64,000 nt of DNA from an uncultured Bacteroidales bacterium (GTDB lineage: Bacteria; Bacteroidota; Bacteroidia; Bacteroidales; Paludibacteraceae). Shown piece after piece: positions 1 to 64,000 of this stretch (within the stretch, counting starts at the first letter, position 1; the number at the start of each line of letters is the position of its first letter). A model generated the notes under the pieces. It ran no database searches, was not told where the DNA came from, and saw only the letters and a list, made by a program, of their open reading frames with translations. A program made the translations under genes and the position numbers. Where the stretch lies: NCBI GenBank assembly GCA_902798965.1, contig CADBYS010000009.1, positions 62,001 through 126,000 on the forward strand, read 5' to 3'.

Positions 1-1
1 C

Positions 2-1468
2 CTCGCAGTCATGATGCTCACGGGCTGCGAGAAAAAGAACGTCAATCCAGGCACTGACCCTCAGCCCACCACCCGGTACGACGTGATGACCTACATCACT
101 ACGGCTGACAACACGATGCACTTCGACAAAGTGGGCAAGAACTATGCCGAGGGGCTGAACATGAGTCCGGAGATCACGCTCGTACTCGATCCGCAGACCC
201 GCTATCAGCAGTTCGACGGTTTTGGTGCTGCTATCACCGGTGCCAGTGCCTACAACCTAAAGCGGATGCCGCAAGAGGCTCGCACCAAACTGCTCAAGGA
301 GACTTTCAGCGTAAGCGAGGGAATGGGCTACAGTTACGTACGCGTACCTATCGGAGGCAGTGACTTCAATGCCAAGAGCAACTACGACTACACCTGCTGC
401 GACCAGGTAGGGCTGGAGAATTTCGCCCTCACCTCCGACGAGGTAGATTACATCATCCCTATTCTCAAGGAGATACTGGCTATCAACCCCGACCTGAAGG
501 TTATGGGTACGCCGTGGAGCTGCCCGCGCTGGATGAAGATTGACGATCCGGACAGGAAGAACCCGTACAACAACTGGGTAGGCGGTTATCTCAATCCCGA
601 TTACTATCAGGACTATGCCATGTACTTCGTGTTGTGGATTCAAGCCTTCGAGCGCGAGGGAATCAAGATCGAGAGTGTAACTGTACAGAACGAGCCGCTG
701 AACTGGGGTAACTGCATATCGCTGTATATGCCCTGGCAACAGGAGCGTGACTTCGTGAAGACCGCTCTGGGTCCGAAATTCGAAGCAACAGGGCTGAACA
801 CGAAGATCATCGTGTTCGACCACAACTACAACTACGACAACAAGGAGGATCAGAACGATTACCCGCTCAAGATTTACAACGACGCAACCGCAGCCCAATA
901 CATCGACGGTGCAGCCTATCATAACTACGGCGGCAACGCTACGGAGCTGGAGCAGATACACAAGGCTGCACCCGAGAAGAACCTCTACTTCACCGAGGCC
1001 TCCATCGGCACGTGGAACAATGGCAACGACATGAGCGTCTCGCTGCTCAATGAGATGAAGTACACCTGCCTGGCCAACGTGCTGCGCTGGTGCAAGGCGG
1101 TGATCGTATGGAACTACATGCTCGATGACAACAACGGTCCTCACGGAGGATCGGGTGCTTGCTCCACCTGCTTCGGTGCAGTGGACGTATCGAGCAAGGA
1201 TTACACGACGCTGTACAAGCGTAGTCACTACTATGCTATCGGTCACCTGAGCAAGGCGTGCAAGACCGGCTCCACACGCATCGGCACGAAAGGCTATCAG
1301 CCTACGAACGTGACGGTTTGTGCAGCCGAGAATCCTGACGGATCATACGGCATAGTGCTGATGAACGAGAACAGCGACGGACTGAACATGCAGATTGAAG
1401 CCGGTGGCAAATACTTTGCACTTACCTTGCCGGGTAAGAGCATCACCACCTGCGTTATACCCAAATAG
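2..1468 (+). CDS. GH30 family glycosidase lipoprotein (5' end cut by window)
   Basis: Glycoside hydrolase family 30, the family of glucosylceramidases and endo-beta-1,6-glucanases. The reading frame is open to the window edge and reads LAVMMLTGC, the end of a lipoprotein signal peptide with a lipobox, so the true start lies upstream and the mature protein should be a lipidated envelope protein. The acid/base Glu lies in VTVQNEPLNW (Glu codon at 692-694) and the nucleophile Glu in YFTEAS (codon at 995-997), about 100 residues apart as expected for clan GH-A. The N-terminal FDGFGAAITG motif is typical of GH30. It starts the plus-strand arm of the polysaccharide locus and has a paralogue at 6124. 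The exact linkage cleaved is not visible; beta-1,6-glucan is favoured because of the GH3 partner (inference). Confidence 0.9.
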   Translation, partial: LAVMMLTGCEKKNVNPGTDPQPTTRYDVMTYITTADNTMHFDKVGKNYAEGLNMSPEITLVLDPQTRYQQFDGFGAAITGASAYNLKRMPQEARTKLLKETFSVSEGMGYSYVRVPIGGSDFNAKSNYDYTCCDQVGLENFALTSDEVDYIIPILKEILAINPDLKVMGTPWSCPRWMKIDDPDRKNPYNNWVGGYLNPDYYQDYAMYFVLWIQAFEREGIKIESVTVQNEPLNWGNCISLYMPWQQERDFVKTALGPKFEATGLNTKIIVFDHNYNYDNKEDQNDYPLKIYNDATAAQYIDGAAYHNYGGNATELEQIHKAAPEKNLYFTEASIGTWNNGNDMSVSLLNEMKYTCLANVLRWCKAVIVWNYMLDDNNGPHGGSGACSTCFGAVDVSSKDYTTLYKRSHYYAIGHLSKACKTGSTRIGTKGYQPTNVTVCAAENPDGSYGIVLMNENSDGLNMQIEAGGKYFALTLPGKSITTCVIPK

Positions 1469-1530
1469 TCAAAAGTCAAAAGTCGAAAGTCAAAAGCCGT
1501 AGTGCACAAATAAGGCTTTTGGCTTTTGAC
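1468..1530. repeat. Heptamer tandem repeats forming an inverted-repeat hairpin
   Basis: Directly after the GH30 stop, four heptamers (GTCAAAA, GTCAAAA, GTCGAAA, GTCAAAA) run from 1468 to 1495 and end in GCC. The opposite orientation appears at 1514-1530. GTCAAAAGCC (1489-1498) can pair with GGCTTTTGAC (1521-1530), so the transcript would form a hairpin that may end or dampen transcription. A related heptamer array lies upstream of rdgB at 48549. Confidence 0.75.
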
Positions 1531-1539
1531 TCCGACTAT

Positions 1540-1553
1540 AATAGTTAACTATT
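1540..1553. promoter_or_regulatory. 14-bp perfect palindrome before the SusE/F-like gene
   Basis: AATAGTTAACTATT is a perfect palindrome 18 bp upstream of the ATG at 1572. It could be an operator or a small RNA hairpin in the leader. No regulator can be assigned from the sequence. Confidence 0.4.
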
Positions 1554-1571
1554 TTAAATCAAACAAACATC

Positions 1572-2840
1572 ATGAAAAAGTTATTTACTTTTGCAATGGC
1601 GCTGATGGCAGCAATGGCTATCAACGCAACAGATTACTACCTGGTTGGTGATTGTGTAGGTTGGAATCCTAGTAACGAACAGTACAAGTTCGTTGAAGTT
1701 GGCGGTGTTCTTACCGTTGAAGTAGCCGATCTTTATGGGGTTATCAAAGTAGCAGAGAACGGCGGATGGCATCCTCAACACGGTGCTTCCAACAATGGAG
1801 ATGGAGTTGCTTTAAATGGCTCGTTTACCATGACGAAGTGTGTTGACACTGAGGAAAATCCTGAGGCTGATCCTCCTGCAGGCTGTACAATTCTTATTCC
1901 TGAAAATCAGCAGGAAGGTGATGACTGGCGTTACAAAGATGCCAAACTCACGCTGAACGTAACTGATCCCGACCATATAGTAATCTCCCTCGTGGCTGGT
2001 ACGCTGTATGACCACAGCGCTGCTCCGAAGACCTATCAGATTGTAGGTGCATTCAATGGTTGGGACGCAGCAGGTGCTCCTTCGTTTGTGGAAGTGGACG
2101 GCGTACCGACCGTAACCATCGAGAACTTGAGCGGTACGTTCAAGATTATCGAGGATCATGCTTGGCATCCGCAATGGGGCGCAGACCTTCAGACCAAAGC
2201 CGGTTTGGTTCTCGGTGAGCCGTATGTACTTGGCGGCGAAGGCACTGACGGTGAGGCAGCCAACCTCGCACTGGCGAACCCGTTCGGCGGCTATAAGAAT
2301 GCTGTGCTGACACTGACCAAGAACGACAACCAAGACTTCGTACTCACGCTCGTTAGCGGTACGTTCGAATTGGTTGAGAACGACTGGTTCGTACCCGGTT
2401 CATGGCAGGGAGCAACATGGGCATGTAACGATGCTGCCAAGATGACTCCCGTTGCAGGCCAAGCCAACACCTATGAGCTTCTGCTCGCTGAGTTCAGCGG
2501 AGAGTTCAAAGTTGTATATGGCCAGTGGGCTGTTGAGTTCGGTCGCTCGCAAGACGCAGCCGAGGGTGAAGGCTTGTGGACTGTGAATGAGAATTACGCT
2601 CTCTCCTTCCCTTGCGAAAACATGAAGCCTGCCGATGCTGCAGCTGTATATGAGGACGTAACCATCACGCTCGTGGTTGACTACGAGAACGTAGCTGCTA
2701 CGCTGACCATTGCTACCGAAATCGATGATGCTGTTGAGACCATACCGATGGAGATTAAGAGCATCAAGCGTATCGAGAACGGACAAATGATCATCGAGAA
2801 CAACGGCGTTCGCTACAACGCTGCAGGTATTGCCCAATAA
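1572..2840 (+). CDS. SusE/SusF-like surface carbohydrate-binding protein
   Basis: Predicted exported glycan-binding protein of 422 aa. A signal peptide (MKKLFTFAMALMAAMAINA) is followed by three beta-sandwich modules with the SusE/SusF pattern: a YYLVGD..GW opening near residues 21-30, YQIVGAFNGW near 157, and WFVPGSWQGA near 275, each followed by an F-K-(I/V) strand and, in the first two, W-H-P-Q. No lipobox Cys is present, so it is probably not lipidated. It ends in a tail, IENGQMIIENNGVRYN, shared with other secreted proteins here, a candidate sorting signal. It lies between two enzyme genes of the locus, which suggests capture of the same glycan. The ligand is unknown. Confidence 0.75.
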   Translation: MKKLFTFAMALMAAMAINATDYYLVGDCVGWNPSNEQYKFVEVGGVLTVEVADLYGVIKVAENGGWHPQHGASNNGDGVALNGSFTMTKCVDTEENPEADPPAGCTILIPENQQEGDDWRYKDAKLTLNVTDPDHIVISLVAGTLYDHSAAPKTYQIVGAFNGWDAAGAPSFVEVDGVPTVTIENLSGTFKIIEDHAWHPQWGADLQTKAGLVLGEPYVLGGEGTDGEAANLALANPFGGYKNAVLTLTKNDNQDFVLTLVSGTFELVENDWFVPGSWQGATWACNDAAKMTPVAGQANTYELLLAEFSGEFKVVYGQWAVEFGRSQDAAEGEGLWTVNENYALSFPCENMKPADAAAVYEDVTITLVVDYENVAATLTIATEIDDAVETIPMEIKSIKRIENGQMIIENNGVRYNAAGIAQ

Positions 2841-2856
2841 GCAATCCTACTAAGTC

Positions 2857-2879
2857 AGGGGAGGCTGATTACCTCCCTT
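2857..2879 (+). terminator. Hairpin between SusE/F-like and SGNH genes
   Basis: GGGAGG (2859-2864) and CCTCCC (2872-2877) form a short GC-rich stem with a 7-nt loop. No long U tract follows, so it may be an attenuator or an mRNA-stabilising hairpin inside the operon instead of a full terminator. Confidence 0.4.
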
Positions 2880-2915
2880 GATTACTACATGTCAAACATT
2901 CAAAACTACCATCTT

Positions 2916-5900
2916 ATGAAAAAGATCTTCCTGCTTCTGAGCCTTATCGCTTGCACGATGCTGCAAGCCGAGACCGTAACCCGTACGTTCTACTTTGATT
3001 TTGGAATGAATGGTTCCTCTCGTGGTGAATTAACCGTTTCGCCTGATGCTAACGGACACTATTGGAATAATATCGGTGATCAGGGAATTAGCGGTAACCG
3101 TCCCTCGCTTGACTACATATATACTATTGTGGATGCCGATAATACGGCAACCACGCTTACCGTGCAATTGGCCGATACGAAGTTTACGGCTAACGGAATG
3201 AGCGGCGGCGGAGGCTTGCTTGCTCCGGATGCCGAACTGTTAGGCGACCTGGCTGTAGCCACTGCCACGGAGGATTACCTGTTTGCCTCCAACAGCGAGC
3301 ATTGTTCGGTTAAGATTAGTGGATTGGATGCTCAGAAAGGCTATCAGTTCAAGATCTTCGCCAGTCGTGTAGCCACCGATGCACGTATCAGCGACTATAC
3401 CTTCCGCGGAGAGTGGGCGATCCAAGGCTCGCTGCAGGCTGCGGGAACAGGTATTGGTGCCAACGGTGAGAACCAGAACACCAGCAGCGTCTATCTCTCG
3501 CCCGTGATGCGCCCGAATGCCAATGGCGAGATTACCCTGACCGTTCACCGCCAGTATGCAGGTAGTGGCAACTACTTCCCCATCAACTGCATGCGTATGC
3601 AAGAGATGACCGACCTGCATGTAGCAGACAAAGAGATGTACATTGATTGCGGACATAACGACGGCAGCAACGGCGAGTTGACCGCTTCGCCCGATACGCA
3701 AGGGAAGTATTGGAATAACCTCTTCGACCAAACCGTTGCTGCGGCGGCTGTCAACCTCGTATATACCGATAATACTGCAGTAGGCGCCAACATCACCATT
3801 GCATCCGCTTTCCAGCGCAACGGTTACAACAACGGCGGTAATACCGCTGCTACCTATTCAGATATCCTCGGTGCGTTTGGCAAAAAGACCGTCATGGGTG
3901 ACTATTTCTTCCAGAGCGGCAGCAATACCGGCAAGATGAAGTTCAGCGGACTGAATCCCGACAAGGCGTACGTATTCTATATCATCGGTTCGCGTGCGTA
4001 TAACAGCAGTTTCGGTCAGACGGTTGACAAACTCAAACTGGAAGGCTTGACCACACAAACCTTCACCCACCATACAGGCGGTAACGGTCTGTGTTACTCG
4101 GGTGCGACGAACGGCTGGAACGAAGATGCGTTCAGCGTTTCCGAGCCTATCTTCCCCACAGCCGAAGGCGAACTGACGCTCAGCCTGAGTGCAGAGCGCG
4201 GATCGTATGTGCATATCAATGCCATGCATATTGAGGAATACTCCGATTATACCAAACCCGCACCTGCAGAAGAGGAGAAGTACGCAGCCCTGCTGATGAA
4301 AGGTTCGGCAGTAGAAGGCGGGGAGGTAAGTATGTACCTGCGCGCCGAGGACGGCAAGACAGAAGGTACTTCGTTCGAGACATTCTGCCAAATAACCAAT
4401 GGAGGCACGCTCAGCTTCGAGACAACGGAAGGCGTAGTGCTGTCATCAGCTACCTGCGCTTTGGCAGATGGCATCTACCGCATCGTTTATAACACTACCA
4501 CACGTACGTTTACCTCGCTGGCTATCACCCGCGTAGGATTGGTTGGAAACATCGTTACGCCCACCTGGCAAGCTGCAGGAACAGCTCTCACATATCGCGG
4601 CAACGGCGTATGGCGCGACACGCTCGATCTCGTTCCGTACACAGCCGGCTCGGATGCTGAGCGCGGACAGTTCTGCATGAACAGTTCGTGGGATTACACA
4701 GTGAAAGCACGTAACGGAGTCGAGGGTATCGTAGGGTTTACTCCTGATGCCGAGGATTGTGGATTCACTGTTACGGATATCTATATGCGTCACGGACGCA
4801 AGGACGTGATGCTGGATATGCAGCACTTCGTATATAGCATCGAGTGCATGGAGGTTGCCGACAATAAGATAACGTTCTTCGGCTCATCGGTTTGCAACGG
4901 ACAAGGCGCAGAGGAAGTATCCTATGTAAAACACGGCTACGCTTGGCAGTACAGACAACTGCTTGCAGCACGCCATGAGGCAGATAGCAATATTCCCGAA
5001 TATGAGTACTCCAACACCTCCATCAACGGCAACAACACTACGAATCTTCTTGCCCGCTACAAGGGTCACTTGTTAGGTGACTGCGGCTCGTATGCCGTTA
5101 TTGGTTTGGGCTTGGGCAACGAAGGACTGCACGAGGCACAGAACAAGCAGGCTATTTACGACCAGTGGAAGCATAATATGGATAGCTTGATTCGCATCTT
5201 TGAGGACGAAGGCAAGATCGTTGTGGCTACGAACAACTATCCGCGTGGCGACTACAATGCAACGGATTACGGCTATGTGAAGCAGATGAACCTGGAGATG
5301 CACGAGTGGGCTATTCCTACCGTCAATCTGCTGGGTGCCATCGACAACTGCCAAGGCAACGGCCAGTGGGCTGACGGTTACCAGAACGGTACGGATATCT
5401 ATCACCCCAACCATGCAGGTCACACGGAGTTCATGCACGCTATCGTTCCTTCGCTGTTCGATGCGTTGGCAGCAGGCAAAACCAAACCGACGCGTCAGAC
5501 AGGCGATGGCTTGACCCTGGCAGCCAATCAGAAGCTGGTTTTGACGCCGGAAGATGAACTGCACTCGTTCACGCTTGCGCTGCGCGTAGCGAACATCAGC
5601 GCACTGAATATTGCTTGGGAGATGAACGAAGGCGTAGCACCTGCTCTTCCGAGCACCCTTCCCGCGGATGCCGGTTGGCACACGGTAGTGATCAGCCACT
5701 ACTATGCACAAGGCAAGACCTACGTATATATTGATGGCGTAGCCGGTGATGCCGTGGATGGCAAAATGATTGTAAGCAACATCACCCTTAGCGGTTTGTG
5801 TGGAATCAGCGACCTGCACTTGTGGCGTTCGGGAATGAATGCCGATGAGGTAGCAGCATGGCATAACGGCAAGATGCTCTGCTCATCGCTGGAGTTGTAC

Positions 5901-6110
5901 TGCCCGCTCAACAACGGCAATACGGATAATTTGGCACAATCGATGAATACGATTCAACTGGTTACGGAAGAAGACCCCACTGCCATTGACCAAATGGCAA
6001 ATGACCAAACGGCACATGCAGGCAATGCATATACTATCCTTGGTCACCCCGCCGACCCTTCCTTTCGTGGTGGCATACTCATCATCGATGGGAAGAAAAT
6101 AGTACGATAG
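2916..6110 (+). CDS. Large multidomain SGNH/GDSL-type esterase
   Basis: Secreted protein of 1064 aa. The start at 2916 gives a clean signal peptide (MKKIFLLLSLIACTMLQA); an in-frame ATG at 2889 would put nine extra polar residues in front. Residues ~20-235 and ~240-445 are two related beta-rich modules (both begin with a (D)FGMNGSSRGELT / DCGHNDGSNGELT-like motif). A central SGNH hydrolase follows: block I FFGSSVCNG (Ser658), block III GLGLGNEG, block V DIYHPNHAGH (Asp827, His830). A LamG-like beta-sandwich follows (~860-1020). The C-terminus ends GGILIIDGKKIVR, similar to the tail of the DUF4832 protein at 41745. It probably removes ester groups such as acetyl from the glycan attacked by the neighbouring GH30 and GH3 enzymes (inference). 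The substrate is unproven. Confidence 0.75.
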   Translation: MKKIFLLLSLIACTMLQAETVTRTFYFDFGMNGSSRGELTVSPDANGHYWNNIGDQGISGNRPSLDYIYTIVDADNTATTLTVQLADTKFTANGMSGGGGLLAPDAELLGDLAVATATEDYLFASNSEHCSVKISGLDAQKGYQFKIFASRVATDARISDYTFRGEWAIQGSLQAAGTGIGANGENQNTSSVYLSPVMRPNANGEITLTVHRQYAGSGNYFPINCMRMQEMTDLHVADKEMYIDCGHNDGSNGELTASPDTQGKYWNNLFDQTVAAAAVNLVYTDNTAVGANITIASAFQRNGYNNGGNTAATYSDILGAFGKKTVMGDYFFQSGSNTGKMKFSGLNPDKAYVFYIIGSRAYNSSFGQTVDKLKLEGLTTQTFTHHTGGNGLCYSGATNGWNEDAFSVSEPIFPTAEGELTLSLSAERGSYVHINAMHIEEYSDYTKPAPAEEEKYAALLMKGSAVEGGEVSMYLRAEDGKTEGTSFETFCQITNGGTLSFETTEGVVLSSATCALADGIYRIVYNTTTRTFTSLAITRVGLVGNIVTPTWQAAGTALTYRGNGVWRDTLDLVPYTAGSDAERGQFCMNSSWDYTVKARNGVEGIVGFTPDAEDCGFTVTDIYMRHGRKDVMLDMQHFVYSIECMEVADNKITFFGSSVCNGQGAEEVSYVKHGYAWQYRQLLAARHEADSNIPEYEYSNTSINGNNTTNLLARYKGHLLGDCGSYAVIGLGLGNEGLHEAQNKQAIYDQWKHNMDSLIRIFEDEGKIVVATNNYPRGDYNATDYGYVKQMNLEMHEWAIPTVNLLGAIDNCQGNGQWADGYQNGTDIYHPNHAGHTEFMHAIVPSLFDALAAGKTKPTRQTGDGLTLAANQKLVLTPEDELHSFTLALRVANISALNIAWEMNEGVAPALPSTLPADAGWHTVVISHYYAQGKTYVYIDGVAGDAVDGKMIVSNITLSGLCGISDLHLWRSGMNADEVAAWHNGKMLCSSLELYCPLNNGNTDNLAQSMNTIQLVTEEDPTAIDQMANDQTAHAGNAYTILGHPADPSFRGGILIIDGKKIVR

Positions 6111-6123
6111 TTAACCACATAAA

Positions 6124-7653
6124 ATGACGAAAATAGCAAAATCGATGATGCTTGCTGCGCTTCTATGGAGTGCGGTAAGCATCATTGCGCAAGACGGCAA
6201 CTCGGAAGCGTGGGTGACGAGCAGTAGCAAGCGGATGGAGAACCAACCCGAGCAGGTGTTGGAAAGTAGTACACGCGCCTCGGTGGAAGTGGCGTTGGAC
6301 TTGTCGCAGACCGGTCAGAGCATCGACGGTTTCGGCTGGATGCTCAACCAGGGCAGCGCCAAACTACTGATGCAACTCGAAGCCAACGACCGCGTGGCAA
6401 TCCTTCGTGAGTTGTACGGCAAGGAAGGCTTGCACAGTTCGATGGTGCGCGTAGCTATCGGTGCGTGCGACCTGAGCGAGAGCGACTATACCTATGCCGA
6501 CAGCAAGGACGAGACGCTCTCGAACTTCGCCATTGCACAACAAGACCTGACAACCGTGATTCCCATCTTACAAGAGATACTGACCATCAACCCAATGGTC
6601 AAGGTGCTGGCCTGCTCATGGACTGCCCCAACCTGGATGAAGACCGGCGCTGCGTGGTATAACAGCTACGTAGATGGCACGCTGAAGACGGATTACTACA
6701 ACCTGTATGCTGACTACTTCATCAAGTACCTGGAAGCCATGGCTGCATGGGGGATACCCGTGTGGGGAATCAGCGTGCAGAACGAGCCGCTGAACGGAAG
6801 CAACGACCCCTCAATGACCTGGACGAAGGAGACGATGTACAAGTTCATCGCAGGCAGTCTGGGACCCAAGCTCCGTGACAGCGAGTACAGTAGCACACGT
6901 ATCATCGCCTACGACCACAACTGCGACGTGACGGATTTTCCGATCCATGTGGCGAAAAGCAAGTATGTATATGGCACGGCTTTCCACCTGTATGCAGGGG
7001 ATATATCCGCCCTGTCCACAGTATATAACAGTAGCGGCAAGCCTGTACTGTTCACCGAGCAATACACAAGCAAGGACGGAGATTTCAGCGGCGACCTGAG
7101 TTGGCATATACAGAACGTGGTGCTGGGTTCGCTCAAGAACCATTCGACAACTGCTTTGGAGTGGAACCTGTGCTCCGACCCGAGTTACAGCATCCATACG
7201 TCCGGCGGTTGTACGACCTGCAAAGGTGCGCTGACCATCAGTAACAAACAAGTCAGTGCGCGCAACGTCAGTTACTACATCATCGGTCATGTCAGCCGCG
7301 TGATCGATATCGGTGCCCGGATGATTGCCGCCACGCCATCCGACAACAATATCAACTGTGTGGCAGCCCTGAATACCGACGGCACGATAGGTGTAGTGGC
7401 TTATTGCAGCAGCGATCAGTCGCGGCGCGTGGCGTTCAGCTTCCACCATCCTGAGACGGGCGAAAAACTCTATGCCACCCACACCTTCCCGGGCAAGAGC
7501 GTTATATCCGTGCGCATCCGCCCCGATGCCAACACGGCAGTGGAGCAGGCAAACACGAGCAACAACACCCGCAAACTCATCCGCAACGGACAACTGCTCA
7601 TCGAGTATAACGGCGCGTACTATAACCCGCTCGGGCAGAAGATTACGAATTGA
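6124..7653 (+). CDS. GH30 family glycosidase, secreted
   Basis: Second GH30 enzyme of the locus, 509 aa, starting 13 bp after the previous stop. The signal peptide (MTKIAKSMMLAALLWSAVSIIAQ) lacks a lipobox, unlike the first GH30. The acid/base Glu221 lies in SVQNEPLNG and the nucleophile Glu312 in LFTEQYTS. The C-terminal ~35 residues are not part of the glycosidase fold and end LIRNGQLLIEYNGAYYN..G, the same tail as on the 1572, 10704 and 25149 products. Two GH30 paralogues with different anchoring suggest one surface-attached and one periplasmic or released enzyme (inference). Confidence 0.9.
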   Translation: MTKIAKSMMLAALLWSAVSIIAQDGNSEAWVTSSSKRMENQPEQVLESSTRASVEVALDLSQTGQSIDGFGWMLNQGSAKLLMQLEANDRVAILRELYGKEGLHSSMVRVAIGACDLSESDYTYADSKDETLSNFAIAQQDLTTVIPILQEILTINPMVKVLACSWTAPTWMKTGAAWYNSYVDGTLKTDYYNLYADYFIKYLEAMAAWGIPVWGISVQNEPLNGSNDPSMTWTKETMYKFIAGSLGPKLRDSEYSSTRIIAYDHNCDVTDFPIHVAKSKYVYGTAFHLYAGDISALSTVYNSSGKPVLFTEQYTSKDGDFSGDLSWHIQNVVLGSLKNHSTTALEWNLCSDPSYSIHTSGGCTTCKGALTISNKQVSARNVSYYIIGHVSRVIDIGARMIAATPSDNNINCVAALNTDGTIGVVAYCSSDQSRRVAFSFHHPETGEKLYATHTFPGKSVISVRIRPDANTAVEQANTSNNTRKLIRNGQLLIEYNGAYYNPLGQKITN

Positions 7654-7677
7654 TAAATTGAAAAAATAGATAAAGCC

Positions 7678-9924
7678 ATGAAACGATTTCTCCTTTTTTC
7701 GCTTGCTCTGGCTGCAAGCATAGTGCTCAGCGCACAAGTGTATCTTGACCCCAATGCTCCCATTGAGCAACGCGTAGAAGATGCGCTGAACAGGATGACG
7801 CTCAACGAAAAGATTGCCATCATCCACGCGCAGAGCAAGTTCTCATCCCCGGGCGTAGCGCGTCTGGGTATTCCCGGATTGTGGTGCACCGATGGGCCTC
7901 ATGGTATTCGCGCAGAAGTCAAGTGGGACGAGTGGGATCAAGCCGGCTGGACGAACGACAGTTGCATGGCTTTCCCGACACTGACCTGTCTGGCTGCCAC
8001 GTGGAATCCCGAGATGGCGCTGCTGTACGGCCGCAGCATAGGCGAGGAAGCCCTGTATCGCGGCAAGAATGTGCTGCTTGGACCCGGAGTGAACATCTAC
8101 CGCACGCCGCTGAACGGACGTAACTTCGAGTACATGGGCGAAGATCCCTGCCTTTCGGCAACGATGGTGGTGCCCTACGTACAAGGCGTACAGGAGAAAG
8201 GTGTAGCAGCCTGCGTCAAGCATTTTGCGCTGAACAACCAGGAGGACGGTCGCCATGTGATGAACGTCACGCTCAGCGACCGCGCGCTGTACGAGATCTA
8301 TCTGCCGGCCTTCGAGGCAGCAGTAAAGCAAGGCAAGGCGTGGAGCATCATGGGCGCGTACAACAAGATCTGGGGGCAGTACTGCTGCCATAACCATCGT
8401 CTGCTCGTGGACATACTGCGTGGCGAGTGGGGCTTCGACGGAGCGGTTATATCCGACTGGGGAGGCGTGAGCAATACCGATGAAGCCATCCGCAACGGTC
8501 TGGATCTGGAGTTCGGTTCGTGGACGGACGGCTTAACCGAAGGTCGCTCTAACTCCTACGACATGTATTACATGGCGCAGCCCTACCTAAAGAAGATTCG
8601 CAAGGACGAGGTAGGCACGAAGGAACTGGATGAGAAGGTACGTAACGTATTGCGGTTGATCTTCCGCACCTCGATGAACCCCAACCGCGGTTTCGGTTCG
8701 CTATGCTCGGAGGCACATGCTCAGGCGGCACGTCAGATTGCCGACGAAGGTATCGTGCTCCTGAAGAACGATGCGCCCAAAAAGAAAGCACAGCCTGTGC
8801 TGCCTATAGCGGAAAGCACGAAGAAGATTCTGGTTGTGGGCGAGAATGCCATCAAGCAGATGACGGTAGGCGGCGGCTCCAGTTCGCTGAAGGCACAATA
8901 CGAGTTGTCGCCGCTGCAAGGCATCCAAGAGCGTGCCGCCAAGAACGGCGCGGAGGTGCAGTATGTACGCGGCTATGTAGGCGACATCGGCGGTGAGTAC
9001 AACGGCGTGACAACAGGTCAAGACCTGCGTGACGAGCGTTCGGCTGCTGAACTGATCGCCGAAGCCGTTCAGGCTGCCAAGCAAGCCGACGTAGTGCTGT
9101 TCATCGGCGGCTTGAACAAAGCCGACCATCAGGATGCCGAGGGCTGCGACCGACTGCAATACGGCTTGCCGTACGCACAGAACGAATTGATCAGCGCACT
9201 GGCGGCAGCCAACAGGAATATGGCGGTAATCATCCTGAGCGGCAATGCCTACGCTATGCCGTGGTTGCGGGAAGTGCCAGCATTGGTACAGGCGTGGTTC
9301 AACGGCTCGGAGACCGGTCACGCCTTGGCTGACGTGCTCTTTGGCGATGTCAATCCCTCCGGTCACCTGCCCTTCACCATCATGCCCGCACTGGAAGATT
9401 TTGCTTCGCATCAGTACGGAGCGATTGGTTACCCGGGTGTGAACAACGAGGTGGAATACAAGGAAGATCTGTTCGTGGGTTACCGCTATGCCGACCTGTA
9501 CGGACAAAAGAAACCGCTGCGCTACACCGCCGACGGCCGCGAGTACGTTATCAATCCGCCTGCACACAAGCCGCTCTTCGCCTTTGGTCACGGACTGAGT
9601 TATACGACCTTCCAATTAGGCAAAGCTACCCGCAGCGGCAACACGATACGCGTGGCTGTCAAGAACACCGGTTCACGTGCCGGCAAGCAGGTGGTGCAAC
9701 TCTATATAGCGCCCGACAAATCCGGCGTGATTCGTCCTGTGAAGGAACTCAAAGCGTTCCAGAAAGTAGCACTCGAGCCGGGCGAAGAGAAAGAACTGTT
9801 CTTTACCCTTACCGATGAAATGCTCCGCTACTTCGATGCCGAGAAGCATGCGTGGGTCGTTGATCCGAGTTCGTACAAAGTACTGCTTGGCACAGCAGCT
9901 GATAATACCCAAATAGTAAAATAA
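7678..9924 (+). CDS. GH3 beta-glucosidase
   Basis: Family 3 exo-acting beta-glycosidase of 748 aa, likely periplasmic, releasing glucose from short oligosaccharides. It has a signal peptide (MKRFLLFSLALAASIVLSAQ), an N-terminal TIM-barrel with the nucleophile Asp260 in VISDWGG, KHFALNNQE near 181, an alpha/beta sandwich domain (~370-590) and a C-terminal fibronectin-III-like domain (from ~650), the complete GH3 layout. It follows GH30 by 24 bp and its stop overlaps the next start. GH30 + GH3 + SusCD matches the known layout of Bacteroides beta-1,6-glucan loci. Confidence 0.93.
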   Translation: MKRFLLFSLALAASIVLSAQVYLDPNAPIEQRVEDALNRMTLNEKIAIIHAQSKFSSPGVARLGIPGLWCTDGPHGIRAEVKWDEWDQAGWTNDSCMAFPTLTCLAATWNPEMALLYGRSIGEEALYRGKNVLLGPGVNIYRTPLNGRNFEYMGEDPCLSATMVVPYVQGVQEKGVAACVKHFALNNQEDGRHVMNVTLSDRALYEIYLPAFEAAVKQGKAWSIMGAYNKIWGQYCCHNHRLLVDILRGEWGFDGAVISDWGGVSNTDEAIRNGLDLEFGSWTDGLTEGRSNSYDMYYMAQPYLKKIRKDEVGTKELDEKVRNVLRLIFRTSMNPNRGFGSLCSEAHAQAARQIADEGIVLLKNDAPKKKAQPVLPIAESTKKILVVGENAIKQMTVGGGSSSLKAQYELSPLQGIQERAAKNGAEVQYVRGYVGDIGGEYNGVTTGQDLRDERSAAELIAEAVQAAKQADVVLFIGGLNKADHQDAEGCDRLQYGLPYAQNELISALAAANRNMAVIILSGNAYAMPWLREVPALVQAWFNGSETGHALADVLFGDVNPSGHLPFTIMPALEDFASHQYGAIGYPGVNNEVEYKEDLFVGYRYADLYGQKKPLRYTADGREYVINPPAHKPLFAFGHGLSYTTFQLGKATRSGNTIRVAVKNTGSRAGKQVVQLYIAPDKSGVIRPVKELKAFQKVALEPGEEKELFFTLTDEMLRYFDAEKHAWVVDPSSYKVLLGTAADNTQIVK

Positions 9925-10610
9925 TGAAACGTATTGTTTTAACCATAGTGGCCTGTCTGCTTGTAGCCACAGCGCTACAGGCAGAACAAGCCCGCGATTG
10001 GGCACAGTTCAACCGCTACGCACAGCAGAATGACAGCTTGCGTAGCGCCAAGGTCGATGTCAAGGTCGTGTTCCTGGGCAACAGCATTACGCAAGGCTGG
10101 CGCGAGAAGAGACCCGAGTTCTTTGACGAGCACGGCTTTGTAGGGCGTGGCATCAACGGTCAGACCAGCAGCGAGATGCTCGTGCGCATGCGGCAAGACG
10201 TGATTGATCTGCATCCGCAGGTGGTGGTTATCCTTGCCGGAACGAACGATATAGCGCAGAACAACGGCTACATCAGCCTGGAGCATATACTCGGCAATAT
10301 CATCTCGATGTGCGAACTGGCACGCGCCAATCATATCCAACCCGTGCTCTGCTCGCTGCTGCCGGCACGGCGGTTATATTGGACGGATCGCATCCCTGAT
10401 GCGCCGGTGCTCATCGAGAAGATGAACGCGATGATACGCGAGTATGCCCAAGCCAATGGTATTCCGTTTGTAGATTACTGGTCGAAGATGGCAGCCGAGG
10501 ATGGCGGTCTGCTGCCCGGATTGAGTGACGATGATGTTCACCCCACCCCTGCAGGCTACCAAATCATGGAGCCCCTCATCCTACAAACGCTGGAGTCGCT
10601 CGTCAAATAA
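9924..10610 (+). CDS. SGNH/GDSL hydrolase (esterase)
   Basis: Small secreted SGNH esterase of 228 aa. The signal peptide is MKRIVLTIVACLLVATALQA. Catalytic blocks are complete: FLGNSITQGW (Ser54), GRGINGQTSSEM, GTNDIA (106-111) and DDVHPTPAGY (Asp203, His206). The start overlaps the GH3 stop by one base (TAATG), so translation is coupled and the gene is the last of the plus-strand operon. The likely role is deacylation of glycan substituents. A strong hairpin follows. Confidence 0.88.
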   Translation: MKRIVLTIVACLLVATALQAEQARDWAQFNRYAQQNDSLRSAKVDVKVVFLGNSITQGWREKRPEFFDEHGFVGRGINGQTSSEMLVRMRQDVIDLHPQVVVILAGTNDIAQNNGYISLEHILGNIISMCELARANHIQPVLCSLLPARRLYWTDRIPDAPVLIEKMNAMIREYAQANGIPFVDYWSKMAAEDGGLLPGLSDDDVHPTPAGYQIMEPLILQTLESLVK

Positions 10611-10613
10611 GCA

Positions 10614-10650
10614 AGTGGCGCATCGGAAATGATGCGCCACTTTGGTTTTG
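10614..10650 (+). terminator. Rho-independent-type terminator of the plus-strand PUL arm
   Basis: AGTGGCGCATC (10614-10624) and GATGCGCCACT (10631-10641) make a perfect 11-bp stem with a 6-nt loop, followed by TTGGTTTTG. It lies 3 bp after the SGNH stop and separates the converging arms. Confidence 0.85.
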
Positions 10651-10652
10651 TG

Positions 10653-10700
10653 GTCAAAAATTACCCAAAATTATCCCAAAATTTCTTTTTAGTCATCAAC
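10653..10700. repeat. Direct repeat copy A flanking the 10704 gene
   Basis: A 48-nt segment starting GTCAAAAATTACCCAAAATT is repeated at 12015-12063 with only three differences, in the same orientation. Copy A ends 4 bp beyond the stop of the minus-strand gene and copy B lies just upstream of its start, so the pair brackets a single gene. The repeat itself is built from ~10-11 bp subunits (ATTACCCAAA, ATTATCCCAAA). Confidence 0.9.
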
Positions 10701-10703
10701 TAT

Positions 10704-11999
10704 TTAGCGAAGAACATTTCCAAAGATGGTGTAACGGATTCCATCGCGGATGATGATTACTTGACCTGCCTCGATGATCTTGCGGGCGGGAGAGGTAGTA
10801 GCGACAGTATTAACCAAGGTAGTTGTCTTGGGCTTGCCAATCTCGATACGGATGGCGTGGTAACCTTGACCGCGAACTATCACACCACGGTCGGCGATAT
10901 CCTGAGCAATCTCTTCTGTCGCAACCTTGTAGCCAAAGAAATCTTCACCCTGGGCAATAGGAGCGAGATTCGTCCAATCCCAGTTGTCACCGGTCTTGTA
11001 TTGCAACACGAACTGTGCGCCATCAATAGCCTCGGCAAAATGCACATGAATGCTGTCACCTTCTGCCAAGCCGGCGAACATGTCTTGCTGTACATTGTAG
11101 GTGTCGAGATCCGATCCGGCATAAACTTCCTGATTCCAGGAGATAGCTACATCGCCCGTCCAAACGGTAGTGTAAACGTAAGGCTCAGCGGGGTCTTCGG
11201 GGGCAATGGGATCATCGGGCTCTTTGTACTTCTTGAGCACGAGTTTGGTGACGGTTACACCATCGCCGCACACCTTGAATCCGGCTGCCAACGCTGACGC
11301 ATGAGTAGCTGTTAGGGTAAATATAGCCTCATAGGGGAACTCGCTGACCTCGTTGAGGAGTATATCGTCGCCTACTGCATTCGATGAAGCGTCGCGCAAC
11401 AGCACTTTCGGCCAGTCGGCAGTACCCTTGGCGCTGACAGTAACGATAAGCTGATCGTTTTCTGCAAGCAAGGCACCAACCTCTGCCGGCTGCCCGGCTA
11501 CCTCGTTCCAAGAGAGGGTCTCTTCGCCTTCCCAAAGCACACGCTCCTCACCGGGGAGAAGTGTATCCGGCTCTACGGGATCGGGAGTAACAGGTTCGCT
11601 GTCGGGAGTGGCGATAACGATCTTGGTCATGTCATAGCCTTGACCACGGAAGATTAGTCCGCGCTGAGCGATGAAGCCTGCAATCTCGTCGGAAGCAACG
11701 ACGTAAGTCATGATGCCGTCGGCAACGTTGACGCCTTCAAGATCCGTCCACTCCCAGCTATCGCCGGCTTTGTAGGTCATGACATACTGTGGCGCATCAA
11801 TCTTGGCCTCGACACTCACCTTGATTGTGTCGTCTTTCAGCAGGTCTGCGAACGTGCCGTCAGGGGTTTCAAACTGCTCGCCGGCATACACGTCAGTGTT
11901 CCAAGAGATGGCTTTGTTGCCTTCCCAAACTACGCGCTCTGCGGCGAAAAGGGTTGCGGCTGCACTGATTGCAGCACAAAAAATTAAGAGTTTTTTCAT
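10704..11999 (-). CDS. Secreted protein with three WEG/WTG...GQGY modules
   Basis: Predicted exported protein of 431 aa, with signal peptide MKKLLIFCAAISAAATLFA and no lipobox. Three ~115-residue copies of one beta-sandwich-like module are visible, starting RVVWEGNKAISW (~22), RVLWEGEETLSW (~153) and TTVWTGDVAISW (~273), with copies 1 and 3 ending in a RGQGY motif. The same kind of module occurs in the 21801 product. The tail (IIEAGQVIIIRDGIRYT) matches the tail on the 1572 and 6124 products. Being third after SusC and SusD, it sits where a surface glycan-binding protein is usually encoded, so it may fill that role (inference). The gene is bracketed by a 48-bp direct repeat. Confidence 0.7.
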   Translation of the reverse strand: MKKLLIFCAAISAAATLFAAERVVWEGNKAISWNTDVYAGEQFETPDGTFADLLKDDTIKVSVEAKIDAPQYVMTYKAGDSWEWTDLEGVNVADGIMTYVVASDEIAGFIAQRGLIFRGQGYDMTKIVIATPDSEPVTPDPVEPDTLLPGEERVLWEGEETLSWNEVAGQPAEVGALLAENDQLIVTVSAKGTADWPKVLLRDASSNAVGDDILLNEVSEFPYEAIFTLTATHASALAAGFKVCGDGVTVTKLVLKKYKEPDDPIAPEDPAEPYVYTTVWTGDVAISWNQEVYAGSDLDTYNVQQDMFAGLAEGDSIHVHFAEAIDGAQFVLQYKTGDNWDWTNLAPIAQGEDFFGYKVATEEIAQDIADRGVIVRGQGYHAIRIEIGKPKTTTLVNTVATTSPARKIIEAGQVIIIRDGIRYTIFGNVLR

Positions 12000-12014
12000 A
12001 ATGAGATATATTTA

Positions 12015-12063
12015 GTCAAAAATTACCCAAAATTATCCAAAAATTTCTTTTTAGGTCAACAAC
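12015..12063. repeat. Direct repeat copy B, upstream of the 10704 gene
   Basis: Near-identical to 10653-10700. Read on the minus strand it contains TAATTTTG (12035-12028), which fits the TAnnTTTG -7 consensus, so this copy may also carry a weak internal promoter. It merges into CAACAAC-rich short repeats (12057-12081) that fill the gap to the SusD stop. Confidence 0.85.
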
Positions 12064-12084
12064 ATCCAACAACAATCAACAACT

Positions 12085-13851
12085 CTAATTCCATCCGGGA
12101 TTATTAGCGTTTATTGCGGAGTTTGTATTGATTTCTTGCGCAGGAATCGGGAAGAGGAGGTTGCGCTCGGTGCGGGATTTGAGCACACCGCTGTCGTCCG
12201 TGCCACCGATGGCGTTCATCGCATCGAGGTAGATGCCCCAACGAATCAGATCCCAACGGCGGTCGGCTTCGCAGGCAAACTCCTTGGCACGTTCCTCAAT
12301 AATGGCCGAACGGCGAAGCGTCTTGTCGCTCAATGCGTGGCTGCCACCCATGGAAGCGCGATTGGCATTACTGCGGGCACGTACCTTGTTAAGCTGCTGG
12401 ATGGCATCGCCCGGACGGTCGAGTTCGTTGAGCGCCTCGGCATAGATGAGGACAACATCGGCATAACGGAGGAAAGGCCAGTTGGCATCGGCGTTGTCGA
12501 TGGCATCGTCGGTCACATCCTCGTACTTCGTGGTGAACGCGAGGCACTGGGCATCCGTCGAATAGTAGTAGTTCACGCCATCGGCAAAGATGCCTTCGGG
12601 ATCTTTAACCCAATCGCCGGCGAGATTACGGCCGGTAGCCATGATGGTGTATTCGTCGTCCTTGGGGTAGTAGAATCCGCTGTTCGACTCACGCTGGGTG
12701 TAGTTGCGCCAACGGTGACGCACACCTTTGGTGATACGGTAGTCGTCGTGGTCGAACAGATCGTACCAGTGGCGAGTGCAGCCCGTCCAACCGCCCGACT
12801 GGATGAAGTCGGAGCCGGTGGCAGTCATGTAGCCTTCGTACTGGGTGTGCACGGCAATCTTGTAGGTAGCGTTGCCGCTGACCGTTCCTACCGAGAATAA
12901 GAACTCCGAGGCTGTAGCGTTGGCTTTCTTCCACAAACCGTCGTAAGGCAGCAGGTCATACACGCCGAACGTGCCGTCGATGACGCTTTCCGCCCAATCG
13001 GCAGCCTGTTGCCAGAACTGCGTGGCGTTCATCGATTCGTAGCCTGCTACGGCGCGTTTGCTGAGGTTGAAGGTTTTCAGCGCGGCATATTGTTTGTTGC
13101 CGCTGCCATCGGTAGTGTACGGTGAACCACTGCGAATGATCACCTCCGTGCCTGCAGGCATAGCCGCAGCAGCCATGGTGGCATACACCTTCGCGAGCAG
13201 ACCCGCCGCCGAACCGGCATTGACGTGACCGGCTTGGTAGTCGGAGTCGATGTTCTTGTACATGAGGCGCGTGGAGGACTCAAGCAGGTTGATGATCGTG
13301 TCATACACCTCGGCTACGGGGCGACGTGGCTGATTGAAGTCCGCAGCGTTCTGGATGGGAATCTCGCCATAGGCGCGCACGAGTAAGAAGTACGCGAACG
13401 CACGCTGGAAACGCATCTCGCCGATGGCATTGTTGCGCTGGGCATTGGTGAGGGACTGCATGGCAGCGATGTGCTGTTCTGCATTCAGCGAACGGTTGAT
13501 CAGTCCGTAGCAGCCTTTCCACAAGGCATCAGGCAGCTCGGGTTCGCCTTGGAAGTTACCCGCACCAAACGTGCCGAACAGCCAATCCGGCCCGCTTATG
13601 TAGTCGGCATCGAACTCGAGCATCCTCGGGAAGTACCCCCAGCAGAACATGTCGTAGATCCACTTGGAGTACGTGCCTGTAACCCACTCGGCGCACGCCT
13701 CAGGACTATCACCCACGCTCGTATCCGTAACAAGATTACTGGGATTCTCCTCGATCCACGAACAAGAGGTTAGACCGCTAACGCTCAAAGACAAAAGACC
13801 GCACGCTATCGTGCTCAAAGACAAAAGCCTAATATGTTGTAATACTTTCAT
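12085..13851 (-). CDS. susD: SusD/RagB family glycan-binding lipoprotein
   Basis: Outer-membrane lipoprotein of 588 aa that acts as the lid and glycan receptor of the SusC transporter. The lipobox LTSC places the lipidated Cys at residue 30. Family features include RFQRAFAYFLLVRAYGEIPI (~145-165), the C-terminal RRSAIIEERAKEFACEADRR stretch and the RWDLIRWG motif near residue 545. It starts 12 bp after the SusC stop. The signal peptide is encoded partly by a duplicated 15-mer (13785-13829) related to interspersed intergenic repeats. The substrate cannot be read from the sequence. Confidence 0.95.
   Translation of the reverse strand: MKVLQHIRLLSLSTIACGLLSLSVSGLTSCSWIEENPSNLVTDTSVGDSPEACAEWVTGTYSKWIYDMFCWGYFPRMLEFDADYISGPDWLFGTFGAGNFQGEPELPDALWKGCYGLINRSLNAEQHIAAMQSLTNAQRNNAIGEMRFQRAFAYFLLVRAYGEIPIQNAADFNQPRRPVAEVYDTIINLLESSTRLMYKNIDSDYQAGHVNAGSAAGLLAKVYATMAAAAMPAGTEVIIRSGSPYTTDGSGNKQYAALKTFNLSKRAVAGYESMNATQFWQQAADWAESVIDGTFGVYDLLPYDGLWKKANATASEFLFSVGTVSGNATYKIAVHTQYEGYMTATGSDFIQSGGWTGCTRHWYDLFDHDDYRITKGVRHRWRNYTQRESNSGFYYPKDDEYTIMATGRNLAGDWVKDPEGIFADGVNYYYSTDAQCLAFTTKYEDVTDDAIDNADANWPFLRYADVVLIYAEALNELDRPGDAIQQLNKVRARSNANRASMGGSHALSDKTLRRSAIIEERAKEFACEADRRWDLIRWGIYLDAMNAIGGTDDSGVLKSRTERNLLFPIPAQEINTNSAINANNPGWN
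13785..13829. repeat. Duplicated CAAAGACAAAAG motif inside the susD signal sequence
   Basis: CTCAAAGACAAAAG occurs twice (near 13784 and 13814). On the coding strand each copy encodes LLSLS, giving the signal peptide core LLSLSTIACGLLSLS. The same motif followed by ACCG occurs between genes near 54491 in the opposite orientation. Confidence 0.75.
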
Positions 13852-13863
13852 TGTTGCAGAGAG

Positions 13864-16800
13864 TTAGAAGATAAAATTGATGCCCAGTGCGTACGTCCTT
13901 GCCGAAGGATACGAGTAACTGTCCACGCCCGGGGTGGCAGCGTTCGTGCCGCCGGCATTGACATCGGGTTCGAACCACGAGTACTTCGTGAGCGTGAAGA
14001 GGTTGTTGACCGTGAAGTTGAAGTTGATCTTTTGTATCCACTTGGCGGGGTTGTACCAGTCGTAAGCGAGGGTCAGATATTTCATCTTCAGGAACGAGCC
14101 GTCCTCCACGTAGCGGTCGCTGATGAGCCATGTGCGGGTGTAACCGGCAGTGGCTTTCGGCCATGTGGCGTTGTTGGGATTTTCCTTCGTCCAGCGACCT
14201 TCGTAGGCAGCCTTGGTGATGTTGCCGATGTTCGCCATCGTGATGTCCGTCAGGTTGTAGTTGAAGATATCGTTGCCGTACGAGCCGTACAACATGAAGC
14301 TTAGCGACAGGCCTTTCCATTCGAGTCGTGTGCTCAGCGAGCCGGTGAACTTCGGGTTGGTGTTACCGATGATCGTGCGGTCGGCTTCGGTGATCGTGCC
14401 GTCGCCGTTGAGGTCAGCATAAACGATCTCACCGGTAGCGGGATCAATACCTTCCTCCTTATATCCATAGAGCGTACCTATCGGGCAGCCGTTGCGCTGT
14501 AGGAACACCTGATCGGCTTTCGACCAGAGCGAGGTAGCATATTGGTCACCGTCGAGTCCGCCGATCTTGTTGCGGTTGAGCGAGACGTTCGCGGCAATGT
14601 TCCAACGCCAGTCACCGGAAGCGAACACATCATAACTGAGCGTTACTTCCAGACCTTGGTTCGTCACGTTGCCGCTGTTCACCAACATCTGGCTAAAACC
14701 CGACGAACTAGGGATCGTCACATTCTGCAACAGGTCGCGCGTGTACTTATAATAATAGTCGATGGTGAGGTTCAGACGGTTGTTCAGGAAGCCGATGTCC
14801 AAACCGGCGTCTGCCTGCGAGGTTGTCTCCCAGCGCAGGTCGGGGTTCGTTGGCCCTCGCCAGTCGATCATCGCCACGCCTGACTCGAGCGTGCCGCTGT
14901 AGGGATAGTTGGCAGCGTCGAGCACGGTGAGCGTACGATAGGCACCGATACCTTGGTTACCCGTCTCGCCGTACGATACGCGCCACTTCCAGTTGCTGAG
15001 CACCTGCTGCTCTTGCATCCATGCTTCATCGATCATGCGCCATGCAAACGCACCTGAGAAGAACGGTGCCCATTTGTTTTTCTTTGCGAACGATGAGCTG
15101 CCATCCACACGGGCACTTGCAGTGAACAAGTAGCGGTTCATGAGCGTGTAGTTGACGCGGGCAAGGAACGAGGCGAGCGACATCTGGGTGCTACTTGAGG
15201 CAACGACTGCCCTATCCAGAGCAAGCTGCATATTCTCGTCCTTCGTCAAGTCGTTGGGGAAGTTCGTGACGGTCATCGACTCGCTACTACCCCAGCCGCG
15301 CTCGAAGGTAGCACCGACTACGGCGTTGATCGTGTGATTCGGATTGAACGCGTGGTCGAAGGTGAGCAACGTCTCACTCGTCAGACTCTTCCATATATTG
15401 CTTGCCTTGCCGGCTTTGCCGTTGTAGGGCGATTTGCCTTCCTGAGTGTGGCGGTCGTAGTACGTGCCACGGTGACCGTCGTTGTAGCCCAAGCCTAAGT
15501 TCTGGCGAAGTTTGAGCCACGGCTGGATCTTGAACTCCATATACGACGACGAGAACCACGAGATCTGTTTCAGTTCGTCTTTGGCGCCGTTGACGTAGTT
15601 CAGCGGGTTGGCAGCGAGCCAGTTCAGTTCGTCGAGTTGCTCGGTCGAGCTATGCGGTCCGTAGGTCGGCGGGAAGATCAGCGAGGAGCGGATGATACCT
15701 GTGTTCTCGCTGTTCGTGCGCTGGAAATTCGTCTTGGAGTGCGTAAAGTGCTGCGACGTACCGATCTCAAACCAGTCTGTTATATGTCGGCCAAGATTGA
15801 CCGACAGACCATAACGCTCGTAGCCGGTGTTCTTGATGATACCTTGCTGTTGGGTGTAACTGCCCGAGAACGAGTACCAGCCTTTGTCCGAACCGCCGCT
15901 GACATTCGCACTATACTCCTGACTATAACCGAGTTGGTAGATCAATTGCTGCCAGTCAGCGCCACTAACCTCATCCACATTGCCGTATTTGTCCGTGCGC
16001 ACACCGGGATTGAGGAAGTCTTCCGGCGCGGGGTTGTACGAACCCTGCGAATAGACGTAACCCGAACCGATATACGGGTAATCCCACTCGCCGCGATAGG
16101 GGTCGCGCACGGTGCTACCCTCGTACAGACGGCTGTTCGCAGCGGCTTCGTTCTGATAGAGCGCGTAGTGGTACGCATCGAGCATCTCTACCCTGCCCGC
16201 TATCTGCGAGATCGAACCTTTGAGGCTCACTTCTACGGTCGGCTTGCTGCCGCTCTGACCTTTGCGCGTGGTGATGATCACCACGCCGTTCGCACCACGC
16301 GAACCGTAGATAGCCGTTGCGGAAGCATCCTTGAGCACTTCTATCTTCTCAATGTCGTTGGGGTTGATCATCGACAGCGGCGAGGTCTGCGTGTTGTTGC
16401 CCTCGTTGGCGCCGGAGCTCGGCATACCGTTGGGGTCTGTACCGAACGGCACACCATCCACGATATACAGCGGTTGCGAACTGGTGGTAAACGAGTTCGC
16501 GCCACGCACCGTGATGCTTGTGCCACCGCCCGGAGCGCCGTCGGACGATTTGACATCCACACCGGCAATCTTGCCTTCCAGTCCTCGGGCTATGTCCGAT
16601 TGACCACCCTGACGGATGTCGTCGCCTTTGATCTGGCTTACCGAACCCGATAGGTCACGTTTTTTCATCGTGCCGTAACCGACCACAACCACCTCGTCCA
16701 TAACTTGGCTGTCTTCCTGTAAGGTAACGCTGACCGATGTCTTGCCTTTGATGTTCACCACCTGCGTCTTGTAGCCAACCATCGACACCTGTAGGATGAA

Positions 16801-16998
16801 CTTCCCGTCAGGCACATCGAGGCTGAACTGACCGTCCATGTCCGTCACCGTACCCGTTGTCGTGCCCACCACAATCACACTCGCCCCAATCGCCGGTTCA
16901 TTCAGGCTACCGTCCATCACGACACCTGTGATGGTTTCAGCCATCGCAGCCAACGTCAAGCTTGCGCAAAAAATACTGAGGAGTAGATTTCGTATCAT
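13864..16998 (-). CDS. susC: SusC/RagA family TonB-dependent transporter
   Basis: Outer-membrane TonB-dependent oligosaccharide transporter of 1044 aa. The start at 16998 gives a signal peptide (MIRNLLLSIFCASLTLAAMA); the longer open frame to 17067 overlaps the promoter and is rejected. A carboxypeptidase-D-like domain (ITGVVMDGSLNEPAIGASV) is followed by the TonB-box region (DEVVVVGYGTMKKRDLSGS), the plug with IYGSRGANGVVIITTRKG and a 22-stranded barrel ending in NFIF. Only 12 bp separate it from susD. Its promoter carries an upstream element shared with the GH26 promoter at 24110. Confidence 0.95.
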   Translation of the reverse strand: MIRNLLLSIFCASLTLAAMAETITGVVMDGSLNEPAIGASVIVVGTTTGTVTDMDGQFSLDVPDGKFILQVSMVGYKTQVVNIKGKTSVSVTLQEDSQVMDEVVVVGYGTMKKRDLSGSVSQIKGDDIRQGGQSDIARGLEGKIAGVDVKSSDGAPGGGTSITVRGANSFTTSSQPLYIVDGVPFGTDPNGMPSSGANEGNNTQTSPLSMINPNDIEKIEVLKDASATAIYGSRGANGVVIITTRKGQSGSKPTVEVSLKGSISQIAGRVEMLDAYHYALYQNEAAANSRLYEGSTVRDPYRGEWDYPYIGSGYVYSQGSYNPAPEDFLNPGVRTDKYGNVDEVSGADWQQLIYQLGYSQEYSANVSGGSDKGWYSFSGSYTQQQGIIKNTGYERYGLSVNLGRHITDWFEIGTSQHFTHSKTNFQRTNSENTGIIRSSLIFPPTYGPHSSTEQLDELNWLAANPLNYVNGAKDELKQISWFSSSYMEFKIQPWLKLRQNLGLGYNDGHRGTYYDRHTQEGKSPYNGKAGKASNIWKSLTSETLLTFDHAFNPNHTINAVVGATFERGWGSSESMTVTNFPNDLTKDENMQLALDRAVVASSSTQMSLASFLARVNYTLMNRYLFTASARVDGSSSFAKKNKWAPFFSGAFAWRMIDEAWMQEQQVLSNWKWRVSYGETGNQGIGAYRTLTVLDAANYPYSGTLESGVAMIDWRGPTNPDLRWETTSQADAGLDIGFLNNRLNLTIDYYYKYTRDLLQNVTIPSSSGFSQMLVNSGNVTNQGLEVTLSYDVFASGDWRWNIAANVSLNRNKIGGLDGDQYATSLWSKADQVFLQRNGCPIGTLYGYKEEGIDPATGEIVYADLNGDGTITEADRTIIGNTNPKFTGSLSTRLEWKGLSLSFMLYGSYGNDIFNYNLTDITMANIGNITKAAYEGRWTKENPNNATWPKATAGYTRTWLISDRYVEDGSFLKMKYLTLAYDWYNPAKWIQKINFNFTVNNLFTLTKYSWFEPDVNAGGTNAATPGVDSYSYPSARTYALGINFIF

Positions 16999-17064
16999 GT
17001 TATAGATTGTTATTCCGATGGTATATATTTTTAGTTGTTTTGATGGTATTTTCCAAATTTGATG

Positions 17065-17123
17065 CAAAGATACAAAAAATCTTACACTTTCACCGACACA
17101 ATTTTAACAATTATTACAAAATT
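17065..17123 (-). promoter_or_regulatory. susC promoter with conserved upstream element
   Basis: On the minus strand TATCTTTG (17072-17065) is a -7 box. The position 20 bp upstream, where most other promoters here have TTTG, reads TCGG within GTGTCGGT. Upstream of that, 17091-17123 matches 24136-24168 at about 26 of 32 positions (ACCGACAC.ATTTTA.CAA..TTACA), with the same 27-bp offset to the -7 box. This looks like an activator-dependent promoter shared with the GH26 gene. Confidence 0.75.
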
Positions 17124-17144
17124 ATTAGAAAAATGGAAAAACTC

Positions 17145-17175
17145 TTGCATAATTCAAAAAAAAGTTGTAACTTTG
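17145..17175 (+). promoter_or_regulatory. Promoter of the sstT-like gene
   Basis: TTG (17145-17147) and TAACTTTG (17168-17175) are spaced by 20 bp. The -7 box ends 8 bp before the chosen ATG at 17184, so the mRNA would have almost no leader. Confidence 0.75.
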
Positions 17176-17183
17176 CACCCGTT

Positions 17184-18404
17184 ATGAAAAACATTACCCA
17201 CATAATTATACGTTACACGCATGTCAGTTTGATGTTGCGCATATTTATAGGTCTGGTCATCGGTGCACTTTTGGGTCTCTTTGCGCCTTCTTGGAGTGCT
17301 ATCGGTATCTTGGGAGTGATGTTCGTCGGCGCTCTGAAAGGGATTGCTCCTGTTCTGGTAGCGGTGCTGGTTACTTCTGCCATCGCCAAAGCGGGTCAAG
17401 GGCACGGGCAACGTTTTGCGGTACTGATTGGTCTGTATCTGCTCAGCACCCTGATTGCGGCACTTTGTGCTGTAGTGGGCTGTTTTCTGTTTCCCGTGAC
17501 TTTGCAGTTGGGAGAGACGAGTGGCATGGAAGTGACCGAAGGATCGTTGTCAGCGGTGCTGACGCACATGCTGACGAGGATGTTGACGAATCCCGTTACT
17601 GCAGTTGCTGAAGCCAATTATGTGGCGATTCTGTTCTGGTCGGTATTGATCGGTCTTGCACTCCGTCTCATCGCACGTCCTGCTTCTATCTCGGTCCTTC
17701 ATGAGTTGGCGGAAGTGATTTCCAAAGTAGTTAAATGGATCATCGAGTTCGCGCCTTTCGGAATTCTCGGCTTGGTGTATGCAGAGGTATCTGCGAGCGG
17801 CATGGAGGTCTTCACCGTCTATGGGCATTTGCTGTTGCTGCTTGTGGGATGTATGTTGGTTAACGCTTTTGTTTTCAATCCCTTGCTGGCTTATTTGCTG
17901 ACGTGCAAGAACCCTTACCCGCTACTCTTTACCTGTCTCAAAGAGAGCGGTCTCAATGCGTTCTTCACCCGCTCGTCGGCTGCGAATATACCGATAAACA
18001 TGAACTTGTGCAAACAGATGGGGCTGGACGAAGATTTCTATTCGGTCAGTATTCCGCTTGGTGCAACGATCAATATGGACGGCGCGGCGGTGACGATCAC
18101 TGTCTTTTCCTTGGCTGTGGCACACACGGTCGGCGTGGAGGTGTCGTTTGCTTCGGCGCTCTTGTTGGGCGTGATCGCTACGTTCGGTGCGTGTGGCGCT
18201 TCGGGCGTAGCCGGCGGTTCATTGCTGCTCATCCCTATGGCATGCTCGTTCTTCGGTATCGGTAATGATGTTGCCATGCAAGCGGTAGCTGTCGGTTTTA
18301 TCATCGGTGTCGTCCAAGACTCCGTCGAAACCGCCCTCAACAGCAGCGGCGATGTGTTTTTTACGGCTACGGCAGAGGAGTTCGATAGGAAGAGAAAGGG
18401 ATAA
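17184..18404 (+). CDS. sstT: SstT-like Na+/serine-threonine (dicarboxylate/amino acid) symporter
   Basis: Inner-membrane secondary transporter of 406 aa of the DAACS family. The signature RSSAANIPINMNLCKQMGLD and the following SIPLGATINMDGAAVTITV match SstT, which imports serine and threonine with sodium. About eight hydrophobic segments plus re-entrant loops are visible. The frame is open from 17007, but the -7 box at 17168 lies inside that extension, so the ATG at 17184 (MKNITHIIIRYTHVSLML) is chosen. It is transcribed alone, divergently from susC. Confidence 0.9.
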   Translation: MKNITHIIIRYTHVSLMLRIFIGLVIGALLGLFAPSWSAIGILGVMFVGALKGIAPVLVAVLVTSAIAKAGQGHGQRFAVLIGLYLLSTLIAALCAVVGCFLFPVTLQLGETSGMEVTEGSLSAVLTHMLTRMLTNPVTAVAEANYVAILFWSVLIGLALRLIARPASISVLHELAEVISKVVKWIIEFAPFGILGLVYAEVSASGMEVFTVYGHLLLLLVGCMLVNAFVFNPLLAYLLTCKNPYPLLFTCLKESGLNAFFTRSSAANIPINMNLCKQMGLDEDFYSVSIPLGATINMDGAAVTITVFSLAVAHTVGVEVSFASALLLGVIATFGACGASGVAGGSLLLIPMACSFFGIGNDVAMQAVAVGFIIGVVQDSVETALNSSGDVFFTATAEEFDRKRKG

Positions 18405-18583
18405 GAGCGGCTATTGAGTCTGGGTCGGAGCAAAGCTCCCCGTGGCTCCTCTCGTTCGGATTGCCAAGTCAAGGCAATCCTCTACACCTGAAAAACAAAG
18501 AAAACAACAAGCGCGTGGCATTGCGTGCTCCGCGCTTAATTATCTCGGTGGAATAGCTCCGAGGAGAAAACAGATGTGTAGGG
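18405..18583. other. Intergenic region with several small hairpins
   Basis: Between the convergent sstT and sulfatase-fold genes. GGATTGCC (18458-18465) pairs with GGCAATCC (18473-18480), and CTCGG (18544-18548) with CCGAG (18559-18563). These may act as a bidirectional terminator. No gene is seen. Confidence 0.4.
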
Positions 18584-20308
18584 TTATTTGGTGTGAGTCG
18601 CAAAATAATCACTCCTTATTATCATATCAGATATGTGGTAGGCCTCTTGTTCTGAAATTGGACGATTACTACGAGCGTTTTCATCCAAAAGATTAACCCC
18701 AAAGCCTTTCCAATAATAATCCTCGCAGCCTATGAGATGGAGAATTGTAGGAAATATGTCCATTTGATAGCATGTGTCTAAGATCTGAATCTCCTGTTGA
18801 ATTTGCGGAGAATAAACAATTAACGGAACAAAAGCCTCTCCTATCCTATAGTTATAACTGTTTTTGTGACACAAATGAGCGTATTCTGCACGCATATCGT
18901 CGGGAAAGATTGTATGGTCTCCTGTAATGACAATAGTTGCTTTTGAGAGTAGTGAATCTTCATCAATTTGAGATAATAGAACTTGCAGACCTGCATCCAT
19001 ATAGTGAATACTTTTGAGGTAGTCCGACATATATGCAGGTATATCTTCTTGAAGTTGCAAATGAGATTTGGATGCTCCATAGTTAAATGGAGAATGTGAG
19101 GACATTGTAATAGTTTGAATCATTTGGTAGCCGTTATGCAAACAATCCATAGTTGTATGGAATAACAAACTATCATTTTCGTTACGAATAATGGTAGTAT
19201 CGTAAGCGTAAGCCGGACTCATATACTGCTGATTCCATACTCCTATTTGATGTGGTAATATAGTAGCTGTTTTCCCCGTACAACATTCTCCGATAGATGG
19301 GTATTTATTTGCAGGGAAACGGAAACATGCAGCGCCTTGACTAATCGGCAATAAGCCGGTGTTCATTATCATTTGTCCGTCCGCAGAAGTCCCTCCAATA
19401 GTTTGTTTGGTTAATTTATGGGCGTGTAGGCATTTGTGCGTTTTAAGGAATTTACACAAATTTGGTGTAGAAATTTCATTAACACTCCAATCTTCTAAAC
19501 TCTCCACCAAGATAAGGATAAACGGAGTTTCAAATGTTGCACGATTATTCTCCTGCACAAAAGGTTTTACTTGTAGAGATAATGCCTCTTTGTCTATGTT
19601 TCTATCTTCTGCCTTAATATTTTCTAACCAATCTACAAGTATAAACCCGACAGAATGAATTATTGAAAAGTCTTTTACATGATCTGTATATGATAATGAG
19701 GAAAGTGTTGTACGCATGGAAAGACTTATGGGATTGTAGAACATTACTCCCATGTTTTCTCCCCATCTGCGTGTCATGCTAAAAATGCCAGAAAGAGAAA
19801 TAATGTACGATACGATAATACCACCAATCCCATAATCCCATGCTCTTTTATTAAATGTGGGAATCAACAATAAGAATAAGGCATATAGTATTGTGACAAT
19901 GAAATAAATGCTATCACTCCAAGAACAATAGAAAATCACACTACTCCAGAAGCCATCCATATTGCTGGTCATAGAGAAAGAGAAGATGTCCAAGAAAATT
20001 GCATTAGCTCGGAAATAGACCAAATTAGCTAATATCCAGAAATCTAATACAAAAGAAAAAAGTATGGTCCACCATGAACGTTTGAAGAAAAAGATAAAAC
20101 TTGCAAAAAAGAGTGACACGGCTATCTTTGGACACCAAAACGAAAAGAACTCGTAAGGAGCATGCCATAAACTGGATATTAAAACAGAATGAAAGCAATA
20201 CCAGTGAAAGAGGAAACACTTAACAAAAATTGTTAGTGCAAAAATAGCAAATACAAACCATTGGGCTCGATTGCCTTTTGAGAGAAACGTCTTGATTTGA
20301 TGAATCAT
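18584..20308 (-). CDS. LtaS/EptA-like membrane sulfatase-fold transferase
   Basis: Inner-membrane enzyme of 574 aa with about five N-terminal transmembrane helices (residues 15-180) and a C-terminal extracytoplasmic sulfatase-fold domain. Likely metal and catalytic residues: Glu269 in ILVESLEDW, the Thr nucleophile 307 in IGGTSADGQ, His405 in SSHSPF, Asp464/His465 in ITGDHTIF. Family members transfer phosphoglycerol or phosphoethanolamine to envelope lipids or glycans, or remove such groups. Base composition is clearly AT-richer than the neighbours and codon use differs, suggesting horizontal gain. The exact donor and acceptor are unknown. Confidence 0.82.
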   Translation of the reverse strand: MIHQIKTFLSKGNRAQWFVFAIFALTIFVKCFLFHWYCFHSVLISSLWHAPYEFFSFWCPKIAVSLFFASFIFFFKRSWWTILFSFVLDFWILANLVYFRANAIFLDIFSFSMTSNMDGFWSSVIFYCSWSDSIYFIVTILYALFLLLIPTFNKRAWDYGIGGIIVSYIISLSGIFSMTRRWGENMGVMFYNPISLSMRTTLSSLSYTDHVKDFSIIHSVGFILVDWLENIKAEDRNIDKEALSLQVKPFVQENNRATFETPFILILVESLEDWSVNEISTPNLCKFLKTHKCLHAHKLTKQTIGGTSADGQMIMNTGLLPISQGAACFRFPANKYPSIGECCTGKTATILPHQIGVWNQQYMSPAYAYDTTIIRNENDSLLFHTTMDCLHNGYQMIQTITMSSHSPFNYGASKSHLQLQEDIPAYMSDYLKSIHYMDAGLQVLLSQIDEDSLLSKATIVITGDHTIFPDDMRAEYAHLCHKNSYNYRIGEAFVPLIVYSPQIQQEIQILDTCYQMDIFPTILHLIGCEDYYWKGFGVNLLDENARSNRPISEQEAYHISDMIIRSDYFATHTK

Positions 20309-20675
20309 GATTGATAGTAGTTACAAGTTCTGCATACTATCAATCCGAAAACATAAAAAGATGTGAACTTCTTATGTATCTACCAAGGCAGCGTCGGAAA
20401 ATGAAGCCTTTATATCCAATAAGAAAGTTCACATCTAAATGCGAACACTACTATATATTGGATATAAAGAGACTCATTACCAAATGATGCCTCTGTATTA
20501 TTTCGATAATCTTATTTCCTAAAAGTTTCCGACGCTTTCGGTAGATACGAAATAATAGTAATGCTTGTTAATATGTAGCGCAACGCTTTGCGCTTGGGAT
20601 CGGTCATGCTTGGCCGATAGGATATTTTGTGGAGTATAGCGGACTCGAAAGGGATGAGATGAGCTAATACCCCGG
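20309..20675. repeat. Nested inverted-repeat element, no coding potential
   Basis: A 367-bp gap dense in inverted repeats: GATGTGAACTT (20360-20370) with AAGTTCACATC (20425-20435); GTATCTACC...GCGTCGGAAA (20376-20400) with its imperfect complement (20526-20548); TTTATATCCAATA (20409-20421) with TATTGGATATAAA (20456-20468); TATTATTTCG (20496-20505) with CGAAATAATA (20548-20557). The pairs interleave, so they imply alternative or knotted folds. It could be a MITE-like remnant bounded by the ~23-bp arms or a structured RNA. Confidence 0.6.
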
Positions 20676-21686
20676 TTATTCTTTCTTAATAAACTTAACG
20701 ATACAATCTATGCAGATTGGCTTTTCTGTTTGCAGGTCAATGAAGACATTCGCAGCGTGCATGTCTTCGAGGTGCAGCCTATCGCTGATATAATTCACGC
20801 CTTCGCCTTCTCGGTTGTCACGAAAGCCTTTTGAGGCTACTAACTTATCAATCTCTTCTTTCGTAGCAAGACGTTTACATGGCACAAACGGCTGAGTGAG
20901 AATGACTCTAAACAAGCCATCTGAGTCGCGCGTGAAACCGATTACTTTCATCTGCGTTTCCGGGAAAATCGTGTTGTGCAACACTATTGCCTCAAGCGCT
21001 TTGCCCAATGTGGCATAGATAGACGTTCGTTCCTTGATAACAGAATAATCTCCGTCGCGATAATATACTTTCGCTTCAGCTTGTTGCGCAATCTTTGGAC
21101 CAAAAGTAGAAATTATCCATTGCTCGGAGTTCGGAATCCATAACTTCTTGGCTTCAGCCCATTGTTGCAATACCTCTTCTTGCTTGGCATCTATTTCCCA
21201 GTTTGTTGGGCTGCTTGCTTCGCGTTTAGGAGAAAAGCGACCTGGTTCAAAGCTTGCTCGCGCGTAGTTGCAGACGGCATACGCCCCAATGAGCGGCGCA
21301 CCTCCTGTGCAGAGTCCTGCATGCTCTTGCATATTAAATCGATGAATGTTTTCTCGTCCATTGAGTATATCGTTTATATAGTTATCAATCAGTTGGAGTG
21401 TGTGCTCCGAAAATCCGTTGTAGGTGATTGAGGTGTTAATTTGCTCTTGGCGGGTAGGCCATGTTTCATCTCGGTAACTTAGGCGATCTTTGGAATCCCA
21501 TTCTGCCTCTCCAAATACCACTTCGTTAACCACCTCAATTATCTCCTCATCTGTCCAACCAAGACCTGAATGCCTAAACTCCTCCAGCAATTCAGGTGCC
21601 CAGCGCGGATCAATCAGCTCTGACCAGCCTCTATCCTCAAGATAATTGAGGGCTACGCATATTGCTGTTGGATATTGTTCGGTCAT
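20676..21686 (-). CDS. Polyvalent-protein-type kinase-like protein
   Basis: 336-aa protein without signal peptide. The C-terminal half resembles the atypical kinase domain found in polyvalent proteins of phages and conjugative elements: a YYRDGDYSVIKE strand region, a hinge-like FVPCKRLATKEEID, a catalytic-loop-like LHLEDMHAANVF (Asp...Asn) and ICIDCIV in the place of DFG. The N-terminal ~170 residues are not recognised. It stands alone with its own promoter next to the repeat element and the AT-rich membrane enzyme, consistent with an acquired islet. Kinase activity is inferred from motif order only. Confidence 0.6.
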   Translation of the reverse strand: MTEQYPTAICVALNYLEDRGWSELIDPRWAPELLEEFRHSGLGWTDEEIIEVVNEVVFGEAEWDSKDRLSYRDETWPTRQEQINTSITYNGFSEHTLQLIDNYINDILNGRENIHRFNMQEHAGLCTGGAPLIGAYAVCNYARASFEPGRFSPKREASSPTNWEIDAKQEEVLQQWAEAKKLWIPNSEQWIISTFGPKIAQQAEAKVYYRDGDYSVIKERTSIYATLGKALEAIVLHNTIFPETQMKVIGFTRDSDGLFRVILTQPFVPCKRLATKEEIDKLVASKGFRDNREGEGVNYISDRLHLEDMHAANVFIDLQTEKPICIDCIVKFIKKE

Positions 21687-21707
21687 TGTCTTTGCAACTT
21701 TAGGCTA

Positions 21708-21739
21708 CAAAGGTACGAAAAAAAAATGAGAAATGCAAA
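21708..21739 (-). promoter_or_regulatory. Promoter of the kinase-like gene
   Basis: Minus-strand TACCTTTG (21715-21708) and TTTG (21739-21736) with a 20-bp gap fit the Bacteroidota consensus. The ATG follows 21 bp downstream. Confidence 0.75.
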
Positions 21740-21800
21740 TTTATTTACAAAATTCGCACAAGAAAATGAAAATTTTAAGTTAGATTAGTGTAAATATAGT

Positions 21801-22964
21801 TTACTGCGCTGAAATCAATTCGATTTTGGTTAACGTGAACCCTATGCCGGCGAGGACGAGGCCACGGGTTTTGACTTCGTCGAGGGCTACGGAATCGAAC
21901 ATATATACCACATCCGTGCCGTCAAGCAGGTAGGCAATCGGCTCTGCTGCGCCGGTCAGTTCGCCCCAGGTCTTCGGGCTGCGGAATGATAACTGCGGTG
22001 TGATGCCTGCCGCCTTGGCTTGCGGGTCAATAGTGTAACTGATGACGAGCACATCGTTCTCCGTCGATTCCTGGAAGGGCGCTGCGGTAAGTTTGAGATA
22101 ACCGCTCCAGTCGAGCGGATACACCTTCTCGCCGTGGAAAAGTTCGCCGGGTTGCAACACATATTCGCGCGGTGCACGCTGGGCTTGACTGTAATCCTCG
22201 CTCACCTCGCCAACCTGACGAACGATACCGATGCCATCAAGTTTGTAGCCCGTGCCACCTATGCGCATGGCTACATTGCCGCCCGTGCCTGCAAAGGCAA
22301 GTTTGAGAAGCGGGGCGTCGTCGTAGATATACCATGTGTAGCCGTTCTCGCCTACCGGCACTCCATCGACTGAGGGATCAATCACATTCCATGTAAAGTC
22401 CATGAGTTTGGCGGCTGCGCCCTGCTTCACTTTGCTTACATGCAGTCGCAAACCGTCGCCCACGCGCAAGGTAGCCAAACTCGAAGCCGGAATCTCGGCA
22501 TTGGCACTCCAGTCATCTTTCATCACCACGCTCGGGCCGTTCCACACCATCGTCTCTTGGTAGTCTGCCGCGTCGCTGAGCGTCACTTGCAGAATACGGT
22601 AATCATGTCCTCCGATGGCTACGCCGTGTTCGCGCGCTATAGCCAATATATCGTCCGTCAGCACCATGCGGAAAGGTCCGTTGATACCGAAATACCCGTA
22701 CTCCGGCGCTACGCCTTGCCAGGTCTTAGGGTTCTGAAACGCACCTTGCGCTATACGCTTGGCGTTGTCGTTATATACGGTAACTATATCTCCCGCGTGC
22801 GCATCCATGAAATGACGCGGCTCCAAAACGATATTGTCTTTCCACGCTTTGTCAATCGTTTTCGGTCCCAACAGGATCGTTCGCTCAATAGCATAAAGAG
22901 TACAGACCGCTGCGCTGACAGAGCACAGAACACAGATTGCTATAACTCGTATTCCCAACCGCAT
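21801..22964 (-). CDS. Secreted protein with repeated GHDY/GTGY/GIGF modules
   Basis: 387-aa predicted exported protein starting 4 bp after the GH26 stop, so co-transcribed with it. The N-terminus (MRLGIRVIAICVLCSVSAAVC) is a signal peptide or anchor. Three ~110-residue modules start near residues 47, 158 and 270 and end in IGGHDYRILQV, IGGTGYKLDGI and LAGIGFTLTKI. They resemble those of the 10704 product, a PUL-encoded protein. The linkage to GH26 suggests glycan binding, but no catalytic motif is visible. Confidence 0.65.
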   Translation of the reverse strand: MRLGIRVIAICVLCSVSAAVCTLYAIERTILLGPKTIDKAWKDNIVLEPRHFMDAHAGDIVTVYNDNAKRIAQGAFQNPKTWQGVAPEYGYFGINGPFRMVLTDDILAIAREHGVAIGGHDYRILQVTLSDAADYQETMVWNGPSVVMKDDWSANAEIPASSLATLRVGDGLRLHVSKVKQGAAAKLMDFTWNVIDPSVDGVPVGENGYTWYIYDDAPLLKLAFAGTGGNVAMRIGGTGYKLDGIGIVRQVGEVSEDYSQAQRAPREYVLQPGELFHGEKVYPLDWSGYLKLTAAPFQESTENDVLVISYTIDPQAKAAGITPQLSFRSPKTWGELTGAAEPIAYLLDGTDVVYMFDSVALDEVKTRGLVLAGIGFTLTKIELISAQ

Positions 22965-22968
22965 AGCC

Positions 22969-24084
22969 TCACTTCTTTAATAGTTGTTTCATCTCCTCGC
23001 GATCGAGTACCAAGCCTGTAGCGAAAGCATCCAACCACCAGTCTTTGCCGACAAACTGGTGTTCGTCGGATGTGCCGTTGTTGTAGTTGTAGTCGTACCA
23101 CGGCATGAACCAGCTCCAGCGGCTGCCTTCTGCCCAGATCTTCGACCATAACGACATATCCACCTCGTCGCCGTTACCGCACTCGGCGAGGGTGATGAGT
23201 TTGTTCGGGTACTTCTCTTTCAGCGTCTTGTACTCTTTCGCCAGCGGGTATTGTAGGGCGTAATAGTTGTCGCGACCAACGACATCCACCACATCGTCAC
23301 CCGGGTACCACGTGTCGTCGCCTACCTGCGAGGTCCATACCCAGATCAGGTTGTTGAGCTTATGATAGTTCACCAATCTATCGAACATAAACCGCCACAA
23401 TTGCTTATACACCTCGGCGCCTTGTGCCCCCCACCAGAACCAGGCCTTGCCGCCTTGGAAATCGTAGGTGTTGCCTGCCGCCTCGTGCAGCGGTCGCCAG
23501 ATGACGGGGATACCGAGTTTCTGCATCTTCTTGAGGTAACCCGCCACTTGGTCGATATCATGAATCATTCGTTTGTACTCGGCAGAAGCGGGGTCATTGA
23601 CTTTCGATGCATCGAAACTCGTCAGCCCGGGTTCGGTGCCCGGCGAACATGTCCAATTCGTGCCGTTGTTCGCAGGCACTTGCCAGTGCCACATGCAGCC
23701 CACGACTCCACCCGCATTATACCAGTCAGTGACGGGTGTGAGGTCGCTGTAATCCAGCCAGCCTTGTTTGTTCACGTCGCGCGACGCGTGTATATTAATG
23801 AAGTCGAACACGTTCAGTGCCGGATAACGCCCCGTCCATTGATAGACGTTCTCTGCCTCACGGGTGTTCCAGTCGATGTTTGCCACAACGCCGCTCATCG
23901 CTTTCTGCTCGAACTGACTGGTCAGCACCGCCCACAACTGCTGCACCTCGGCAGTAGCGTTGGCGTTGCACAGGGTATAGGTGACAGGCTGCGGCTGAGG
24001 TTCGGGCTCAACGGCTTTGCATGACGAAGCGCTCAGAATGAGCACGATACATACCAGGGATTTGATAAAGAATAGTTGCTTCAT
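22969..24084 (-). CDS. GH26 family glycosidase lipoprotein (beta-mannanase-like)
   Basis: Glycoside hydrolase family 26, mainly endo-beta-1,4-mannanases. 371 aa from the start at 24084 (MKQLFFIKSLVCIVLILSAS), with lipobox Cys22. The longer frame to 24144 is rejected because the -7 box at 24110 lies inside it. The acid/base Glu201 lies in WRPLHEAAG, the nucleophile Glu301 in LITLAECGN; WFWWGA near residue 215 is also typical. It is predicted to be a surface- or periplasm-facing lipoprotein. Its promoter shares an element with susC, and the AraC-type gene directly upstream is a candidate regulator. GH26 also includes lichenases and xylanases, so mannan specificity is not certain. Confidence 0.88.
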   Translation of the reverse strand: MKQLFFIKSLVCIVLILSASSCKAVEPEPQPQPVTYTLCNANATAEVQQLWAVLTSQFEQKAMSGVVANIDWNTREAENVYQWTGRYPALNVFDFINIHASRDVNKQGWLDYSDLTPVTDWYNAGGVVGCMWHWQVPANNGTNWTCSPGTEPGLTSFDASKVNDPASAEYKRMIHDIDQVAGYLKKMQKLGIPVIWRPLHEAAGNTYDFQGGKAWFWWGAQGAEVYKQLWRFMFDRLVNYHKLNNLIWVWTSQVGDDTWYPGDDVVDVVGRDNYYALQYPLAKEYKTLKEKYPNKLITLAECGNGDEVDMSLWSKIWAEGSRWSWFMPWYDYNYNNGTSDEHQFVGKDWWLDAFATGLVLDREEMKQLLKK

Positions 24085-24109
24085 GGCCATACTAATCGAA
24101 AATACGCTG

Positions 24110-24168
24110 CAAAGGTACAAAAAAAGTGCCGGATTTACCGACACTATTTTAGCAAATGTTACACAATG
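24110..24168 (-). promoter_or_regulatory. GH26 promoter with the susC-type upstream element
   Basis: Minus-strand TACCTTTG (24117-24110) with TCGG instead of TTTG at the -33 position. The block 24136-24168 matches 17091-17123 upstream of susC at identical spacing. It overlaps the last codons and stop of the AraC gene. Confidence 0.75.
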
Positions 24169-25037
24169 ACCTTCGTCTTGGCATATTTCTCGCGAAATTC
24201 GGTGGGCGAACAGCCTTTGCGGTTGCGGAAGAGGCGGTTGAAGTTACTCAAGGTGTTGAATCCGCAATCGAAACATATACCTGACACCGGCTCGTCGGTG
24301 TCAACGAGTTTTCGGGCAGCGACGCCGAGCCGTACATCAACGATGAAGTCCGACAAGCTCTTACCCGTGCGGAGCTTAAAGAACCGTGAGAAAGCCGTAG
24401 GAGACATACACACCATATCGCTCAAGGTCTCCAAGCGGATCTCGTCCATATAATGGGCGGATACATACTCCTTGACGCGCGCTACACGCCGGCTCTCGCT
24501 GGTGGTACGGACTTGCGCAAAGGATGTGCTGGATAGTTCGCGTGCATCGTCGTACTTCGACAGTTCGTGCAGTATGTACATCCACTCCATCGCTGCCTCA
24601 AAGCCTTGAAGACCGGCCAATCGCGACAATCGCGGATAGACATGCATGATGGCCTCCATAGGAAAAGCGAGACCGCGTTGTGCACGCACGAACATCTGCT
24701 GTATGGAACGGAAGGGATTGGTGGTGAGGAAACCGCTTTGGTAATCCAAATAGAACTGCACGGTTATCTCATGGATATCGGTACTGGTGCATTGCCCTTG
24801 CGTCCATGCATGCTCAAGGTTAGGCGCTGTGATAAGTACCAGATCATACTCGCCCAGCGTCTCTACCGAGTCGCCCACAAACCGCTCGCAACCTGCACCA
24901 TGCTCCACGAAGTTCAGTTCGAAGAGGTTATGCCTGTGCAGCGGAAAATCGTAATACGCCTTGTGGCGGTCGGCCACATACAGCAAATCATGTTCGCCTA
25001 GCGGCGTCAGTTCTTGAATAATCTCCTGACTTTCCAT
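24159..25037 (-). CDS. AraC family transcriptional regulator
   Basis: 292 aa. The N-terminal ~150 residues carry a cupin-like sensing fold (YYDFPLHRHNLFELNFVEHG). The C-terminal ~100 residues hold two helix-turn-helix motifs (LETLSDMVCMSPTAFSRFFK and GICFDCGFNTLSNFNRLFR, ending FREKY). It lies immediately upstream of GH26, in the same direction, and its 3' end overlaps the conserved promoter element. Family members sense sugars and activate catabolic genes. It is the best candidate in the window for binding the shared susC/GH26 element (inference). Confidence 0.92.
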   Translation of the reverse strand: MESQEIIQELTPLGEHDLLYVADRHKAYYDFPLHRHNLFELNFVEHGAGCERFVGDSVETLGEYDLVLITAPNLEHAWTQGQCTSTDIHEITVQFYLDYQSGFLTTNPFRSIQQMFVRAQRGLAFPMEAIMHVYPRLSRLAGLQGFEAAMEWMYILHELSKYDDARELSSTSFAQVRTTSESRRVARVKEYVSAHYMDEIRLETLSDMVCMSPTAFSRFFKLRTGKSLSDFIVDVRLGVAARKLVDTDEPVSGICFDCGFNTLSNFNRLFRNRKGCSPTEFREKYAKTKVIV

Positions 25038-25096
25038 GGTTATAGCATCTATGAGTCAATGTATATATCAATAAAGTGTCAGTAAATATGCCCACT

Positions 25097-25128
25097 TACG
25101 AGCGACTCTTGGCTTAGAGTCGCTCGTA
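25097..25128 (-). terminator. Strong hairpin after the 25149 gene
   Basis: ACGAGCGACTCT (25098-25109) pairs perfectly with AGAGTCGCTCGT (25116-25127) around a 6-nt loop, extendable by one T-A pair. It separates the repeat-protein gene from the AraC gene downstream on the minus strand. There is no strong U tract. Confidence 0.7.
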
Positions 25129-25148
25129 GTTACATATCTGTTCGTCTG

Positions 25149-27605
25149 TCACTCCACTTTTACTCCGGTGGCACTGTATCGTGTGCCGTCGGGCAGGATG
25201 ATGAACAGGTTGGCATTCTCAATCACCTTATGCGGCACGAGTGCGTCGTCCGTCATCTCCACAGCCGTGACGATCTTCTCTTCCGGCGTGTAGGTAGCCT
25301 TATAGGTGGCAGCCTCGGTGGCCGCTACTATATCGGGTACCCACCCTGCAAACGAATAGGTGAAATGTTCATCCTCCTGTTTGCTCGGGTCAGCGGGCGG
25401 AGTAGGCATAGCATCCAGTGCCACTTGCGACTGCTGCAAGATCGTTATGCCGTCCTCATCGACAAAGGTGATGGTATAAGTCGGCCGATCCATGACGGTG
25501 AACGTCGTTTGTGCTTCGCTTCGGCAACCATGTTCGGTTGCTACCACATAGCGCAAACTATGCTCGCCGAGGCCTACACTGCCGGCACGGATAAACGTCG
25601 TCTGGCGTGTTGCGTCATCCAGGAAGAACTGTCCACCCGCAGGTGTAGCCATGCTGCCGAGTTGTACCACGCCGGCGTCGGTGTAGATGACTGCGGGAAC
25701 GTTCAGCTCGATCTCCGGCAAGGCGTAGATCACCATCACCGTCTCCTCGGAGGTGACAACAGGATTCAGCGCGCACGGGTTATCCGCCGTGAGACGAACA
25801 GCCACACGGTCGCTGTCGGCGAAGTTGCTGTAGGCGAATGTCGGGAGGTCGGTTGTGCCGATCACCTGACCGTTGCGCAGCCACTCGTAGGCGGGTGCAT
25901 CGCCGGCATTGGTTGCCGTAGCGGTGAGCGTCACTTCCGTGCCTTCACAAACGTTGTTACTGAGGCTGAGCGCCACTGTCGGGTTGACCGAACTGTGAAT
26001 AACCACTTCTTGCGCGAAGGAAGCCTCACAACCGTCGGGCGTGGTGAGCGTCAGCGTAATCGTGTAGTTGCCCGCCTCGGTGTATATGTGCGTAAAGCCG
26101 CCGGCAGAAGTGTAGTCTGTAACGCCGTCGCCGTTCATATCCCAAGCGTAGGCAGTCGTCTGATCCGTGTTGCTCGATTGGTCATCTATATATACAGTGC
26201 CACCTTGGCAGATGAAATCGCCATCGCCGAAGGCCTCGAACAGCGGAACAGGCGTCTTGCAAACCTCATGTTCAGCCAGGAAGCCCCACTTGCCATCCGC
26301 CTTGGCGCGGATATACAAGGTGTGCTTGCCAAGGGTGAGAGCGTTGGTGGAGAGCGGGTAGTTGCTGATGATTACCGAGTCGCCGACCTGCGAGAACGGG
26401 ATGTTGATCGGATTCTCGAAGTCATAATCCCAGTAAGCCTCCACGGCTTGAACGGTCATCTCGAATGTGGTGCTTGGCAGAACAAGGAAGGAGTGGGTGT
26501 AGGTTATCCCCCACGAGTTGCCTTGCTTGATACGCGCACCAAAGGTGTGCATACCAGACTCCAAGCCTTCGGTATTCACAGGTATAGTCAACTGCGTAGC
26601 GTCAGCAGCTATGCTCATGCTTGTGGCGTTACCACGTCCCGGGTCGGAATCAATCCAGTATTCTGCCCCACTGAGTGTAGTCACACCGCCAGATGGCAAA
26701 ATCAGGAAAGGATGGGTGTAAGTTTGTCCCCATGAGTCACCTTGCTTGATACGCGCGCCAAAGGTGTGCATCCCCGGCTCCAGACCTTCGGTATTCACGG
26801 GAATAGTCAACTGCGTAGTGTTAGCAGCGATGCTTACACTCGTAGCATTACCTCTGCCCGGGTCGGAATCAATCCAGTATTCTGCCCCACTGAGTGTAGT
26901 CACACCGCCGGTTGGCAAAATCAGGAAAGGATGGGTGTAGGTTTGTCCCCACGAGTTGCCTTGCTTGATACGTGCACCGAAGACGTGCATGCCAGGTTCC
27001 AGACCTTCGGTATTAACGGGAATAGTCAACTGCGTAGCGTCGGCAGCAAAGCTGACGCTTGAAGCATTGCCTCTACCAGGGTCGGCATCTATCCAATATT
27101 CCACCCCGCTAAGCGTTTTTTCGCCTCCGGATGGCAGAATCAGGAAAGGATGCGTGTAGGTCTGTCCCCATGAGTCGCCTTGTTTGATACGTGCACCGAA
27201 AGTATGCATACCCGGCTCCAAACTTTCGGTATTGACTGGTATAGTCAACTGCGTAGTGTTAGCAGCTATGCTCACGCTTGTGGCATTTCCTTTGCCAGGG
27301 TCGGCATCAATCCAATATTCCGCCCCGCTAAGCGCTGTCACGCCGCCGGATGGCAGGATTATGAATCGGTGGGTGTAGGTGTGACTCCATTTCCTACCGA
27401 CAGCCGCGCGCACGCCTAACACATGCATTCCCATGGGCAAAGTGGCAGTGGAGATGCTTGCTGTAGCATCTTCGCCTACTACCGTTATTGCTGCGCCTCG
27501 ACCATGTCCGGGATCGACGTCCAACCAATATTCCGCCCTTTGCGCCAATGACCACGCACTACAAACAAGCAACAACAGGAGACTATATATTCGAATTGTT
27601 TTCAT
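25149..27605 (-). CDS. Secreted repeat protein with PKD and InlB-like repeat domains
   Basis: 818-aa exported protein. After a signal peptide (MKTIRIYSLLLLLVCSAWSLAQ) come a divergent first repeat (24-94) and four 73-residue repeats (95-386), each starting (A/V)EYWID(A/S)DPG(K/R)GN and including GARIKQG.SWG. A degenerate sixth repeat, a PKD domain (~460-545, YAWDMNGDGVTDY), an Ig-like region and a Listeria-Bacteroides repeat domain (TYTITFVDEDG...FAGW) follow. The C-terminal tail VIENANLFIILPDGTRYS is shared with other secreted proteins here. Probable surface adhesin or matrix protein. It is downstream of a beta-helix protein and a CAP protein in one probable operon. Confidence 0.75.
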   Translation of the reverse strand: MKTIRIYSLLLLLVCSAWSLAQRAEYWLDVDPGHGRGAAITVVGEDATASISTATLPMGMHVLGVRAAVGRKWSHTYTHRFIILPSGGVTALSGAEYWIDADPGKGNATSVSIAANTTQLTIPVNTESLEPGMHTFGARIKQGDSWGQTYTHPFLILPSGGEKTLSGVEYWIDADPGRGNASSVSFAADATQLTIPVNTEGLEPGMHVFGARIKQGNSWGQTYTHPFLILPTGGVTTLSGAEYWIDSDPGRGNATSVSIAANTTQLTIPVNTEGLEPGMHTFGARIKQGDSWGQTYTHPFLILPSGGVTTLSGAEYWIDSDPGRGNATSMSIAADATQLTIPVNTEGLESGMHTFGARIKQGNSWGITYTHSFLVLPSTTFEMTVQAVEAYWDYDFENPINIPFSQVGDSVIISNYPLSTNALTLGKHTLYIRAKADGKWGFLAEHEVCKTPVPLFEAFGDGDFICQGGTVYIDDQSSNTDQTTAYAWDMNGDGVTDYTSAGGFTHIYTEAGNYTITLTLTTPDGCEASFAQEVVIHSSVNPTVALSLSNNVCEGTEVTLTATATNAGDAPAYEWLRNGQVIGTTDLPTFAYSNFADSDRVAVRLTADNPCALNPVVTSEETVMVIYALPEIELNVPAVIYTDAGVVQLGSMATPAGGQFFLDDATRQTTFIRAGSVGLGEHSLRYVVATEHGCRSEAQTTFTVMDRPTYTITFVDEDGITILQQSQVALDAMPTPPADPSKQEDEHFTYSFAGWVPDIVAATEAATYKATYTPEEKIVTAVEMTDDALVPHKVIENANLFIILPDGTRYSATGVKVE
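26448..27323. repeat. Four 219-bp tandem coding repeats
   Basis: The four 73-residue repeats are highly similar at the DNA level. The motif TG(C/T)TTGATACG recurs at 26524, 26743, 26962 and 27181, exactly 219 bp apart. Recent duplication or ongoing homogenisation is likely, and copy number may vary between strains. Confidence 0.9.
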
Positions 27606-27638
27606 ATAGTCAATCAGTTATCAGGTTGCTGTATGTGC

Positions 27639-28775
27639 TTATTGGTTGTTGGCTTTTACCTTGAACGAGATATTGAGCAGGTTGTCGGTCGGATAGTTAG
27701 GAGCATATACATCAAAGATGTAGGGTATTCCGCGCGGACGACCGTTCACTACAAACGGCCAAGCTCCGGCGTACGCACCGCAATCTTCGCCTTGATACGC
27801 TTTGTTAGCAGCTACCGAGCCTTCCTTGAGCTGGTAGTAGGTCTCCTCGGAGTTGTTAAGAATGGTGCATGTAAACGTGTTGGCTGCCGTTGCACCGATG
27901 TATTGATTGCTCGGGAAGTGAGCCGTCATATCTGCGCTAACGTTCTCTGCAGCAATAGAGAATACATTGTTATATACCTCGCAGGTCTTAATAGATTCAT
28001 AGTTTAGCCAGTCTTGCGCGTTTAAATCGTGATATGTACTTCTATTGATGACTATGTTGTCGCGAATAACCGTGTTATATGCTCTTATAAAGGAATCATC
28101 AATTGTACCGAACTTCCGATAAATAGTGTTGTGAGCAATCAATCCAGAGGTGTTTGCTGTGTTGTATGCATGCATAGTAATTACATTTATATGTCCGTAA
28201 GGAGAATCCGGATTATAATATTCCTCAACAAAGATGTTATTCTCGATGGATATGTTCAGTATAGAATAACTATAAGTGAACGAAATAGCGGCAGCTTGAC
28301 GATCCATATCGTTGCGGAAAAAGTTGTTGCGTATAGTAATATCTTCCAGTTTATATGCTGAACTGTTGCCGCCATCCATCCAGCTAATCATGCATCGTTC
28401 AACGATGACGTTTTTTACGTTTTGCAAGTACATATGGGTAACATACAGACTTTCAATCGTTGTCGAATCCGCCAAAATGCTGAGCTGATCGGTGAAATAT
28501 GCAGCCGATGATGTGCTGGTGCTGCCGTAGTTTGTAGGGATTTCCCAACCCGGGCCGATAATGGTCAGGCAAGGCTTAGCAATCGTATGCGTGCCCTGAT
28601 ATACACCCGCCTCTACATACAACGTGTCAAAACGATGTACTTTGTTGGCTGCGGCAGCCTCGGTTACACTCAAGAAGTCAGCCTTGGCGGCTTCGTTGGA
28701 GTTAATGCGCCATGTGGTGGCGTTTGCAACGACGCTCGATACAAGCACCGCTGCCAGAAAGAGAATTTTTTTCAT
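27639..28775 (-). CDS. Secreted right-handed beta-helix protein
   Basis: 378 aa with signal peptide MKKILFLAAVLVSSVVANA. Residues ~50-300 show the repetitive short strands of a parallel beta-helix with N-rich turns (ITIRNNFF, ISIENNIF, VIRDNIVINR, TCEVYNNVF). The C-terminus carries a GAWPFVVNGRPRG segment. Such proteins act as polysaccharide lyases or as surface adhesins; no catalytic residues could be assigned. The gene lies 33 bp upstream of the repeat/PKD protein and is probably co-transcribed with it. Confidence 0.7.
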   Translation of the reverse strand: MKKILFLAAVLVSSVVANATTWRINSNEAAKADFLSVTEAAAANKVHRFDTLYVEAGVYQGTHTIAKPCLTIIGPGWEIPTNYGSTSTSSAAYFTDQLSILADSTTIESLYVTHMYLQNVKNVIVERCMISWMDGGNSSAYKLEDITIRNNFFRNDMDRQAAAISFTYSYSILNISIENNIFVEEYYNPDSPYGHINVITMHAYNTANTSGLIAHNTIYRKFGTIDDSFIRAYNTVIRDNIVINRSTYHDLNAQDWLNYESIKTCEVYNNVFSIAAENVSADMTAHFPSNQYIGATAANTFTCTILNNSEETYYQLKEGSVAANKAYQGEDCGAYAGAWPFVVNGRPRGIPYIFDVYAPNYPTDNLLNISFKVKANNQ

Positions 28776-28816
28776 ACTCGTTAATTTATAAGGTTAGTAA
28801 ATAATTGATATAATCG

Positions 28817-29398
28817 TTAGTTCATGCAGATAAAGTTCTGTGTTGCTTTGACATAAAAATAGTCGCCATCGCGATAGAACGCCACGCCACACCCAAGGTG
28901 CGTCATGTTGGCACGTAGTATATTGGCACGATGACCTTTGGATTTCATCCATTTTTCCTCTACCATGTACTTCGCCGTTGCAGCATATGACTTCCTGACT
29001 GACACAAATACAAGATTCTCACAAGCCGTGTATCCGTCACGATCCACTTCTGCCAAGCGGTCTTGCGGGACTGTCTTACCTGGCACCGGACTTTCGTGAG
29101 AAAAGAAGTTGTAGGTCACCATATCCATCGAATGATTGCGCGCGCACGTGCTCAAATTAGCATCGTGCTTTAAGAGCGGTAGCTTGTATTTGGCGCGCTG
29201 CCGGTTGGTTTCGTAAAACAGGGCAGCCTCCATTAGCTCGGAATCGTAATTATTCTCATCAATAGGCTGATTGAAAGCGGAATAGTTGGTATAGTTCTTG
29301 TAGGTATAGGCATCGTACATCTGCTCCGACCATTGGGCACACGCAATGCTCGCTACGCAAATCAGACAAACGGATGCTATAAAACGGATGGTTCTCAT
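28817..29398 (-). CDS. CAP (SCP/PR-1) domain secreted protein
   Basis: 193 aa with a signal peptide (MRTIRFIASVCLICVASIACAQ). The CAP fold is shown by NRQRAKYKLPLLKHDANL, CARNHSMDMVTYNFFSHESP, CENLVFV and KGHRANILRANMTHLGCGV. Bacterial members (YkwD-like) are extracytoplasmic proteins of uncertain function. It is the first gene of a probable three-gene operon, with a clear promoter upstream that diverges from the tdk promoter. Confidence 0.85.
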   Translation of the reverse strand: MRTIRFIASVCLICVASIACAQWSEQMYDAYTYKNYTNYSAFNQPIDENNYDSELMEAALFYETNRQRAKYKLPLLKHDANLSTCARNHSMDMVTYNFFSHESPVPGKTVPQDRLAEVDRDGYTACENLVFVSVRKSYAATAKYMVEEKWMKSKGHRANILRANMTHLGCGVAFYRDGDYFYVKATQNFICMN

Positions 29399-29421
29399 GA
29401 CTGATTCAATGTTTCAACATG

Positions 29422-29453
29422 CAAAGATACAAAAAAAAATCGAAATATGCAAA
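29422..29453 (-). promoter_or_regulatory. Promoter of the CAP gene operon
   Basis: Minus-strand TATCTTTG (29429-29422) and TTTG (29453-29450), 20 bp apart. Confidence 0.8.
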
Positions 29454-29508
29454 TGATTGGCAAAAAATATGTAGTAAACTTGTATTTTTTTAAAAAATTC
29501 TCGAAATA

Positions 29509-29540
29509 TTTGCAAATTTGAGATTTTTTTTGTACCTTTG
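29509..29540 (+). promoter_or_regulatory. Promoter of tdk
   Basis: TTTG (29509-29512) and TACCTTTG (29533-29540), 20 bp apart. The leader to the tdk ATG is about 100 nt and shows no obvious structure. Confidence 0.8.
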
Positions 29541-29648
29541 TAGCCGAAATTCGTCAACAAAATCGGCTAAGTCAACTACAGCCGACCAAATGCTGACAAA
29601 AGCCAACAACCATAAGCAGTGATATAGCAAAAACAAACTCAAAGATAT

Positions 29649-30242
29649 ATGTTCAACGAACGAGACACCAAAGGACCGGCACTCAGACGCGGCAGCATAG
29701 AAGTCGTGTGCGGCAGTATGTTTTCCGGTAAGACCGAAGAACTCATCCGAAGGATGAAGCGTGCACAATTTGCCAAGTTGCGTGTTGAGATCTTCAAGCC
29801 GTCCATCGATGTGCGCTACAGCGAGCAAGATGTAGTATCGCACGATCACAATGTCATTCAATCCACACCCGTAGAGTCAAGTCAGACCATTCTGCTGTTA
29901 GCCAACGACATCGACGTAGTAGGAATTGACGAGGCACAATTCTTTGACATGGGTATCGTTGAGGTCTGCTCCGAGCTGGCAAAACGCGGAATGCGTGTGA
30001 TAGTTGCCGGATTGGATATGGACTTCAAGGGAGTGCCATTCGGTCCGATGCCTGCCTTGATGGCCATTGCCGAAGATGTGTATAAGACTCACGCTATCTG
30101 CGTACGTTGTGGCGACTTGGCATACGTAAGTCACCGATTGGTGGCAAACGAGAAACGTGTGCTGCTTGGCGAAACAGATAGTTACGAGCCGTTGTGCCGT
30201 CACTGCTACGAGAAAGCCATAGCCCAACAGCAGAACGGGTAA
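29649..30242 (+). CDS. tdk: Thymidine kinase (type II)
   Basis: Cytosolic ATP-dependent thymidine kinase of the pyrimidine salvage pathway, 197 aa (usual length). Walker A is [14 protein letters not shown] (~residues 24-37), the catalytic DEAQFF lies near residue 98, and the lid zinc ribbon has CVRCGD and CRHCYE. It is followed at 23 bp by priA in the same direction. Confidence 0.97.
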
Positions 30243-30265
30243 TCACGCATTTAATATGTTGACTT

Positions 30266-32521
30266 GTGGTAACGGTAGATGTGATCTTGCCGCTTGCCAT
30301 TGCGGATACGTACACCTATAGCGTACCGGATGGAATGACTTGCCCCGAGGTGGGTAAGCGCGTACTTGTGCCGCTCGCCAAGAAAACCATCACAGGTTTG
30401 GTATATCGCACAAGTCTGCAAAATGCCGATGCGACCGTAGCAGGCAAAACGATACAAATCCGCGATATCATCGAGGTTCTGGACGAACAGCCGATTGTCT
30501 TGCCATCACAACTCGTATTGTGGCGCTGGATTGCCGATTACTACCTGTGCACGATAGGCGAAGTGATGGCTGCAGCCCTACCGGCACGCCTGTTGGACAA
30601 CGACTACACAGCCCGCACCGAGGTATATATATCCCTGCACGAGCAGTACATGGATATCGAGCAACTGCAGCCGGTATTCGATTCGCTCAAGCGAGCACCG
30701 AAGCAGAGACGCTTGCTTGAACAATTTCTGGAATTATCCGATGCGTTCGACGGAACACCACATAGCGTGGAGCAACGCCAACTTATCGAACTATCCGGCG
30801 AATCGACAGCGGTGCTACGCACGCTAATCGAAAAAAATATTCTGCAAGCCGCGCACGAGGTAGTAAGTCGCATCCCGTCGTACGATGCAGAAACGGAAGA
30901 CGCTCATCCTTTGAACGAGCAGCAGCAACGTGCAGCACAAGAAATTGAAGCCGGTTTTACCGAAGGGAAAGTGTGCCTGCTACACGGCGTGACATCCAGC
31001 GGCAAGACGGAGGTGTATATCCATCTGATTCGCGAGCAGTTGGCACAAGGCAAGCAGGTGCTATATCTTGTACCTGAGATAGCTTTAACCACGCAGTTGA
31101 CAGACCGATTAAAGAAAGTCTTCGGCAAGCAGCTGGGGGTATATCACTCACGCTTCAGCGACATGGAGCGCGTAGAGATTTACAAAGACCTGCTGACAAG
31201 TCAGGAGCCGAAAGTGATACTGAGCGCCCGTTCGGGTGTGTTTCTACCATTCAGCCGGTTGGGATTGATTATCGTGGATGAGGAGCATGACAGTTCGTTC
31301 AAGCAGCAAGACCCCTCGCCGCGGTATCATGCCCGTTCGGTAGCGGCTATGATGGCACGCGAGGCACATGCAGCCATGCTGCTGGGTACTGCTACTCCGG
31401 CTATTGAAACGTACCACAATGCTTTGACAGGCAAGTACCGACTCATAGAGATGAAAGAACGGTATGCGGGACTAAGCCTGCCGCACATCTCCCTGATTGA
31501 CCTAAAGCGGCAATACCACCGCAAGGAGATGTACGAACATTTCTCAGATCCGCTCGTTGAGCGCATCAATGAGCAGTTGGCGCAAGGCAAGCAGATCATC
31601 ATCTTCCAGAACCGTCGCGGCTATGCTCCTTACATCGGTTGCCGCACATGCGGCTATGTGCCTAAGTGCTGCAATTGCGATGTGAGTCTGACCTATCATA
31701 AGCGCACAAACTCGCTCGTTTGCCACTATTGCGGTTATACGATAGCAGTACCGAAGAGTTGTACAGCTTGCGGTGGAGAGTGGCGCGATTTTGGCGTTGG
31801 TACCGAAAAGATTGAGGACGAAGTCAACGGACTTTTTCCGACCGCCCGAGTTGCGCGAATGGACTTGGACACAACGCGTAACAAGAACAGCCACCAACGT
31901 ATCATCAATGCCTTTGCCAAGCATGAAGTGGATATACTCATCGGCACTCAGATGGTAACGAAAGGGTTGCACTTCAACGACGTGTCGCTGGTAGCTGTAT
32001 TGAATGCTGACAGCATGATGCAATCACCGGACTTTCGCAGCTACGAGCGTGCGTTCCAGATGCTGGAGCAGGTGGCAGGACGAGCAGGGCGCACGGGCAG
32101 TCAGGGGGAAGTGGTGATACAGACATTTCAGCCTGACAATGCGTTATACACCTACCTGCAGCGCCATGACTACGCCACGTTGTATGCCTCACAAATCAAG
32201 GAGCGTAAGATGTTTCGTTTTCCGCCGTACTACAGGCTCATACTACTGACATTGAAGCACCGCGATTTGTCGCGACTGGACACCGCTTCCCGTGAACTAA
32301 GCGAACGCCTGCAAGCCGCCTTCGGCAACCGCTGCTCTGGCGTAATCGTTCCGCCAGTATCGCGCGTGCAAAACATGCACATTCGTACCATCCGTTTGCG
32401 CATTGAAGCGCAAGCATCGTTTGCACAAGCCAAGCAACTGCTTATGCAACAAGTAGCTTACGTGCGGTCGCTGCCTACCTGCAAGGGTACGATCATTCAG
32501 CCTGATGTAGATCCGATGTAG
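30266..32521 (+). CDS. priA: Primosomal replication-restart helicase PriA
   Basis: 751-aa 3'-5' DNA helicase that reloads the replisome at stalled forks. GTG start: an in-frame TGA at 30260 leaves no upstream start, and the N-terminus VDVILPLAIADTYTYSVP matches PriA. Walker A is HGVTSSGKTEVY (~residue 241), Walker B is IVDEEHDSSF, and the paired zinc knuckles are CRTCGYVPKCCNC and CHYCGY...CTACGG. VAGRAGR near 614 is the helicase motif VI. Confidence 0.96.
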   Translation: MVTVDVILPLAIADTYTYSVPDGMTCPEVGKRVLVPLAKKTITGLVYRTSLQNADATVAGKTIQIRDIIEVLDEQPIVLPSQLVLWRWIADYYLCTIGEVMAAALPARLLDNDYTARTEVYISLHEQYMDIEQLQPVFDSLKRAPKQRRLLEQFLELSDAFDGTPHSVEQRQLIELSGESTAVLRTLIEKNILQAAHEVVSRIPSYDAETEDAHPLNEQQQRAAQEIEAGFTEGKVCLLHGVTSSGKTEVYIHLIREQLAQGKQVLYLVPEIALTTQLTDRLKKVFGKQLGVYHSRFSDMERVEIYKDLLTSQEPKVILSARSGVFLPFSRLGLIIVDEEHDSSFKQQDPSPRYHARSVAAMMAREAHAAMLLGTATPAIETYHNALTGKYRLIEMKERYAGLSLPHISLIDLKRQYHRKEMYEHFSDPLVERINEQLAQGKQIIIFQNRRGYAPYIGCRTCGYVPKCCNCDVSLTYHKRTNSLVCHYCGYTIAVPKSCTACGGEWRDFGVGTEKIEDEVNGLFPTARVARMDLDTTRNKNSHQRIINAFAKHEVDILIGTQMVTKGLHFNDVSLVAVLNADSMMQSPDFRSYERAFQMLEQVAGRAGRTGSQGEVVIQTFQPDNALYTYLQRHDYATLYASQIKERKMFRFPPYYRLILLTLKHRDLSRLDTASRELSERLQAAFGNRCSGVIVPPVSRVQNMHIRTIRLRIEAQASFAQAKQLLMQQVAYVRSLPTCKGTIIQPDVDPM

Positions 32522-32566
32522 TCATCGCACAAAAAGAACAACATACGTAACAAAACTATACTAGAT

Positions 32567-34240
32567 ATGAAAAAGATTCTCACTCTGGGCGTATTTCTCG
32601 CCTCATGGACAACCGTTTTTGCCTGCACGAACTTCCTGGTAGGCAAAGATGCCTCCGCTGATGGCAGCACAATCATAACGTATGCTGCCGATTCGTATTC
32701 GTTCTACGGATACCTGCATTTCTCTCCCGCCTCCGACCATCTGAAAGGCTCGATGCGGCAGATCATCAATTGGGACAACGGCAAACCACTCGGCGCTATT
32801 CCCGAGGTTGCTCACACCTATAATGTAGTAGGTAATACCAATGAGCACCAACTCACCGTAGGCGAGACCACTTGGGGCGGCCTGGAGCAATTGTGGGACA
32901 CTGTAGGTATCGATTACGGCAGCCTCATATATATAGCATTGGAGCGCTGCTCCACGGCACGTGAGGCCATTGAGTGCGTCACATCCCTGGTACGCGAGTA
33001 CGGCTATGCCAGCGAGGGCGAGACGTTCTCGTTCGGCGACCCGAATGAGATATGGATGATGGATATCATCGGCAAAGGTCCGGGCGAGAAAGGAGCCGTA
33101 TGGGTTGCCACACGCATACCTGACGACTGCATAGCCGCGCATGCCAACCAAGCCCGCACACAAGGCATACCCGCTCCCACGAAAGCCGCAGCAAAGAAAG
33201 CCAAGAAAACAGGCGTAGTGGATATGGGTGATGTGATATATTCCGCCGATATCATCGAGTTTGCACGAAAGAAAGGGTTGTTCACTGGCAAGGACAGTGA
33301 GTTCTCGTTCCAGAAGGTGTTCAACCCGTTCGATTTTTCGGGTCTGCTGGCTTGCGAGGCACGTGTATGGAGTTTCTACCGTCACTTCAGCGATGATATG
33401 GACAAGTACCTGCCTTACGTGACCGGTCAGACGTTTTTGGCTACCGATGGCAAGGATGCCGGTGAGGGTATGCCTCTGTATATCCGCCCTAACCACAAGG
33501 TGACGGTACAGGAGATGAAGGACTGCATGCGCGATCAGTACGAAGGCACTCCGTTGGATATCACAAAAGGCACTGCTTCGGGTGCCTGGCACAGCAAGCT
33601 GCGCTACGGTTCGCTGAAGTATGAGTTGGACAGCGTGACCTATTGGTACCAGCGTCCTACGGCTACACAACAGACAGCCTGGTCGTTCGTAAGTCAGATG
33701 CGCGGCAGCAAAGCCAACGGTGCGGGAGGTATATTCTGGTTTGGCGTGGATGATGCAGCTACCAACGTGTACGTGCCTATGTACAGCAAGATTACTGAGA
33801 TTCCCGAGTGCTTCAAGAAAGGCAACGGTGATCTGTACACCTACTCACCGACCTCAGCTTGGTGGGCATTCAATCTGGTAGCGAACAAAGCGTACGAGAA
33901 GTACGAGCGCATCCTGCCCGAGATTCGCGTGCAACAATCAGCCTGGGAAGAGCAGTTCAATGCGCAGGTGAATGCCTTGGATAACGAAGTAGCCATGCTG
34001 CCCGAAGCGGATGCTATCAAGCTGCTCACCAACTATTCCTGCAAGCAGGCACAAGAAGTGCTGCAAGCATGGAAAGACTTGTATATCTACCTGATTACGA
34101 AATACATCGACGGTCAGGAGCGCAAGGTGGAGAACGGGCAGTTCCTGCGCAACCAATACGGCGAACCCGAAATGCCTAATCGTCCGGCTTACCCCGAAGA
34201 GTTCCTGCGGACGATAAGCAGCGAGACACTGCATGAATAA
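32567..34240 (+). CDS. Peptidase family C69 dipeptidase
   Basis: 557-aa Ntn-hydrolase dipeptidase of family C69. The leader MKKILTLGVFLASWTTVFA ends immediately before Cys20 (CTNFLVGKDAS), which would become the N-terminal nucleophile after cleavage, so the signal or propeptide is removed to activate the enzyme. The protein is full length. It is probably periplasmic and degrades dipeptides. A second, M20-type dipeptidase gene follows directly. Confidence 0.9.
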   Translation: MKKILTLGVFLASWTTVFACTNFLVGKDASADGSTIITYAADSYSFYGYLHFSPASDHLKGSMRQIINWDNGKPLGAIPEVAHTYNVVGNTNEHQLTVGETTWGGLEQLWDTVGIDYGSLIYIALERCSTAREAIECVTSLVREYGYASEGETFSFGDPNEIWMMDIIGKGPGEKGAVWVATRIPDDCIAAHANQARTQGIPAPTKAAAKKAKKTGVVDMGDVIYSADIIEFARKKGLFTGKDSEFSFQKVFNPFDFSGLLACEARVWSFYRHFSDDMDKYLPYVTGQTFLATDGKDAGEGMPLYIRPNHKVTVQEMKDCMRDQYEGTPLDITKGTASGAWHSKLRYGSLKYELDSVTYWYQRPTATQQTAWSFVSQMRGSKANGAGGIFWFGVDDAATNVYVPMYSKITEIPECFKKGNGDLYTYSPTSAWWAFNLVANKAYEKYERILPEIRVQQSAWEEQFNAQVNALDNEVAMLPEADAIKLLTNYSCKQAQEVLQAWKDLYIYLITKYIDGQERKVENGQFLRNQYGEPEMPNRPAYPEEFLRTISSETLHE

Positions 34241-34243
34241 GTT

Positions 34244-34283
34244 GTTAAATTGTTAAACCGTTAAGTTGTTAAACTGTTAAATT
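34244..34283. repeat. Five octamer repeats (GTTAANNY)
   Basis: GTTAAATT, GTTAAACC, GTTAAGTT, GTTAAACT and GTTAAATT follow each other without gaps and fill almost the whole space between the two dipeptidase genes. Confidence 0.85.
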
Positions 34284-34292
34284 GTTGGAGTT

Positions 34293-35750
34293 ATGAATAC
34301 GATAGAACCGAAAGAGGTATTTGAGATTTTTGCTCAGATCAATCAGATTCCCCGTCCGTCGAAGCACGAGGAGCAGATCAGCAAGTGGCTGCAGGACTTT
34401 GCCGCCGAGCATGATATAGAATGTGTGGTGGATGACGCGATGAATGTAGTGATGCGCGTGCCGGCGACACCGGGATACGAGGATCATGAGGGCGTTATCT
34501 TGCAAGCCCATCAGGATATGGTGTGCGAGAAAGATGCCGACTGCACGATTGACTTCATGCACGATGCTATACAGACCGCCATTGACGGAGACTGGCTGCA
34601 TGCCAAGGGAACGACACTCGGTGCGGATGACGGTATAGGTATATCTATGGCATTGGCAGCACTGACGCATCCCGATGTAAAGCACCCGAAGTTGGAGGCC
34701 TTGTTTACCGTAGATGAGGAAACCGGCCTGACCGGTGCCAACAAGCTGCAAGACGGTTTGCTGCAAGGCAAGCGCCTTATCAACCTGGATAACGAGGATG
34801 ACGGACACATATGCATCGGTTGTGCGGGAGGTATCGACTCGCTGGGTAAAATGCACTATACGCCCGAGGCGTTGCCGGAAGGGAAATGGTTAGGACTGAA
34901 ACTGCGCGTGGACGGATTGCCCGGTGGTCACTCGGGCGAGGATATCAACAAAGGTCGTGCTAATGCCAACAAGGTATTGACCTACTTCCTGGCAGAGATT
35001 TTCGACTCCACGGATATGTATATAGCCGAGATTCACGGTGGCAATCTGAGAAACGCCATTGCCCGCGAGGCGGAAGCGATAGTGTGCATCCCGTTTGAGG
35101 ACAGAGAGCGGCTGCGTATCCTGTTCAACGAGAAAGCTGCACAGGTGGAGATGGTATATGAAGCGGGCAACCCGAATCTGCATTGCTCGATGGAAACGAC
35201 TGCGCTGCCTGAGCAGGTGATGAGCCTGAAGGACACTTCACGCCTGTTGGCTACACTCACCACGTGTCCGCACGGCATGATTCAGATGTGCGCCGATATA
35301 CCCGACTTGGTAGAGACTTCCACCAACCTGGCATCCGTACATACACGCCGCGCAGAGGACGGCAAACCATATATAGAGATCAACACTTCGCAACGCTCGT
35401 CGGTAGAGGCAAAGAAACATCAGATCAAGCGCCACGTGGAGTATGCCTTGTCGCTATGCTGCGACGAAGTGACGCACGGCGACGGTTATCCCGGATGGGC
35501 ACCGAACGTTCACTCACCGCTGCTGGATACGATGGTGGCAACGTACAAGTCGCTCTATAAAGACGAGCCGAAAGTACTGGCAATCCATGCAGGATTGGAG
35601 TGCGGATTATTCCTAACAAAATATCCCGATATGGATATGGTAAGCGTTGGTCCGCAGATGTACGATGTGCATTCGCCCAAGGAGCGCCTGAGCATCTCCT
35701 CCACTGCCAAGACATGGCAGTGGCTGAAAGCTACGCTGGCTGCGCTATAA
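34293..35750 (+). CDS. pepD: Aminoacyl-histidine dipeptidase (cytosol non-specific dipeptidase, M20)
   Basis: 485-aa zinc dipeptidase. Metal and catalytic residues fit PepD: LQAHQDMV (His73, Asp75), LGADDGIG (Asp112 region), DEETGL (Glu142/143), a lid domain with GGHSGEDI, and HAGLECGLF near the C-terminus. No signal peptide, so cytosolic. It breaks down short peptides including Xaa-His. Confidence 0.95.
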   Translation: MNTIEPKEVFEIFAQINQIPRPSKHEEQISKWLQDFAAEHDIECVVDDAMNVVMRVPATPGYEDHEGVILQAHQDMVCEKDADCTIDFMHDAIQTAIDGDWLHAKGTTLGADDGIGISMALAALTHPDVKHPKLEALFTVDEETGLTGANKLQDGLLQGKRLINLDNEDDGHICIGCAGGIDSLGKMHYTPEALPEGKWLGLKLRVDGLPGGHSGEDINKGRANANKVLTYFLAEIFDSTDMYIAEIHGGNLRNAIAREAEAIVCIPFEDRERLRILFNEKAAQVEMVYEAGNPNLHCSMETTALPEQVMSLKDTSRLLATLTTCPHGMIQMCADIPDLVETSTNLASVHTRRAEDGKPYIEINTSQRSSVEAKKHQIKRHVEYALSLCCDEVTHGDGYPGWAPNVHSPLLDTMVATYKSLYKDEPKVLAIHAGLECGLFLTKYPDMDMVSVGPQMYDVHSPKERLSISSTAKTWQWLKATLAAL

Positions 35751-35787
35751 GTGCAGCCAACGTGGTTTAAACCATAAAGGCACAATA

Positions 35788-38199
35788 TTACATACCTAAC
35801 TGTATACAACCACGGATACCCCATAGGGGCGTGGTTGTATCTTTTCTGTTGGTAACGCGCCAGATAGAATAGACATCAATAAGGCGGAAGATGTTGCCTA
35901 TACCTACACCGACTTCTACATAAGGGATAGTAAGCGGCTGTAACCCATCGGTGAACATATGTCCCTTGCCCAGTCCGCCGTAGGCAAGTTTGCACTCTAC
36001 AAGTTCGCGAAGATGCAAGAACCGCACACCCGGGATAAGATTGAACAACACGCCCATACCATTCCAATTGGCTTGCAGAGTGAGGTACTTGTCGGTAGCA
36101 TACTGATGACCGTTCATAAGCGTGAAACGGTAGGTGTCGTAAAGGTAGGATTGGTTACCATCCATAATCTCCAGCAACGGATAAGGAACCTTACCTATTA
36201 CAACTCCGGCTGTGGCAAGATAAGAGAACTTACCCCCTACAGGGAAGGTTATCTGCTGCCGGACAGTGGCATGAAGCTTGGCATACACATGATAGTTTTC
36301 GGGCTGATCCACATATGAATAACTACCTACCTCTGCACCTATGAACAATGTAGGTTTCCTACCATACAAGTGCATTCGATGCATCTTGAAGTCGAGTGCG
36401 CGATCATCCCAACTCAGGCGAGTGATGGCTGTGAGGCTGGTGAAGCGAAACGGATCGAAGGGGTAAGGCGCCGGGGTGACATGGGCATTGGTGCGCAAGT
36501 CGCGCTCACTCACATACTTCGGGTCAAGACGACCGACCTTGAGTTGCAAGGTCGTTTCCAATCCGTCTTGCCACTCACTCTCGTAATTGACAAGGAAAGC
36601 TCGTTGGCGGATGGCTGTATGTTTGGCCGTGGGATTGGTGAACGGCAGACCATCGAACAGACCTGTCGTCAGATCCATCTCGTTCGTGCCAAAACCGTTC
36701 TCGCGAGGCAGTTTGTCGAAGATGTTCGTTTCGGAATAGATATAGTTGTCTTCATAGCGCAACTGCAACCAATGCCTCCGCTCGGTAGGCATCATCACGG
36801 CCACTTGTCCCATTCCTTTGCATGTGCGGTCACCCCAACTATAGCCGAAATAAGCATCCAGACTGACGTTTTTCCACAGTTTCTCGTTCGTATGTAGCGG
36901 CAATGCAAAGTACAAGCCGTGCTGCAAGTTGTAGTGGAAAATATCAGTCACTTTACCTATATCAATAGGTCCGCCAATGGGCATATACCCTGTGGTGGCA
37001 ATAGTCATTCCCCACTTAATTATCTTGACGATAGGCAGATCCTCCAGTCGCTGCATAGCTTGCATGGTTGACGAATCGGCCATATGACTGATGTCGGGCG
37101 CAGAGAGCGAATCAGTGGCCACGTACCGTAACTGCCGCTCAATAATCAAGCTGGGAAACACATGCGATGAGTCGGCCTTTACCGCAAAATCCAACGCCAT
37201 AGTCATTCGCTCTGTTTGCATGATGTTCTGCTCATCAAACTCTTGCTCTATATGCAAGGCGTGCAGGTAATTGAGGTTCACCTCACGCGGCACACGTGCT
37301 TCCATCCTTCGCACCGCCCAAGTGCCCGAATCGACCTCCATCTCACCGATGAACGTCGGATAATAGCCGTTCTTGGTGCGGTAGTGGAGCAGATATCGCT
37401 TGGGCGACTCTTCCTCTATACTGTCGGCCAGGAAGTAATCGTAATAGGTCGTAGCTGTCTTTGCCAGAGGACTGACGAACGCCGTGCCGCACAGCGAGAC
37501 GTTATTGCGGTAGAAATCCGAATAACTGTTCGTAAGCGCCAGCACGAATTCATACTCGGTTTCGGTCATCACGCAGCGTGTCTGATGCTGGCTTAGCTGC
37601 GAGAGTTGCGCGTTGCACAGTTGCGTGTTGCCTGCAGAGATGTACAACGGCAGGAACAGCGAACTGTCCTCACGGCTGATCATTCCTGCCTTAAGGTTTT
37701 TCCACAGGAATCGCTCGAGATGCTTGGCGCGGATGTCGGATAAGAAGAGTTGCTTGTACTCCTCATATCGGTCGGTGGCTTGTCCGCCAAACTGTCGGTC
37801 GTTTTGCTGGCTGTTCTCTCGCACCAGATCCAGAATACCGATGGCGGCATTATCATCGGGCATAACCTGTATCTCCCGCAGTCCTTCCACCTTCTCTTGC
37901 AACCCCACATCTATACCGGCTTGCATGCCCGGCATAATCTCAAAGCGCTGCTTACGATAACCGAGAGCAGAGACAACAAGTGTATGCTTCTCCTTAAGGT
38001 CGGTGCGGATCATGAACAAGCCTTCGTCGTTGGTGGCAGCACCCACACCTGTACCGCGCAGCACAATGTTCGCTGCGGGAATAGGCTCTCCGGTTGTAGC
38101 GTTATATACCTCACCGATGATGATTGTTTTCGCAGCCTTCACTCCCGTGACAAGGAGTAAGGCACACAGACACAATACTATGTGACGCAGTAACTTCAT
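35788..38199 (-). CDS. DUF5686 family outer-membrane protein with carboxypeptidase-like domain
   Basis: 803 aa. Signal peptide (MKLLRHIVLCLCALLLVTGVKA), then a CarboxypepD_reg-like domain (IIIGEVYNATTGEPIPAANIVL..., residues 24-105) and a long DUF5686 region rich in beta strands that resembles an outer-membrane barrel without a TonB plug. Function unknown. Its ATG overlaps the xerD stop by 4 bp (ATGA), so it belongs to the rbfA-xerD operon. Confidence 0.85.
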   Translation of the reverse strand: MKLLRHIVLCLCALLLVTGVKAAKTIIIGEVYNATTGEPIPAANIVLRGTGVGAATNDEGLFMIRTDLKEKHTLVVSALGYRKQRFEIMPGMQAGIDVGLQEKVEGLREIQVMPDDNAAIGILDLVRENSQQNDRQFGGQATDRYEEYKQLFLSDIRAKHLERFLWKNLKAGMISREDSSLFLPLYISAGNTQLCNAQLSQLSQHQTRCVMTETEYEFVLALTNSYSDFYRNNVSLCGTAFVSPLAKTATTYYDYFLADSIEEESPKRYLLHYRTKNGYYPTFIGEMEVDSGTWAVRRMEARVPREVNLNYLHALHIEQEFDEQNIMQTERMTMALDFAVKADSSHVFPSLIIERQLRYVATDSLSAPDISHMADSSTMQAMQRLEDLPIVKIIKWGMTIATTGYMPIGGPIDIGKVTDIFHYNLQHGLYFALPLHTNEKLWKNVSLDAYFGYSWGDRTCKGMGQVAVMMPTERRHWLQLRYEDNYIYSETNIFDKLPRENGFGTNEMDLTTGLFDGLPFTNPTAKHTAIRQRAFLVNYESEWQDGLETTLQLKVGRLDPKYVSERDLRTNAHVTPAPYPFDPFRFTSLTAITRLSWDDRALDFKMHRMHLYGRKPTLFIGAEVGSYSYVDQPENYHVYAKLHATVRQQITFPVGGKFSYLATAGVVIGKVPYPLLEIMDGNQSYLYDTYRFTLMNGHQYATDKYLTLQANWNGMGVLFNLIPGVRFLHLRELVECKLAYGGLGKGHMFTDGLQPLTIPYVEVGVGIGNIFRLIDVYSIWRVTNRKDTTTPLWGIRGCIQLGM
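35804..35840. terminator. Bidirectional hairpin between convergent pepD and DUF5686 genes
   Basis: ATACAACCACG (35804-35814) pairs with CGTGGTTGTAT (35830-35840), and CCCC (35819-35822) with GGGG (35826-35829) inside. It overlaps the 3' end of the minus-strand coding sequence and is followed on the plus strand by CTTTTCT. Confidence 0.65.
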
Positions 38200-39086
38200 C
38201 GGTTGGCAGGGTGATACTTCAGTACAGCCTCTCTGAGGTCTTGGATATCAAGATGGGTATAAATCTCGGTGGTAGTGATACTCTCATGACCAAGCATCTG
38301 CTGAATGAGTCTGAGGTCAGCGCCGTTCTGCAGAAGATGGGTGGCAAACGAATGCCGTAATGTATGCGGGGAGATGGTCTTACGAATACCGGCCTCAGCT
38401 GCCAGTCGCTTGACGATGGTAAAAATCATCGCGCGGGTCAGCCCCCTGCCATAGCGGTTGAGAAAAGCATAATCGATGAAGTCGGGCTTGACATCCAGCA
38501 GAGCACGATCGTGCAGCCAATAGCCGAACCACTCTATTGCCACAGGCGATACAGGTACCAACCGCTGCTTGCTGCCCTTGCCTTCGATAAGCATATATCC
38601 CTCATTCAGGTAGATGCGGCTCAGCTTGAGTGTCGTCAGCTCCGACACACGCAGCCCCGAGCCGTAAAGCATCTCGATGATAGCCCGGTTGCGATGCCCC
38701 TCGGGCTGCGACAGATCAATAGCCGCTATCATCCGGTCAATCTCTTCCAAGGTAAGTACCTCAGGCAGATGCTTGTCGCGCTTGGGCATCTCCAGCAGTT
38801 CGGAGGGGTCTTGGTCGATATAGTTGTGGTAAACGAGAAAACGATAGAAGCTGTGTATCCCCGACAATATGCGCGACTGCGAACGGGCGTTGCTTACTTT
38901 ACCCAACACCTCTTGCACAAACCGATGCAGATCATCGGCCGTAGCATGTGTCATATCTATGCCACGCTCATCGCAGAAGGCTTTGAGCTTATCCAAGTCT
39001 TGTTCGTAAGCAAGCACCGAGTTCTCGGATAAGCCTTTTTCCAACTTCAGATAGGTATGATATTCTTTCTCGGTATTCCTGAGCAT
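38196..39086 (-). CDS. xerD: Tyrosine recombinase XerD
   Basis: 296-aa site-specific recombinase that resolves chromosome dimers at dif with XerC. An N-terminal SAM-like domain (EKEYHTYLKLEKGLSENSVLAYEQDLDKL) is followed by the catalytic residues Arg in GSGLRVSELTTL, Lys in GKGSKQR, the HTLRHSFATHLL box, GHESITTT and the Tyr in EIYTHL. Standard length and operon context argue for the housekeeping enzyme, not a mobile-element integrase. Confidence 0.93.
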   Translation of the reverse strand: MLRNTEKEYHTYLKLEKGLSENSVLAYEQDLDKLKAFCDERGIDMTHATADDLHRFVQEVLGKVSNARSQSRILSGIHSFYRFLVYHNYIDQDPSELLEMPKRDKHLPEVLTLEEIDRMIAAIDLSQPEGHRNRAIIEMLYGSGLRVSELTTLKLSRIYLNEGYMLIEGKGSKQRLVPVSPVAIEWFGYWLHDRALLDVKPDFIDYAFLNRYGRGLTRAMIFTIVKRLAAEAGIRKTISPHTLRHSFATHLLQNGADLRLIQQMLGHESITTTEIYTHLDIQDLREAVLKYHPANR

Positions 39087-39697
39087 TATCGTTCTCTATT
39101 AATCATCGGGAGTTTGCCACGGTAGTGGAAGGGATAGGGATTTTTCTTGTTCTCAAGAGTGGCTACGCCATCCACGATCAATGTGTCGCCGGCATACGCC
39201 ACTGTCATCTCACCTATGGTCATGATGTTTACCGAGTAACCCGATTCGCCCATTAGCAGCACATAGCTGCCGCCATAATTGCCGTCGTAGTTCAGTCCGC
39301 GAAGGAAATGCATGAGGTTAGCCGTGGAGTCGCTTTGGTAACTGCCTGCCGGCAGAACAGATTGCGGCTTACCTCTCACGAACTCGGCCTTGGGAACAAA
39401 GATATCACTCACGTACAAGTTAGTGCCTACTCCTTCCATCTTCCCCTCCTTGTTCAGACCTAAGCCTTCGGAATACAAGTCAAGACTGACCACATCATAG
39501 TCAATTCCTTCTGCCTCGTAATAGGCACCGTAATACTCCAGTCTGCCTGACGTCAGCACGCTATCCAGCGACTGATAGCGAATAGGCGTACTCGGGTAAC
39601 GGCAACTTGTAATACACGCTGCTATAAGCACAATGTACATCAAACTGAATACGGATATCTTCTTTGCTATTTTCATGACTATCCTATCACTTTTCAT
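39086..39697 (-). CDS. Uncharacterised lipoprotein
   Basis: 203 aa from the ATG at 39697, which overlaps the permease stop by 4 bp. The open frame continues to 39925, but that part lies inside the permease gene and is rejected. The N-terminus (SVFSLMYIVLIAACITSC) is a lipoprotein signal with Cys in ITSC. The rest (GRLEYYGAYYEAEGIDYDVV, FVPKAEF, LPAGSYQSD) is not assigned to a family. Its stop overlaps the xerD ATG by one base. Confidence 0.75.
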   Translation of the reverse strand: MKSDRIVMKIAKKISVFSLMYIVLIAACITSCRYPSTPIRYQSLDSVLTSGRLEYYGAYYEAEGIDYDVVSLDLYSEGLGLNKEGKMEGVGTNLYVSDIFVPKAEFVRGKPQSVLPAGSYQSDSTANLMHFLRGLNYDGNYGGSYVLLMGESGYSVNIMTIGEMTVAYAGDTLIVDGVATLENKKNPYPFHYRGKLPMINRER

Positions 39698-40911
39698 CGT
39701 TCCACTTTCACCTTCCTCGCAGGTATCCATGCTGCCAACGCGCCAAGTGCCAGCACGACGGCGAGCACCAGTAGCACATCCGTCAGTTGGAGACTCACGG
39801 GGTAGGCAGATAGTACGTAGTTCATCCCATTGCCGAGCTTGAGTATACCAAAGTACTGCTGTATGCCACACACTGTCACGCCCAGCACCGTTCCCGCCAA
39901 TGCGCCTACAATACTTATCATCCACCCTTCGTACAGAAAGATGCGCCTAATCATCGGTTCGTCTGCACCCAATGCATGCAGCAGACGGATATCGTCGCTC
40001 TTATCAAGGATAAGCATCGACAACGAGCTGATGATATTGAAGCTGGCAATGAGCAAGATAAACACAAGCAGCAAGGCCGTGAGCCACTTCTCGATCATCT
40101 GTATGCGGTAGAAGTCAGCCTGCTGTTCGTAGCGGTTGAGTACCGCATAATCCTCACCGAGCGCGGCACGGATACGTTTCTGCTGCTTGCGGACCGATAC
40201 ACCTTCTTGCAGCCGCAGCTCAATAGCCGTGGCTTGTGTGGGCTCGTACTCGAACAGTTCGCGCGCCAGCGGCAGCGAGATCAGTAGGTACGTATCATCG
40301 TACTGCATCTGATTCACGGCAAACACGCCTGCAATGAACACTCCTTTGCTACGGAAGTTCTCATCCGGACGGAGCATATTCACCTTTCCTACGCGCTTGG
40401 GCGCGTACAGATGTACAGGCGATATGAAGCGCGCGCCTATACCGATTGTATTGGCCAGACCTACGCCCATCACGCAGCGCTCGAACGCACCGTCCCATAC
40501 CATATAATCGCCATCGATCATGATGCTGTCGATGGTGGTAAGTTGCTGATAGGTCGTATCTACACCTTTAAGCAGGGCGGGAACTTGCTTGCCGCGAAAC
40601 TCCACGAGAGCTGTCTCTTCCACGGTGGGTGCTATGATGGCTATCTCGGGCATAGCATACAAGGCTGTGATGCGCGGGTCTTGCAGGTCGAGCACCTTGC
40701 CCTGCTTAGGCGTGATGCGCAGTTCGGCATCCAGCTGCGAGAACATGCTCGCTACCGCATCACCGAAACCGTTCATCACGCTCAGCACACAAATCATGGC
40801 GGCAGTGACTACAGCCACAGCCAGGCACGAGATGCCCGAGATGACATGAATGGCATTCTGCCTCTTTTTTGCCACCAGGTACCGCCTTGCTATGTGCCAC
40901 TCGATCGACAT
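39694..40911 (-). CDS. LolC/LolE-type (FtsX-like) ABC transporter permease
   Basis: 405-aa inner-membrane permease. One N-terminal transmembrane helix (~22-46), a large periplasmic domain (~47-265) and three C-terminal helices with the FtsX/MacB pattern (IASFNIISSLSMLILDKSDDIRLLHALGA). The start SIEWHIARRYLVAKK is typical of LolC/E, which extracts lipoproteins for delivery to the outer membrane. The ATPase partner is not in this window. It starts one base after the rbfA stop. Confidence 0.88.
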   Translation of the reverse strand: MSIEWHIARRYLVAKKRQNAIHVISGISCLAVAVVTAAMICVLSVMNGFGDAVASMFSQLDAELRITPKQGKVLDLQDPRITALYAMPEIAIIAPTVEETALVEFRGKQVPALLKGVDTTYQQLTTIDSIMIDGDYMVWDGAFERCVMGVGLANTIGIGARFISPVHLYAPKRVGKVNMLRPDENFRSKGVFIAGVFAVNQMQYDDTYLLISLPLARELFEYEPTQATAIELRLQEGVSVRKQQKRIRAALGEDYAVLNRYEQQADFYRIQMIEKWLTALLLVFILLIASFNIISSLSMLILDKSDDIRLLHALGADEPMIRRIFLYEGWMISIVGALAGTVLGVTVCGIQQYFGILKLGNGMNYVLSAYPVSLQLTDVLLVLAVVLALGALAAWIPARKVKVER

Positions 40912-40912
40912 A

Positions 40913-41248
40913 CTATTTTTTCAGCAGTTCGTCGATATGCTCCATGCGTTGTATGGTCTCGTCGGCAAAGAATCGCAGCTCCGGGATGATACGCAACTGA
41001 TGACGCTCCAGCGTACCCAGTTGTCCGCGGATAGCACTTGTATCCTCGCTGATCTTGTCCATCAGTTCCTTCTCGCGATTGTCGGGGAAGATGCTCAGAT
41101 ATACGCTGGCTACGCTCAAATCCGGCGACACGCGAACTTCGCTTACCGAGATAAGCACGTTACCGATGCGCTTGGCGTAGCGCAGGAAGATGTCGCTCAA
41201 ATCCTTCTGAATCAAGCGGGCTATCTTATGTTGTCTTGTTGATTCCAT
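40913..41248 (-). CDS. rbfA: Ribosome-binding factor A
   Basis: 30S maturation factor with a KH-like fold, 111 aa. The start at 41248 (MESTRQHKIARLIQKDLSDIF) matches RbfA; the longer frame to 41347 adds unrelated residues. Conserved VLISVSEVRVSPDLSVASVYLS and LRIIPELRFFADETI are present. It heads a tightly packed minus-strand operon. Confidence 0.93.
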   Translation of the reverse strand: MESTRQHKIARLIQKDLSDIFLRYAKRIGNVLISVSEVRVSPDLSVASVYLSIFPDNREKELMDKISEDTSAIRGQLGTLERHQLRIIPELRFFADETIQRMEHIDELLKK

Positions 41249-41386
41249 ATATGGGGTCAATAATGAGTAATTAGAACGATTACGCGGTGTTAGCATTAAC
41301 CGAAAATCGGGAAAAGAGCGCAAACTCTTTTCCCTGATTATCTTCAATGTTTACACCATTAACTGAATTCTGACAGCTAATGCTGT

Positions 41387-41545
41387 TTACTTTTTGTGGC
41401 GTCCTTCGTCGGCAACAGTGAGTTTCTTTCTGCCTTTAGCACGACGTGCGGCTAATACACGGCGACCGTTTGCGGTTGCCATTCTCTCCAAAAAGCCGTG
41501 TTTGTTACGACGCTTGCGTTGCGAGGGTTGAAATGTACGTTTCAT
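41387..41545 (-). CDS. rpmH: Ribosomal protein bL34
   Basis: Short 52-aa gene below common ORF cut-offs. It begins [19 protein letters not shown] and continues with [20 protein letters not shown], the conserved bL34 sequence, with a short C-terminal extension ([12 protein letters not shown]) common in Bacteroidota. It has its own promoter, with the -7 box about 93 bp upstream, and an AT-rich leader that contains a TGCCGA/TCGGCA palindrome at 41604-41617. Confidence 0.97.
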
Positions 41546-41637
41546 TGTCTTATCTGTTTTTCCGTTAATTATTCTCTGTTATCCATTTTGCACGCACTCT
41601 TTTTGCCGAAATCGGCACGAGCGCGCGAAATGGGATG

Positions 41638-41669
41638 CAAAGGTACAACAATTTTCTGAAATATGCAAA
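41638..41669 (-). promoter_or_regulatory. Promoter of rpmH
   Basis: Minus-strand TACCTTTG (41645-41638) and TTTG (41669-41666), 20 bp apart. Confidence 0.8.
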
Positions 41670-41744
41670 TATTTAATGCATTTTTTCAAAAAAAACTGCC
41701 CTTCGCACTCTTTTTCGCCCACAACATATTGCAAAATAGCCTAT

Positions 41745-43697
41745 TTATCGTGCTATTTGCAGAAATTTTTTGCCATTGCGGATTACGATTCCTTGGTACG
41801 ACTCATCTACCGGTCGACCCAGCAAGTCGTAAGCCTGATGATTGCCATCGGCATGAATCGCGGCAGCCGACGTATCAATATCCTCAGGCAACTCGCCATC
41901 GTATTGCAATGTGATGTCGCGCAGTTTGGGTTGTCCCCACTCCATGATGTTCTGTATGCGCAGTGTGTAGGTTCCTGCCGGCACATTGCTTAGATCCCAC
42001 GTCTGCTCGCCTGTCTCCGATTGCTCGCCTTCGCCCCAGGATGCCGGCAAGGCATAAGCCTCAGCACCACTTGCCTGCAAACTGAGTTGCCACTGATGGC
42101 CGTTGGGGTAATAGCCCCGTACTGTAACTATATACTCACCGGGATACAAAATATCAACAGCCCACTCTGCCCAACGATCGGTGTTCGGCGCATCCCCAGG
42201 ACCAAAATCGAAATAATTGGTATTATACCAAGTCATATCGTCGCTATATGCAGCCACATTACTCTTGTCGAAGGTCATGGACGAAACGGCGGGTTGAGCT
42301 TGGCTATCGGTTACGGTCAGCGTAGCATTCAGGTTGTTCATGCCTGTGGCTTCATCCCACATATTCGTGTTGGCAAACCGCACCGCATAACGTGCATCAT
42401 TGGCTATGGATGAGTAAGCATCGGGCATATGCAGATACAAATCATATGTTCCATCGGGGATATTGGCAGGTACTCGCAATGTCTCGGTTACGGTAGTTAC
42501 TGCGCCGTTAGGCAGCCATGTGCGCGGGTCGCTTTGCAGTTGTAATGCATACGAACGTCCGCTGTTGCGGAGTACTATATACGCATGTCGCTCATTGTAT
42601 AGCGGTGCATATCCGGTGTTGCGAATCCGCAGGCTCACCGATATATTCTGTCCGGCTGCCACCTGCTCCTGATAGGTACCGCTCACCAGTTGGTAACGAT
42701 ACCCCATCTTCCTGTTCAGTTCATCGAACGTGCCATTCTGGCGCCACATGTTCGTCACTTGTTGCGTAAACTGCCCTTGAATGAATGTCCAATGCAAGCG
42801 ACTCATCTCCGCTGTGGTACGTTGATAAGAGGCATCCGTGGCTGCCTGAGCCGCATCTTCGATGTTCGACTCGCCGCCTATCGGCACGTACAGCGTTTCC
42901 TGTGCCAGGTAAGGCTTCTGCGTAGCCGTGTCGGTATATGTACCCTGATTCTTTGCTCCGTATAGGAACGCATCGTTGTGATGTCCCAAACGTGCTTTGG
43001 CACTTCCGCTATAGGCTTCCGATGCCGTAAGCGGAGCGGTGTTACCCACATATTCCGTCTTGAACTTAGGCGTGCGAAGTTGTATGCATCTGTCCTGCGG
43101 TACGTAGGCCAACAACGTATCCAACAGTGCTGAGCGATTGGCGTTCATCGAACTGGACTGGTTGCCGAAGTTGTCGGTATAGTACCACTCTCCCCACGCG
43201 CCTACGAATCCTGCCTGGAAGGCAAAGATCACATCCGCATTAGCCTGCCAATGCGGAGCGTACTGCCGGATATGCGCTTGGGCTATACTCAGCGTGGCAT
43301 CTTTAGCCGACTCTTCACCGCTGCCTTTGATATATGTCGTATTGGTGTACGAGAAGCGGATGATGGCTTTCAGTCCCTTGCTGCGCAACACTTGCATATC
43401 CTCGTCGAAGGCATTGAGCACTGAGGCAGGGATGGTGGCTGTCGTGCGGTAGTTCTCCAGATAGTAATGCACCAGCACAAGCGACATATGATCATCGGCG
43501 ATGAGTCTGTTCAATGTGGACTCCTCACCTTTGACTGCATATGGATCACTCGTACTCAAGTGCCCCTCGAGCATCGTGATGAATCCCCGCTCGGGGTTGG
43601 AGAAGACGGATGTATCATCGGCCGTATAACTGACCGTTGTTGCCCACATCGATGCTGCCATGCATATGACAAGCGATAGAAGAGATACGCGTTTCAT
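41745..43697 (-). CDS. DUF4874/DUF4832 secreted protein
   Basis: 650 aa with signal peptide (MKRVSLLSLVICMAASMWA). Residues ~25-210 fit DUF4874 (NPERGFITMLEGH, FAFQAGFVGAWGEWYYTDN), a TIM-barrel-like, glycosidase-like fold; ~215-460 fit DUF4832. A carbohydrate-binding-like beta-sandwich follows (~480-610). The tail YDLLGRPVDESYQGIVIRNG ends in GKKFLQIAR and resembles the end of the 2916 esterase, a candidate secretion or anchoring tail. Substrate unknown. It lies 44 bp after the PorZ-like gene. Confidence 0.8.
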   Translation of the reverse strand: MKRVSLLSLVICMAASMWATTVSYTADDTSVFSNPERGFITMLEGHLSTSDPYAVKGEESTLNRLIADDHMSLVLVHYYLENYRTTATIPASVLNAFDEDMQVLRSKGLKAIIRFSYTNTTYIKGSGEESAKDATLSIAQAHIRQYAPHWQANADVIFAFQAGFVGAWGEWYYTDNFGNQSSSMNANRSALLDTLLAYVPQDRCIQLRTPKFKTEYVGNTAPLTASEAYSGSAKARLGHHNDAFLYGAKNQGTYTDTATQKPYLAQETLYVPIGGESNIEDAAQAATDASYQRTTAEMSRLHWTFIQGQFTQQVTNMWRQNGTFDELNRKMGYRYQLVSGTYQEQVAAGQNISVSLRIRNTGYAPLYNERHAYIVLRNSGRSYALQLQSDPRTWLPNGAVTTVTETLRVPANIPDGTYDLYLHMPDAYSSIANDARYAVRFANTNMWDEATGMNNLNATLTVTDSQAQPAVSSMTFDKSNVAAYSDDMTWYNTNYFDFGPGDAPNTDRWAEWAVDILYPGEYIVTVRGYYPNGHQWQLSLQASGAEAYALPASWGEGEQSETGEQTWDLSNVPAGTYTLRIQNIMEWGQPKLRDITLQYDGELPEDIDTSAAAIHADGNHQAYDLLGRPVDESYQGIVIRNGKKFLQIAR

Positions 43698-43741
43698 GAC
43701 TGTATGTTTTTTTGTTGGTTTGTTATGGGATATGCTATCAT

Positions 43742-46700
43742 TTAATACATCAACAACACTTTCAGGGTCGCATGTTGCTTGCCGTCAGCTGTATTACAAT
43801 ATATGGTATATACGCCCGAGTGCGCGCGTTTGCCGGTTTGCGTCTTACCGTTCCATACTGCTGTTCCGCCATTGCTATGCGTACGGCAAACCACATTACC
43901 TGCGGCATCGGATATATACACGGTTGTGTTGTCCATCAAGCCGGTAATAGTGATCTCCCCTTCGTAGTTCGGCCTTACGGGATTAGGATAGACATATGCT
44001 CCGCTATAAGTCTCCTCGGGGTCGGTAGCATCTCCGCGATACGATACCAATCCTTTTGATGTACCTATATACACTTCTCCGTTATCGGAATTGATTGCTA
44101 CATCCAGCACACAATCCGACGGCATTGGCGAATTAGCGGTCGTGAAGTGAGCCAGGATCTCTGGCTCGTATATACCTTCCTTGGTTATCATATGCACCAG
44201 ATATACACCCGAAGTTTCCGTGCCTATCCATATACGGTTACCTCCGGCAAATACGATGGCATTGATCTGCTCCGTGCCCAGCAGGTAGTCCGCCAGATTC
44301 GTTCCGTCATGTCGCGATATCTTCAGTCGGCGACAAGCGTTGGACTGGAACATGTTCGTCGCTGCATCAATCACCAATATACCCTCCTTCGTTCCTAACC
44401 ACAAGTCGCCATTATGATCTTGCGCGATGGTGTTCAGCCGCTCGAGTGTGATACTCTTCTTGTCCTGATCTACAAACGTTGAGCGGAAAACAACCCGGTC
44501 ATCGCCATGATTGTACGGCGTATTGTTATCATCGAGCAATATCAATCCTGCCTGTTCGCGCGCACTGGCTATCCACTTGTAGTTCGGGTAGCGACTATCC
44601 ATGAGGATCTTGCTCACCGTGTTCAGCACGATACGGCGTGTGCCGCTGTACAAGTTGAACGAGGAGCGCCATTTGCCTTCGGGATCGATAATATGGATGT
44701 TTGTTGCTAAGTCACCGGTGTTGGTAAGCCACAAGTTACGATCGGCATCAAAGGCTATGGCATCCACGCGGCAATAGCGATAGCGTAAGTTACTCTCCAC
44801 CAGGCTGACCAGTGGGCTATTGTCGTGGTTGTAGCGTTGAGCTGTACCATCCGGGCGGAACTCTACCAAGCCTGTACCGAAACTGGACACATAGAAATGC
44901 TTGGAGTCGCTCGGGTCAACGGCCACATGACCAAAGTCGTACAGCGACAGTGTAGCACGCATTCGGCGACATATCTCTTCGTAGGTCAGGTTATCCCAAT
45001 TCTTGCCATTGAAGTACATCACTTGCCCTTCGCGCAAGTAACCGGAAGTCCAGCGACCACCCGGCACAGCCCATAACTCCGAGCCGAAGGTTGTCAGGCT
45101 GTAAGGCATATTGGATGACGGACCATCAGGCTGGTATTTTTGCACGGACAAGTCGGGAATGAGATGCAGTACGCCATCCTTCGTGCCCATCCAATACGAA
45201 CCGCCATCCTTGATTACGCACCGCGGAGAGTACGCCTCCACATTCTTTAATTCAGATACCGACGACGCTGTGATCTCAAATATGTGACCGGCGCGGGTGT
45301 ATGCCAACAGATGATGATTGTTCTCTACCATCGTCACAAACCGCTCAGCCGTAGCCAGAGCTTCGCCATTACGGTAGATAACGCTGTCCATGAGCATATA
45401 CATGGCATCATCGAGCGAAACAAGACTCATGATATCGGCAGGCAAAATCTCCGACTCCCACTGGGCATAATCCACCAGATTCGAACGCAGATGGGCACGA
45501 TAGAGTACGTTTTCCGAAGCTGCATAGATCGAATCATTCGATATAGCCACTGTTCGCACAGGCAGTTCTGCGCCCTCAACACCTATATAATACGTGTCGC
45601 TAATCTCATATTTGCGCATGTTGAGCACCAGGATGCCGAACGGCATAGCCAGATACGCCTTGCCGTCATGGAAGGCCACATTCTCAACTTGCTTGAGCGT
45701 ATTCAATTGCTTGAGATAGAGGTCGGGGATAGAACGGATTGACTCATCGGCCGACAGCACATCGAACATACCGTCGTCGTAGGCGATGAGTAGTTTTCTG
45801 CTCTGTGCATCATAAGCTATGCGGTGAATCGACGAGCCGGTCAAGCCGGTCTGTTTGGAATAGTAATGCACGGATTCGTCATCCTTGTCAATGGCACACA
45901 GCGAGCCTTCGGACAAGGCATACACGTGTGAGTCCGACAGTTTGATATCCTCAATGTCGGCGTACGCGAGATGCGTACTCCATTGCATCATCGAGCCGTA
46001 GTCCACCGGTTCGTTCTGCTTGCTCTGTTCGGCATTCAGGTCGTCCGTTGTCTCACCGTACGCAACCAGACCGATGCTCGAGCCTATGTACATCCGCTTG
46101 TGGGTTGCATCGTAGGCCAACGACAGGATGGCGTTGGATGGCAAGGCGAAGTTATCCATCGTGTAATGCGCCAACAGGGTATCCCGGTTAGCTGACAACA
46201 CATACACACCCGTGTTCGCTCCCGCCAACCATGCATGCCCCTGATCATCGAAAGCAATGTCCCTGACAGGTTCATCGGCAAGTATTGGCTCCCCGTTCTC
46301 GTCATTCACCCGCAGCGTGATGCAATAGTTCGAATCAAAGTAATCGGATGAAGCCGGAAATATCAGCACACCGGTGTTCGTTCCGAACCAAAGGTTGCCT
46401 TCCGGATCCTGACGGATAGCATATCCTGCATTCGTGGTGTGTTCATTGCCCTCAGCATCCATCCAATCATCCCTGTATAGCGACCGGTCATCATCCGTAT
46501 TGGCAATTGTACCTTTGGTATCGATTAGCGCAACAGCCGCACGATCCTCGGAACTGCGCGGTACGAGTGCCCACACTCTGTTGGGATGTTGGTTGTCGAA
46601 CACGAGTTGTCCGGCTGTATAAATCACGTGCCGCGAACCGTCGGCATTGGCCGTATTCATACCTATCTGTTCGCCTTGCGGTGTAAAGATCACAATGTTG

Positions 46701-47977
46701 TACTGCACATCGCCCGTAACCATCACCCACAGGTTGTTTTGGGCATCATAGATGGCACCGTCGGTACGCGTGTATTTCGCGGGATTGTTGGGCGCAGCTG
46801 CCCCGATGATGGAGTTGGAGGGATCCCAGCGCTTGATGCACTGGTCGTTGCGGAACTCGAACAATCCCGTTCCGTACGAGGTGGTAAAGTAATGCGTAGG
46901 ATCAGCGGGATCAACAGCGGCATTCATCATATCCAGGCAATACCCGCCTACCGCACTTACTATCTGCTGATCGGTTATATTGTGCCACGTGTGGCCATCA
47001 TACCGCATCACGCAGCCCGGATTGTTGTTTTGTGTTGCCCAACGGCCGCCCGGAAGCATGAACAACTGATCCTGATCGAAGTTCAGCCTGTAAGGCATAT
47101 TGTTGAGCGGTCCATCCAGATGATAGGCTATCTGCTCGCCGGTTACCATCTGGCGCAACATACCCCGTTCCCCGGCAGCCAACCATATACCATCGCAAGA
47201 TGCAACCGGGTACTGAGCAGGATAAATTGCATTATCAATCACATTCAGCACTTTGTACGACTGATTGTCAATAGCCTGCCACTGGTATCCTACCTTGCGG
47301 TAACAGGTGTTGCCCTGCAGCAGGTACAACTCGCCTCCGGCTGTGGCTACGCCCTGAATCTGCCCTCTTTTGGGAAGAGGGAGAGTCGACCAATAGGAGT
47401 AGTCAACCAGATTGTCGCTAAGCGATGCGGCATACAATACGGTATCGCCGGCAGCATAAATGGCATTGGAGGTTAGTGCTATGCTATACACGGGCACTTC
47501 CTCTCCTTCTGCTCCGATAAAATAGGTGTCGATAAACTCCCGCTTGCGCATGTGGAAGGTTTGTACGCCGTAATCCATTGCCAGATAAGCCAAACTGTCG
47601 TGCACCGTTACCGAGTGGCAACGCTTGCTCATTGTGGTCTGTTTGTTGTACAGATCCGGCACATATCGGAAAGTCCCGTCCTTGAGTATATCAATCTTGC
47701 CGTCGGCATACACGATCATCAACGACTGAACGGGTGTGAGCCATTGCACGCAAACGATGTTCGTGCCATGCATGCCGTTCTGATTGCTATACGTACGGAT
47801 CTGTTCTGTCTGCGCATCAATGGAGAACAATGCGCCGGATGAAACGCCATATACCAATCCGTTGCCCGCAGCAACCTGACCTACATTGTTGTAGGCAAAA
47901 TGTGTCGTCCACGTTAATGCGGCTTGCACATGCAGCGCGAGCAATAGGAGAATGAGAATATGGGTAAATCGTTTCAT
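43742..47977 (-). CDS. PorZ-like beta-propeller protein with internal duplication and T9SS CTD
   Basis: 1411 aa, nearly twice the length usual for PorZ (~750-800). After the signal peptide (MKRFTHILILLLLALHVQA) a propeller unit begins LTWTTHFAYNNVGQVA, and a second, homologous unit starts near residue 662 (MQWSTHLAYADIEDIKLSDS). Parallel motifs occur in each: IDILKDGTFRYVPDLYNKQ versus FDVLSADESIRSIPDLYLKQ, and DTYFIGAEGEEVPVYSIA versus DTYYIGVEGAELPVRTVA. Residues ~1325-1411 form a type IX secretion C-terminal domain (VYPNPVRPNYEGEITITGL...GVYTIYC). PorZ is part of the cell-surface attachment complex that processes T9SS cargo. The duplication may be a true double propeller or a divergent paralogue. 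Confidence 0.8.
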   Translation of the reverse strand: MKRFTHILILLLLALHVQAALTWTTHFAYNNVGQVAAGNGLVYGVSSGALFSIDAQTEQIRTYSNQNGMHGTNIVCVQWLTPVQSLMIVYADGKIDILKDGTFRYVPDLYNKQTTMSKRCHSVTVHDSLAYLAMDYGVQTFHMRKREFIDTYFIGAEGEEVPVYSIALTSNAIYAAGDTVLYAASLSDNLVDYSYWSTLPLPKRGQIQGVATAGGELYLLQGNTCYRKVGYQWQAIDNQSYKVLNVIDNAIYPAQYPVASCDGIWLAAGERGMLRQMVTGEQIAYHLDGPLNNMPYRLNFDQDQLFMLPGGRWATQNNNPGCVMRYDGHTWHNITDQQIVSAVGGYCLDMMNAAVDPADPTHYFTTSYGTGLFEFRNDQCIKRWDPSNSIIGAAAPNNPAKYTRTDGAIYDAQNNLWVMVTGDVQYNIVIFTPQGEQIGMNTANADGSRHVIYTAGQLVFDNQHPNRVWALVPRSSEDRAAVALIDTKGTIANTDDDRSLYRDDWMDAEGNEHTTNAGYAIRQDPEGNLWFGTNTGVLIFPASSDYFDSNYCITLRVNDENGEPILADEPVRDIAFDDQGHAWLAGANTGVYVLSANRDTLLAHYTMDNFALPSNAILSLAYDATHKRMYIGSSIGLVAYGETTDDLNAEQSKQNEPVDYGSMMQWSTHLAYADIEDIKLSDSHVYALSEGSLCAIDKDDESVHYYSKQTGLTGSSIHRIAYDAQSRKLLIAYDDGMFDVLSADESIRSIPDLYLKQLNTLKQVENVAFHDGKAYLAMPFGILVLNMRKYEISDTYYIGVEGAELPVRTVAISNDSIYAASENVLYRAHLRSNLVDYAQWESEILPADIMSLVSLDDAMYMLMDSVIYRNGEALATAERFVTMVENNHHLLAYTRAGHIFEITASSVSELKNVEAYSPRCVIKDGGSYWMGTKDGVLHLIPDLSVQKYQPDGPSSNMPYSLTTFGSELWAVPGGRWTSGYLREGQVMYFNGKNWDNLTYEEICRRMRATLSLYDFGHVAVDPSDSKHFYVSSFGTGLVEFRPDGTAQRYNHDNSPLVSLVESNLRYRYCRVDAIAFDADRNLWLTNTGDLATNIHIIDPEGKWRSSFNLYSGTRRIVLNTVSKILMDSRYPNYKWIASAREQAGLILLDDNNTPYNHGDDRVVFRSTFVDQDKKSITLERLNTIAQDHNGDLWLGTKEGILVIDAATNMFQSNACRRLKISRHDGTNLADYLLGTEQINAIVFAGGNRIWIGTETSGVYLVHMITKEGIYEPEILAHFTTANSPMPSDCVLDVAINSDNGEVYIGTSKGLVSYRGDATDPEETYSGAYVYPNPVRPNYEGEITITGLMDNTTVYISDAAGNVVCRTHSNGGTAVWNGKTQTGKRAHSGVYTIYCNTADGKQHATLKVLLMY

Positions 47978-47981
47978 AGGA

Positions 47982-48545
47982 TCATAATATGTTTGTTAAT
48001 GCTTGTAGTGCTCTTGCACGATGACTGATGGCGTTTTTGGTTTCCGCGGGGAGTTCGGCAAACGTCTTGTCATAGCCTTCAGGGATAAACAGCGGATCGT
48101 AACCAAAGCCTCCGTTGCCGTATTCGGCCTCAGCTATCGAGCCGCGAACTATACCCTCTACCTGATCGATCTTGCCGCCACGGATCAGTGTGATAACAGT
48201 GCGGAAGCGAGCACGGCGGTTATCTATGCCGGCAAGCTCCTGCAGGGCTTTCTTACGGTTGTTGGCAGGGTTGGACGGTTCGCCTGCCCAACGGGCGGTA
48301 TATACGCCGGGTTGGTTGCCCAGCGCCTCTATCTCCAAGCCCGTATCGTCGGCAAAGCAGTCGCAATGGAAGTGGTCGAAGACATACTGCGCCTTCAGTA
48401 GGGAGTTGCCCTCAAGCGTATCCGCAGTCTCGGGGATATCGGCGTGACAACCGATATCCTCAAGACTCAAGATGGTGTGTCCGGTCAGTATGGCACGAAC
48501 TTCCTGCAACTTGTGCGCGTTATTTGAAGCAAAGACGAGTTTCAT
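47982..48545 (-). CDS. rdgB: Non-canonical purine NTP pyrophosphatase (RdgB/HAM1)
   Basis: 187-aa house-cleaning enzyme that hydrolyses dITP, ITP and XTP. N-terminal VFASNNAHKLQEVRAIL, FADDTGLEIEAL near 65, and GFGYDPLFIPEG with SHRARAL near the end are all conserved. Its stop lies 4 bp before the PorZ-like ATG. The gap to proS is occupied by heptamer repeats. Confidence 0.96.
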   Translation of the reverse strand: MKLVFASNNAHKLQEVRAILTGHTILSLEDIGCHADIPETADTLEGNSLLKAQYVFDHFHCDCFADDTGLEIEALGNQPGVYTARWAGEPSNPANNRKKALQELAGIDNRRARFRTVITLIRGGKIDQVEGIVRGSIAEAEYGNGGFGYDPLFIPEGYDKTFAELPAETKNAISHRARALQALTNIL

Positions 48546-48548
48546 GTA

Positions 48549-48572
48549 GTCGAAAGTCGAAAGTCGAAAGCC
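48549..48572. repeat. Three GTCGAAA heptamers between proS and rdgB
   Basis: GTCGAAA occurs three times without gaps (48549-48569) and ends in GCC, the same pattern as 1468-1498. It fills the intergenic space directly upstream of the rdgB ATG. Confidence 0.85.
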
Positions 48573-48575
48573 TAA

Positions 48576-50066
48576 TTAGTAGGCGATAGCGAAAACTACG
48601 CGGCCGGCGGAAGGTTTGCCTGTAACCATGCACTTGCCTTCCTCCTGCTTGTGTCCGGGCAGCGCATCCAGAGGGATGCAACGGATGGTAGCCTTGGTAT
48701 CGTTCTTGATCTGCTCCTCTGTTTCCGGTGTTCCATCCCAGTGGCAGAGCAGGAATCCGCCTTTCTTGATCTCCTCCTTGAATTCGTCGTAGCTGTTCAC
48801 CTCGCGGGTGTTAGCAATGCGGTAGTCAAGTGCCTTCTGATAGCAGTTCTTTTGTACCTGCTCGAGCAAGTCGGCTATATGCTGCTCTATGCCCTCGAGC
48901 GGCAAAGTCTCCTTGGTGAGCGTGTCACGGCGTGCCACTTCGATCGTTCCGTTCTCCAGGTCGCGGCCACCCATAGCCAGACGAATAGGCACTCCCTTGA
49001 GCTCATAGTCAGCAAACTTGAAGCCCGGGGTCGATTTGTCATCGGTGTCGAGTTTGACGCGAATACCCATCGCTTTGAGTTTGTCGAAGAGCGGATTCAG
49101 TACTACGAGCAGTTTATCCAGATCTTCCTGCTTCTTAAAGATAGGTACAATAACTACCTGAATCGGAGCCAGGTGTGGAGGCAGAACGAGGCCGTTGTCA
49201 TCGGAGTGGGTCATGATCAGCGCACCCATCAGTCGGGTACTTACGCCCCAAGAGGTAGCCCATACATATTCGTACTTATTCTCCTTGCTCAGGTATTGCA
49301 CGTCGAATGATTTGGCGAAGTTCTGCCCCAGGAAGTGCGACGTTCCGGCCTGCAGCGCCTTGCCATCCTGCATCATGGCTTCGATGCAATAGGTATTGAG
49401 TGCTCCGGCAAAACGCTCGTTGGGCGACTTAACGCCCTTGATAACGGGGATAGCCATCACGTTCTCAGCGAAGTCGGCATATACGTCCAACATCTGACGG
49501 GCATAATCCTCAGCTTCCTCTTTCGTAGCATGGGCGGTGTGACCTTCCTGCCACAAGAACTCGGCGGTACGCAGGAACAAGCGGGTACGCATCTCCCAGC
49601 GCATCACGTTACACCACTGGTTGCACAGGATAGGCAGGTCGCGATACGATGAGATCCAGTTCTTGTAGGTTGACCAAATGATCGTTTCCGATGTCGGACG
49701 AATGATTAGTTCCTCTTCCAGACGCGCATCAGGATCAACTATCACACCTTTGCCGTTCGGATCGTTCTTGAGGCGATGGTGGGTAACCACGGCGCACTCC
49801 TTGGCAAAGCCCTCGACGTGTTCGGCTTCGCGGCTGAGGAAAGATTTGGGGATCAGCAAGGGGAAGTAAGCATTCTTAACACCTTTCTCCTTGAATCGGC
49901 GATCGAGTTCCGCCTGGATGGTTTCCCAGATAGCGTAGCCGTACGGCTTGATCACCATACATCCGCGAACGGCCGACTGCTCAGCCAGATCCGCTTTCAC
50001 TACCAGTTCGTTGTACCACTTGGAGTAATCCTCACTCCTCGGGGTAAGTTTTTGAAAATTTGCCAT
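48576..50066 (-). CDS. proS: Prolyl-tRNA synthetase
   Basis: 496-aa class II aminoacyl-tRNA synthetase of the eukaryote/archaeon-like (type 3) form, lacking the bacterial editing insertion. Motifs: [17 protein letters not shown], motif 2 [20 protein letters not shown] with the [11 protein letters not shown] stretch, and an anticodon-binding domain (from ~300). It ends in the typical GRVVFAIAY. Confidence 0.97.
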
Positions 50067-50072
50067 ATATCT

Positions 50073-50106
50073 ATTTACAATTTAATCATTTACAATTTAC
50101 GATTAG
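50073..50106. repeat. ATTTACA-type heptamer repeats between pdxB and proS
   Basis: ATTTACA, ATTTAATC, ATTTACA and ATTTACG occur in series and run into the pdxB stop codon. They resemble the AAATNRC heptamers at 55640 read on the other strand. Confidence 0.7.
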
Positions 50107-51023
50107 CGCAAGCGGTACTCTTGGCGCAGTTGCTCGAACGCCTGCGGGTTGGCTTTCAGCGCGTCGGACACCCGCTGGAGCCATCCGGGCTGATTGTCTC
50201 CGTGCTCTATACGTGACTGCTGCAGTCTGAGCTTGGGTAAGCCGAAATGCTCGCACAAGGCTCCGAGGCACATCCGTGAGGCATTACGCTTGCCTTCCAC
50301 CGAATACCCGGCTATATGGAAGGATGCCAATAGCGCCTTGTCCAGTACCTGCGGATTGATGTTCGGTTCGCCTTCCCAGGTATCGAGGATGAAAGGATGG
50401 CCGCTGTCCAGCAATGCCTGTTCATCCACTACTCCTCCCCGTGCGGCATTGATGATGAGTGCTCCGGGTTTGCAGCGGCTCAGGAATGCGGCATCGCACA
50501 TATGGTAGGTCGGCCACTGGCCTGTACGCGTTAGCGGGGTGTGGAACGTGATGATATCGCAATCTGTCAGATCACCCAAAAGTCCAAGAGGCGGATCATG
50601 CAATACCACGCGCCATCCTCTGCGCTCCACCATCGCTCTAACCTTACTGCCCACATGTCCTACGCCCACAATACCGATGGTCTGCTGACCGCTGACCGCT
50701 GTGGGCTGACTGCTGATCGCCTCTTCCACGTAGTCACACACCGCTTGGGCGTTGCATCCCGGGCAACTGACCACTTTTATGCCGCGCGATTGACAATACA
50801 CCTGGTCGATATGGTCGGTTCCGATGGTTGCCGTGGCGATGAACTGCACGCGACTTCCCTCCAAAAGGGTCGCGTCGCAACGCGTGCGCGTACGAATAAT
50901 CAGCGCATCCGCATCCCGCACCATGGCGGGCGTGAACTGCTCGGGCTCAAGAAAACTGACCTCTGCATAGCTATCCAACACGCCATGTAACAGCGGAACA
51001 TATTTGTCGATCAGAACGCGCAT
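50103..51023 (-). CDS. pdxB: 4-phosphoerythronate dehydrogenase (PdxB), short form
   Basis: 306-aa NAD-dependent dehydrogenase for the second step of the DXP-dependent pyridoxal phosphate pathway. Residues: NAQAVCDYVE, the Rossmann loop GIVGVGHVGSKV (117-128), TPLTRTGQWPTYH, INAARGGVVDEQAL and the catalytic-His region LASFHIAGYSVEGKRNA. It is shorter than E. coli PdxB (378 aa), with a reduced C-terminal domain. The linker just before the Rossmann motif (residues ~102-115) is encoded by five GCTGACC-type heptamers. Confidence 0.9.
   Translation of the reverse strand: MRVLIDKYVPLLHGVLDSYAEVSFLEPEQFTPAMVRDADALIIRTRTRCDATLLEGSRVQFIATATIGTDHIDQVYCQSRGIKVVSCPGCNAQAVCDYVEEAISSQPTAVSGQQTIGIVGVGHVGSKVRAMVERRGWRVVLHDPPLGLLGDLTDCDIITFHTPLTRTGQWPTYHMCDAAFLSRCKPGALIINAARGGVVDEQALLDSGHPFILDTWEGEPNINPQVLDKALLASFHIAGYSVEGKRNASRMCLGALCEHFGLPKLRLQQSRIEHGDNQPGWLQRVSDALKANPQAFEQLRQEYRLR
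50684..50718. repeat. Five GCTGACC-type heptamers inside pdxB
   Basis: GCTGACC, GCTGACC, GCTGTGG, GCTGACT and GCTGATC are contiguous. The array encodes residues ~102-113 of PdxB (ISSQPTAVSGQQ), a low-constraint linker. A one-unit change would shift the reading frame (7 is not a multiple of 3). Confidence 0.9.
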
Positions 51024-51046
51024 TTACTAACAGGTTTTACCCCCTT

Positions 51047-51079
51047 GTTGACCACACGTTAACCCCGTGTTGACCCCGA
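51047..51079. repeat. Three 11-bp repeats between panC and pdxB
   Basis: GTTGACCACAC, GTTAACCCCGT and GTTGACCCCGA are contiguous in the 76-bp gap. Confidence 0.75.
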
Positions 51080-51099
51080 TTGAGTTGCACACTTTTTGC

Positions 51100-51963
51100 T
51101 CACGCGTATTTAATGTTGTCGATGAGTCGTACCGGACCGCAATACACGGTGACGCATCCTATAGCGTGGCCGAAGGTGTCGGTGGGCAGCAATGTTGTTT
51201 GATCGACAATCTGATAGTACTCTACCTCCAATCCCTCCACGGCATTGATGGCATCTATTACGCGTTGCCGCACGGCTTGTACGGTAGCCTTGGGTTCTTT
51301 TGCCCACTCAAGCGAGGCGAACAGCGTGCGCGAGATAGCCAGCGCGGTCTGCTTCTCTTCGGGCGACAGACGTTCGTTGCGGGACGATAGAGCCAGTCCC
51401 GACTCTTCGCGCACGATGGGACAACCAATGATCTGCAGGTCGCCGAACGTGCCGGCTAAGGATGAGTGCTCAACCATATAGTGGATGATGGCAAGCTGCT
51501 GGTAATCCTTCTCGCCGAAATAGGCTCTGTCAGGTTGCACGAGATAGAACAATCGGGAAACGACTTGCACCACTCCGTTGAAGTGTCCCGGGCGCATCGC
51601 ACCTTCCATCATCGCATCCAGACCGCCAAAATCGAAGCTGAACGTGTTGTTCATCTCTTCGGCGGTGTACATCTCCTCGGATGTGGGAGCAAACACGAAA
51701 TGCGCACCTATCGAGTGCAGCAACTCGGCATCACGCTCCAGCGAACGCGGGTACTTGAGCAAGTCCTCCTTGTTGTTGAACTGCGTAGGATTGACGAACA
51801 CGCTCACAAACGTCACATCGTTCTCGCTGACGCATCGGCGAACCAGCGAACCGTGACCCGCATGCAGCGCACCCATGGTGGGTACCAACCCGATTGTTTG
51901 ACCTCTCATCTTGCAGGCGCGAACGATTTGTTCGAGCTCTGCTTTTTTGGTTATGATTTGCAT
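51100..51963 (-). CDS. panC: Pantothenate synthetase
   Basis: 287-aa ATP-dependent ligase joining pantoate and beta-alanine for coenzyme A synthesis. Signature PTMGALHAGHGSLV (HxGH), FVNPTQFNNKEDL, and GEKDYQQLAIIHYMV with SSRNERLS. Normal length. It heads the minus-strand group that continues with pdxB. Confidence 0.97.
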   Translation of the reverse strand: MQIITKKAELEQIVRACKMRGQTIGLVPTMGALHAGHGSLVRRCVSENDVTFVSVFVNPTQFNNKEDLLKYPRSLERDAELLHSIGAHFVFAPTSEEMYTAEEMNNTFSFDFGGLDAMMEGAMRPGHFNGVVQVVSRLFYLVQPDRAYFGEKDYQQLAIIHYMVEHSSLAGTFGDLQIIGCPIVREESGLALSSRNERLSPEEKQTALAISRTLFASLEWAKEPKATVQAVRQRVIDAINAVEGLEVEYYQIVDQTTLLPTDTFGHAIGCVTVYCGPVRLIDNIKYA

Positions 51964-52004
51964 AGTTTTTTTGATTTCAAAATTCAGTTGTTTGAAAAAT
52001 CCTA

Positions 52005-52012
52005 CAAAATTA
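52005..52012 (-). promoter_or_regulatory. Possible -7 box of panC
   Basis: Minus-strand TAATTTTG fits TAnnTTTG 42 bp before the ATG, but no TTTG lies at the expected distance. Confidence 0.4.
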
Positions 52013-52051
52013 CAAAAAAAATACTAAATATGAAAGTTTTTTGCAAAAAAA

Positions 52052-52083
52052 TTTGCATTTTTCGATTTTTTTTTGTACCTTTG
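52052..52083 (+). promoter_or_regulatory. Promoter of the glycogen-synthase-like gene
   Basis: TTTG (52052-52055) and TACCTTTG (52076-52083), 20 bp apart. It lies inside the long open frame from 52041, which supports the later ATG at 52161. Confidence 0.8.
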
Positions 52084-52160
52084 CAATTAAATTAGGACAA
52101 AAGTGCGGTTTTTGCAAAATTTTTGTCAAAAATTTGCGCCAAAATTATGGAGGAAAGTAC

Positions 52161-52979
52161 ATGATAAGTGCCAACCGGATTTTATTCGTCAGCCAAGAGA
52201 TCAGTCCGTTCTTTGAGGAGCAGACTCCCGTACGCTTATTGAATCGAATGTTGCCTGAGATTTGTCAGAACAACCGTTTCGAGGCACGCACATTTATGCC
52301 CAAGTTCGGCGAGATCAACGAACGCCGGCATCAACTCCATGATGTGATTCGCTTGTCGGGTATGAATCTGGCTATTGACGATACCGATCATCCCTTGCTC
52401 ATCAAGGTGGCCAGTATTCAGGGCGCACGGATGCAGATCTATTTTATCGACAACGAGGATCTGTTCCATCGCCGTCGCGGGGTGAAGGATGCGTTCGGCA
52501 TCGAGTATCCCGACAACGACGTGCGCACCATCTTCTTCTGCCGCGGTGTGTTGGAGACGGTGGAGAAGCTGCGCTGGGCACCCGGACTCATCCAATGCTC
52601 CGGCTGGATGTCGGCACTCATTCCTATATACGTCAAGAAGGCGTTCGGCGGCACTCCGTTCTTTGCCGACTCCAAGGTGATCATCACGCTCGATGACAAT
52701 GAGTATAGCACACCCTTCAGTTCGCACTTCGCTCAGAAACTGGTTATTGACGGTATCATGGGCAGCGATGTACGCACCGTAGCGGATATGCCGGTGGGCT
52801 ACGAAGAGCTGATGCGCCTGGCTATCGACTACTGCGAAGCAGTCATCATCAATACGCCTAAGTACAACTCCCGTTTGGTTAATTATGCAGAGAACAGAGG
52901 CAAACCCGTTTACAACCTTGCCGGACAAGATGCCGACAAGTATATGGCTCTGTATAGTAATTTGCTTGAACAACAATGA
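52161..52979 (+). CDS. Glycogen/starch synthase N-terminal-like protein
   Basis: 272 aa from the ATG at 52161, preceded by a GGAGGA Shine-Dalgarno (52149-52154), rare in this phylum. It resembles the N-terminal Rossmann half of GT5 glycogen/starch synthase (RILFVSQEISPFFEEQTPVR, IYFIDNEDLFHRR, GWMSALIPIYVKKAF). The C-terminal GT-B half with the ADP-glucose-binding residues is absent, and the open frame has a normal stop, so this is a stand-alone half-protein as known in other Bacteroidota, not a truncation by frameshift. Whether it synthesises glycan alone is doubtful. Its last 4 bp overlap the next gene. Confidence 0.8.
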   Translation: MISANRILFVSQEISPFFEEQTPVRLLNRMLPEICQNNRFEARTFMPKFGEINERRHQLHDVIRLSGMNLAIDDTDHPLLIKVASIQGARMQIYFIDNEDLFHRRRGVKDAFGIEYPDNDVRTIFFCRGVLETVEKLRWAPGLIQCSGWMSALIPIYVKKAFGGTPFFADSKVIITLDDNEYSTPFSSHFAQKLVIDGIMGSDVRTVADMPVGYEELMRLAIDYCEAVIINTPKYNSRLVNYAENRGKPVYNLAGQDADKYMALYSNLLEQQ

Positions 52980-54379
52980 CACGTAAAATATCGTTTCTTT
53001 CACTGTTAGCAATACTGCTAATCAGTTTTTCGTCATGCAAGAATGATGTAGTCACCGCCGGCTCGGCTGTGCTGAGCGGCGAAGATTCATTGGTAGTGCG
53101 GGCTGACACGTTCAGCCTCACCTCCGCGTTGGTTCGGGGTAAGGCCATTGCGGTTACGCCCGACTCGTTCATGTTAGGCGAGCTGGATAGCAAGTACGGT
53201 CACTTGCATGCTGATGTGCTCACCCAGCTGGCTTGTCCGTTAGGATTCGAATATCCCGAGAACGCCGAGCTCGACTCCGTGTGCATCTTCCTGTATTACC
53301 GCACCTACTACGGCGATGGCAGCACGCCGCTCGCCATCCATGCCTACGCGATGGATAGGGCTACGTTCAATTACAACGAACCGCTACCCAGCGATACAGC
53401 CATAAGCACGTACTGCAGTCTCGATGACTCCACCAGGCTCCTTGTCCGGCCGGCTATCGTCACCGCCGATGCATATACCGACAGCACGTACTTATCCGCC
53501 AATGAAGAGTATATACCCACCATCGTGCTCAAGCTCAAGGACGAGTGGGCACGGCGTTTGTTTGCAGCCAACGACTACAGTTCGCAAGAGGCATTCAACA
53601 AGTTGTTCGGAGGCATATATCTCACTACCGAGTTTGGCGGCAGCACACTGCTGAACGTCATCGACATCAACATGGCTATCTACTACCACTTCACCTACAT
53701 GCGGGCAGGAGTGGACACCGTGGTCGAGAAGGACATGAAGGGGTTCTATGCCAACCGCGAGGTGCGCCAGCTCAACCGCTACATGTGGCAGGAGAGCGAC
53801 CTGGAAGCGCTGGAGAAGAACACCGATACTACCTTTATCATCTCTCCCGCACATATCTACACGCAGCTGTCCTTCCCGATGGCTCAGATGCAGAGTGTGA
53901 TTGCCGATGCGGTAGGGGGACGCCGGCCGTACGTGAATCGTGCGCATCTCACGCTGCCCGTGCTCAACTACTACGATGGTCTGGATGCTGATCGCACGCG
54001 CGACGACTGGGCACAGCCTGCGCAGAATATGCTGCTCATTCGCAAGAGTGACTTGGAGCGGTTCTTTAACGATGAGATACAGTTGTCGGACAGTATAGCC
54101 ATGTACGCCACGCTGCAATCGGTTACCGACACGCTGGATATAACCACCTACTCCTACGAGTTCGACCTGTCCACCCTGCTCACCAAGCAGCTGCGCGAGC
54201 AACAATACACCACGCTGGATATGCTGCTTGTGCCGGTGACCATAACTACCAGCACGACCTCATCGTCCTACACCATCACCGATGTTTCCTACAACCAGGC
54301 ACTCAGTGCCACGGAAATATTCAGTGCACAACACCCACTCTACCAACTCGAACTGGAAGTCGTATATTCCGGCTTCTGA
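52976..54379 (+). CDS. DUF4270 family lipoprotein
   Basis: 467-aa lipoprotein: MTRKISFLSLLAILLISFSSC with Cys21. The remainder (YGHLHADVLTQLACPLGFEY, LDSVCIFLYYRTYYGDGS) fits DUF4270, a family frequently encoded next to the glycogen-synthase-like gene in Bacteroidales. Start overlaps the upstream stop (ATGA), so translation is coupled. Molecular role unknown; envelope location. Confidence 0.85.
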   Translation: MTRKISFLSLLAILLISFSSCKNDVVTAGSAVLSGEDSLVVRADTFSLTSALVRGKAIAVTPDSFMLGELDSKYGHLHADVLTQLACPLGFEYPENAELDSVCIFLYYRTYYGDGSTPLAIHAYAMDRATFNYNEPLPSDTAISTYCSLDDSTRLLVRPAIVTADAYTDSTYLSANEEYIPTIVLKLKDEWARRLFAANDYSSQEAFNKLFGGIYLTTEFGGSTLLNVIDINMAIYYHFTYMRAGVDTVVEKDMKGFYANREVRQLNRYMWQESDLEALEKNTDTTFIISPAHIYTQLSFPMAQMQSVIADAVGGRRPYVNRAHLTLPVLNYYDGLDADRTRDDWAQPAQNMLLIRKSDLERFFNDEIQLSDSIAMYATLQSVTDTLDITTYSYEFDLSTLLTKQLREQQYTTLDMLLVPVTITTSTTSSSYTITDVSYNQALSATEIFSAQHPLYQLELEVVYSGF

Positions 54380-54400
54380 TATAATAACAACAGACTACTA

Positions 54401-54516
54401 CGTTTAAAGAAAAAAGACCGCTGCGCTCAAAGAAAAAAGACTATAAGCGCCGAAAGTAATCATTCTTTTATCTTTTAGTGAACAAAGTGAACGGTCTTTT
54501 GTCTTTTGGTGAAACG
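54401..54516. repeat. AAAGAC-rich direct and inverted repeats before ychF
   Basis: TTAAAGAAAAAAGACCG (54404-54420) and TCAAAGAAAAAAGAC (54427-54441) are direct copies; CGGTCTTTTGTCTTTT (54492-54507) is an inverted relative. AAAGACAAAAGACCG, the complement of the last, is also present in the susD signal sequence (13787-13801). The arms could form a long hairpin between DUF4270 and ychF. Confidence 0.75.
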
Positions 54517-54534
54517 GTCTAAAAACACAAAACA

Positions 54535-55641
54535 ATGTCACTACAATGCGGTATAGTAGGATTGCCCAATGTCGGCAAATCCACCTTGTTTAACTGCTTG
54601 AGCAACGCCAAGGCTCAATCTGCCAATTTCCCGTTCTGTACTATCGAGCCCAACCTGGGCGTGATCACTGTTCCCGACGAGCGTCTGATTCGTCTGGGCG
54701 AGTTGTGCCACCCCGAGCGCGGCATCATACCCACCACTATGGAGATCGTGGATATCGCCGGCTTGGTGAAAGGTGCCAGCAACGGCGAAGGGCTGGGCAA
54801 CAAGTTCCTGGCTAACATCCGCGAGACGGATGCCATCATCCACGTGCTCCGCTGCTTCGACGACGGCAACGTCATTCACGTCGACGGATCGGTCAACCCC
54901 GTGCGCGACAAGGAGGTGATCGATGCCGAACTCCAACTCAAAGACCTGGAAACCATAGAGAGTCGCATCCAGAAGATCGAGAAACAGGTGCGCGTAGGAG
55001 GCGACAAGCAAGCCAAGACCGCCCTCGATCTGTATATCCGCTACCGCGAAGCCTTGTCGCAAGGCCAGTCGGCACGTACGGTTGAACTGCAGAACAAGGA
55101 TGAGGAGCTCGCCGCACATGATCTATTCCTGCTTACCAACAAACCTGTGCTCTACGTATGTAACGTCGATGAGGCTTCGGCGGTCAACGGCAATGCGTAT
55201 GTCGATCAGGTGCGCGAGGCAGTCAAGAACGAGAACGCCGAGGTGCTGGTGGTTGCCGCCAAGATCGAGAGCGAGATAGCCGAACTGGAGACCTACGAGG
55301 AGCGGCAGATGTTCCTCGAGGAGATAGGCCTGCAAGAGTCCGGCGTCAACCGCCTGATCAAAGCAGCCTACGCGCTGCTTAACCTGCGTACGTTCCTCAC
55401 GGCGGGTTCCGACGAGGTGCGCGCCTGGACGTTCCGCGCCGGATCGAAAGCGCCGCAATGCGCCGGTGTGATCCATACGGACTTCGAGCGCGGGTTCATT
55501 CGCGCCGAGGTTATCAAGTACGACGACTTCGTTACCTTAGGCGGCGAAGCCGCTTGCCGCCAAGCCGGCAAACTCGCGGTGGAAGGCAAGGATTATATCG
55601 TTCAGGATGGCGATATCATGCACTTCCTGTTCAATGTGTAA
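54535..55641 (+). CDS. ychF: Redox-regulated ATPase YchF (Obg family)
   Basis: 368-aa P-loop ATPase. G1 is [12 protein letters not shown] (8-19), the G3-like motif is [11 protein letters not shown], and the C-terminal TGS-like domain ends in the typical [11 protein letters not shown]. YchF proteins prefer ATP to GTP and bind ribosomes. The stop is embedded in an AAATNRC heptamer array that leads into the next gene. Confidence 0.97.
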
Positions 55642-55672
55642 ATGACAAATAACAAATAACAAATGGTAAATG
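55640..55672. repeat. AAATNNC heptamers spanning the ychF stop and the antiporter start
   Basis: AAATGAC, AAATAAC, AAATAAC, AAATGGT and AAATG follow in phase from 55640. The start codon of the antiporter gene (55663) is part of the array. Confidence 0.85.
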
Positions 55673-56673
55673 TATTGTCATATTGCCTAAGCAACCCGTG
55701 GCTGCTTGCCGCGATGCTTATTGTCGGGTTGGTGCTCCTGGTCAAGGGAGCCGACTGGCTGGTGGATGGTGCGTCGGCTATCGCCAAACGATTCGGCATC
55801 AGCGATCTGGTGATCGGACTCACGGTCGTGGCGTTCGGCACGTCGATGCCGGAGTTTGTGGTGAATATGGTGTCAGTGGCTGAGGGTTCAACCGACCTGG
55901 CTATCACGAACATCCTTGGCTCCAACATCATCAACACGCTGGTCATCTTGGGTGTCACAGCACTCATCTACCCTGTTACTTCGCAAAAACGCTCGCGTGA
56001 CTTCGATATACCTATGTCCATCATCGCGGGTGTGTTGGTTTTTGCATGCGTGGCTGTCGAATCGCCGTTTGGCGAAGAGGGTCGGGGCATAACCCGTATG
56101 GGCGGTATCATCTTGCTCGTGCTCTTCTGCTATTTCCTGTTCAACACCTTCCGCCATGCCAAGGATCATCCCGATGAGGTGGATGCCGGTCAAGAAACGG
56201 CCAAACCCATGTCACTGGGGCTGGCTCTCACCTTGTTTGTGGCGGGTATAGCCGGCTTGGTGATTGGAGGAGAGATGATTGTGAAATCGGCTGTGCAGAT
56301 CGCCACTAACCTCGGCGTTTCCGAGGCAATCATCGGCTTGACGATAGTGGCACTCGGCACATCGCTGCCCGAACTGGCTACATCAGCTATGGCGGCATTC
56401 AAGCACAACTGCGATATTGCTTTGGGTAATGTTGTCGGCAGCAACATCTTCAACGTGTTCTTTGTGCTCGCCACAAGCGCCACTATCCATCCTCTGCCTG
56501 CCTACGAGGGTATCAACATGGATGCCTGGACGGTGGTATTCAGCAGCATTCTGGTCTGGCTGTTTGTCAAGACCAACCATGAGCGACAAGTCAAGCGCTG
56601 GGGAGGAGCTATCCTCCTGCTTGTGTATATCGCGTATCTCACCTATCGCTTGATGCCGTATATACAGGGATAA
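55663..56673 (+). CDS. Calcium/sodium antiporter (YrbG/CaCA family)
   Basis: 336-aa inner-membrane cation exchanger. Two inverted alpha repeats carry VVAFGTSMPEFVVNM (~residue 54) and IVALGTSLPELATSAM (~228), the ion-binding motifs. About ten transmembrane helices. A GC-rich hairpin follows the stop. Confidence 0.94.
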   Translation: MVNVLSYCLSNPWLLAAMLIVGLVLLVKGADWLVDGASAIAKRFGISDLVIGLTVVAFGTSMPEFVVNMVSVAEGSTDLAITNILGSNIINTLVILGVTALIYPVTSQKRSRDFDIPMSIIAGVLVFACVAVESPFGEEGRGITRMGGIILLVLFCYFLFNTFRHAKDHPDEVDAGQETAKPMSLGLALTLFVAGIAGLVIGGEMIVKSAVQIATNLGVSEAIIGLTIVALGTSLPELATSAMAAFKHNCDIALGNVVGSNIFNVFFVLATSATIHPLPAYEGINMDAWTVVFSSILVWLFVKTNHERQVKRWGGAILLLVYIAYLTYRLMPYIQG

Positions 56674-56679
56674 TCTGAC

Positions 56680-56711
56680 ACACGCGCGATGCATATACGG
56701 CTCGCGCGTGT
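56680..56711 (+). terminator. Terminator hairpin after the antiporter
   Basis: ACACGCGCG (56680-56688) and CGCGCGTGT (56703-56711) form a 9-bp stem, followed by TATTTATATTTATT. Confidence 0.65.
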
Positions 56712-56741
56712 TATTTATATTTATTGTGTCCGCGCGCGCGT

Positions 56742-57344
56742 ATGATTGACAGGAATATAGTCTTCGATTTTGGTGGGGTGCTTATGCAGCATAACCGTCC
56801 GGGTTGCCTGCAAGCCTTCCGGCAGTTGATGTCCGATGATGATATCAGCCATCTGCTTGGCTTGGGCAATGACAGCCGCGATACCCTCCGCTACCGATTT
56901 GAGGTCGGCGAGCTCAGCACGCGCTGTTTCATCGATTCGGTTCTCGGGCATTGCCGCACCGCTGCCACCGAACAGCAGATCATCGATGCTTGGAATACCA
57001 TCCACGCCGGTATTCCCGATACGGTGTGGACGCAAATCCGACAGCTGCGCAATAGAGGTTACCACCTCTACCTCATGTCCAATACCGACGAGCTGCACTG
57101 GGAGCACACCCTCGCGCAGTATCGCGAACCCATCGAGGAACTGTTCGAAGATATCTTCCTCTCCTTCCGCATCGGATGCGCCAAGCCTGACAAGCAGTTT
57201 TTCGAGACCGTTGACCGTGCTATTCATGCTGCCCCCGAGCCAACTCTTTTCGTGGATGACACCGAGGTCAACCGCCTTGCCGCACAGCAATCCGTCGGCT
57301 GGCAAACTTGTGCCACCGTCTCCGAACTAATGCAAAAAATTTAA
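56742..57344 (+). CDS. HAD family phosphatase
   Basis: 200 aa from the ATG at 56742 (MIDRNIVFDFGGVL); an earlier in-frame ATG adds only six residues. HAD motifs: I DFGGVL, II LMSNTDE, III KPDKQFF, IV LFVDDTEVN. Cap region helical. Similar to the subfamily of small sugar-phosphate or nucleotide phosphatases; substrate unknown. It starts in a stretch of alternating CG. Confidence 0.88.
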   Translation: MIDRNIVFDFGGVLMQHNRPGCLQAFRQLMSDDDISHLLGLGNDSRDTLRYRFEVGELSTRCFIDSVLGHCRTAATEQQIIDAWNTIHAGIPDTVWTQIRQLRNRGYHLYLMSNTDELHWEHTLAQYREPIEELFEDIFLSFRIGCAKPDKQFFETVDRAIHAAPEPTLFVDDTEVNRLAAQQSVGWQTCATVSELMQKI

Positions 57345-57353
57345 TTATAAGAT

Positions 57354-58628
57354 ATGGAAACTAACAATAAAAAACAGAGCGGAGCTTTCAGAGTGCTCGC
57401 GATTATTGCAGCAGTGCTGCTGGTATTCTCGACATGCCGACGGGAGGATGGGCATATGGTCTATCCCGTAGCGGAATGGGACAAGGCGGGCGAGATACTG
57501 ATGCATACGCCGTGGGAAGAATTGTTTGACGGTGTGGCACATCCTGCGGCGGGGTTGTTCGAAGGCTATTTCGATGTCGACGAGGCGGCTAAGGAACATC
57601 GCAACTATGCCCGTATGTTGCAGCGAAACGGCATCCACGTGCATTTTGTGACGGACGTGCTCTACGATACAGGAATAGACACCCTGCGTCTGCTGGCAGC
57701 CAAGGGGCTAAACTATGACATCAGCGATCTGCCTAATGCTGATCCTGATACGAACGAGGACTACAAGCAGTCGATCATCCGGCAGATGAGCCGTCTTGAC
57801 CTGATACGTTGTATTCTGCTTCGTCCGACAATCAAGTTGCATCCTACGGACAACAACACCGGCGTGGAAGCCGAGTATATCCACAGCCCGATGATGAACC
57901 TGTACTTCACCCGCGACCAGAGTATCACCACGCCGCGCGGACATATCATCTGCCGCATGAACTCATCCCAGCGCACTATGGAGACGGAGATTATCGAAGT
58001 GTGCTATCACCATCTGGGAGCATCGCCGATTTTGCGAATTGAGGGTGAAGGGCGACTCGAAGGCGGCGATTATATCCCTGCCGGAACGATTGCGTTTATC
58101 GGTTGCGGTATGCGCACGAACGACGAGGGTATCCGTCAGATCATGGCTGCCGATGCCTTCGGACACGATACGATCGTTGTGGTGCGTGACCATAAACGCT
58201 GGCAGATGCAGATGCATCTTGATACGCATTTTAATATCATCGACCGCGATCTGTGTACCATGGTGCGCAGCCGTCTGGAGGCACAGCCGGGGCAGCCGGA
58301 GTACAACACCTGCGATATCTACGTACGTGCTCAGGGGGAGAAGGATTACCGCTTATGGCAAAGCGAGTTGTCGTTTGTGGAGTTTGTGCGTTCACGAGGC
58401 ATGGAGATTATCCCTATCGACGAAGCGGACGAATTGCATTACGCCAATAATTTCCTAACTATCGCCCCGCGACATATCATGGCGGTAGGCGGTCAGAGCG
58501 AGACCTATCAGAAGCGATTGCAAGAAGCCGGCGTACACGTTGAGTGGATTCCGTTGGAGAGCCTGATAGACGGTTACGGCGCAGCACATTGCATGACGCA
58601 GGTACTGAAAAGAGAAAGATGCCTTTAA
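57354..58628 (+). CDS. Arginine-deiminase-family protein with N-terminal export signal
   Basis: 424 aa. Residues 11-28 form a hydrophobic segment ending FSTC, a weak lipobox, so the protein seems membrane-anchored or lipidated, unlike ordinary cytosolic arginine deiminase. The guanidino-group-modifying enzyme fold is supported by NLYFTRDQSITTPRG (182-196), EGGD (Glu236, Asp239), MHLDTHF (His288, Asp290) and the C-terminal nucleophile Cys413 in GYGAAHCMTQ. It may release ammonia and citrulline outside the cytoplasm or act on another guanidino compound. It starts 9 bp after the HAD gene. Confidence 0.8.
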   Translation: METNNKKQSGAFRVLAIIAAVLLVFSTCRREDGHMVYPVAEWDKAGEILMHTPWEELFDGVAHPAAGLFEGYFDVDEAAKEHRNYARMLQRNGIHVHFVTDVLYDTGIDTLRLLAAKGLNYDISDLPNADPDTNEDYKQSIIRQMSRLDLIRCILLRPTIKLHPTDNNTGVEAEYIHSPMMNLYFTRDQSITTPRGHIICRMNSSQRTMETEIIEVCYHHLGASPILRIEGEGRLEGGDYIPAGTIAFIGCGMRTNDEGIRQIMAADAFGHDTIVVVRDHKRWQMQMHLDTHFNIIDRDLCTMVRSRLEAQPGQPEYNTCDIYVRAQGEKDYRLWQSELSFVEFVRSRGMEIIPIDEADELHYANNFLTIAPRHIMAVGGQSETYQKRLQEAGVHVEWIPLESLIDGYGAAHCMTQVLKRERCL

Positions 58629-58663
58629 GCAAATCGAGTAAGGAACACACAAGAAGAAAAGAT

Positions 58664-59686
58664 ATGTCCAAACAACTGCAAATACGTAACTCAACAGCTG
58701 AGTTCCTGATCTTCCAAGCCGAAGACAAAGCCGAAGGCGTTCAAGTCTTCTACCAAGACGAGTCTATCTGGGCAACGCAAGAGGCGATTGCTACCCTTTT
58801 TGACAAAGGGCGTAGTACTATTACGGAGCATTTGAGAAACATCTTTGCCAGCGGTGAATTAGATCAAAATTCAGTATGTCGGAAAATCCGACACACTGCC
58901 GCAGATGGTAAGAATTATGACACACTATTCTACAACCTCGATGCTATCATCTCTGTCGGCTACCGCGTCAATTCGCGCCGCGCAACACAGTTCCGCCAAT
59001 GGTGTACAGCTGTGTTGCGTCAATTCGCAATCCGTGGCTATGTCATTGATCGCAAACGCATGGAGAACGGAGCATTCATCAGCGAGGATTACTTCGAATA
59101 CCTGCTTGAGGAGATACGCGAGATACGCTTGTCGGAGCGCCGATTCTATCAGAAGATCACCGACATCTATGCAACCGCCATCGACTATAATCCTGACGCG
59201 CCGACCACACGCGAGTTCTTCGCCAAAGTGCAGAACAAAATGCACTATGCCGTGCACGGACATACCGCTGCGGAACTTATTATCGAGCGTGCTGATGCCG
59301 ATAAGGAGCACATGGGTTTGACAACCTGGGAACATGCGCCCAAAGGTAAGATTCTCAAGCCCGACGTGAGTATCGCCAAGAACTACCTCAAAGAAAGCGA
59401 ACTGGAGTCCATGGGACGTATCGTCAACGGTTTTCTGGAGGTTGCCGAAGATATGGCGAAACGCCATATCCCGATGACTATGGAAGATTGGTCAAAGCGT
59501 ATCGACAAGTTCCTCGATACCACCGATCGTCCCATCCTCACCGATGCCGGACATGTCTCCGCTGAGCAAGCCAAGGAATATGCCGAAACGGAGTTCGAGA
59601 AATACCGCGTCATCCAAGACCGTATCTTTGAATCCGACTTCGACCGGTTTGAGTTACCCACACTACCATTTGACGAAGAGAAATAA
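58664..59686 (+). CDS. RhuM family protein
   Basis: 340 aa from the ATG at 58664 (MSKQLQIRNSTAEFLIFQ); the open frame reaches back to 58544 but overlaps the previous gene. The N-terminal third looks like a winged-helix DNA-binding module (IWATQEAIATLFDKGRSTIT). The conserved RhuM core follows (YNLDAIISVGYRVNSRRATQ, FRQWCTAVLRQFAIRGYVID). Members occur in pathogenicity islands and defence or mobile regions; function is not established. Four 33-bp repeats begin 2 bp after its stop, which makes it a candidate to bind them (inference). Confidence 0.85.
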   Translation: MSKQLQIRNSTAEFLIFQAEDKAEGVQVFYQDESIWATQEAIATLFDKGRSTITEHLRNIFASGELDQNSVCRKIRHTAADGKNYDTLFYNLDAIISVGYRVNSRRATQFRQWCTAVLRQFAIRGYVIDRKRMENGAFISEDYFEYLLEEIREIRLSERRFYQKITDIYATAIDYNPDAPTTREFFAKVQNKMHYAVHGHTAAELIIERADADKEHMGLTTWEHAPKGKILKPDVSIAKNYLKESELESMGRIVNGFLEVAEDMAKRHIPMTMEDWSKRIDKFLDTTDRPILTDAGHVSAEQAKEYAETEFEKYRVIQDRIFESDFDRFELPTLPFDEEK

Positions 59687-59687
59687 T

Positions 59688-59803
59688 TTGCGCTCAGGGA
59701 ACATATTGACTTTACAAAAATTGCGCTCAGGGAACATTTCGGCAGTTTGAAATTTGCGCTCAGGGAACATATTGACTTTACAAAAATTGCGCTCAGGGAA
59801 CAT
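59688..59803. repeat. Four 33-bp iterons upstream of the AAA ATPase promoter
   Basis: TTGCGCTCAGGGAACAT occurs perfectly at 59688, 59721, 59754 and 59787, exactly 33 bp apart. The three 16-bp intervals are ATTGACTTTACAAAAA, TTCGGCAGTTTGAAAT and again the first, so a 66-bp higher-order unit is visible. The last copy ends 13 bp before the -33 box of the ATPase promoter. A 33-bp period is about three helical turns, so bound proteins would sit on one DNA face. Confidence 0.95.
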
Positions 59804-59816
59804 TTTTGCAAAAATA

Positions 59817-59848
59817 TTTGCATAATTCATTTATTTTTAGTAACTTTG
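59817..59848 (+). promoter_or_regulatory. Promoter of the AAA/DUF4143 ATPase gene
   Basis: TTTG (59817-59820) and TAACTTTG (59841-59848), 20 bp apart, just downstream of the iterons. ATG at 59872. Confidence 0.8.
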
Positions 59849-59871
59849 CAGCGTATTTAAAAATAACAAAT

Positions 59872-61209
59872 ATGGCAGAGCATATTTTCAAGCGTAAAGC
59901 ATATCAAAAAATGCTGCAATGGAAGCAAGAATCGCAAGGCGAAACAGCCTTGTTGATTGAAGGAGCACGACGTGTCGGCAAATCCACTTTGGTGCGACTT
60001 TTTGCCAAGAATGAGTATAAGTCCTACGCTATCTTCGACTTCTCCAAAGCTTCGAAAGAAGAAAAAGCATTATTTGATGACCTGTCGGATATAGATTTCT
60101 TCTTTAATAGCCTACGTCTGCTAAAAGGAATCACGCTATATGAGCGAGACACCGCAATCGTATTCGACGAAGTGCAGAAATATCCAATAGCCCGCCAAGC
60201 TATAAAAGCTTTGGTAGAAGATGGTAGATACGACTACATAGAAACCGGTTCGTTAATAAGCATCCACAAGAATGTGGAGAAGATCATCATTCCTTCCGAA
60301 GAAGAAGTGCTTGAGATGCACCCGATGGATTATGAGGAGTTCCTGTGGGCAATGGGCGATGAGGGCAGTATGGATATACTGCGTGAGGCTTTCGAGAAGA
60401 AGCGCGGCTTTGGCGATGCAGTCAACCGCAAACTGATGCGCGACTTCCGGTTGTATATGCTCGTAGGCGGTATGCCACAAGCAGTGAGCAAGTATATCGA
60501 CACCAAGGATCTTGCGGCGGTTGACAAAGTCAAGCGAGCCATCATCCGTTTGTATTGCAACGATTTCCAAAAGATTGACCGCACCGGCAAAGCGATGGCT
60601 CTATTCATGGCTATTCCCGCCCAACTCGCGAATAACGCCAATCGTTATCAACCCTCTATGGTTATTGACAAGACGCGCACAGAACAACTGGCTGAACTAA
60701 TCTTCCTAATGGAGGACAGCAGGACTGTGAATGTGAGTTATCATGCCAATGACCCTAATGTGGGATTTGAACTGTCAACCAACCGCTCGGCATTTAAGAT
60801 GTTCTTGACAGATACCGGTTTGTTTGTGACTTTGGCATTTTGGGATAAAGACTTCACCGAAAATATCATTTATCAGAAACTGCTGAATGACAATCTCTCG
60901 GTAAACTTGGGCTATGTATATGAAAATATGGTAGCACAAATGTTGCGAGCTAACGGCAACAAGCTCTTCTATTTTACTTTCCCCGATGGCAACAAGCACA
61001 CGTATGAGGTGGATTTTCTGCTTTCGGAAGGCGCGAAGATTGTACCCATAGAGGTAAAATCAGAGGGCTACAACAAACATGCATCACTTGATGAATTCTG
61101 CAAAAAGTTCTCAGCACGCGTCGGGGCTAGGTATTTGATTTTTACCAAAGATTTGCGCAAAGAAGAACAGACTACGCTTGTTCCCGTATATATGACAAGC
61201 TTTCTTTAA
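59872..61209 (+). CDS. AAA ATPase with DUF4143 domain
   Basis: 445 aa from the ATG at 59872, the first ATG after the promoter. Walker A is GARRVGKSTL (31-40), Walker B is AIVFDEVQK (~103), sensor-like IETGSLIS (~125). The C-terminal DUF4143 region has the PD-(D/E)XK-like pattern EVDFLLSEGAKIVPIEVKSE (~380-400), characteristic of nuclease-fold domains. Such ATPases are abundant multi-copy genes in Bacteroidales with no settled role. The iteron array in its promoter suggests dedicated regulation. Confidence 0.88.
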   Translation: MAEHIFKRKAYQKMLQWKQESQGETALLIEGARRVGKSTLVRLFAKNEYKSYAIFDFSKASKEEKALFDDLSDIDFFFNSLRLLKGITLYERDTAIVFDEVQKYPIARQAIKALVEDGRYDYIETGSLISIHKNVEKIIIPSEEEVLEMHPMDYEEFLWAMGDEGSMDILREAFEKKRGFGDAVNRKLMRDFRLYMLVGGMPQAVSKYIDTKDLAAVDKVKRAIIRLYCNDFQKIDRTGKAMALFMAIPAQLANNANRYQPSMVIDKTRTEQLAELIFLMEDSRTVNVSYHANDPNVGFELSTNRSAFKMFLTDTGLFVTLAFWDKDFTENIIYQKLLNDNLSVNLGYVYENMVAQMLRANGNKLFYFTFPDGNKHTYEVDFLLSEGAKIVPIEVKSEGYNKHASLDEFCKKFSARVGARYLIFTKDLRKEEQTTLVPVYMTSFL

Positions 61210-61239
61210 GCGTCAAACTAAACTATTCCGGTTTTAATT

Positions 61240-61614
61240 ATGAAAACTCTCTCTCTGATAACAGCCCTGTTCTTGTGCCTCTCCGTCAGTGCGGCGGAGT
61301 ATGTCGGCTCCATGCGGATGGCAAGCGGTTATACCCTGGAGGATGTACGCGTAAGCATCGACGAGCAAGGTAATCTGACACTCTATCGGGTGAAGTTCGC
61401 CCGCATGATGCCCGTGCGCTTGGATGTGACGATCCCGCAACTGAGCTGCGACAACGAGCACCTGACCGGTGACAGCATCATCCCGCTCATAAGCGACAAA
61501 CCTAAACCCGACCGCATCATCACCAACCTACACGGCACAGCCGACAAGCAGTCAATCGACTTTACCTGCCTCATCGGCGGAAAAGAAATGCATTACACAG
61601 GGGTGGCAAAATAA
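61240..61614 (+). CDS. Calycin-like domain secreted protein
   Basis: 124 aa with signal peptide MKTLSLITALFLCLSVSA. The remaining ~105 residues form one beta-barrel-like domain (GNLTLYRVKFARMMPV, LHGTADKQSIDFTCLIGGKE) matching the calycin-like family of Bacteroidota. Ligand unknown. It lies 30 bp after the ATPase. Confidence 0.7.
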   Translation: MKTLSLITALFLCLSVSAAEYVGSMRMASGYTLEDVRVSIDEQGNLTLYRVKFARMMPVRLDVTIPQLSCDNEHLTGDSIIPLISDKPKPDRIITNLHGTADKQSIDFTCLIGGKEMHYTGVAK

Positions 61615-61646
61615 TTTCGGGGTATAACTAATGAATAGTTCACACT

Positions 61647-61808
61647 ATGACCAAGACAGAATTACAGATATTAAAAGCTATGCGTCGCGATCGCCGGGAA
61701 GAGGAGATTGCGATGCACGGGAAGCTTATCAGTTTCCGCCACACTATCGCCCGCTCCAAGAAACAATACACCCGCAAGAGCAAGCACAAGAGTCATTGGC
61801 ATGAATAA
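61647..61808 (+). CDS. Small basic protein, 53 aa
   Basis: Starts MTKTELQILKAMRRDRREEE and ends RKSKHKSHWHE. Rich in Lys, Arg and His (predicted strongly basic), no signal peptide or membrane segment, helix-prone N-terminal half. It lies 32 bp after the calycin-like gene in the same direction. Codon use looks like real coding sequence. The family is not recognised; nucleic-acid binding is possible from charge only. Confidence 0.55.
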   Translation: MTKTELQILKAMRRDRREEEIAMHGKLISFRHTIARSKKQYTRKSKHKSHWHE

Positions 61809-61884
61809 AGCCACCGAAAGGGTTTATTTTGGTACATGTTCTTACCTATCAAATGTATGTTTTTTGTCACCTTTTATAACAAAA

Positions 61885-61940
61885 AGGATATAATTCGTAA
61901 ATTTTTTGCCTTTTTAGGATATAATTCGTAAATTTTTGCA
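61885..61940. repeat. Two 31-bp-spaced direct repeats upstream of an orphan promoter
   Basis: AGGATATAATTCGTAAATTT recurs at 61885 and 61916 (31 bp apart). The second copy runs into TTTTTGCA and then a promoter, the same arrangement as the iterons at 59688 but with a different sequence. Confidence 0.85.
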
Positions 61941-61948
61941 CTTTTCTC

Positions 61949-61980
61949 TTGCATTTTTGATTTTTTTTTTCGTATCTTTG
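61949..61980 (+). promoter_or_regulatory. Promoter without a recognisable gene
   Basis: TTG (61949-61951) and TATCTTTG (61973-61980), 21 bp apart. The first ATG downstream (62066) opens only a 10-codon frame (MRRFMIFLLN, stop at 62096). Confidence 0.65.
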
Positions 61981-62206
61981 CAGTCGATTTTGTGCGAACC
62001 CTACAACAACAATAATTACTGATTAAAAACCCAAATAAATAAACAACAATAATTAATACTTATTTATGAGAAGATTTATGATTTTTTTGCTGAACTGATA
62101 AGCGTAAGCGATTGCCGATTTGCTAATTTTTTCCTTTCGTTTTGCAAGACGGGTATTGCACAAGTAGGATTTTGTGTACAACTTTGCGTAAATATCTTAA
62201 GGAAGT

Positions 62207-62237
62207 TTTGTTTTTTCGAAAAAAAATTGTAATTTTG
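62207..62237 (+). promoter_or_regulatory. Promoter of the long leader before the paralogous secreted genes
   Basis: TTTG (62207-62210) and TAATTTTG (62230-62237), 19 bp apart, about 550 bp before the next real start codon at 62788. Confidence 0.6.
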
Positions 62238-62787
62238 CGCAATTTAAAAATATCAATTGCACTGCTGCTAAGGTATTTTTAATTAAATTTGAATTTTCTT
62301 ATTGAGAAGTATTATCACTTAGCTGACGGTTGCCGTTGGCAGCTGAAAACATAGTGCGTTACCTACGTACGTTAATCGTAGGAGGAATCTTTCTACGCCG
62401 ATACAATCTCCGCCATTCGGAGGTAAGATTGCAGAGGGAGGGAGGGTTCATAACATATTAAAATAGCGTTTATTGGCGCTTTGTATTTGACAAACCGGAA
62501 CTTCGCAACTTTCGTTATAAAAGTCAAAATCAAAGTAGCAGTAGATGCCTATGGGTGTGACAACTACACCATTTTTGTCGTTCTCGGCAAAACGGTTTGT
62601 CATATCGGCGTAGGTTTCCTGTTGTTTATTTGACTTTTAGGGCAATGCGAAGGCCTCGGTTTGTAAATAAGCAACTCGAGGTCTACGCTTTCTGTATATA
62701 TATACCTTTAGCGAATTGATCCTTAACAAGTTTGATTGATGTAACGGGTTGATGTATGTGTTTATGAATAACTTAACGAACGAATAT
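62238..62787 (+). ncRNA. Long structured non-coding leader (candidate)
   Basis: About 550 bp without a credible ORF. Successive hairpins: AGCTG/CAGCT (62321-62344, with inner GG/CC), CCTACG/CGTAGG (62362-62382), CTCCG/CGGAG (62408-62422). Longer pairs are TGACAAACCG (62488-62497) with CGGTTTGTCA (62593-62602) and AAAAGTCAAA (62519-62528) with TTTGACTTTT (62629-62638), which interleave. It does not match a riboswitch class I can recognise. Confidence 0.45.
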
Positions 62788-63732
62788 ATGAGAAAATCAG
62801 TTTTTACACTTTGTCTTCTTTTGGTGTGGAGTATGGCTGTGCTGGCGGACGATCCTGTTGAATCGACGTCTTCGGCTACCATTACGTTTTTCCGAACGCC
62901 GTCTTCGCTTTTGCCGGGCAAGTTTGCGGTAGCTGCCGGCGATACGGTGCAATTTGCGCGGGGCAATCTACAATATCTTGCCTCACGGAATATCTGGCGT
63001 TTTGCTGAACATCAGTACGATATGATTGGTAATGCAGCAGGTAATACAACAAGAGCACTTGACAGACCAACGCAAGGTTACTGGATTGATTTGTTCGGTT
63101 GGGGAACAAGTGGATGGAATAGTGGTGCTGCGGCATATCAACCTTGGGCTGTTTCTACAACTAATACCGATTATTGTCCGTCGATGTCTCCCGGAACTAA
63201 CTGGTCACAGAGTGATGCAACGCAAAATTGCGATTGGGGCGTATACATCTTTTCATCAGGATTGGATGCCGGCTACTGTGTTTTGACCGCCAATGAATGG
63301 GAATATATACTTTCTGGCCGAACAAATCATGCAAATCTGATGGGAATGGGAACACTTTATGGAGTACATGGATTTTACTTGTTGCCCGATGGCTGGGATT
63401 GGTCAAAGGTGAATGCTGAAAAAACGGCTGCAAGTTTTACTTGGACCAGTAGTTCAAATGCTTACTCTAACAATGTCATAAGAAACAACACAGAAGGACG
63501 TGCTCTTTGGGATGCTATGGAAGCAAAAGGAGCCGTTTTCCTTCCGGCTGCCGGATATAGAAATGGGACTGAAGTCACGCTTGAGACACTATATTATGCA
63601 ACTTCTACGATGGGAAGTTCATCAGATTATTGTGCTTCTTTTGAAGTAACAAAGAATGGCGGTTTAATAAGGATGTGTTATGAATGTCGTCGTCTTATTG
63701 GTCGTTCGGTACGTCTGACTCGCCATTTATAA
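62788..63732 (+). CDS. Secreted GNLQY-type (FISUMP/C-type-lectin-like) protein
   Basis: 314 aa from the ATG at 62788, chosen because it begins a signal peptide (MRKSVFTLCLLLVWSMAVLA); a frame start at 62749 is less likely. The body shows the pattern VQFARGNLQYLASRNIWRFA, EHQYDMIGNA, WIDLFGWGTSGW, LTANEWEYIL, GFYLLPDGWDW and the C-terminal RLIGRSVRLTRHL, seen in multi-copy secreted proteins of Bacteroidales with a C-type-lectin-like fold. Function unknown, possibly surface binding. A paralogue follows 27 bp downstream. Confidence 0.75.
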   Translation: MRKSVFTLCLLLVWSMAVLADDPVESTSSATITFFRTPSSLLPGKFAVAAGDTVQFARGNLQYLASRNIWRFAEHQYDMIGNAAGNTTRALDRPTQGYWIDLFGWGTSGWNSGAAAYQPWAVSTTNTDYCPSMSPGTNWSQSDATQNCDWGVYIFSSGLDAGYCVLTANEWEYILSGRTNHANLMGMGTLYGVHGFYLLPDGWDWSKVNAEKTAASFTWTSSSNAYSNNVIRNNTEGRALWDAMEAKGAVFLPAAGYRNGTEVTLETLYYATSTMGSSSDYCASFEVTKNGGLIRMCYECRRLIGRSVRLTRHL

Positions 63733-63759
63733 TCCAGATATCATAAAAATTTACTACTT

Positions 63760-64000
63760 ATGAAAAAGATTATTTTTACCATATTAACCATGTGTAGCGC
63801 GCTTGGACTTGTTTGGGCTGATGAGCCAGAATGCCCGCCCGCAGCTACATCTACAACAACGGTATCGTTTATTCGTGTCAAACCATCTGTTTTTGAAGCG
63901 CGTTTCAAAGTGGGGGATTCCAAATATGTAGTGTTTACCCGAGGTAATCTGCAATATAATGCGCGTTATAATTCATGGCGTATGGCTGAACATCAGTACG
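63760..64000 (+). CDS. Paralogue of the 62788 protein (3' end cut by window)
   Basis: Begins MKKIIFTILTMCSALGLVWA and continues to VVFTRGNLQYNARYNSWRMA, then AEHQY at the window end. It repeats the layout of the previous gene (signal peptide, acidic ADEP start, GNLQY motif). The frame is open to the last base, so the rest lies outside the window. Confidence 0.8.
   Translation, partial: MKKIIFTILTMCSALGLVWADEPECPPAATSTTTVSFIRVKPSVFEARFKVGDSKYVVFTRGNLQYNARYNSWRMAEHQY

What the first reader, a model, noticed from the sequence alone, without database searches (positions are those of the whole stretch)
58664..61209. RhuM protein, four perfect 33-bp iterons and an AAA/DUF4143 ATPase as one unit
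TTGCGCTCAGGGAACAT is repeated four times at exactly 33 bp between a RhuM-family gene (DNA-binding-like N-terminus) and the promoter of an ATPase with a nuclease-like C-terminal domain. Phasing by three helical turns and the position just upstream of the -33 box suggest cooperative binding and tight control. Neither protein family has a settled function, so the set could be an undescribed regulated defence or mobile-element system.
Basis: partly seen in the sequence, partly recalled or inferred. Interest (0 to 1): 0.75.

Follow-up and report, generated by a model that had tools for sequence, protein, structure and literature searches.

The report
ATPase-nuclease reading its private promoter repeats
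A very common bacterial ATPase-nuclease of unknown function carries a row of short DNA repeats at its own promoter that it alone seems to recognise, and the way its amino acids vary together with the repeat's bases suggests that it controls its own gene, which makes its job testable.

Summary
The repeats are real: four perfect 17-mers 33 bp apart at the promoter of an AAA_14-DUF4143 ATPase (PADLOC PDC-S01), nowhere else in the assembly. RhuM is a chance neighbour. The unit is one case of a wide pattern: in 66 DUF4143 promoters self-repeat shifts peak at 23, 32, 33 and 66 bp (9, 13, 16, 10 loci; 2, 6, 1, 1 of 252 control genes). Spacing follows the ATPase clade (11 changes on the tree, 28.6 when shuffled); the repeat sequence follows the gene. 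In the window's clade 77 of 95 relatives have 33 or 66 bp, in a second clade 55 of 59 have 23 or 46 bp. Repeat bases covary with ATPase residues in a winged helix (272 above all) and in a hairpin beside the nuclease site (372, 375): D372 with C, K372 with G, T375 with T, R272 with C. So the ATPase itself most likely reads its own promoter. Binding is a strong inference, repression a weaker one; the purpose is open, and evolutionarily independent contrasts are few. My library searches found no report of this.

The parts
59688..59704 (+). repeat copy 1 (17-mer; core TGCGCTCAGGGAACA)
   Evidence: perfect match
59721..59737 (+). repeat copy 2
   Evidence: perfect match
59754..59770 (+). repeat copy 3
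   Evidence: perfect match
59787..59803 (+). repeat copy 4, nearest the promoter
   Evidence: perfect match
59817..59848 (+). predicted Bacteroidota-type promoter of the ATPase (TTTG, 20 bp, TAACTTTG)
   Evidence: sequence; consensus recalled; the same layout was found beside the repeats in many relatives
59872..61209 (+). AAA_14-DUF4143 ATPase, 445 aa, PADLOC PDC-S01
   Evidence: Pfam, PADLOC, AlphaFold2 model mean pLDDT 88
60589..60807 (+). winged-helix region of the ATPase (residues 240-312, my reading of the model); residue 272 covaries with core base 20, residues 263, 264 and 241 less securely with bases 12, 19 and 20
   Evidence: residues 251-270 are modelled with low confidence (pLDDT 58-65)
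60985..60999 (+). beta-hairpin turn, residues 372-376, covarying with core bases 9-11
61006..61059 (+). PD-(D/E)XK-like active site, residues E379, D381, E394, K396
   Evidence: identical in 99 of 99 aligned rows, near-duplicates included; motif reading recalled
58664..59686 (+). RhuM family gene: chance neighbour, not a part
   Evidence: PF13310; adjacency not conserved
61885..61945 (+). second, orphan repeat pair (31-bp spacing) with its own promoter-like sequence and no ATPase downstream; possibly the relic of a lost ATPase gene
   Evidence: the relic reading is inference

Best explanation
The four repeats are a private operator of the ATPase beside them. The ATPase (AAA_14 motor, winged helix, nuclease-fold DUF4143 domain) itself reads each repeat through two elements: a hairpin turn next to its nuclease site reads the first part of the core (bases 9-11) and the winged helix reads the second part about one helical turn on (bases 19-20). 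Several copies bind in phase along the array and switch the ATPase's own promoter, most likely off. Paralogues have their own repeat sequences, so that the 19 DUF4143 genes of this genome need not cross-regulate. Array spacing (23, 32 or 33 bp) is set by the clade of the ATPase. RhuM is not part of it. Shown: repeats, spacing rule, privacy in the parts searched, covariation. Inferred: direct binding (about 0.82), autorepression rather than activation (about 0.65), oligomeric binding (about 0.6). The biological job of the nuclease is not settled.
For: Repeat shifts in 66 of 68 fetched DUF4143 loci peak at 23 (9), 32 (13), 33 (16), 46 (5) and 66 (10), against 2, 6, 1, 0 and 1 of 252 control genes; best shift in {22,23,32,33,46,64,65,66} in 41 of 66 against 14 of 252 (Fisher p 1.5e-22). 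Spacing is clade-bound: 11 changes on the tree against mean 28.6, minimum 23, in 200 shuffles, 60 labelled rows. Window's clade: 77 of 95 at 33 or 66 bp. Second clade: 55 of 59 at 23 or 46 bp. Covariation in 67 non-redundant rows: residue 372 D-C 12 of 12, K-G 15 of 16, T-A 12 of 17; residue 375 T-T 8 of 8; residue 272 R-C 20 of 20. Against bases simulated along the tree: 372/base 10 z 7.4, 375/base 11 z 8.9, 264/base 19 z 6.8, 272 and 241/base 20 z 6.9 and 7.0, each 0 of 150 simulations. In 23 spacer, anchor and promoter columns the residues 241, 263, 264, 269, 272 and 372-376 never exceed 3.4. Rows left out of the fit mostly obey (details in the report). L053 has another winged helix and carries, next to its own promoter, the repeat that relatives with that helix have. 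Privacy: the repeat blocks of 13 own-genome promoters have 0 copies at the other 17 ATPase promoters scanned.
Against: No binding was measured. The simulated null is too lenient: 4 of 23 control columns gave some other residue at familywise 0.01 or less, and residues 77 and 416, outside both elements, also score high. Independent pairs on the tree are few and no test reached significance: mean same/opposite 1.8/0.0 for K372-G, 3.0/0.1 for T372-A, 0.7/0.0 for D372-C, 2.0/0.0 for T375-T, 2.4/0.0 for R272-C, but 0.7/0.6 for D, N or S at 372 with C, 1.2/0.8 for V264-G and 0.7/1.4 for A241-C, so 241 and 264 rest on the simulation alone. 42 of 102 ATPases got no spacing label, among them nearly all of the clade with the highest DUF4143 scores (16 of 17 rows checked). 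Fusobacterium and Ruminococcus albus relatives lack repeats. In the 23-bp clade only winged-helix residue 252 gives support (z 4.7, familywise 0.04), the hairpin residue 344 is not significant, and residues 46, 130 and 281 score as high or higher elsewhere. 78 of 252 control promoters also have some repeat of score 10, at other shifts for the most part. Repeats upstream of the -33 box would also suit an activator.
Confidence: 0.75

Rival explanations
1. Same binding, opposite sign: the ATPase bound to upstream repeats activates its own promoter, as a positive feedback switch.
For: In the 33- and 23-bp clades many arrays end about 13-14 bp upstream of the -33 box, a usual activator position (31 of 88 and 35 of 59 rows).
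Against: In 8 of 17 promoters labelled 32 and 8 of 27 labelled 33 in the genus/phylum set the array lies wholly downstream of the -7 box, where activators are not expected to work; 35 of 88 rows of the window's clade span the promoter.
Confidence: 0.22
2. The repeats are the nuclease's own target: a self-recognising, competing mobile gene. The ATPase marks its own address and cuts or displaces copies with the same or neighbouring addresses; autoregulation is a by-product, as with homing endonucleases that repress their own promoters (recalled).
For: Nuclease and ATPase residues are identical in 99 of 99 aligned rows, and the base-reading hairpin sits beside the active site. Of 13 loci that keep the 17-mer but not the intact cognate ATPase, 8 have a different ATPase within 1.5 kb downstream on the same strand (6 independent, three near-identical rows counted once); a 1-3% chance per site, a rate I estimated by hand, gives p 4e-10 to 3e-7 for 6 of 11. 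Flanking genes mostly differ between species.
Against: No ends, target duplications or recombinase were seen, and none were searched for systematically. A nuclease cutting its own promoter would be costly. Replacement may simply reflect hot spots of gene turnover. The exact 33-bp doublet is absent from the viral contig collection.
Confidence: 0.2
3. RhuM binds the repeats and controls the ATPase as one unit.
For: RhuM ends 1 bp before the first 17-mer in the window.
Against: RhuM was not found in the other motif loci; 0 of 18 other RhuM loci have the ATPase nearby; repeat bases covary with ATPase residues.
Confidence: 0.02
4. Neutral tandem repeats, or a coding, RNA or CRISPR-like feature.
For: Units 1 and 3 share their spacer, so the array grew by duplication; a minus-strand ORF reads through the 33-bp units.
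Against: The core is kept while spacers differ in species with 76-94% identical ATPases; 23 and 32 bp are not multiples of 3; no Rfam match in 57000-63000; controls rarely have these spacings.
Confidence: 0.04

Closest known systems
PADLOC PDC-S01 (AAA_14-DUF4143 'phage defence candidate')
   Same: The ATPase matches PDC-S01 models over almost its full length (E 4.4e-99). PMC12988326 (passages read) calls PDC-S01 the fourth most common defence across prokaryotes, an ATPase fused to a PD-(D/E)XK domain.
   Different: The passages read say nothing on promoters (the word does not occur in the text), and validation is described as pending for most PDCs.
Archaeal Orc1/Cdc6 origin-binding ATPases
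   Same: Among the best solved folds by Foldseek (2v1u E 8.8e-6, 2qby E 5.9e-5), both crystallised with DNA; binding of repeated origin sites is recalled.
   Different: Low TM-score (0.28-0.31 by query length). They act at origins and lack the nuclease domain (recalled); here the sites are at the gene's own promoter.
Plasmid iteron/Rep systems (recalled)
   Same: Phased direct repeats next to the gene of their binding protein; autoregulation.
   Different: The window lies on a 134-kb contig; no replicon search was made; 19 DUF4143 genes in one genome, with different repeats.
Self-repressing homing endonucleases such as I-TevI, and restriction-modification controller proteins (recalled)
   Same: A nuclease, or its controller, keeps its own gene low by binding an operator at its promoter.
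   Different: No intron or methylase partner is seen here; arrays of repeats with clade-specific spacing.

Membership tests
AAA_14-DUF4143 / PDC-S01 | Pfam AAA_14 and DUF4143 above the curated cut-off; PADLOC PDC-S01 match | tested here: met
AAA_14-DUF4143 / PDC-S01 | antiviral activity | not testable with these tools
Autoregulated operator system | specific sites at the gene's own promoter and not elsewhere | tested here: met
   whole assembly for the window's repeat and for the L206 repeat; 464 kb and 18 promoters for the paralogues
Autoregulated operator system | the gene product binds these sites | tested here: inconclusive
   covariation support, few independent contrasts, no binding assay
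Autoregulated operator system | binding changes transcription of the gene | not testable with these tools
   promoter proximity only
   0 of 18 other RhuM loci; RhuM only in the window among motif loci
Iteron-controlled replicon | Rep activity and a replicon | not tested
   no replicon search was made; only a fold likeness to Orc1/Cdc6
Homing endonuclease | mobile insertion with a defined target site | tested here: inconclusive
   differing flanks and same-address replacement, no ends or target found
Orc1/Cdc6 ATPases | same overall fold | tested here: inconclusive
   Foldseek probability 1.00 but TM-score about 0.3

The most novel reading that the evidence does not exclude
PDC-S01 ATPase-nucleases are self-addressed genes: each carries a private DNA address at its promoter that it reads by a simple amino-acid-to-base code using both its winged helix and its nuclease domain. 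The address serves as a self-versus-other tag in competition between such genes, which would explain the one-gene-one-repeat rule, up to 30 DUF4143 genes per genome and the replacement of one ATPase by another at the same address. One of the commonest 'defence' genes would then be a self-recognising competitive element whose address can be changed by a few residues.
Probability: 0.2. Interest if true: 0.95.

Novelty: new variant of a known kind. Interest (0 to 1): 0.85.

Why it matters
PDC-S01 is described as the fourth most common defence gene of prokaryotes (29,494 bacterial and 9,986 archaeal systems in PMC12988326) and the most frequent individual locus in rumen genomes (10,358, PMC13356809), with experimental validation pending for most such candidates (passages read). 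If the protein reads its own promoter, as inferred here, each of thousands of ATPases comes with its own DNA ligand, a residue-to-base rule to test and a promoter to assay. That is a direct handle on a gene family whose function is open.

Tried and rejected
RhuM as partner: no linkage. A regulon: the motif has no other site in the own assembly, and that of the Segatella copri relative none in its genome. Target sites on phages: the exact 33-bp doublet is absent from viral contigs. RNA family: no Rfam hit in 57000-63000. Coding repeat: 33 bp keeps a minus-strand frame open, but 23 and 32 bp do not fit. AAA-ATPase_like PF09820: 2 genes in the own genome, neither parsable by my script. PF01637 ATPases: of 8 matches 5 could be parsed, one of them (L166) a doubtful match; L159 and L160 show 53- and 52-bp-spaced repeats of another design, L161 a 21-bp one (score 14.5), L162 none; not pursued. 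Origin of the orphan pair at 61885: the two genus matches in relatives are chance coding hits. Solved relatives by sequence: none at E up to 1. Literature: searches gave no paper on repeats at these genes; one search asked for RhuM with Bacteroid- and gave 47 papers, of which I saw only the listing of 30; of the 3 papers naming PDC-S01 two were read in passages and the third (PMC12733099) seen in the listing only. The library holds open-licence PMC papers, no preprints. Distances between the two reading elements could not be measured, since no model coordinates are laid in the Python box.

Full report
OBSERVATION. The four perfect 17-mers exist at 59688, 59721, 59754 and 59787, exactly 33 bp apart, between RhuM (58664-59686) and an ATPase with AAA_14 and DUF4143 domains (59872-61209). 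They are the only matches with up to 2 mismatches in the 2.85-Mb assembly. PADLOC models named PDC-S05 and PDC-S01, both defence candidates, match the two proteins.

RHUM IS NOT PART OF IT. With up to 1 mismatch the 17-mer occurs in 25 of 358 genomes of the family, all in one of 33 genera, reversed-pattern control 0. Three of the 25 (L057, L058, L070) look like chance single matches and I set them aside. In 9 of the remaining 22 genomes, the own one included, the repeats sit at the promoter of an intact ATPase; the eight relatives are 76-94% identical to the window's. Spacing is 33 bp, with one 34 in each of two related loci (L063, L065); copies vary from 1 to 4, spacers differ, and RhuM was found only in the window. 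Conversely 0 of 18 other RhuM loci have a DUF4143 gene within about 1.5 kb.

A GENERAL RULE. The own genome has 19 DUF4143 matches, 17 over the curated cut-off. Reading their promoters showed that many have their own, different short repeats. I fetched 68 DUF4143 loci (19 own, 29 more from the genus, 20 chosen mostly from two genomes), of which 66 could be parsed, and compared 230-330 bp upstream with 252 control genes from 400 kb of the own genome. Loci with a self-match score of at least 10: shift 23 in 9, 32 in 13, 33 in 16, 46 in 5, 66 in 10, none at 24-31; controls 2, 6, 1, 0 and 1 of 252. Controls do have repeats of other kinds: 78 of 252 reach score 10 at some shift, against 48 of 66 ATPases. 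Spacing follows the ATPase clade: on a 102-row tree 60 rows carry a label (22, 23, 32 or 33) with 11 changes, against a mean of 28.6 (minimum 23) in 200 shuffles. 42 rows have no label, including nearly all of the highest-scoring DUF4143 clade. At phylum scale 7 of 26 parsable loci (29 fetched, the best-scoring ones) have best shifts of 22 or 32 with score 10 or more. Of 11 plasmid relatives that I chose from 59 records, 9 have repeats of score at least 10 at 32, 33 or 66 bp: Bacteroidota, Bacillota (Agathobacter; Vescimonas, where a 42-bp shift scores higher), Actinomycetota (Collinsella) and Pseudomonadota; Fusobacterium and Ruminococcus albus do not.

TWO CLADES IN DEPTH. For the window's clade 80 loci from named genomes (the best 80 of at least 468) and 16 from viral contigs gave 95 usable upstream regions, some near-identical: best shift 33 in 69, 66 in 8, below threshold in 13, other in 5. 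Put in register, each 33-bp unit is an A-rich anchor (AAANATTT) plus a core of about 15 bp that differs between proteins about 60% identical. A second clade (Walker motif GPKWCGK) has 60 members, 59 with enough upstream sequence: shift 23 in 51, 46 in 4, 22 in 1, none in 3. Since 23 and 32 are not multiples of 3, a coding repeat does not explain the pattern.

WHO READS THE REPEATS. In the window's clade 97 rows were put in register; 12 were dropped by the self-consistency and length filters (named) and 67 remained after removing near-identical proteins. Mutual information between core bases and ATPase residues puts 372 with base 10, 272 with base 20, 77 with base 10, 375 with base 11 and 343 with base 21 on top. 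The pattern is readable: 372 D with C 12 of 12, K with G 15 of 16, T with A 12 of 17; 375 T with T 8 of 8, K, N or R with G 57 of 58; 272 R with C 20 of 20. Against base evolution simulated along a tree built without these regions, 372 and 77 with base 10, 375 and 416 with base 11, 264 with 19, 241 and 272 with 20 exceeded all 150 simulations, with weaker 245 and 376 with 9 and 263 with 12. 8 of 11 pairs with z of at least 5 lie in the winged helix or hairpin, which hold 59 of 285 tested columns (binomial p 3e-4; the regions were drawn). In 23 control columns the key residues never passed 3.4, but 4 of those columns had some other residue at familywise 0.01 or less, so the null is lenient. Tree-independent pairs number only 3-7 per test and none is significant; K372, T372, D372, T375 and R272 go the expected way almost always, 241 and 264 do not. 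Rows left out of the fit, bases partly read by eye: K372 goes with G in L062 (and its near-copy L076), L211, L226, L269 and L273; T372 with A in L221 and L281 but not in L275 or L053; T375 with T in L269 and L273; Y372 with T in L272 only if its register is shifted by one base; L234 has R372 with G. In the 23-bp clade (47 rows) the best residue for base 10 is 252, at what I read as the start of the recognition helix, again D with C and K with G (z 4.7, familywise 0.04); hairpin residue 344 is suggestive only, and residues 46, 130 and 281 score as high or higher for other bases.

STRUCTURE. The AlphaFold2 model (71 sequences, mean pLDDT 88) shows an ATPase domain, helices 240-246, 248-253, 261-264 and 270-282 with strands 286-292 and 303-312, which I read as a winged helix, and a nuclease-like sheet in which residues 372-376 form the turn between strands 365-371 and 377-386, beside E379 and D381. 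Residues 251-270 are modelled with low confidence (block pLDDT 58-65). Walker residues G31, G36, K37, D99, E100 and nuclease residues E379, D381, E394, K396 are identical in 99 of 99 aligned rows. The best solved folds include Orc1/Cdc6 proteins with DNA and STAND ATPases, at TM-scores about 0.3. Bases 9-11 and 19-20 lie about one helical turn apart, so one protein could touch both through its two elements (inference).

PRIVACY AND TURNOVER. For 13 own-genome promoters with a repeat block of 11 bases or more, the block has 0 copies at the other 17 ATPase promoters scanned; in 464 kb of the genome the counts are 0 except 1 and 5 for two blocks and the window's own 4. A fourteenth, a 9-mer (L017), is too short to tell, and four promoters gave no block. 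The repeat of the Segatella copri ATPase (L206) occurs only at its own promoter. Among the 22 genomes with the window's motif 13 lack the intact cognate ATPase: one has an internal deletion (L068), 8 have a different ATPase within 1.5 kb downstream on the same strand, one on the other strand (L075), three none found. L053 is telling: its ATPase has another winged helix and, next to its own promoter, the other repeat (TGCGATTTTACGCAT) that relatives with nearly the same helix carry (L208, L267). In G111 the ATPase is present and in G101 it is gone while repeats and promoter remain, beside a shared upstream gene. Flanking genes mostly differ between species; clear shared flanks are G135 with G141 and G162 with G001, and some gene families recur in other flanks. 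So repeats, promoter and ATPase seem to travel together (inference).

HOW IT WORKS. Arrays touch the promoter: in the window's clade 31 of 88 lie upstream of the -33 box (median end 13 bp before it) and 35 span the promoter; in the 23-bp clade 35 of 59 lie upstream (median 14 bp), 3 span it and 3 lie downstream; in the genus/phylum set 8 of 17 (label 32) and 8 of 27 (label 33) lie wholly between the -7 box and the gene; the remaining rows had no promoter match or no repeat or the other positions. A single mechanism that fits all these positions is autorepression by bound ATPase. Activation is possible for the upstream arrays. Whether ATP, DNA ends or a phage signal releases the ATPase is unknown.

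KNOWN OR NEW. PDC-S01 is listed as very common and open in function in PMC12988326 and PMC13356809 (passages read). The only library paper found for DUF4143 (PMC4406477) names it once in a table (passage read). Searches found no account of such repeats; most subscription papers and all preprints are outside the library. Autoregulation by operator repeats is a known kind of control; a large nuclease family in which each member carries its own repeat, with clade-specific spacing and a readable residue-base match, is to my knowledge not described, hence 'new variant of a known kind'.

Noticed in passing
window 61885-61945: Orphan pair of 31-bp-spaced repeats (GGATATAATTCGTAAATTTTT) with a promoter-like sequence and no ATPase downstream; may be the relic of a lost ATPase.
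   Followed up: partly
L159 and L160 (own genome contig 2): Two PF01637-type ATPase genes have 53- and 52-bp-spaced promoter repeats whose units look like inverted repeats; L159 appears to share its intergenic region with the divergent DUF4143 gene L011.
   Followed up: partly
L047 upstream region: One 23-bp-clade ATPase has seven exact copies of its repeat core in 230 bp, so copy number varies widely and may tune expression.
   Followed up: no
window 26488-27380: A 219-bp tandem repeat of about four copies, 83% matches.
   Followed up: no
window 59663-59830, minus strand: An ORF with a repeated MFPERNF peptide is open because 33 bp is eleven codons; it could be annotated wrongly as a protein.
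   Followed up: yes
L072, L071, L067: A different ATPase gene sits behind the old ATPase's repeats and promoter; in L072 with its own 22-bp-spaced repeats and no second promoter seen by eye, as if it used the captured promoter.
   Followed up: partly
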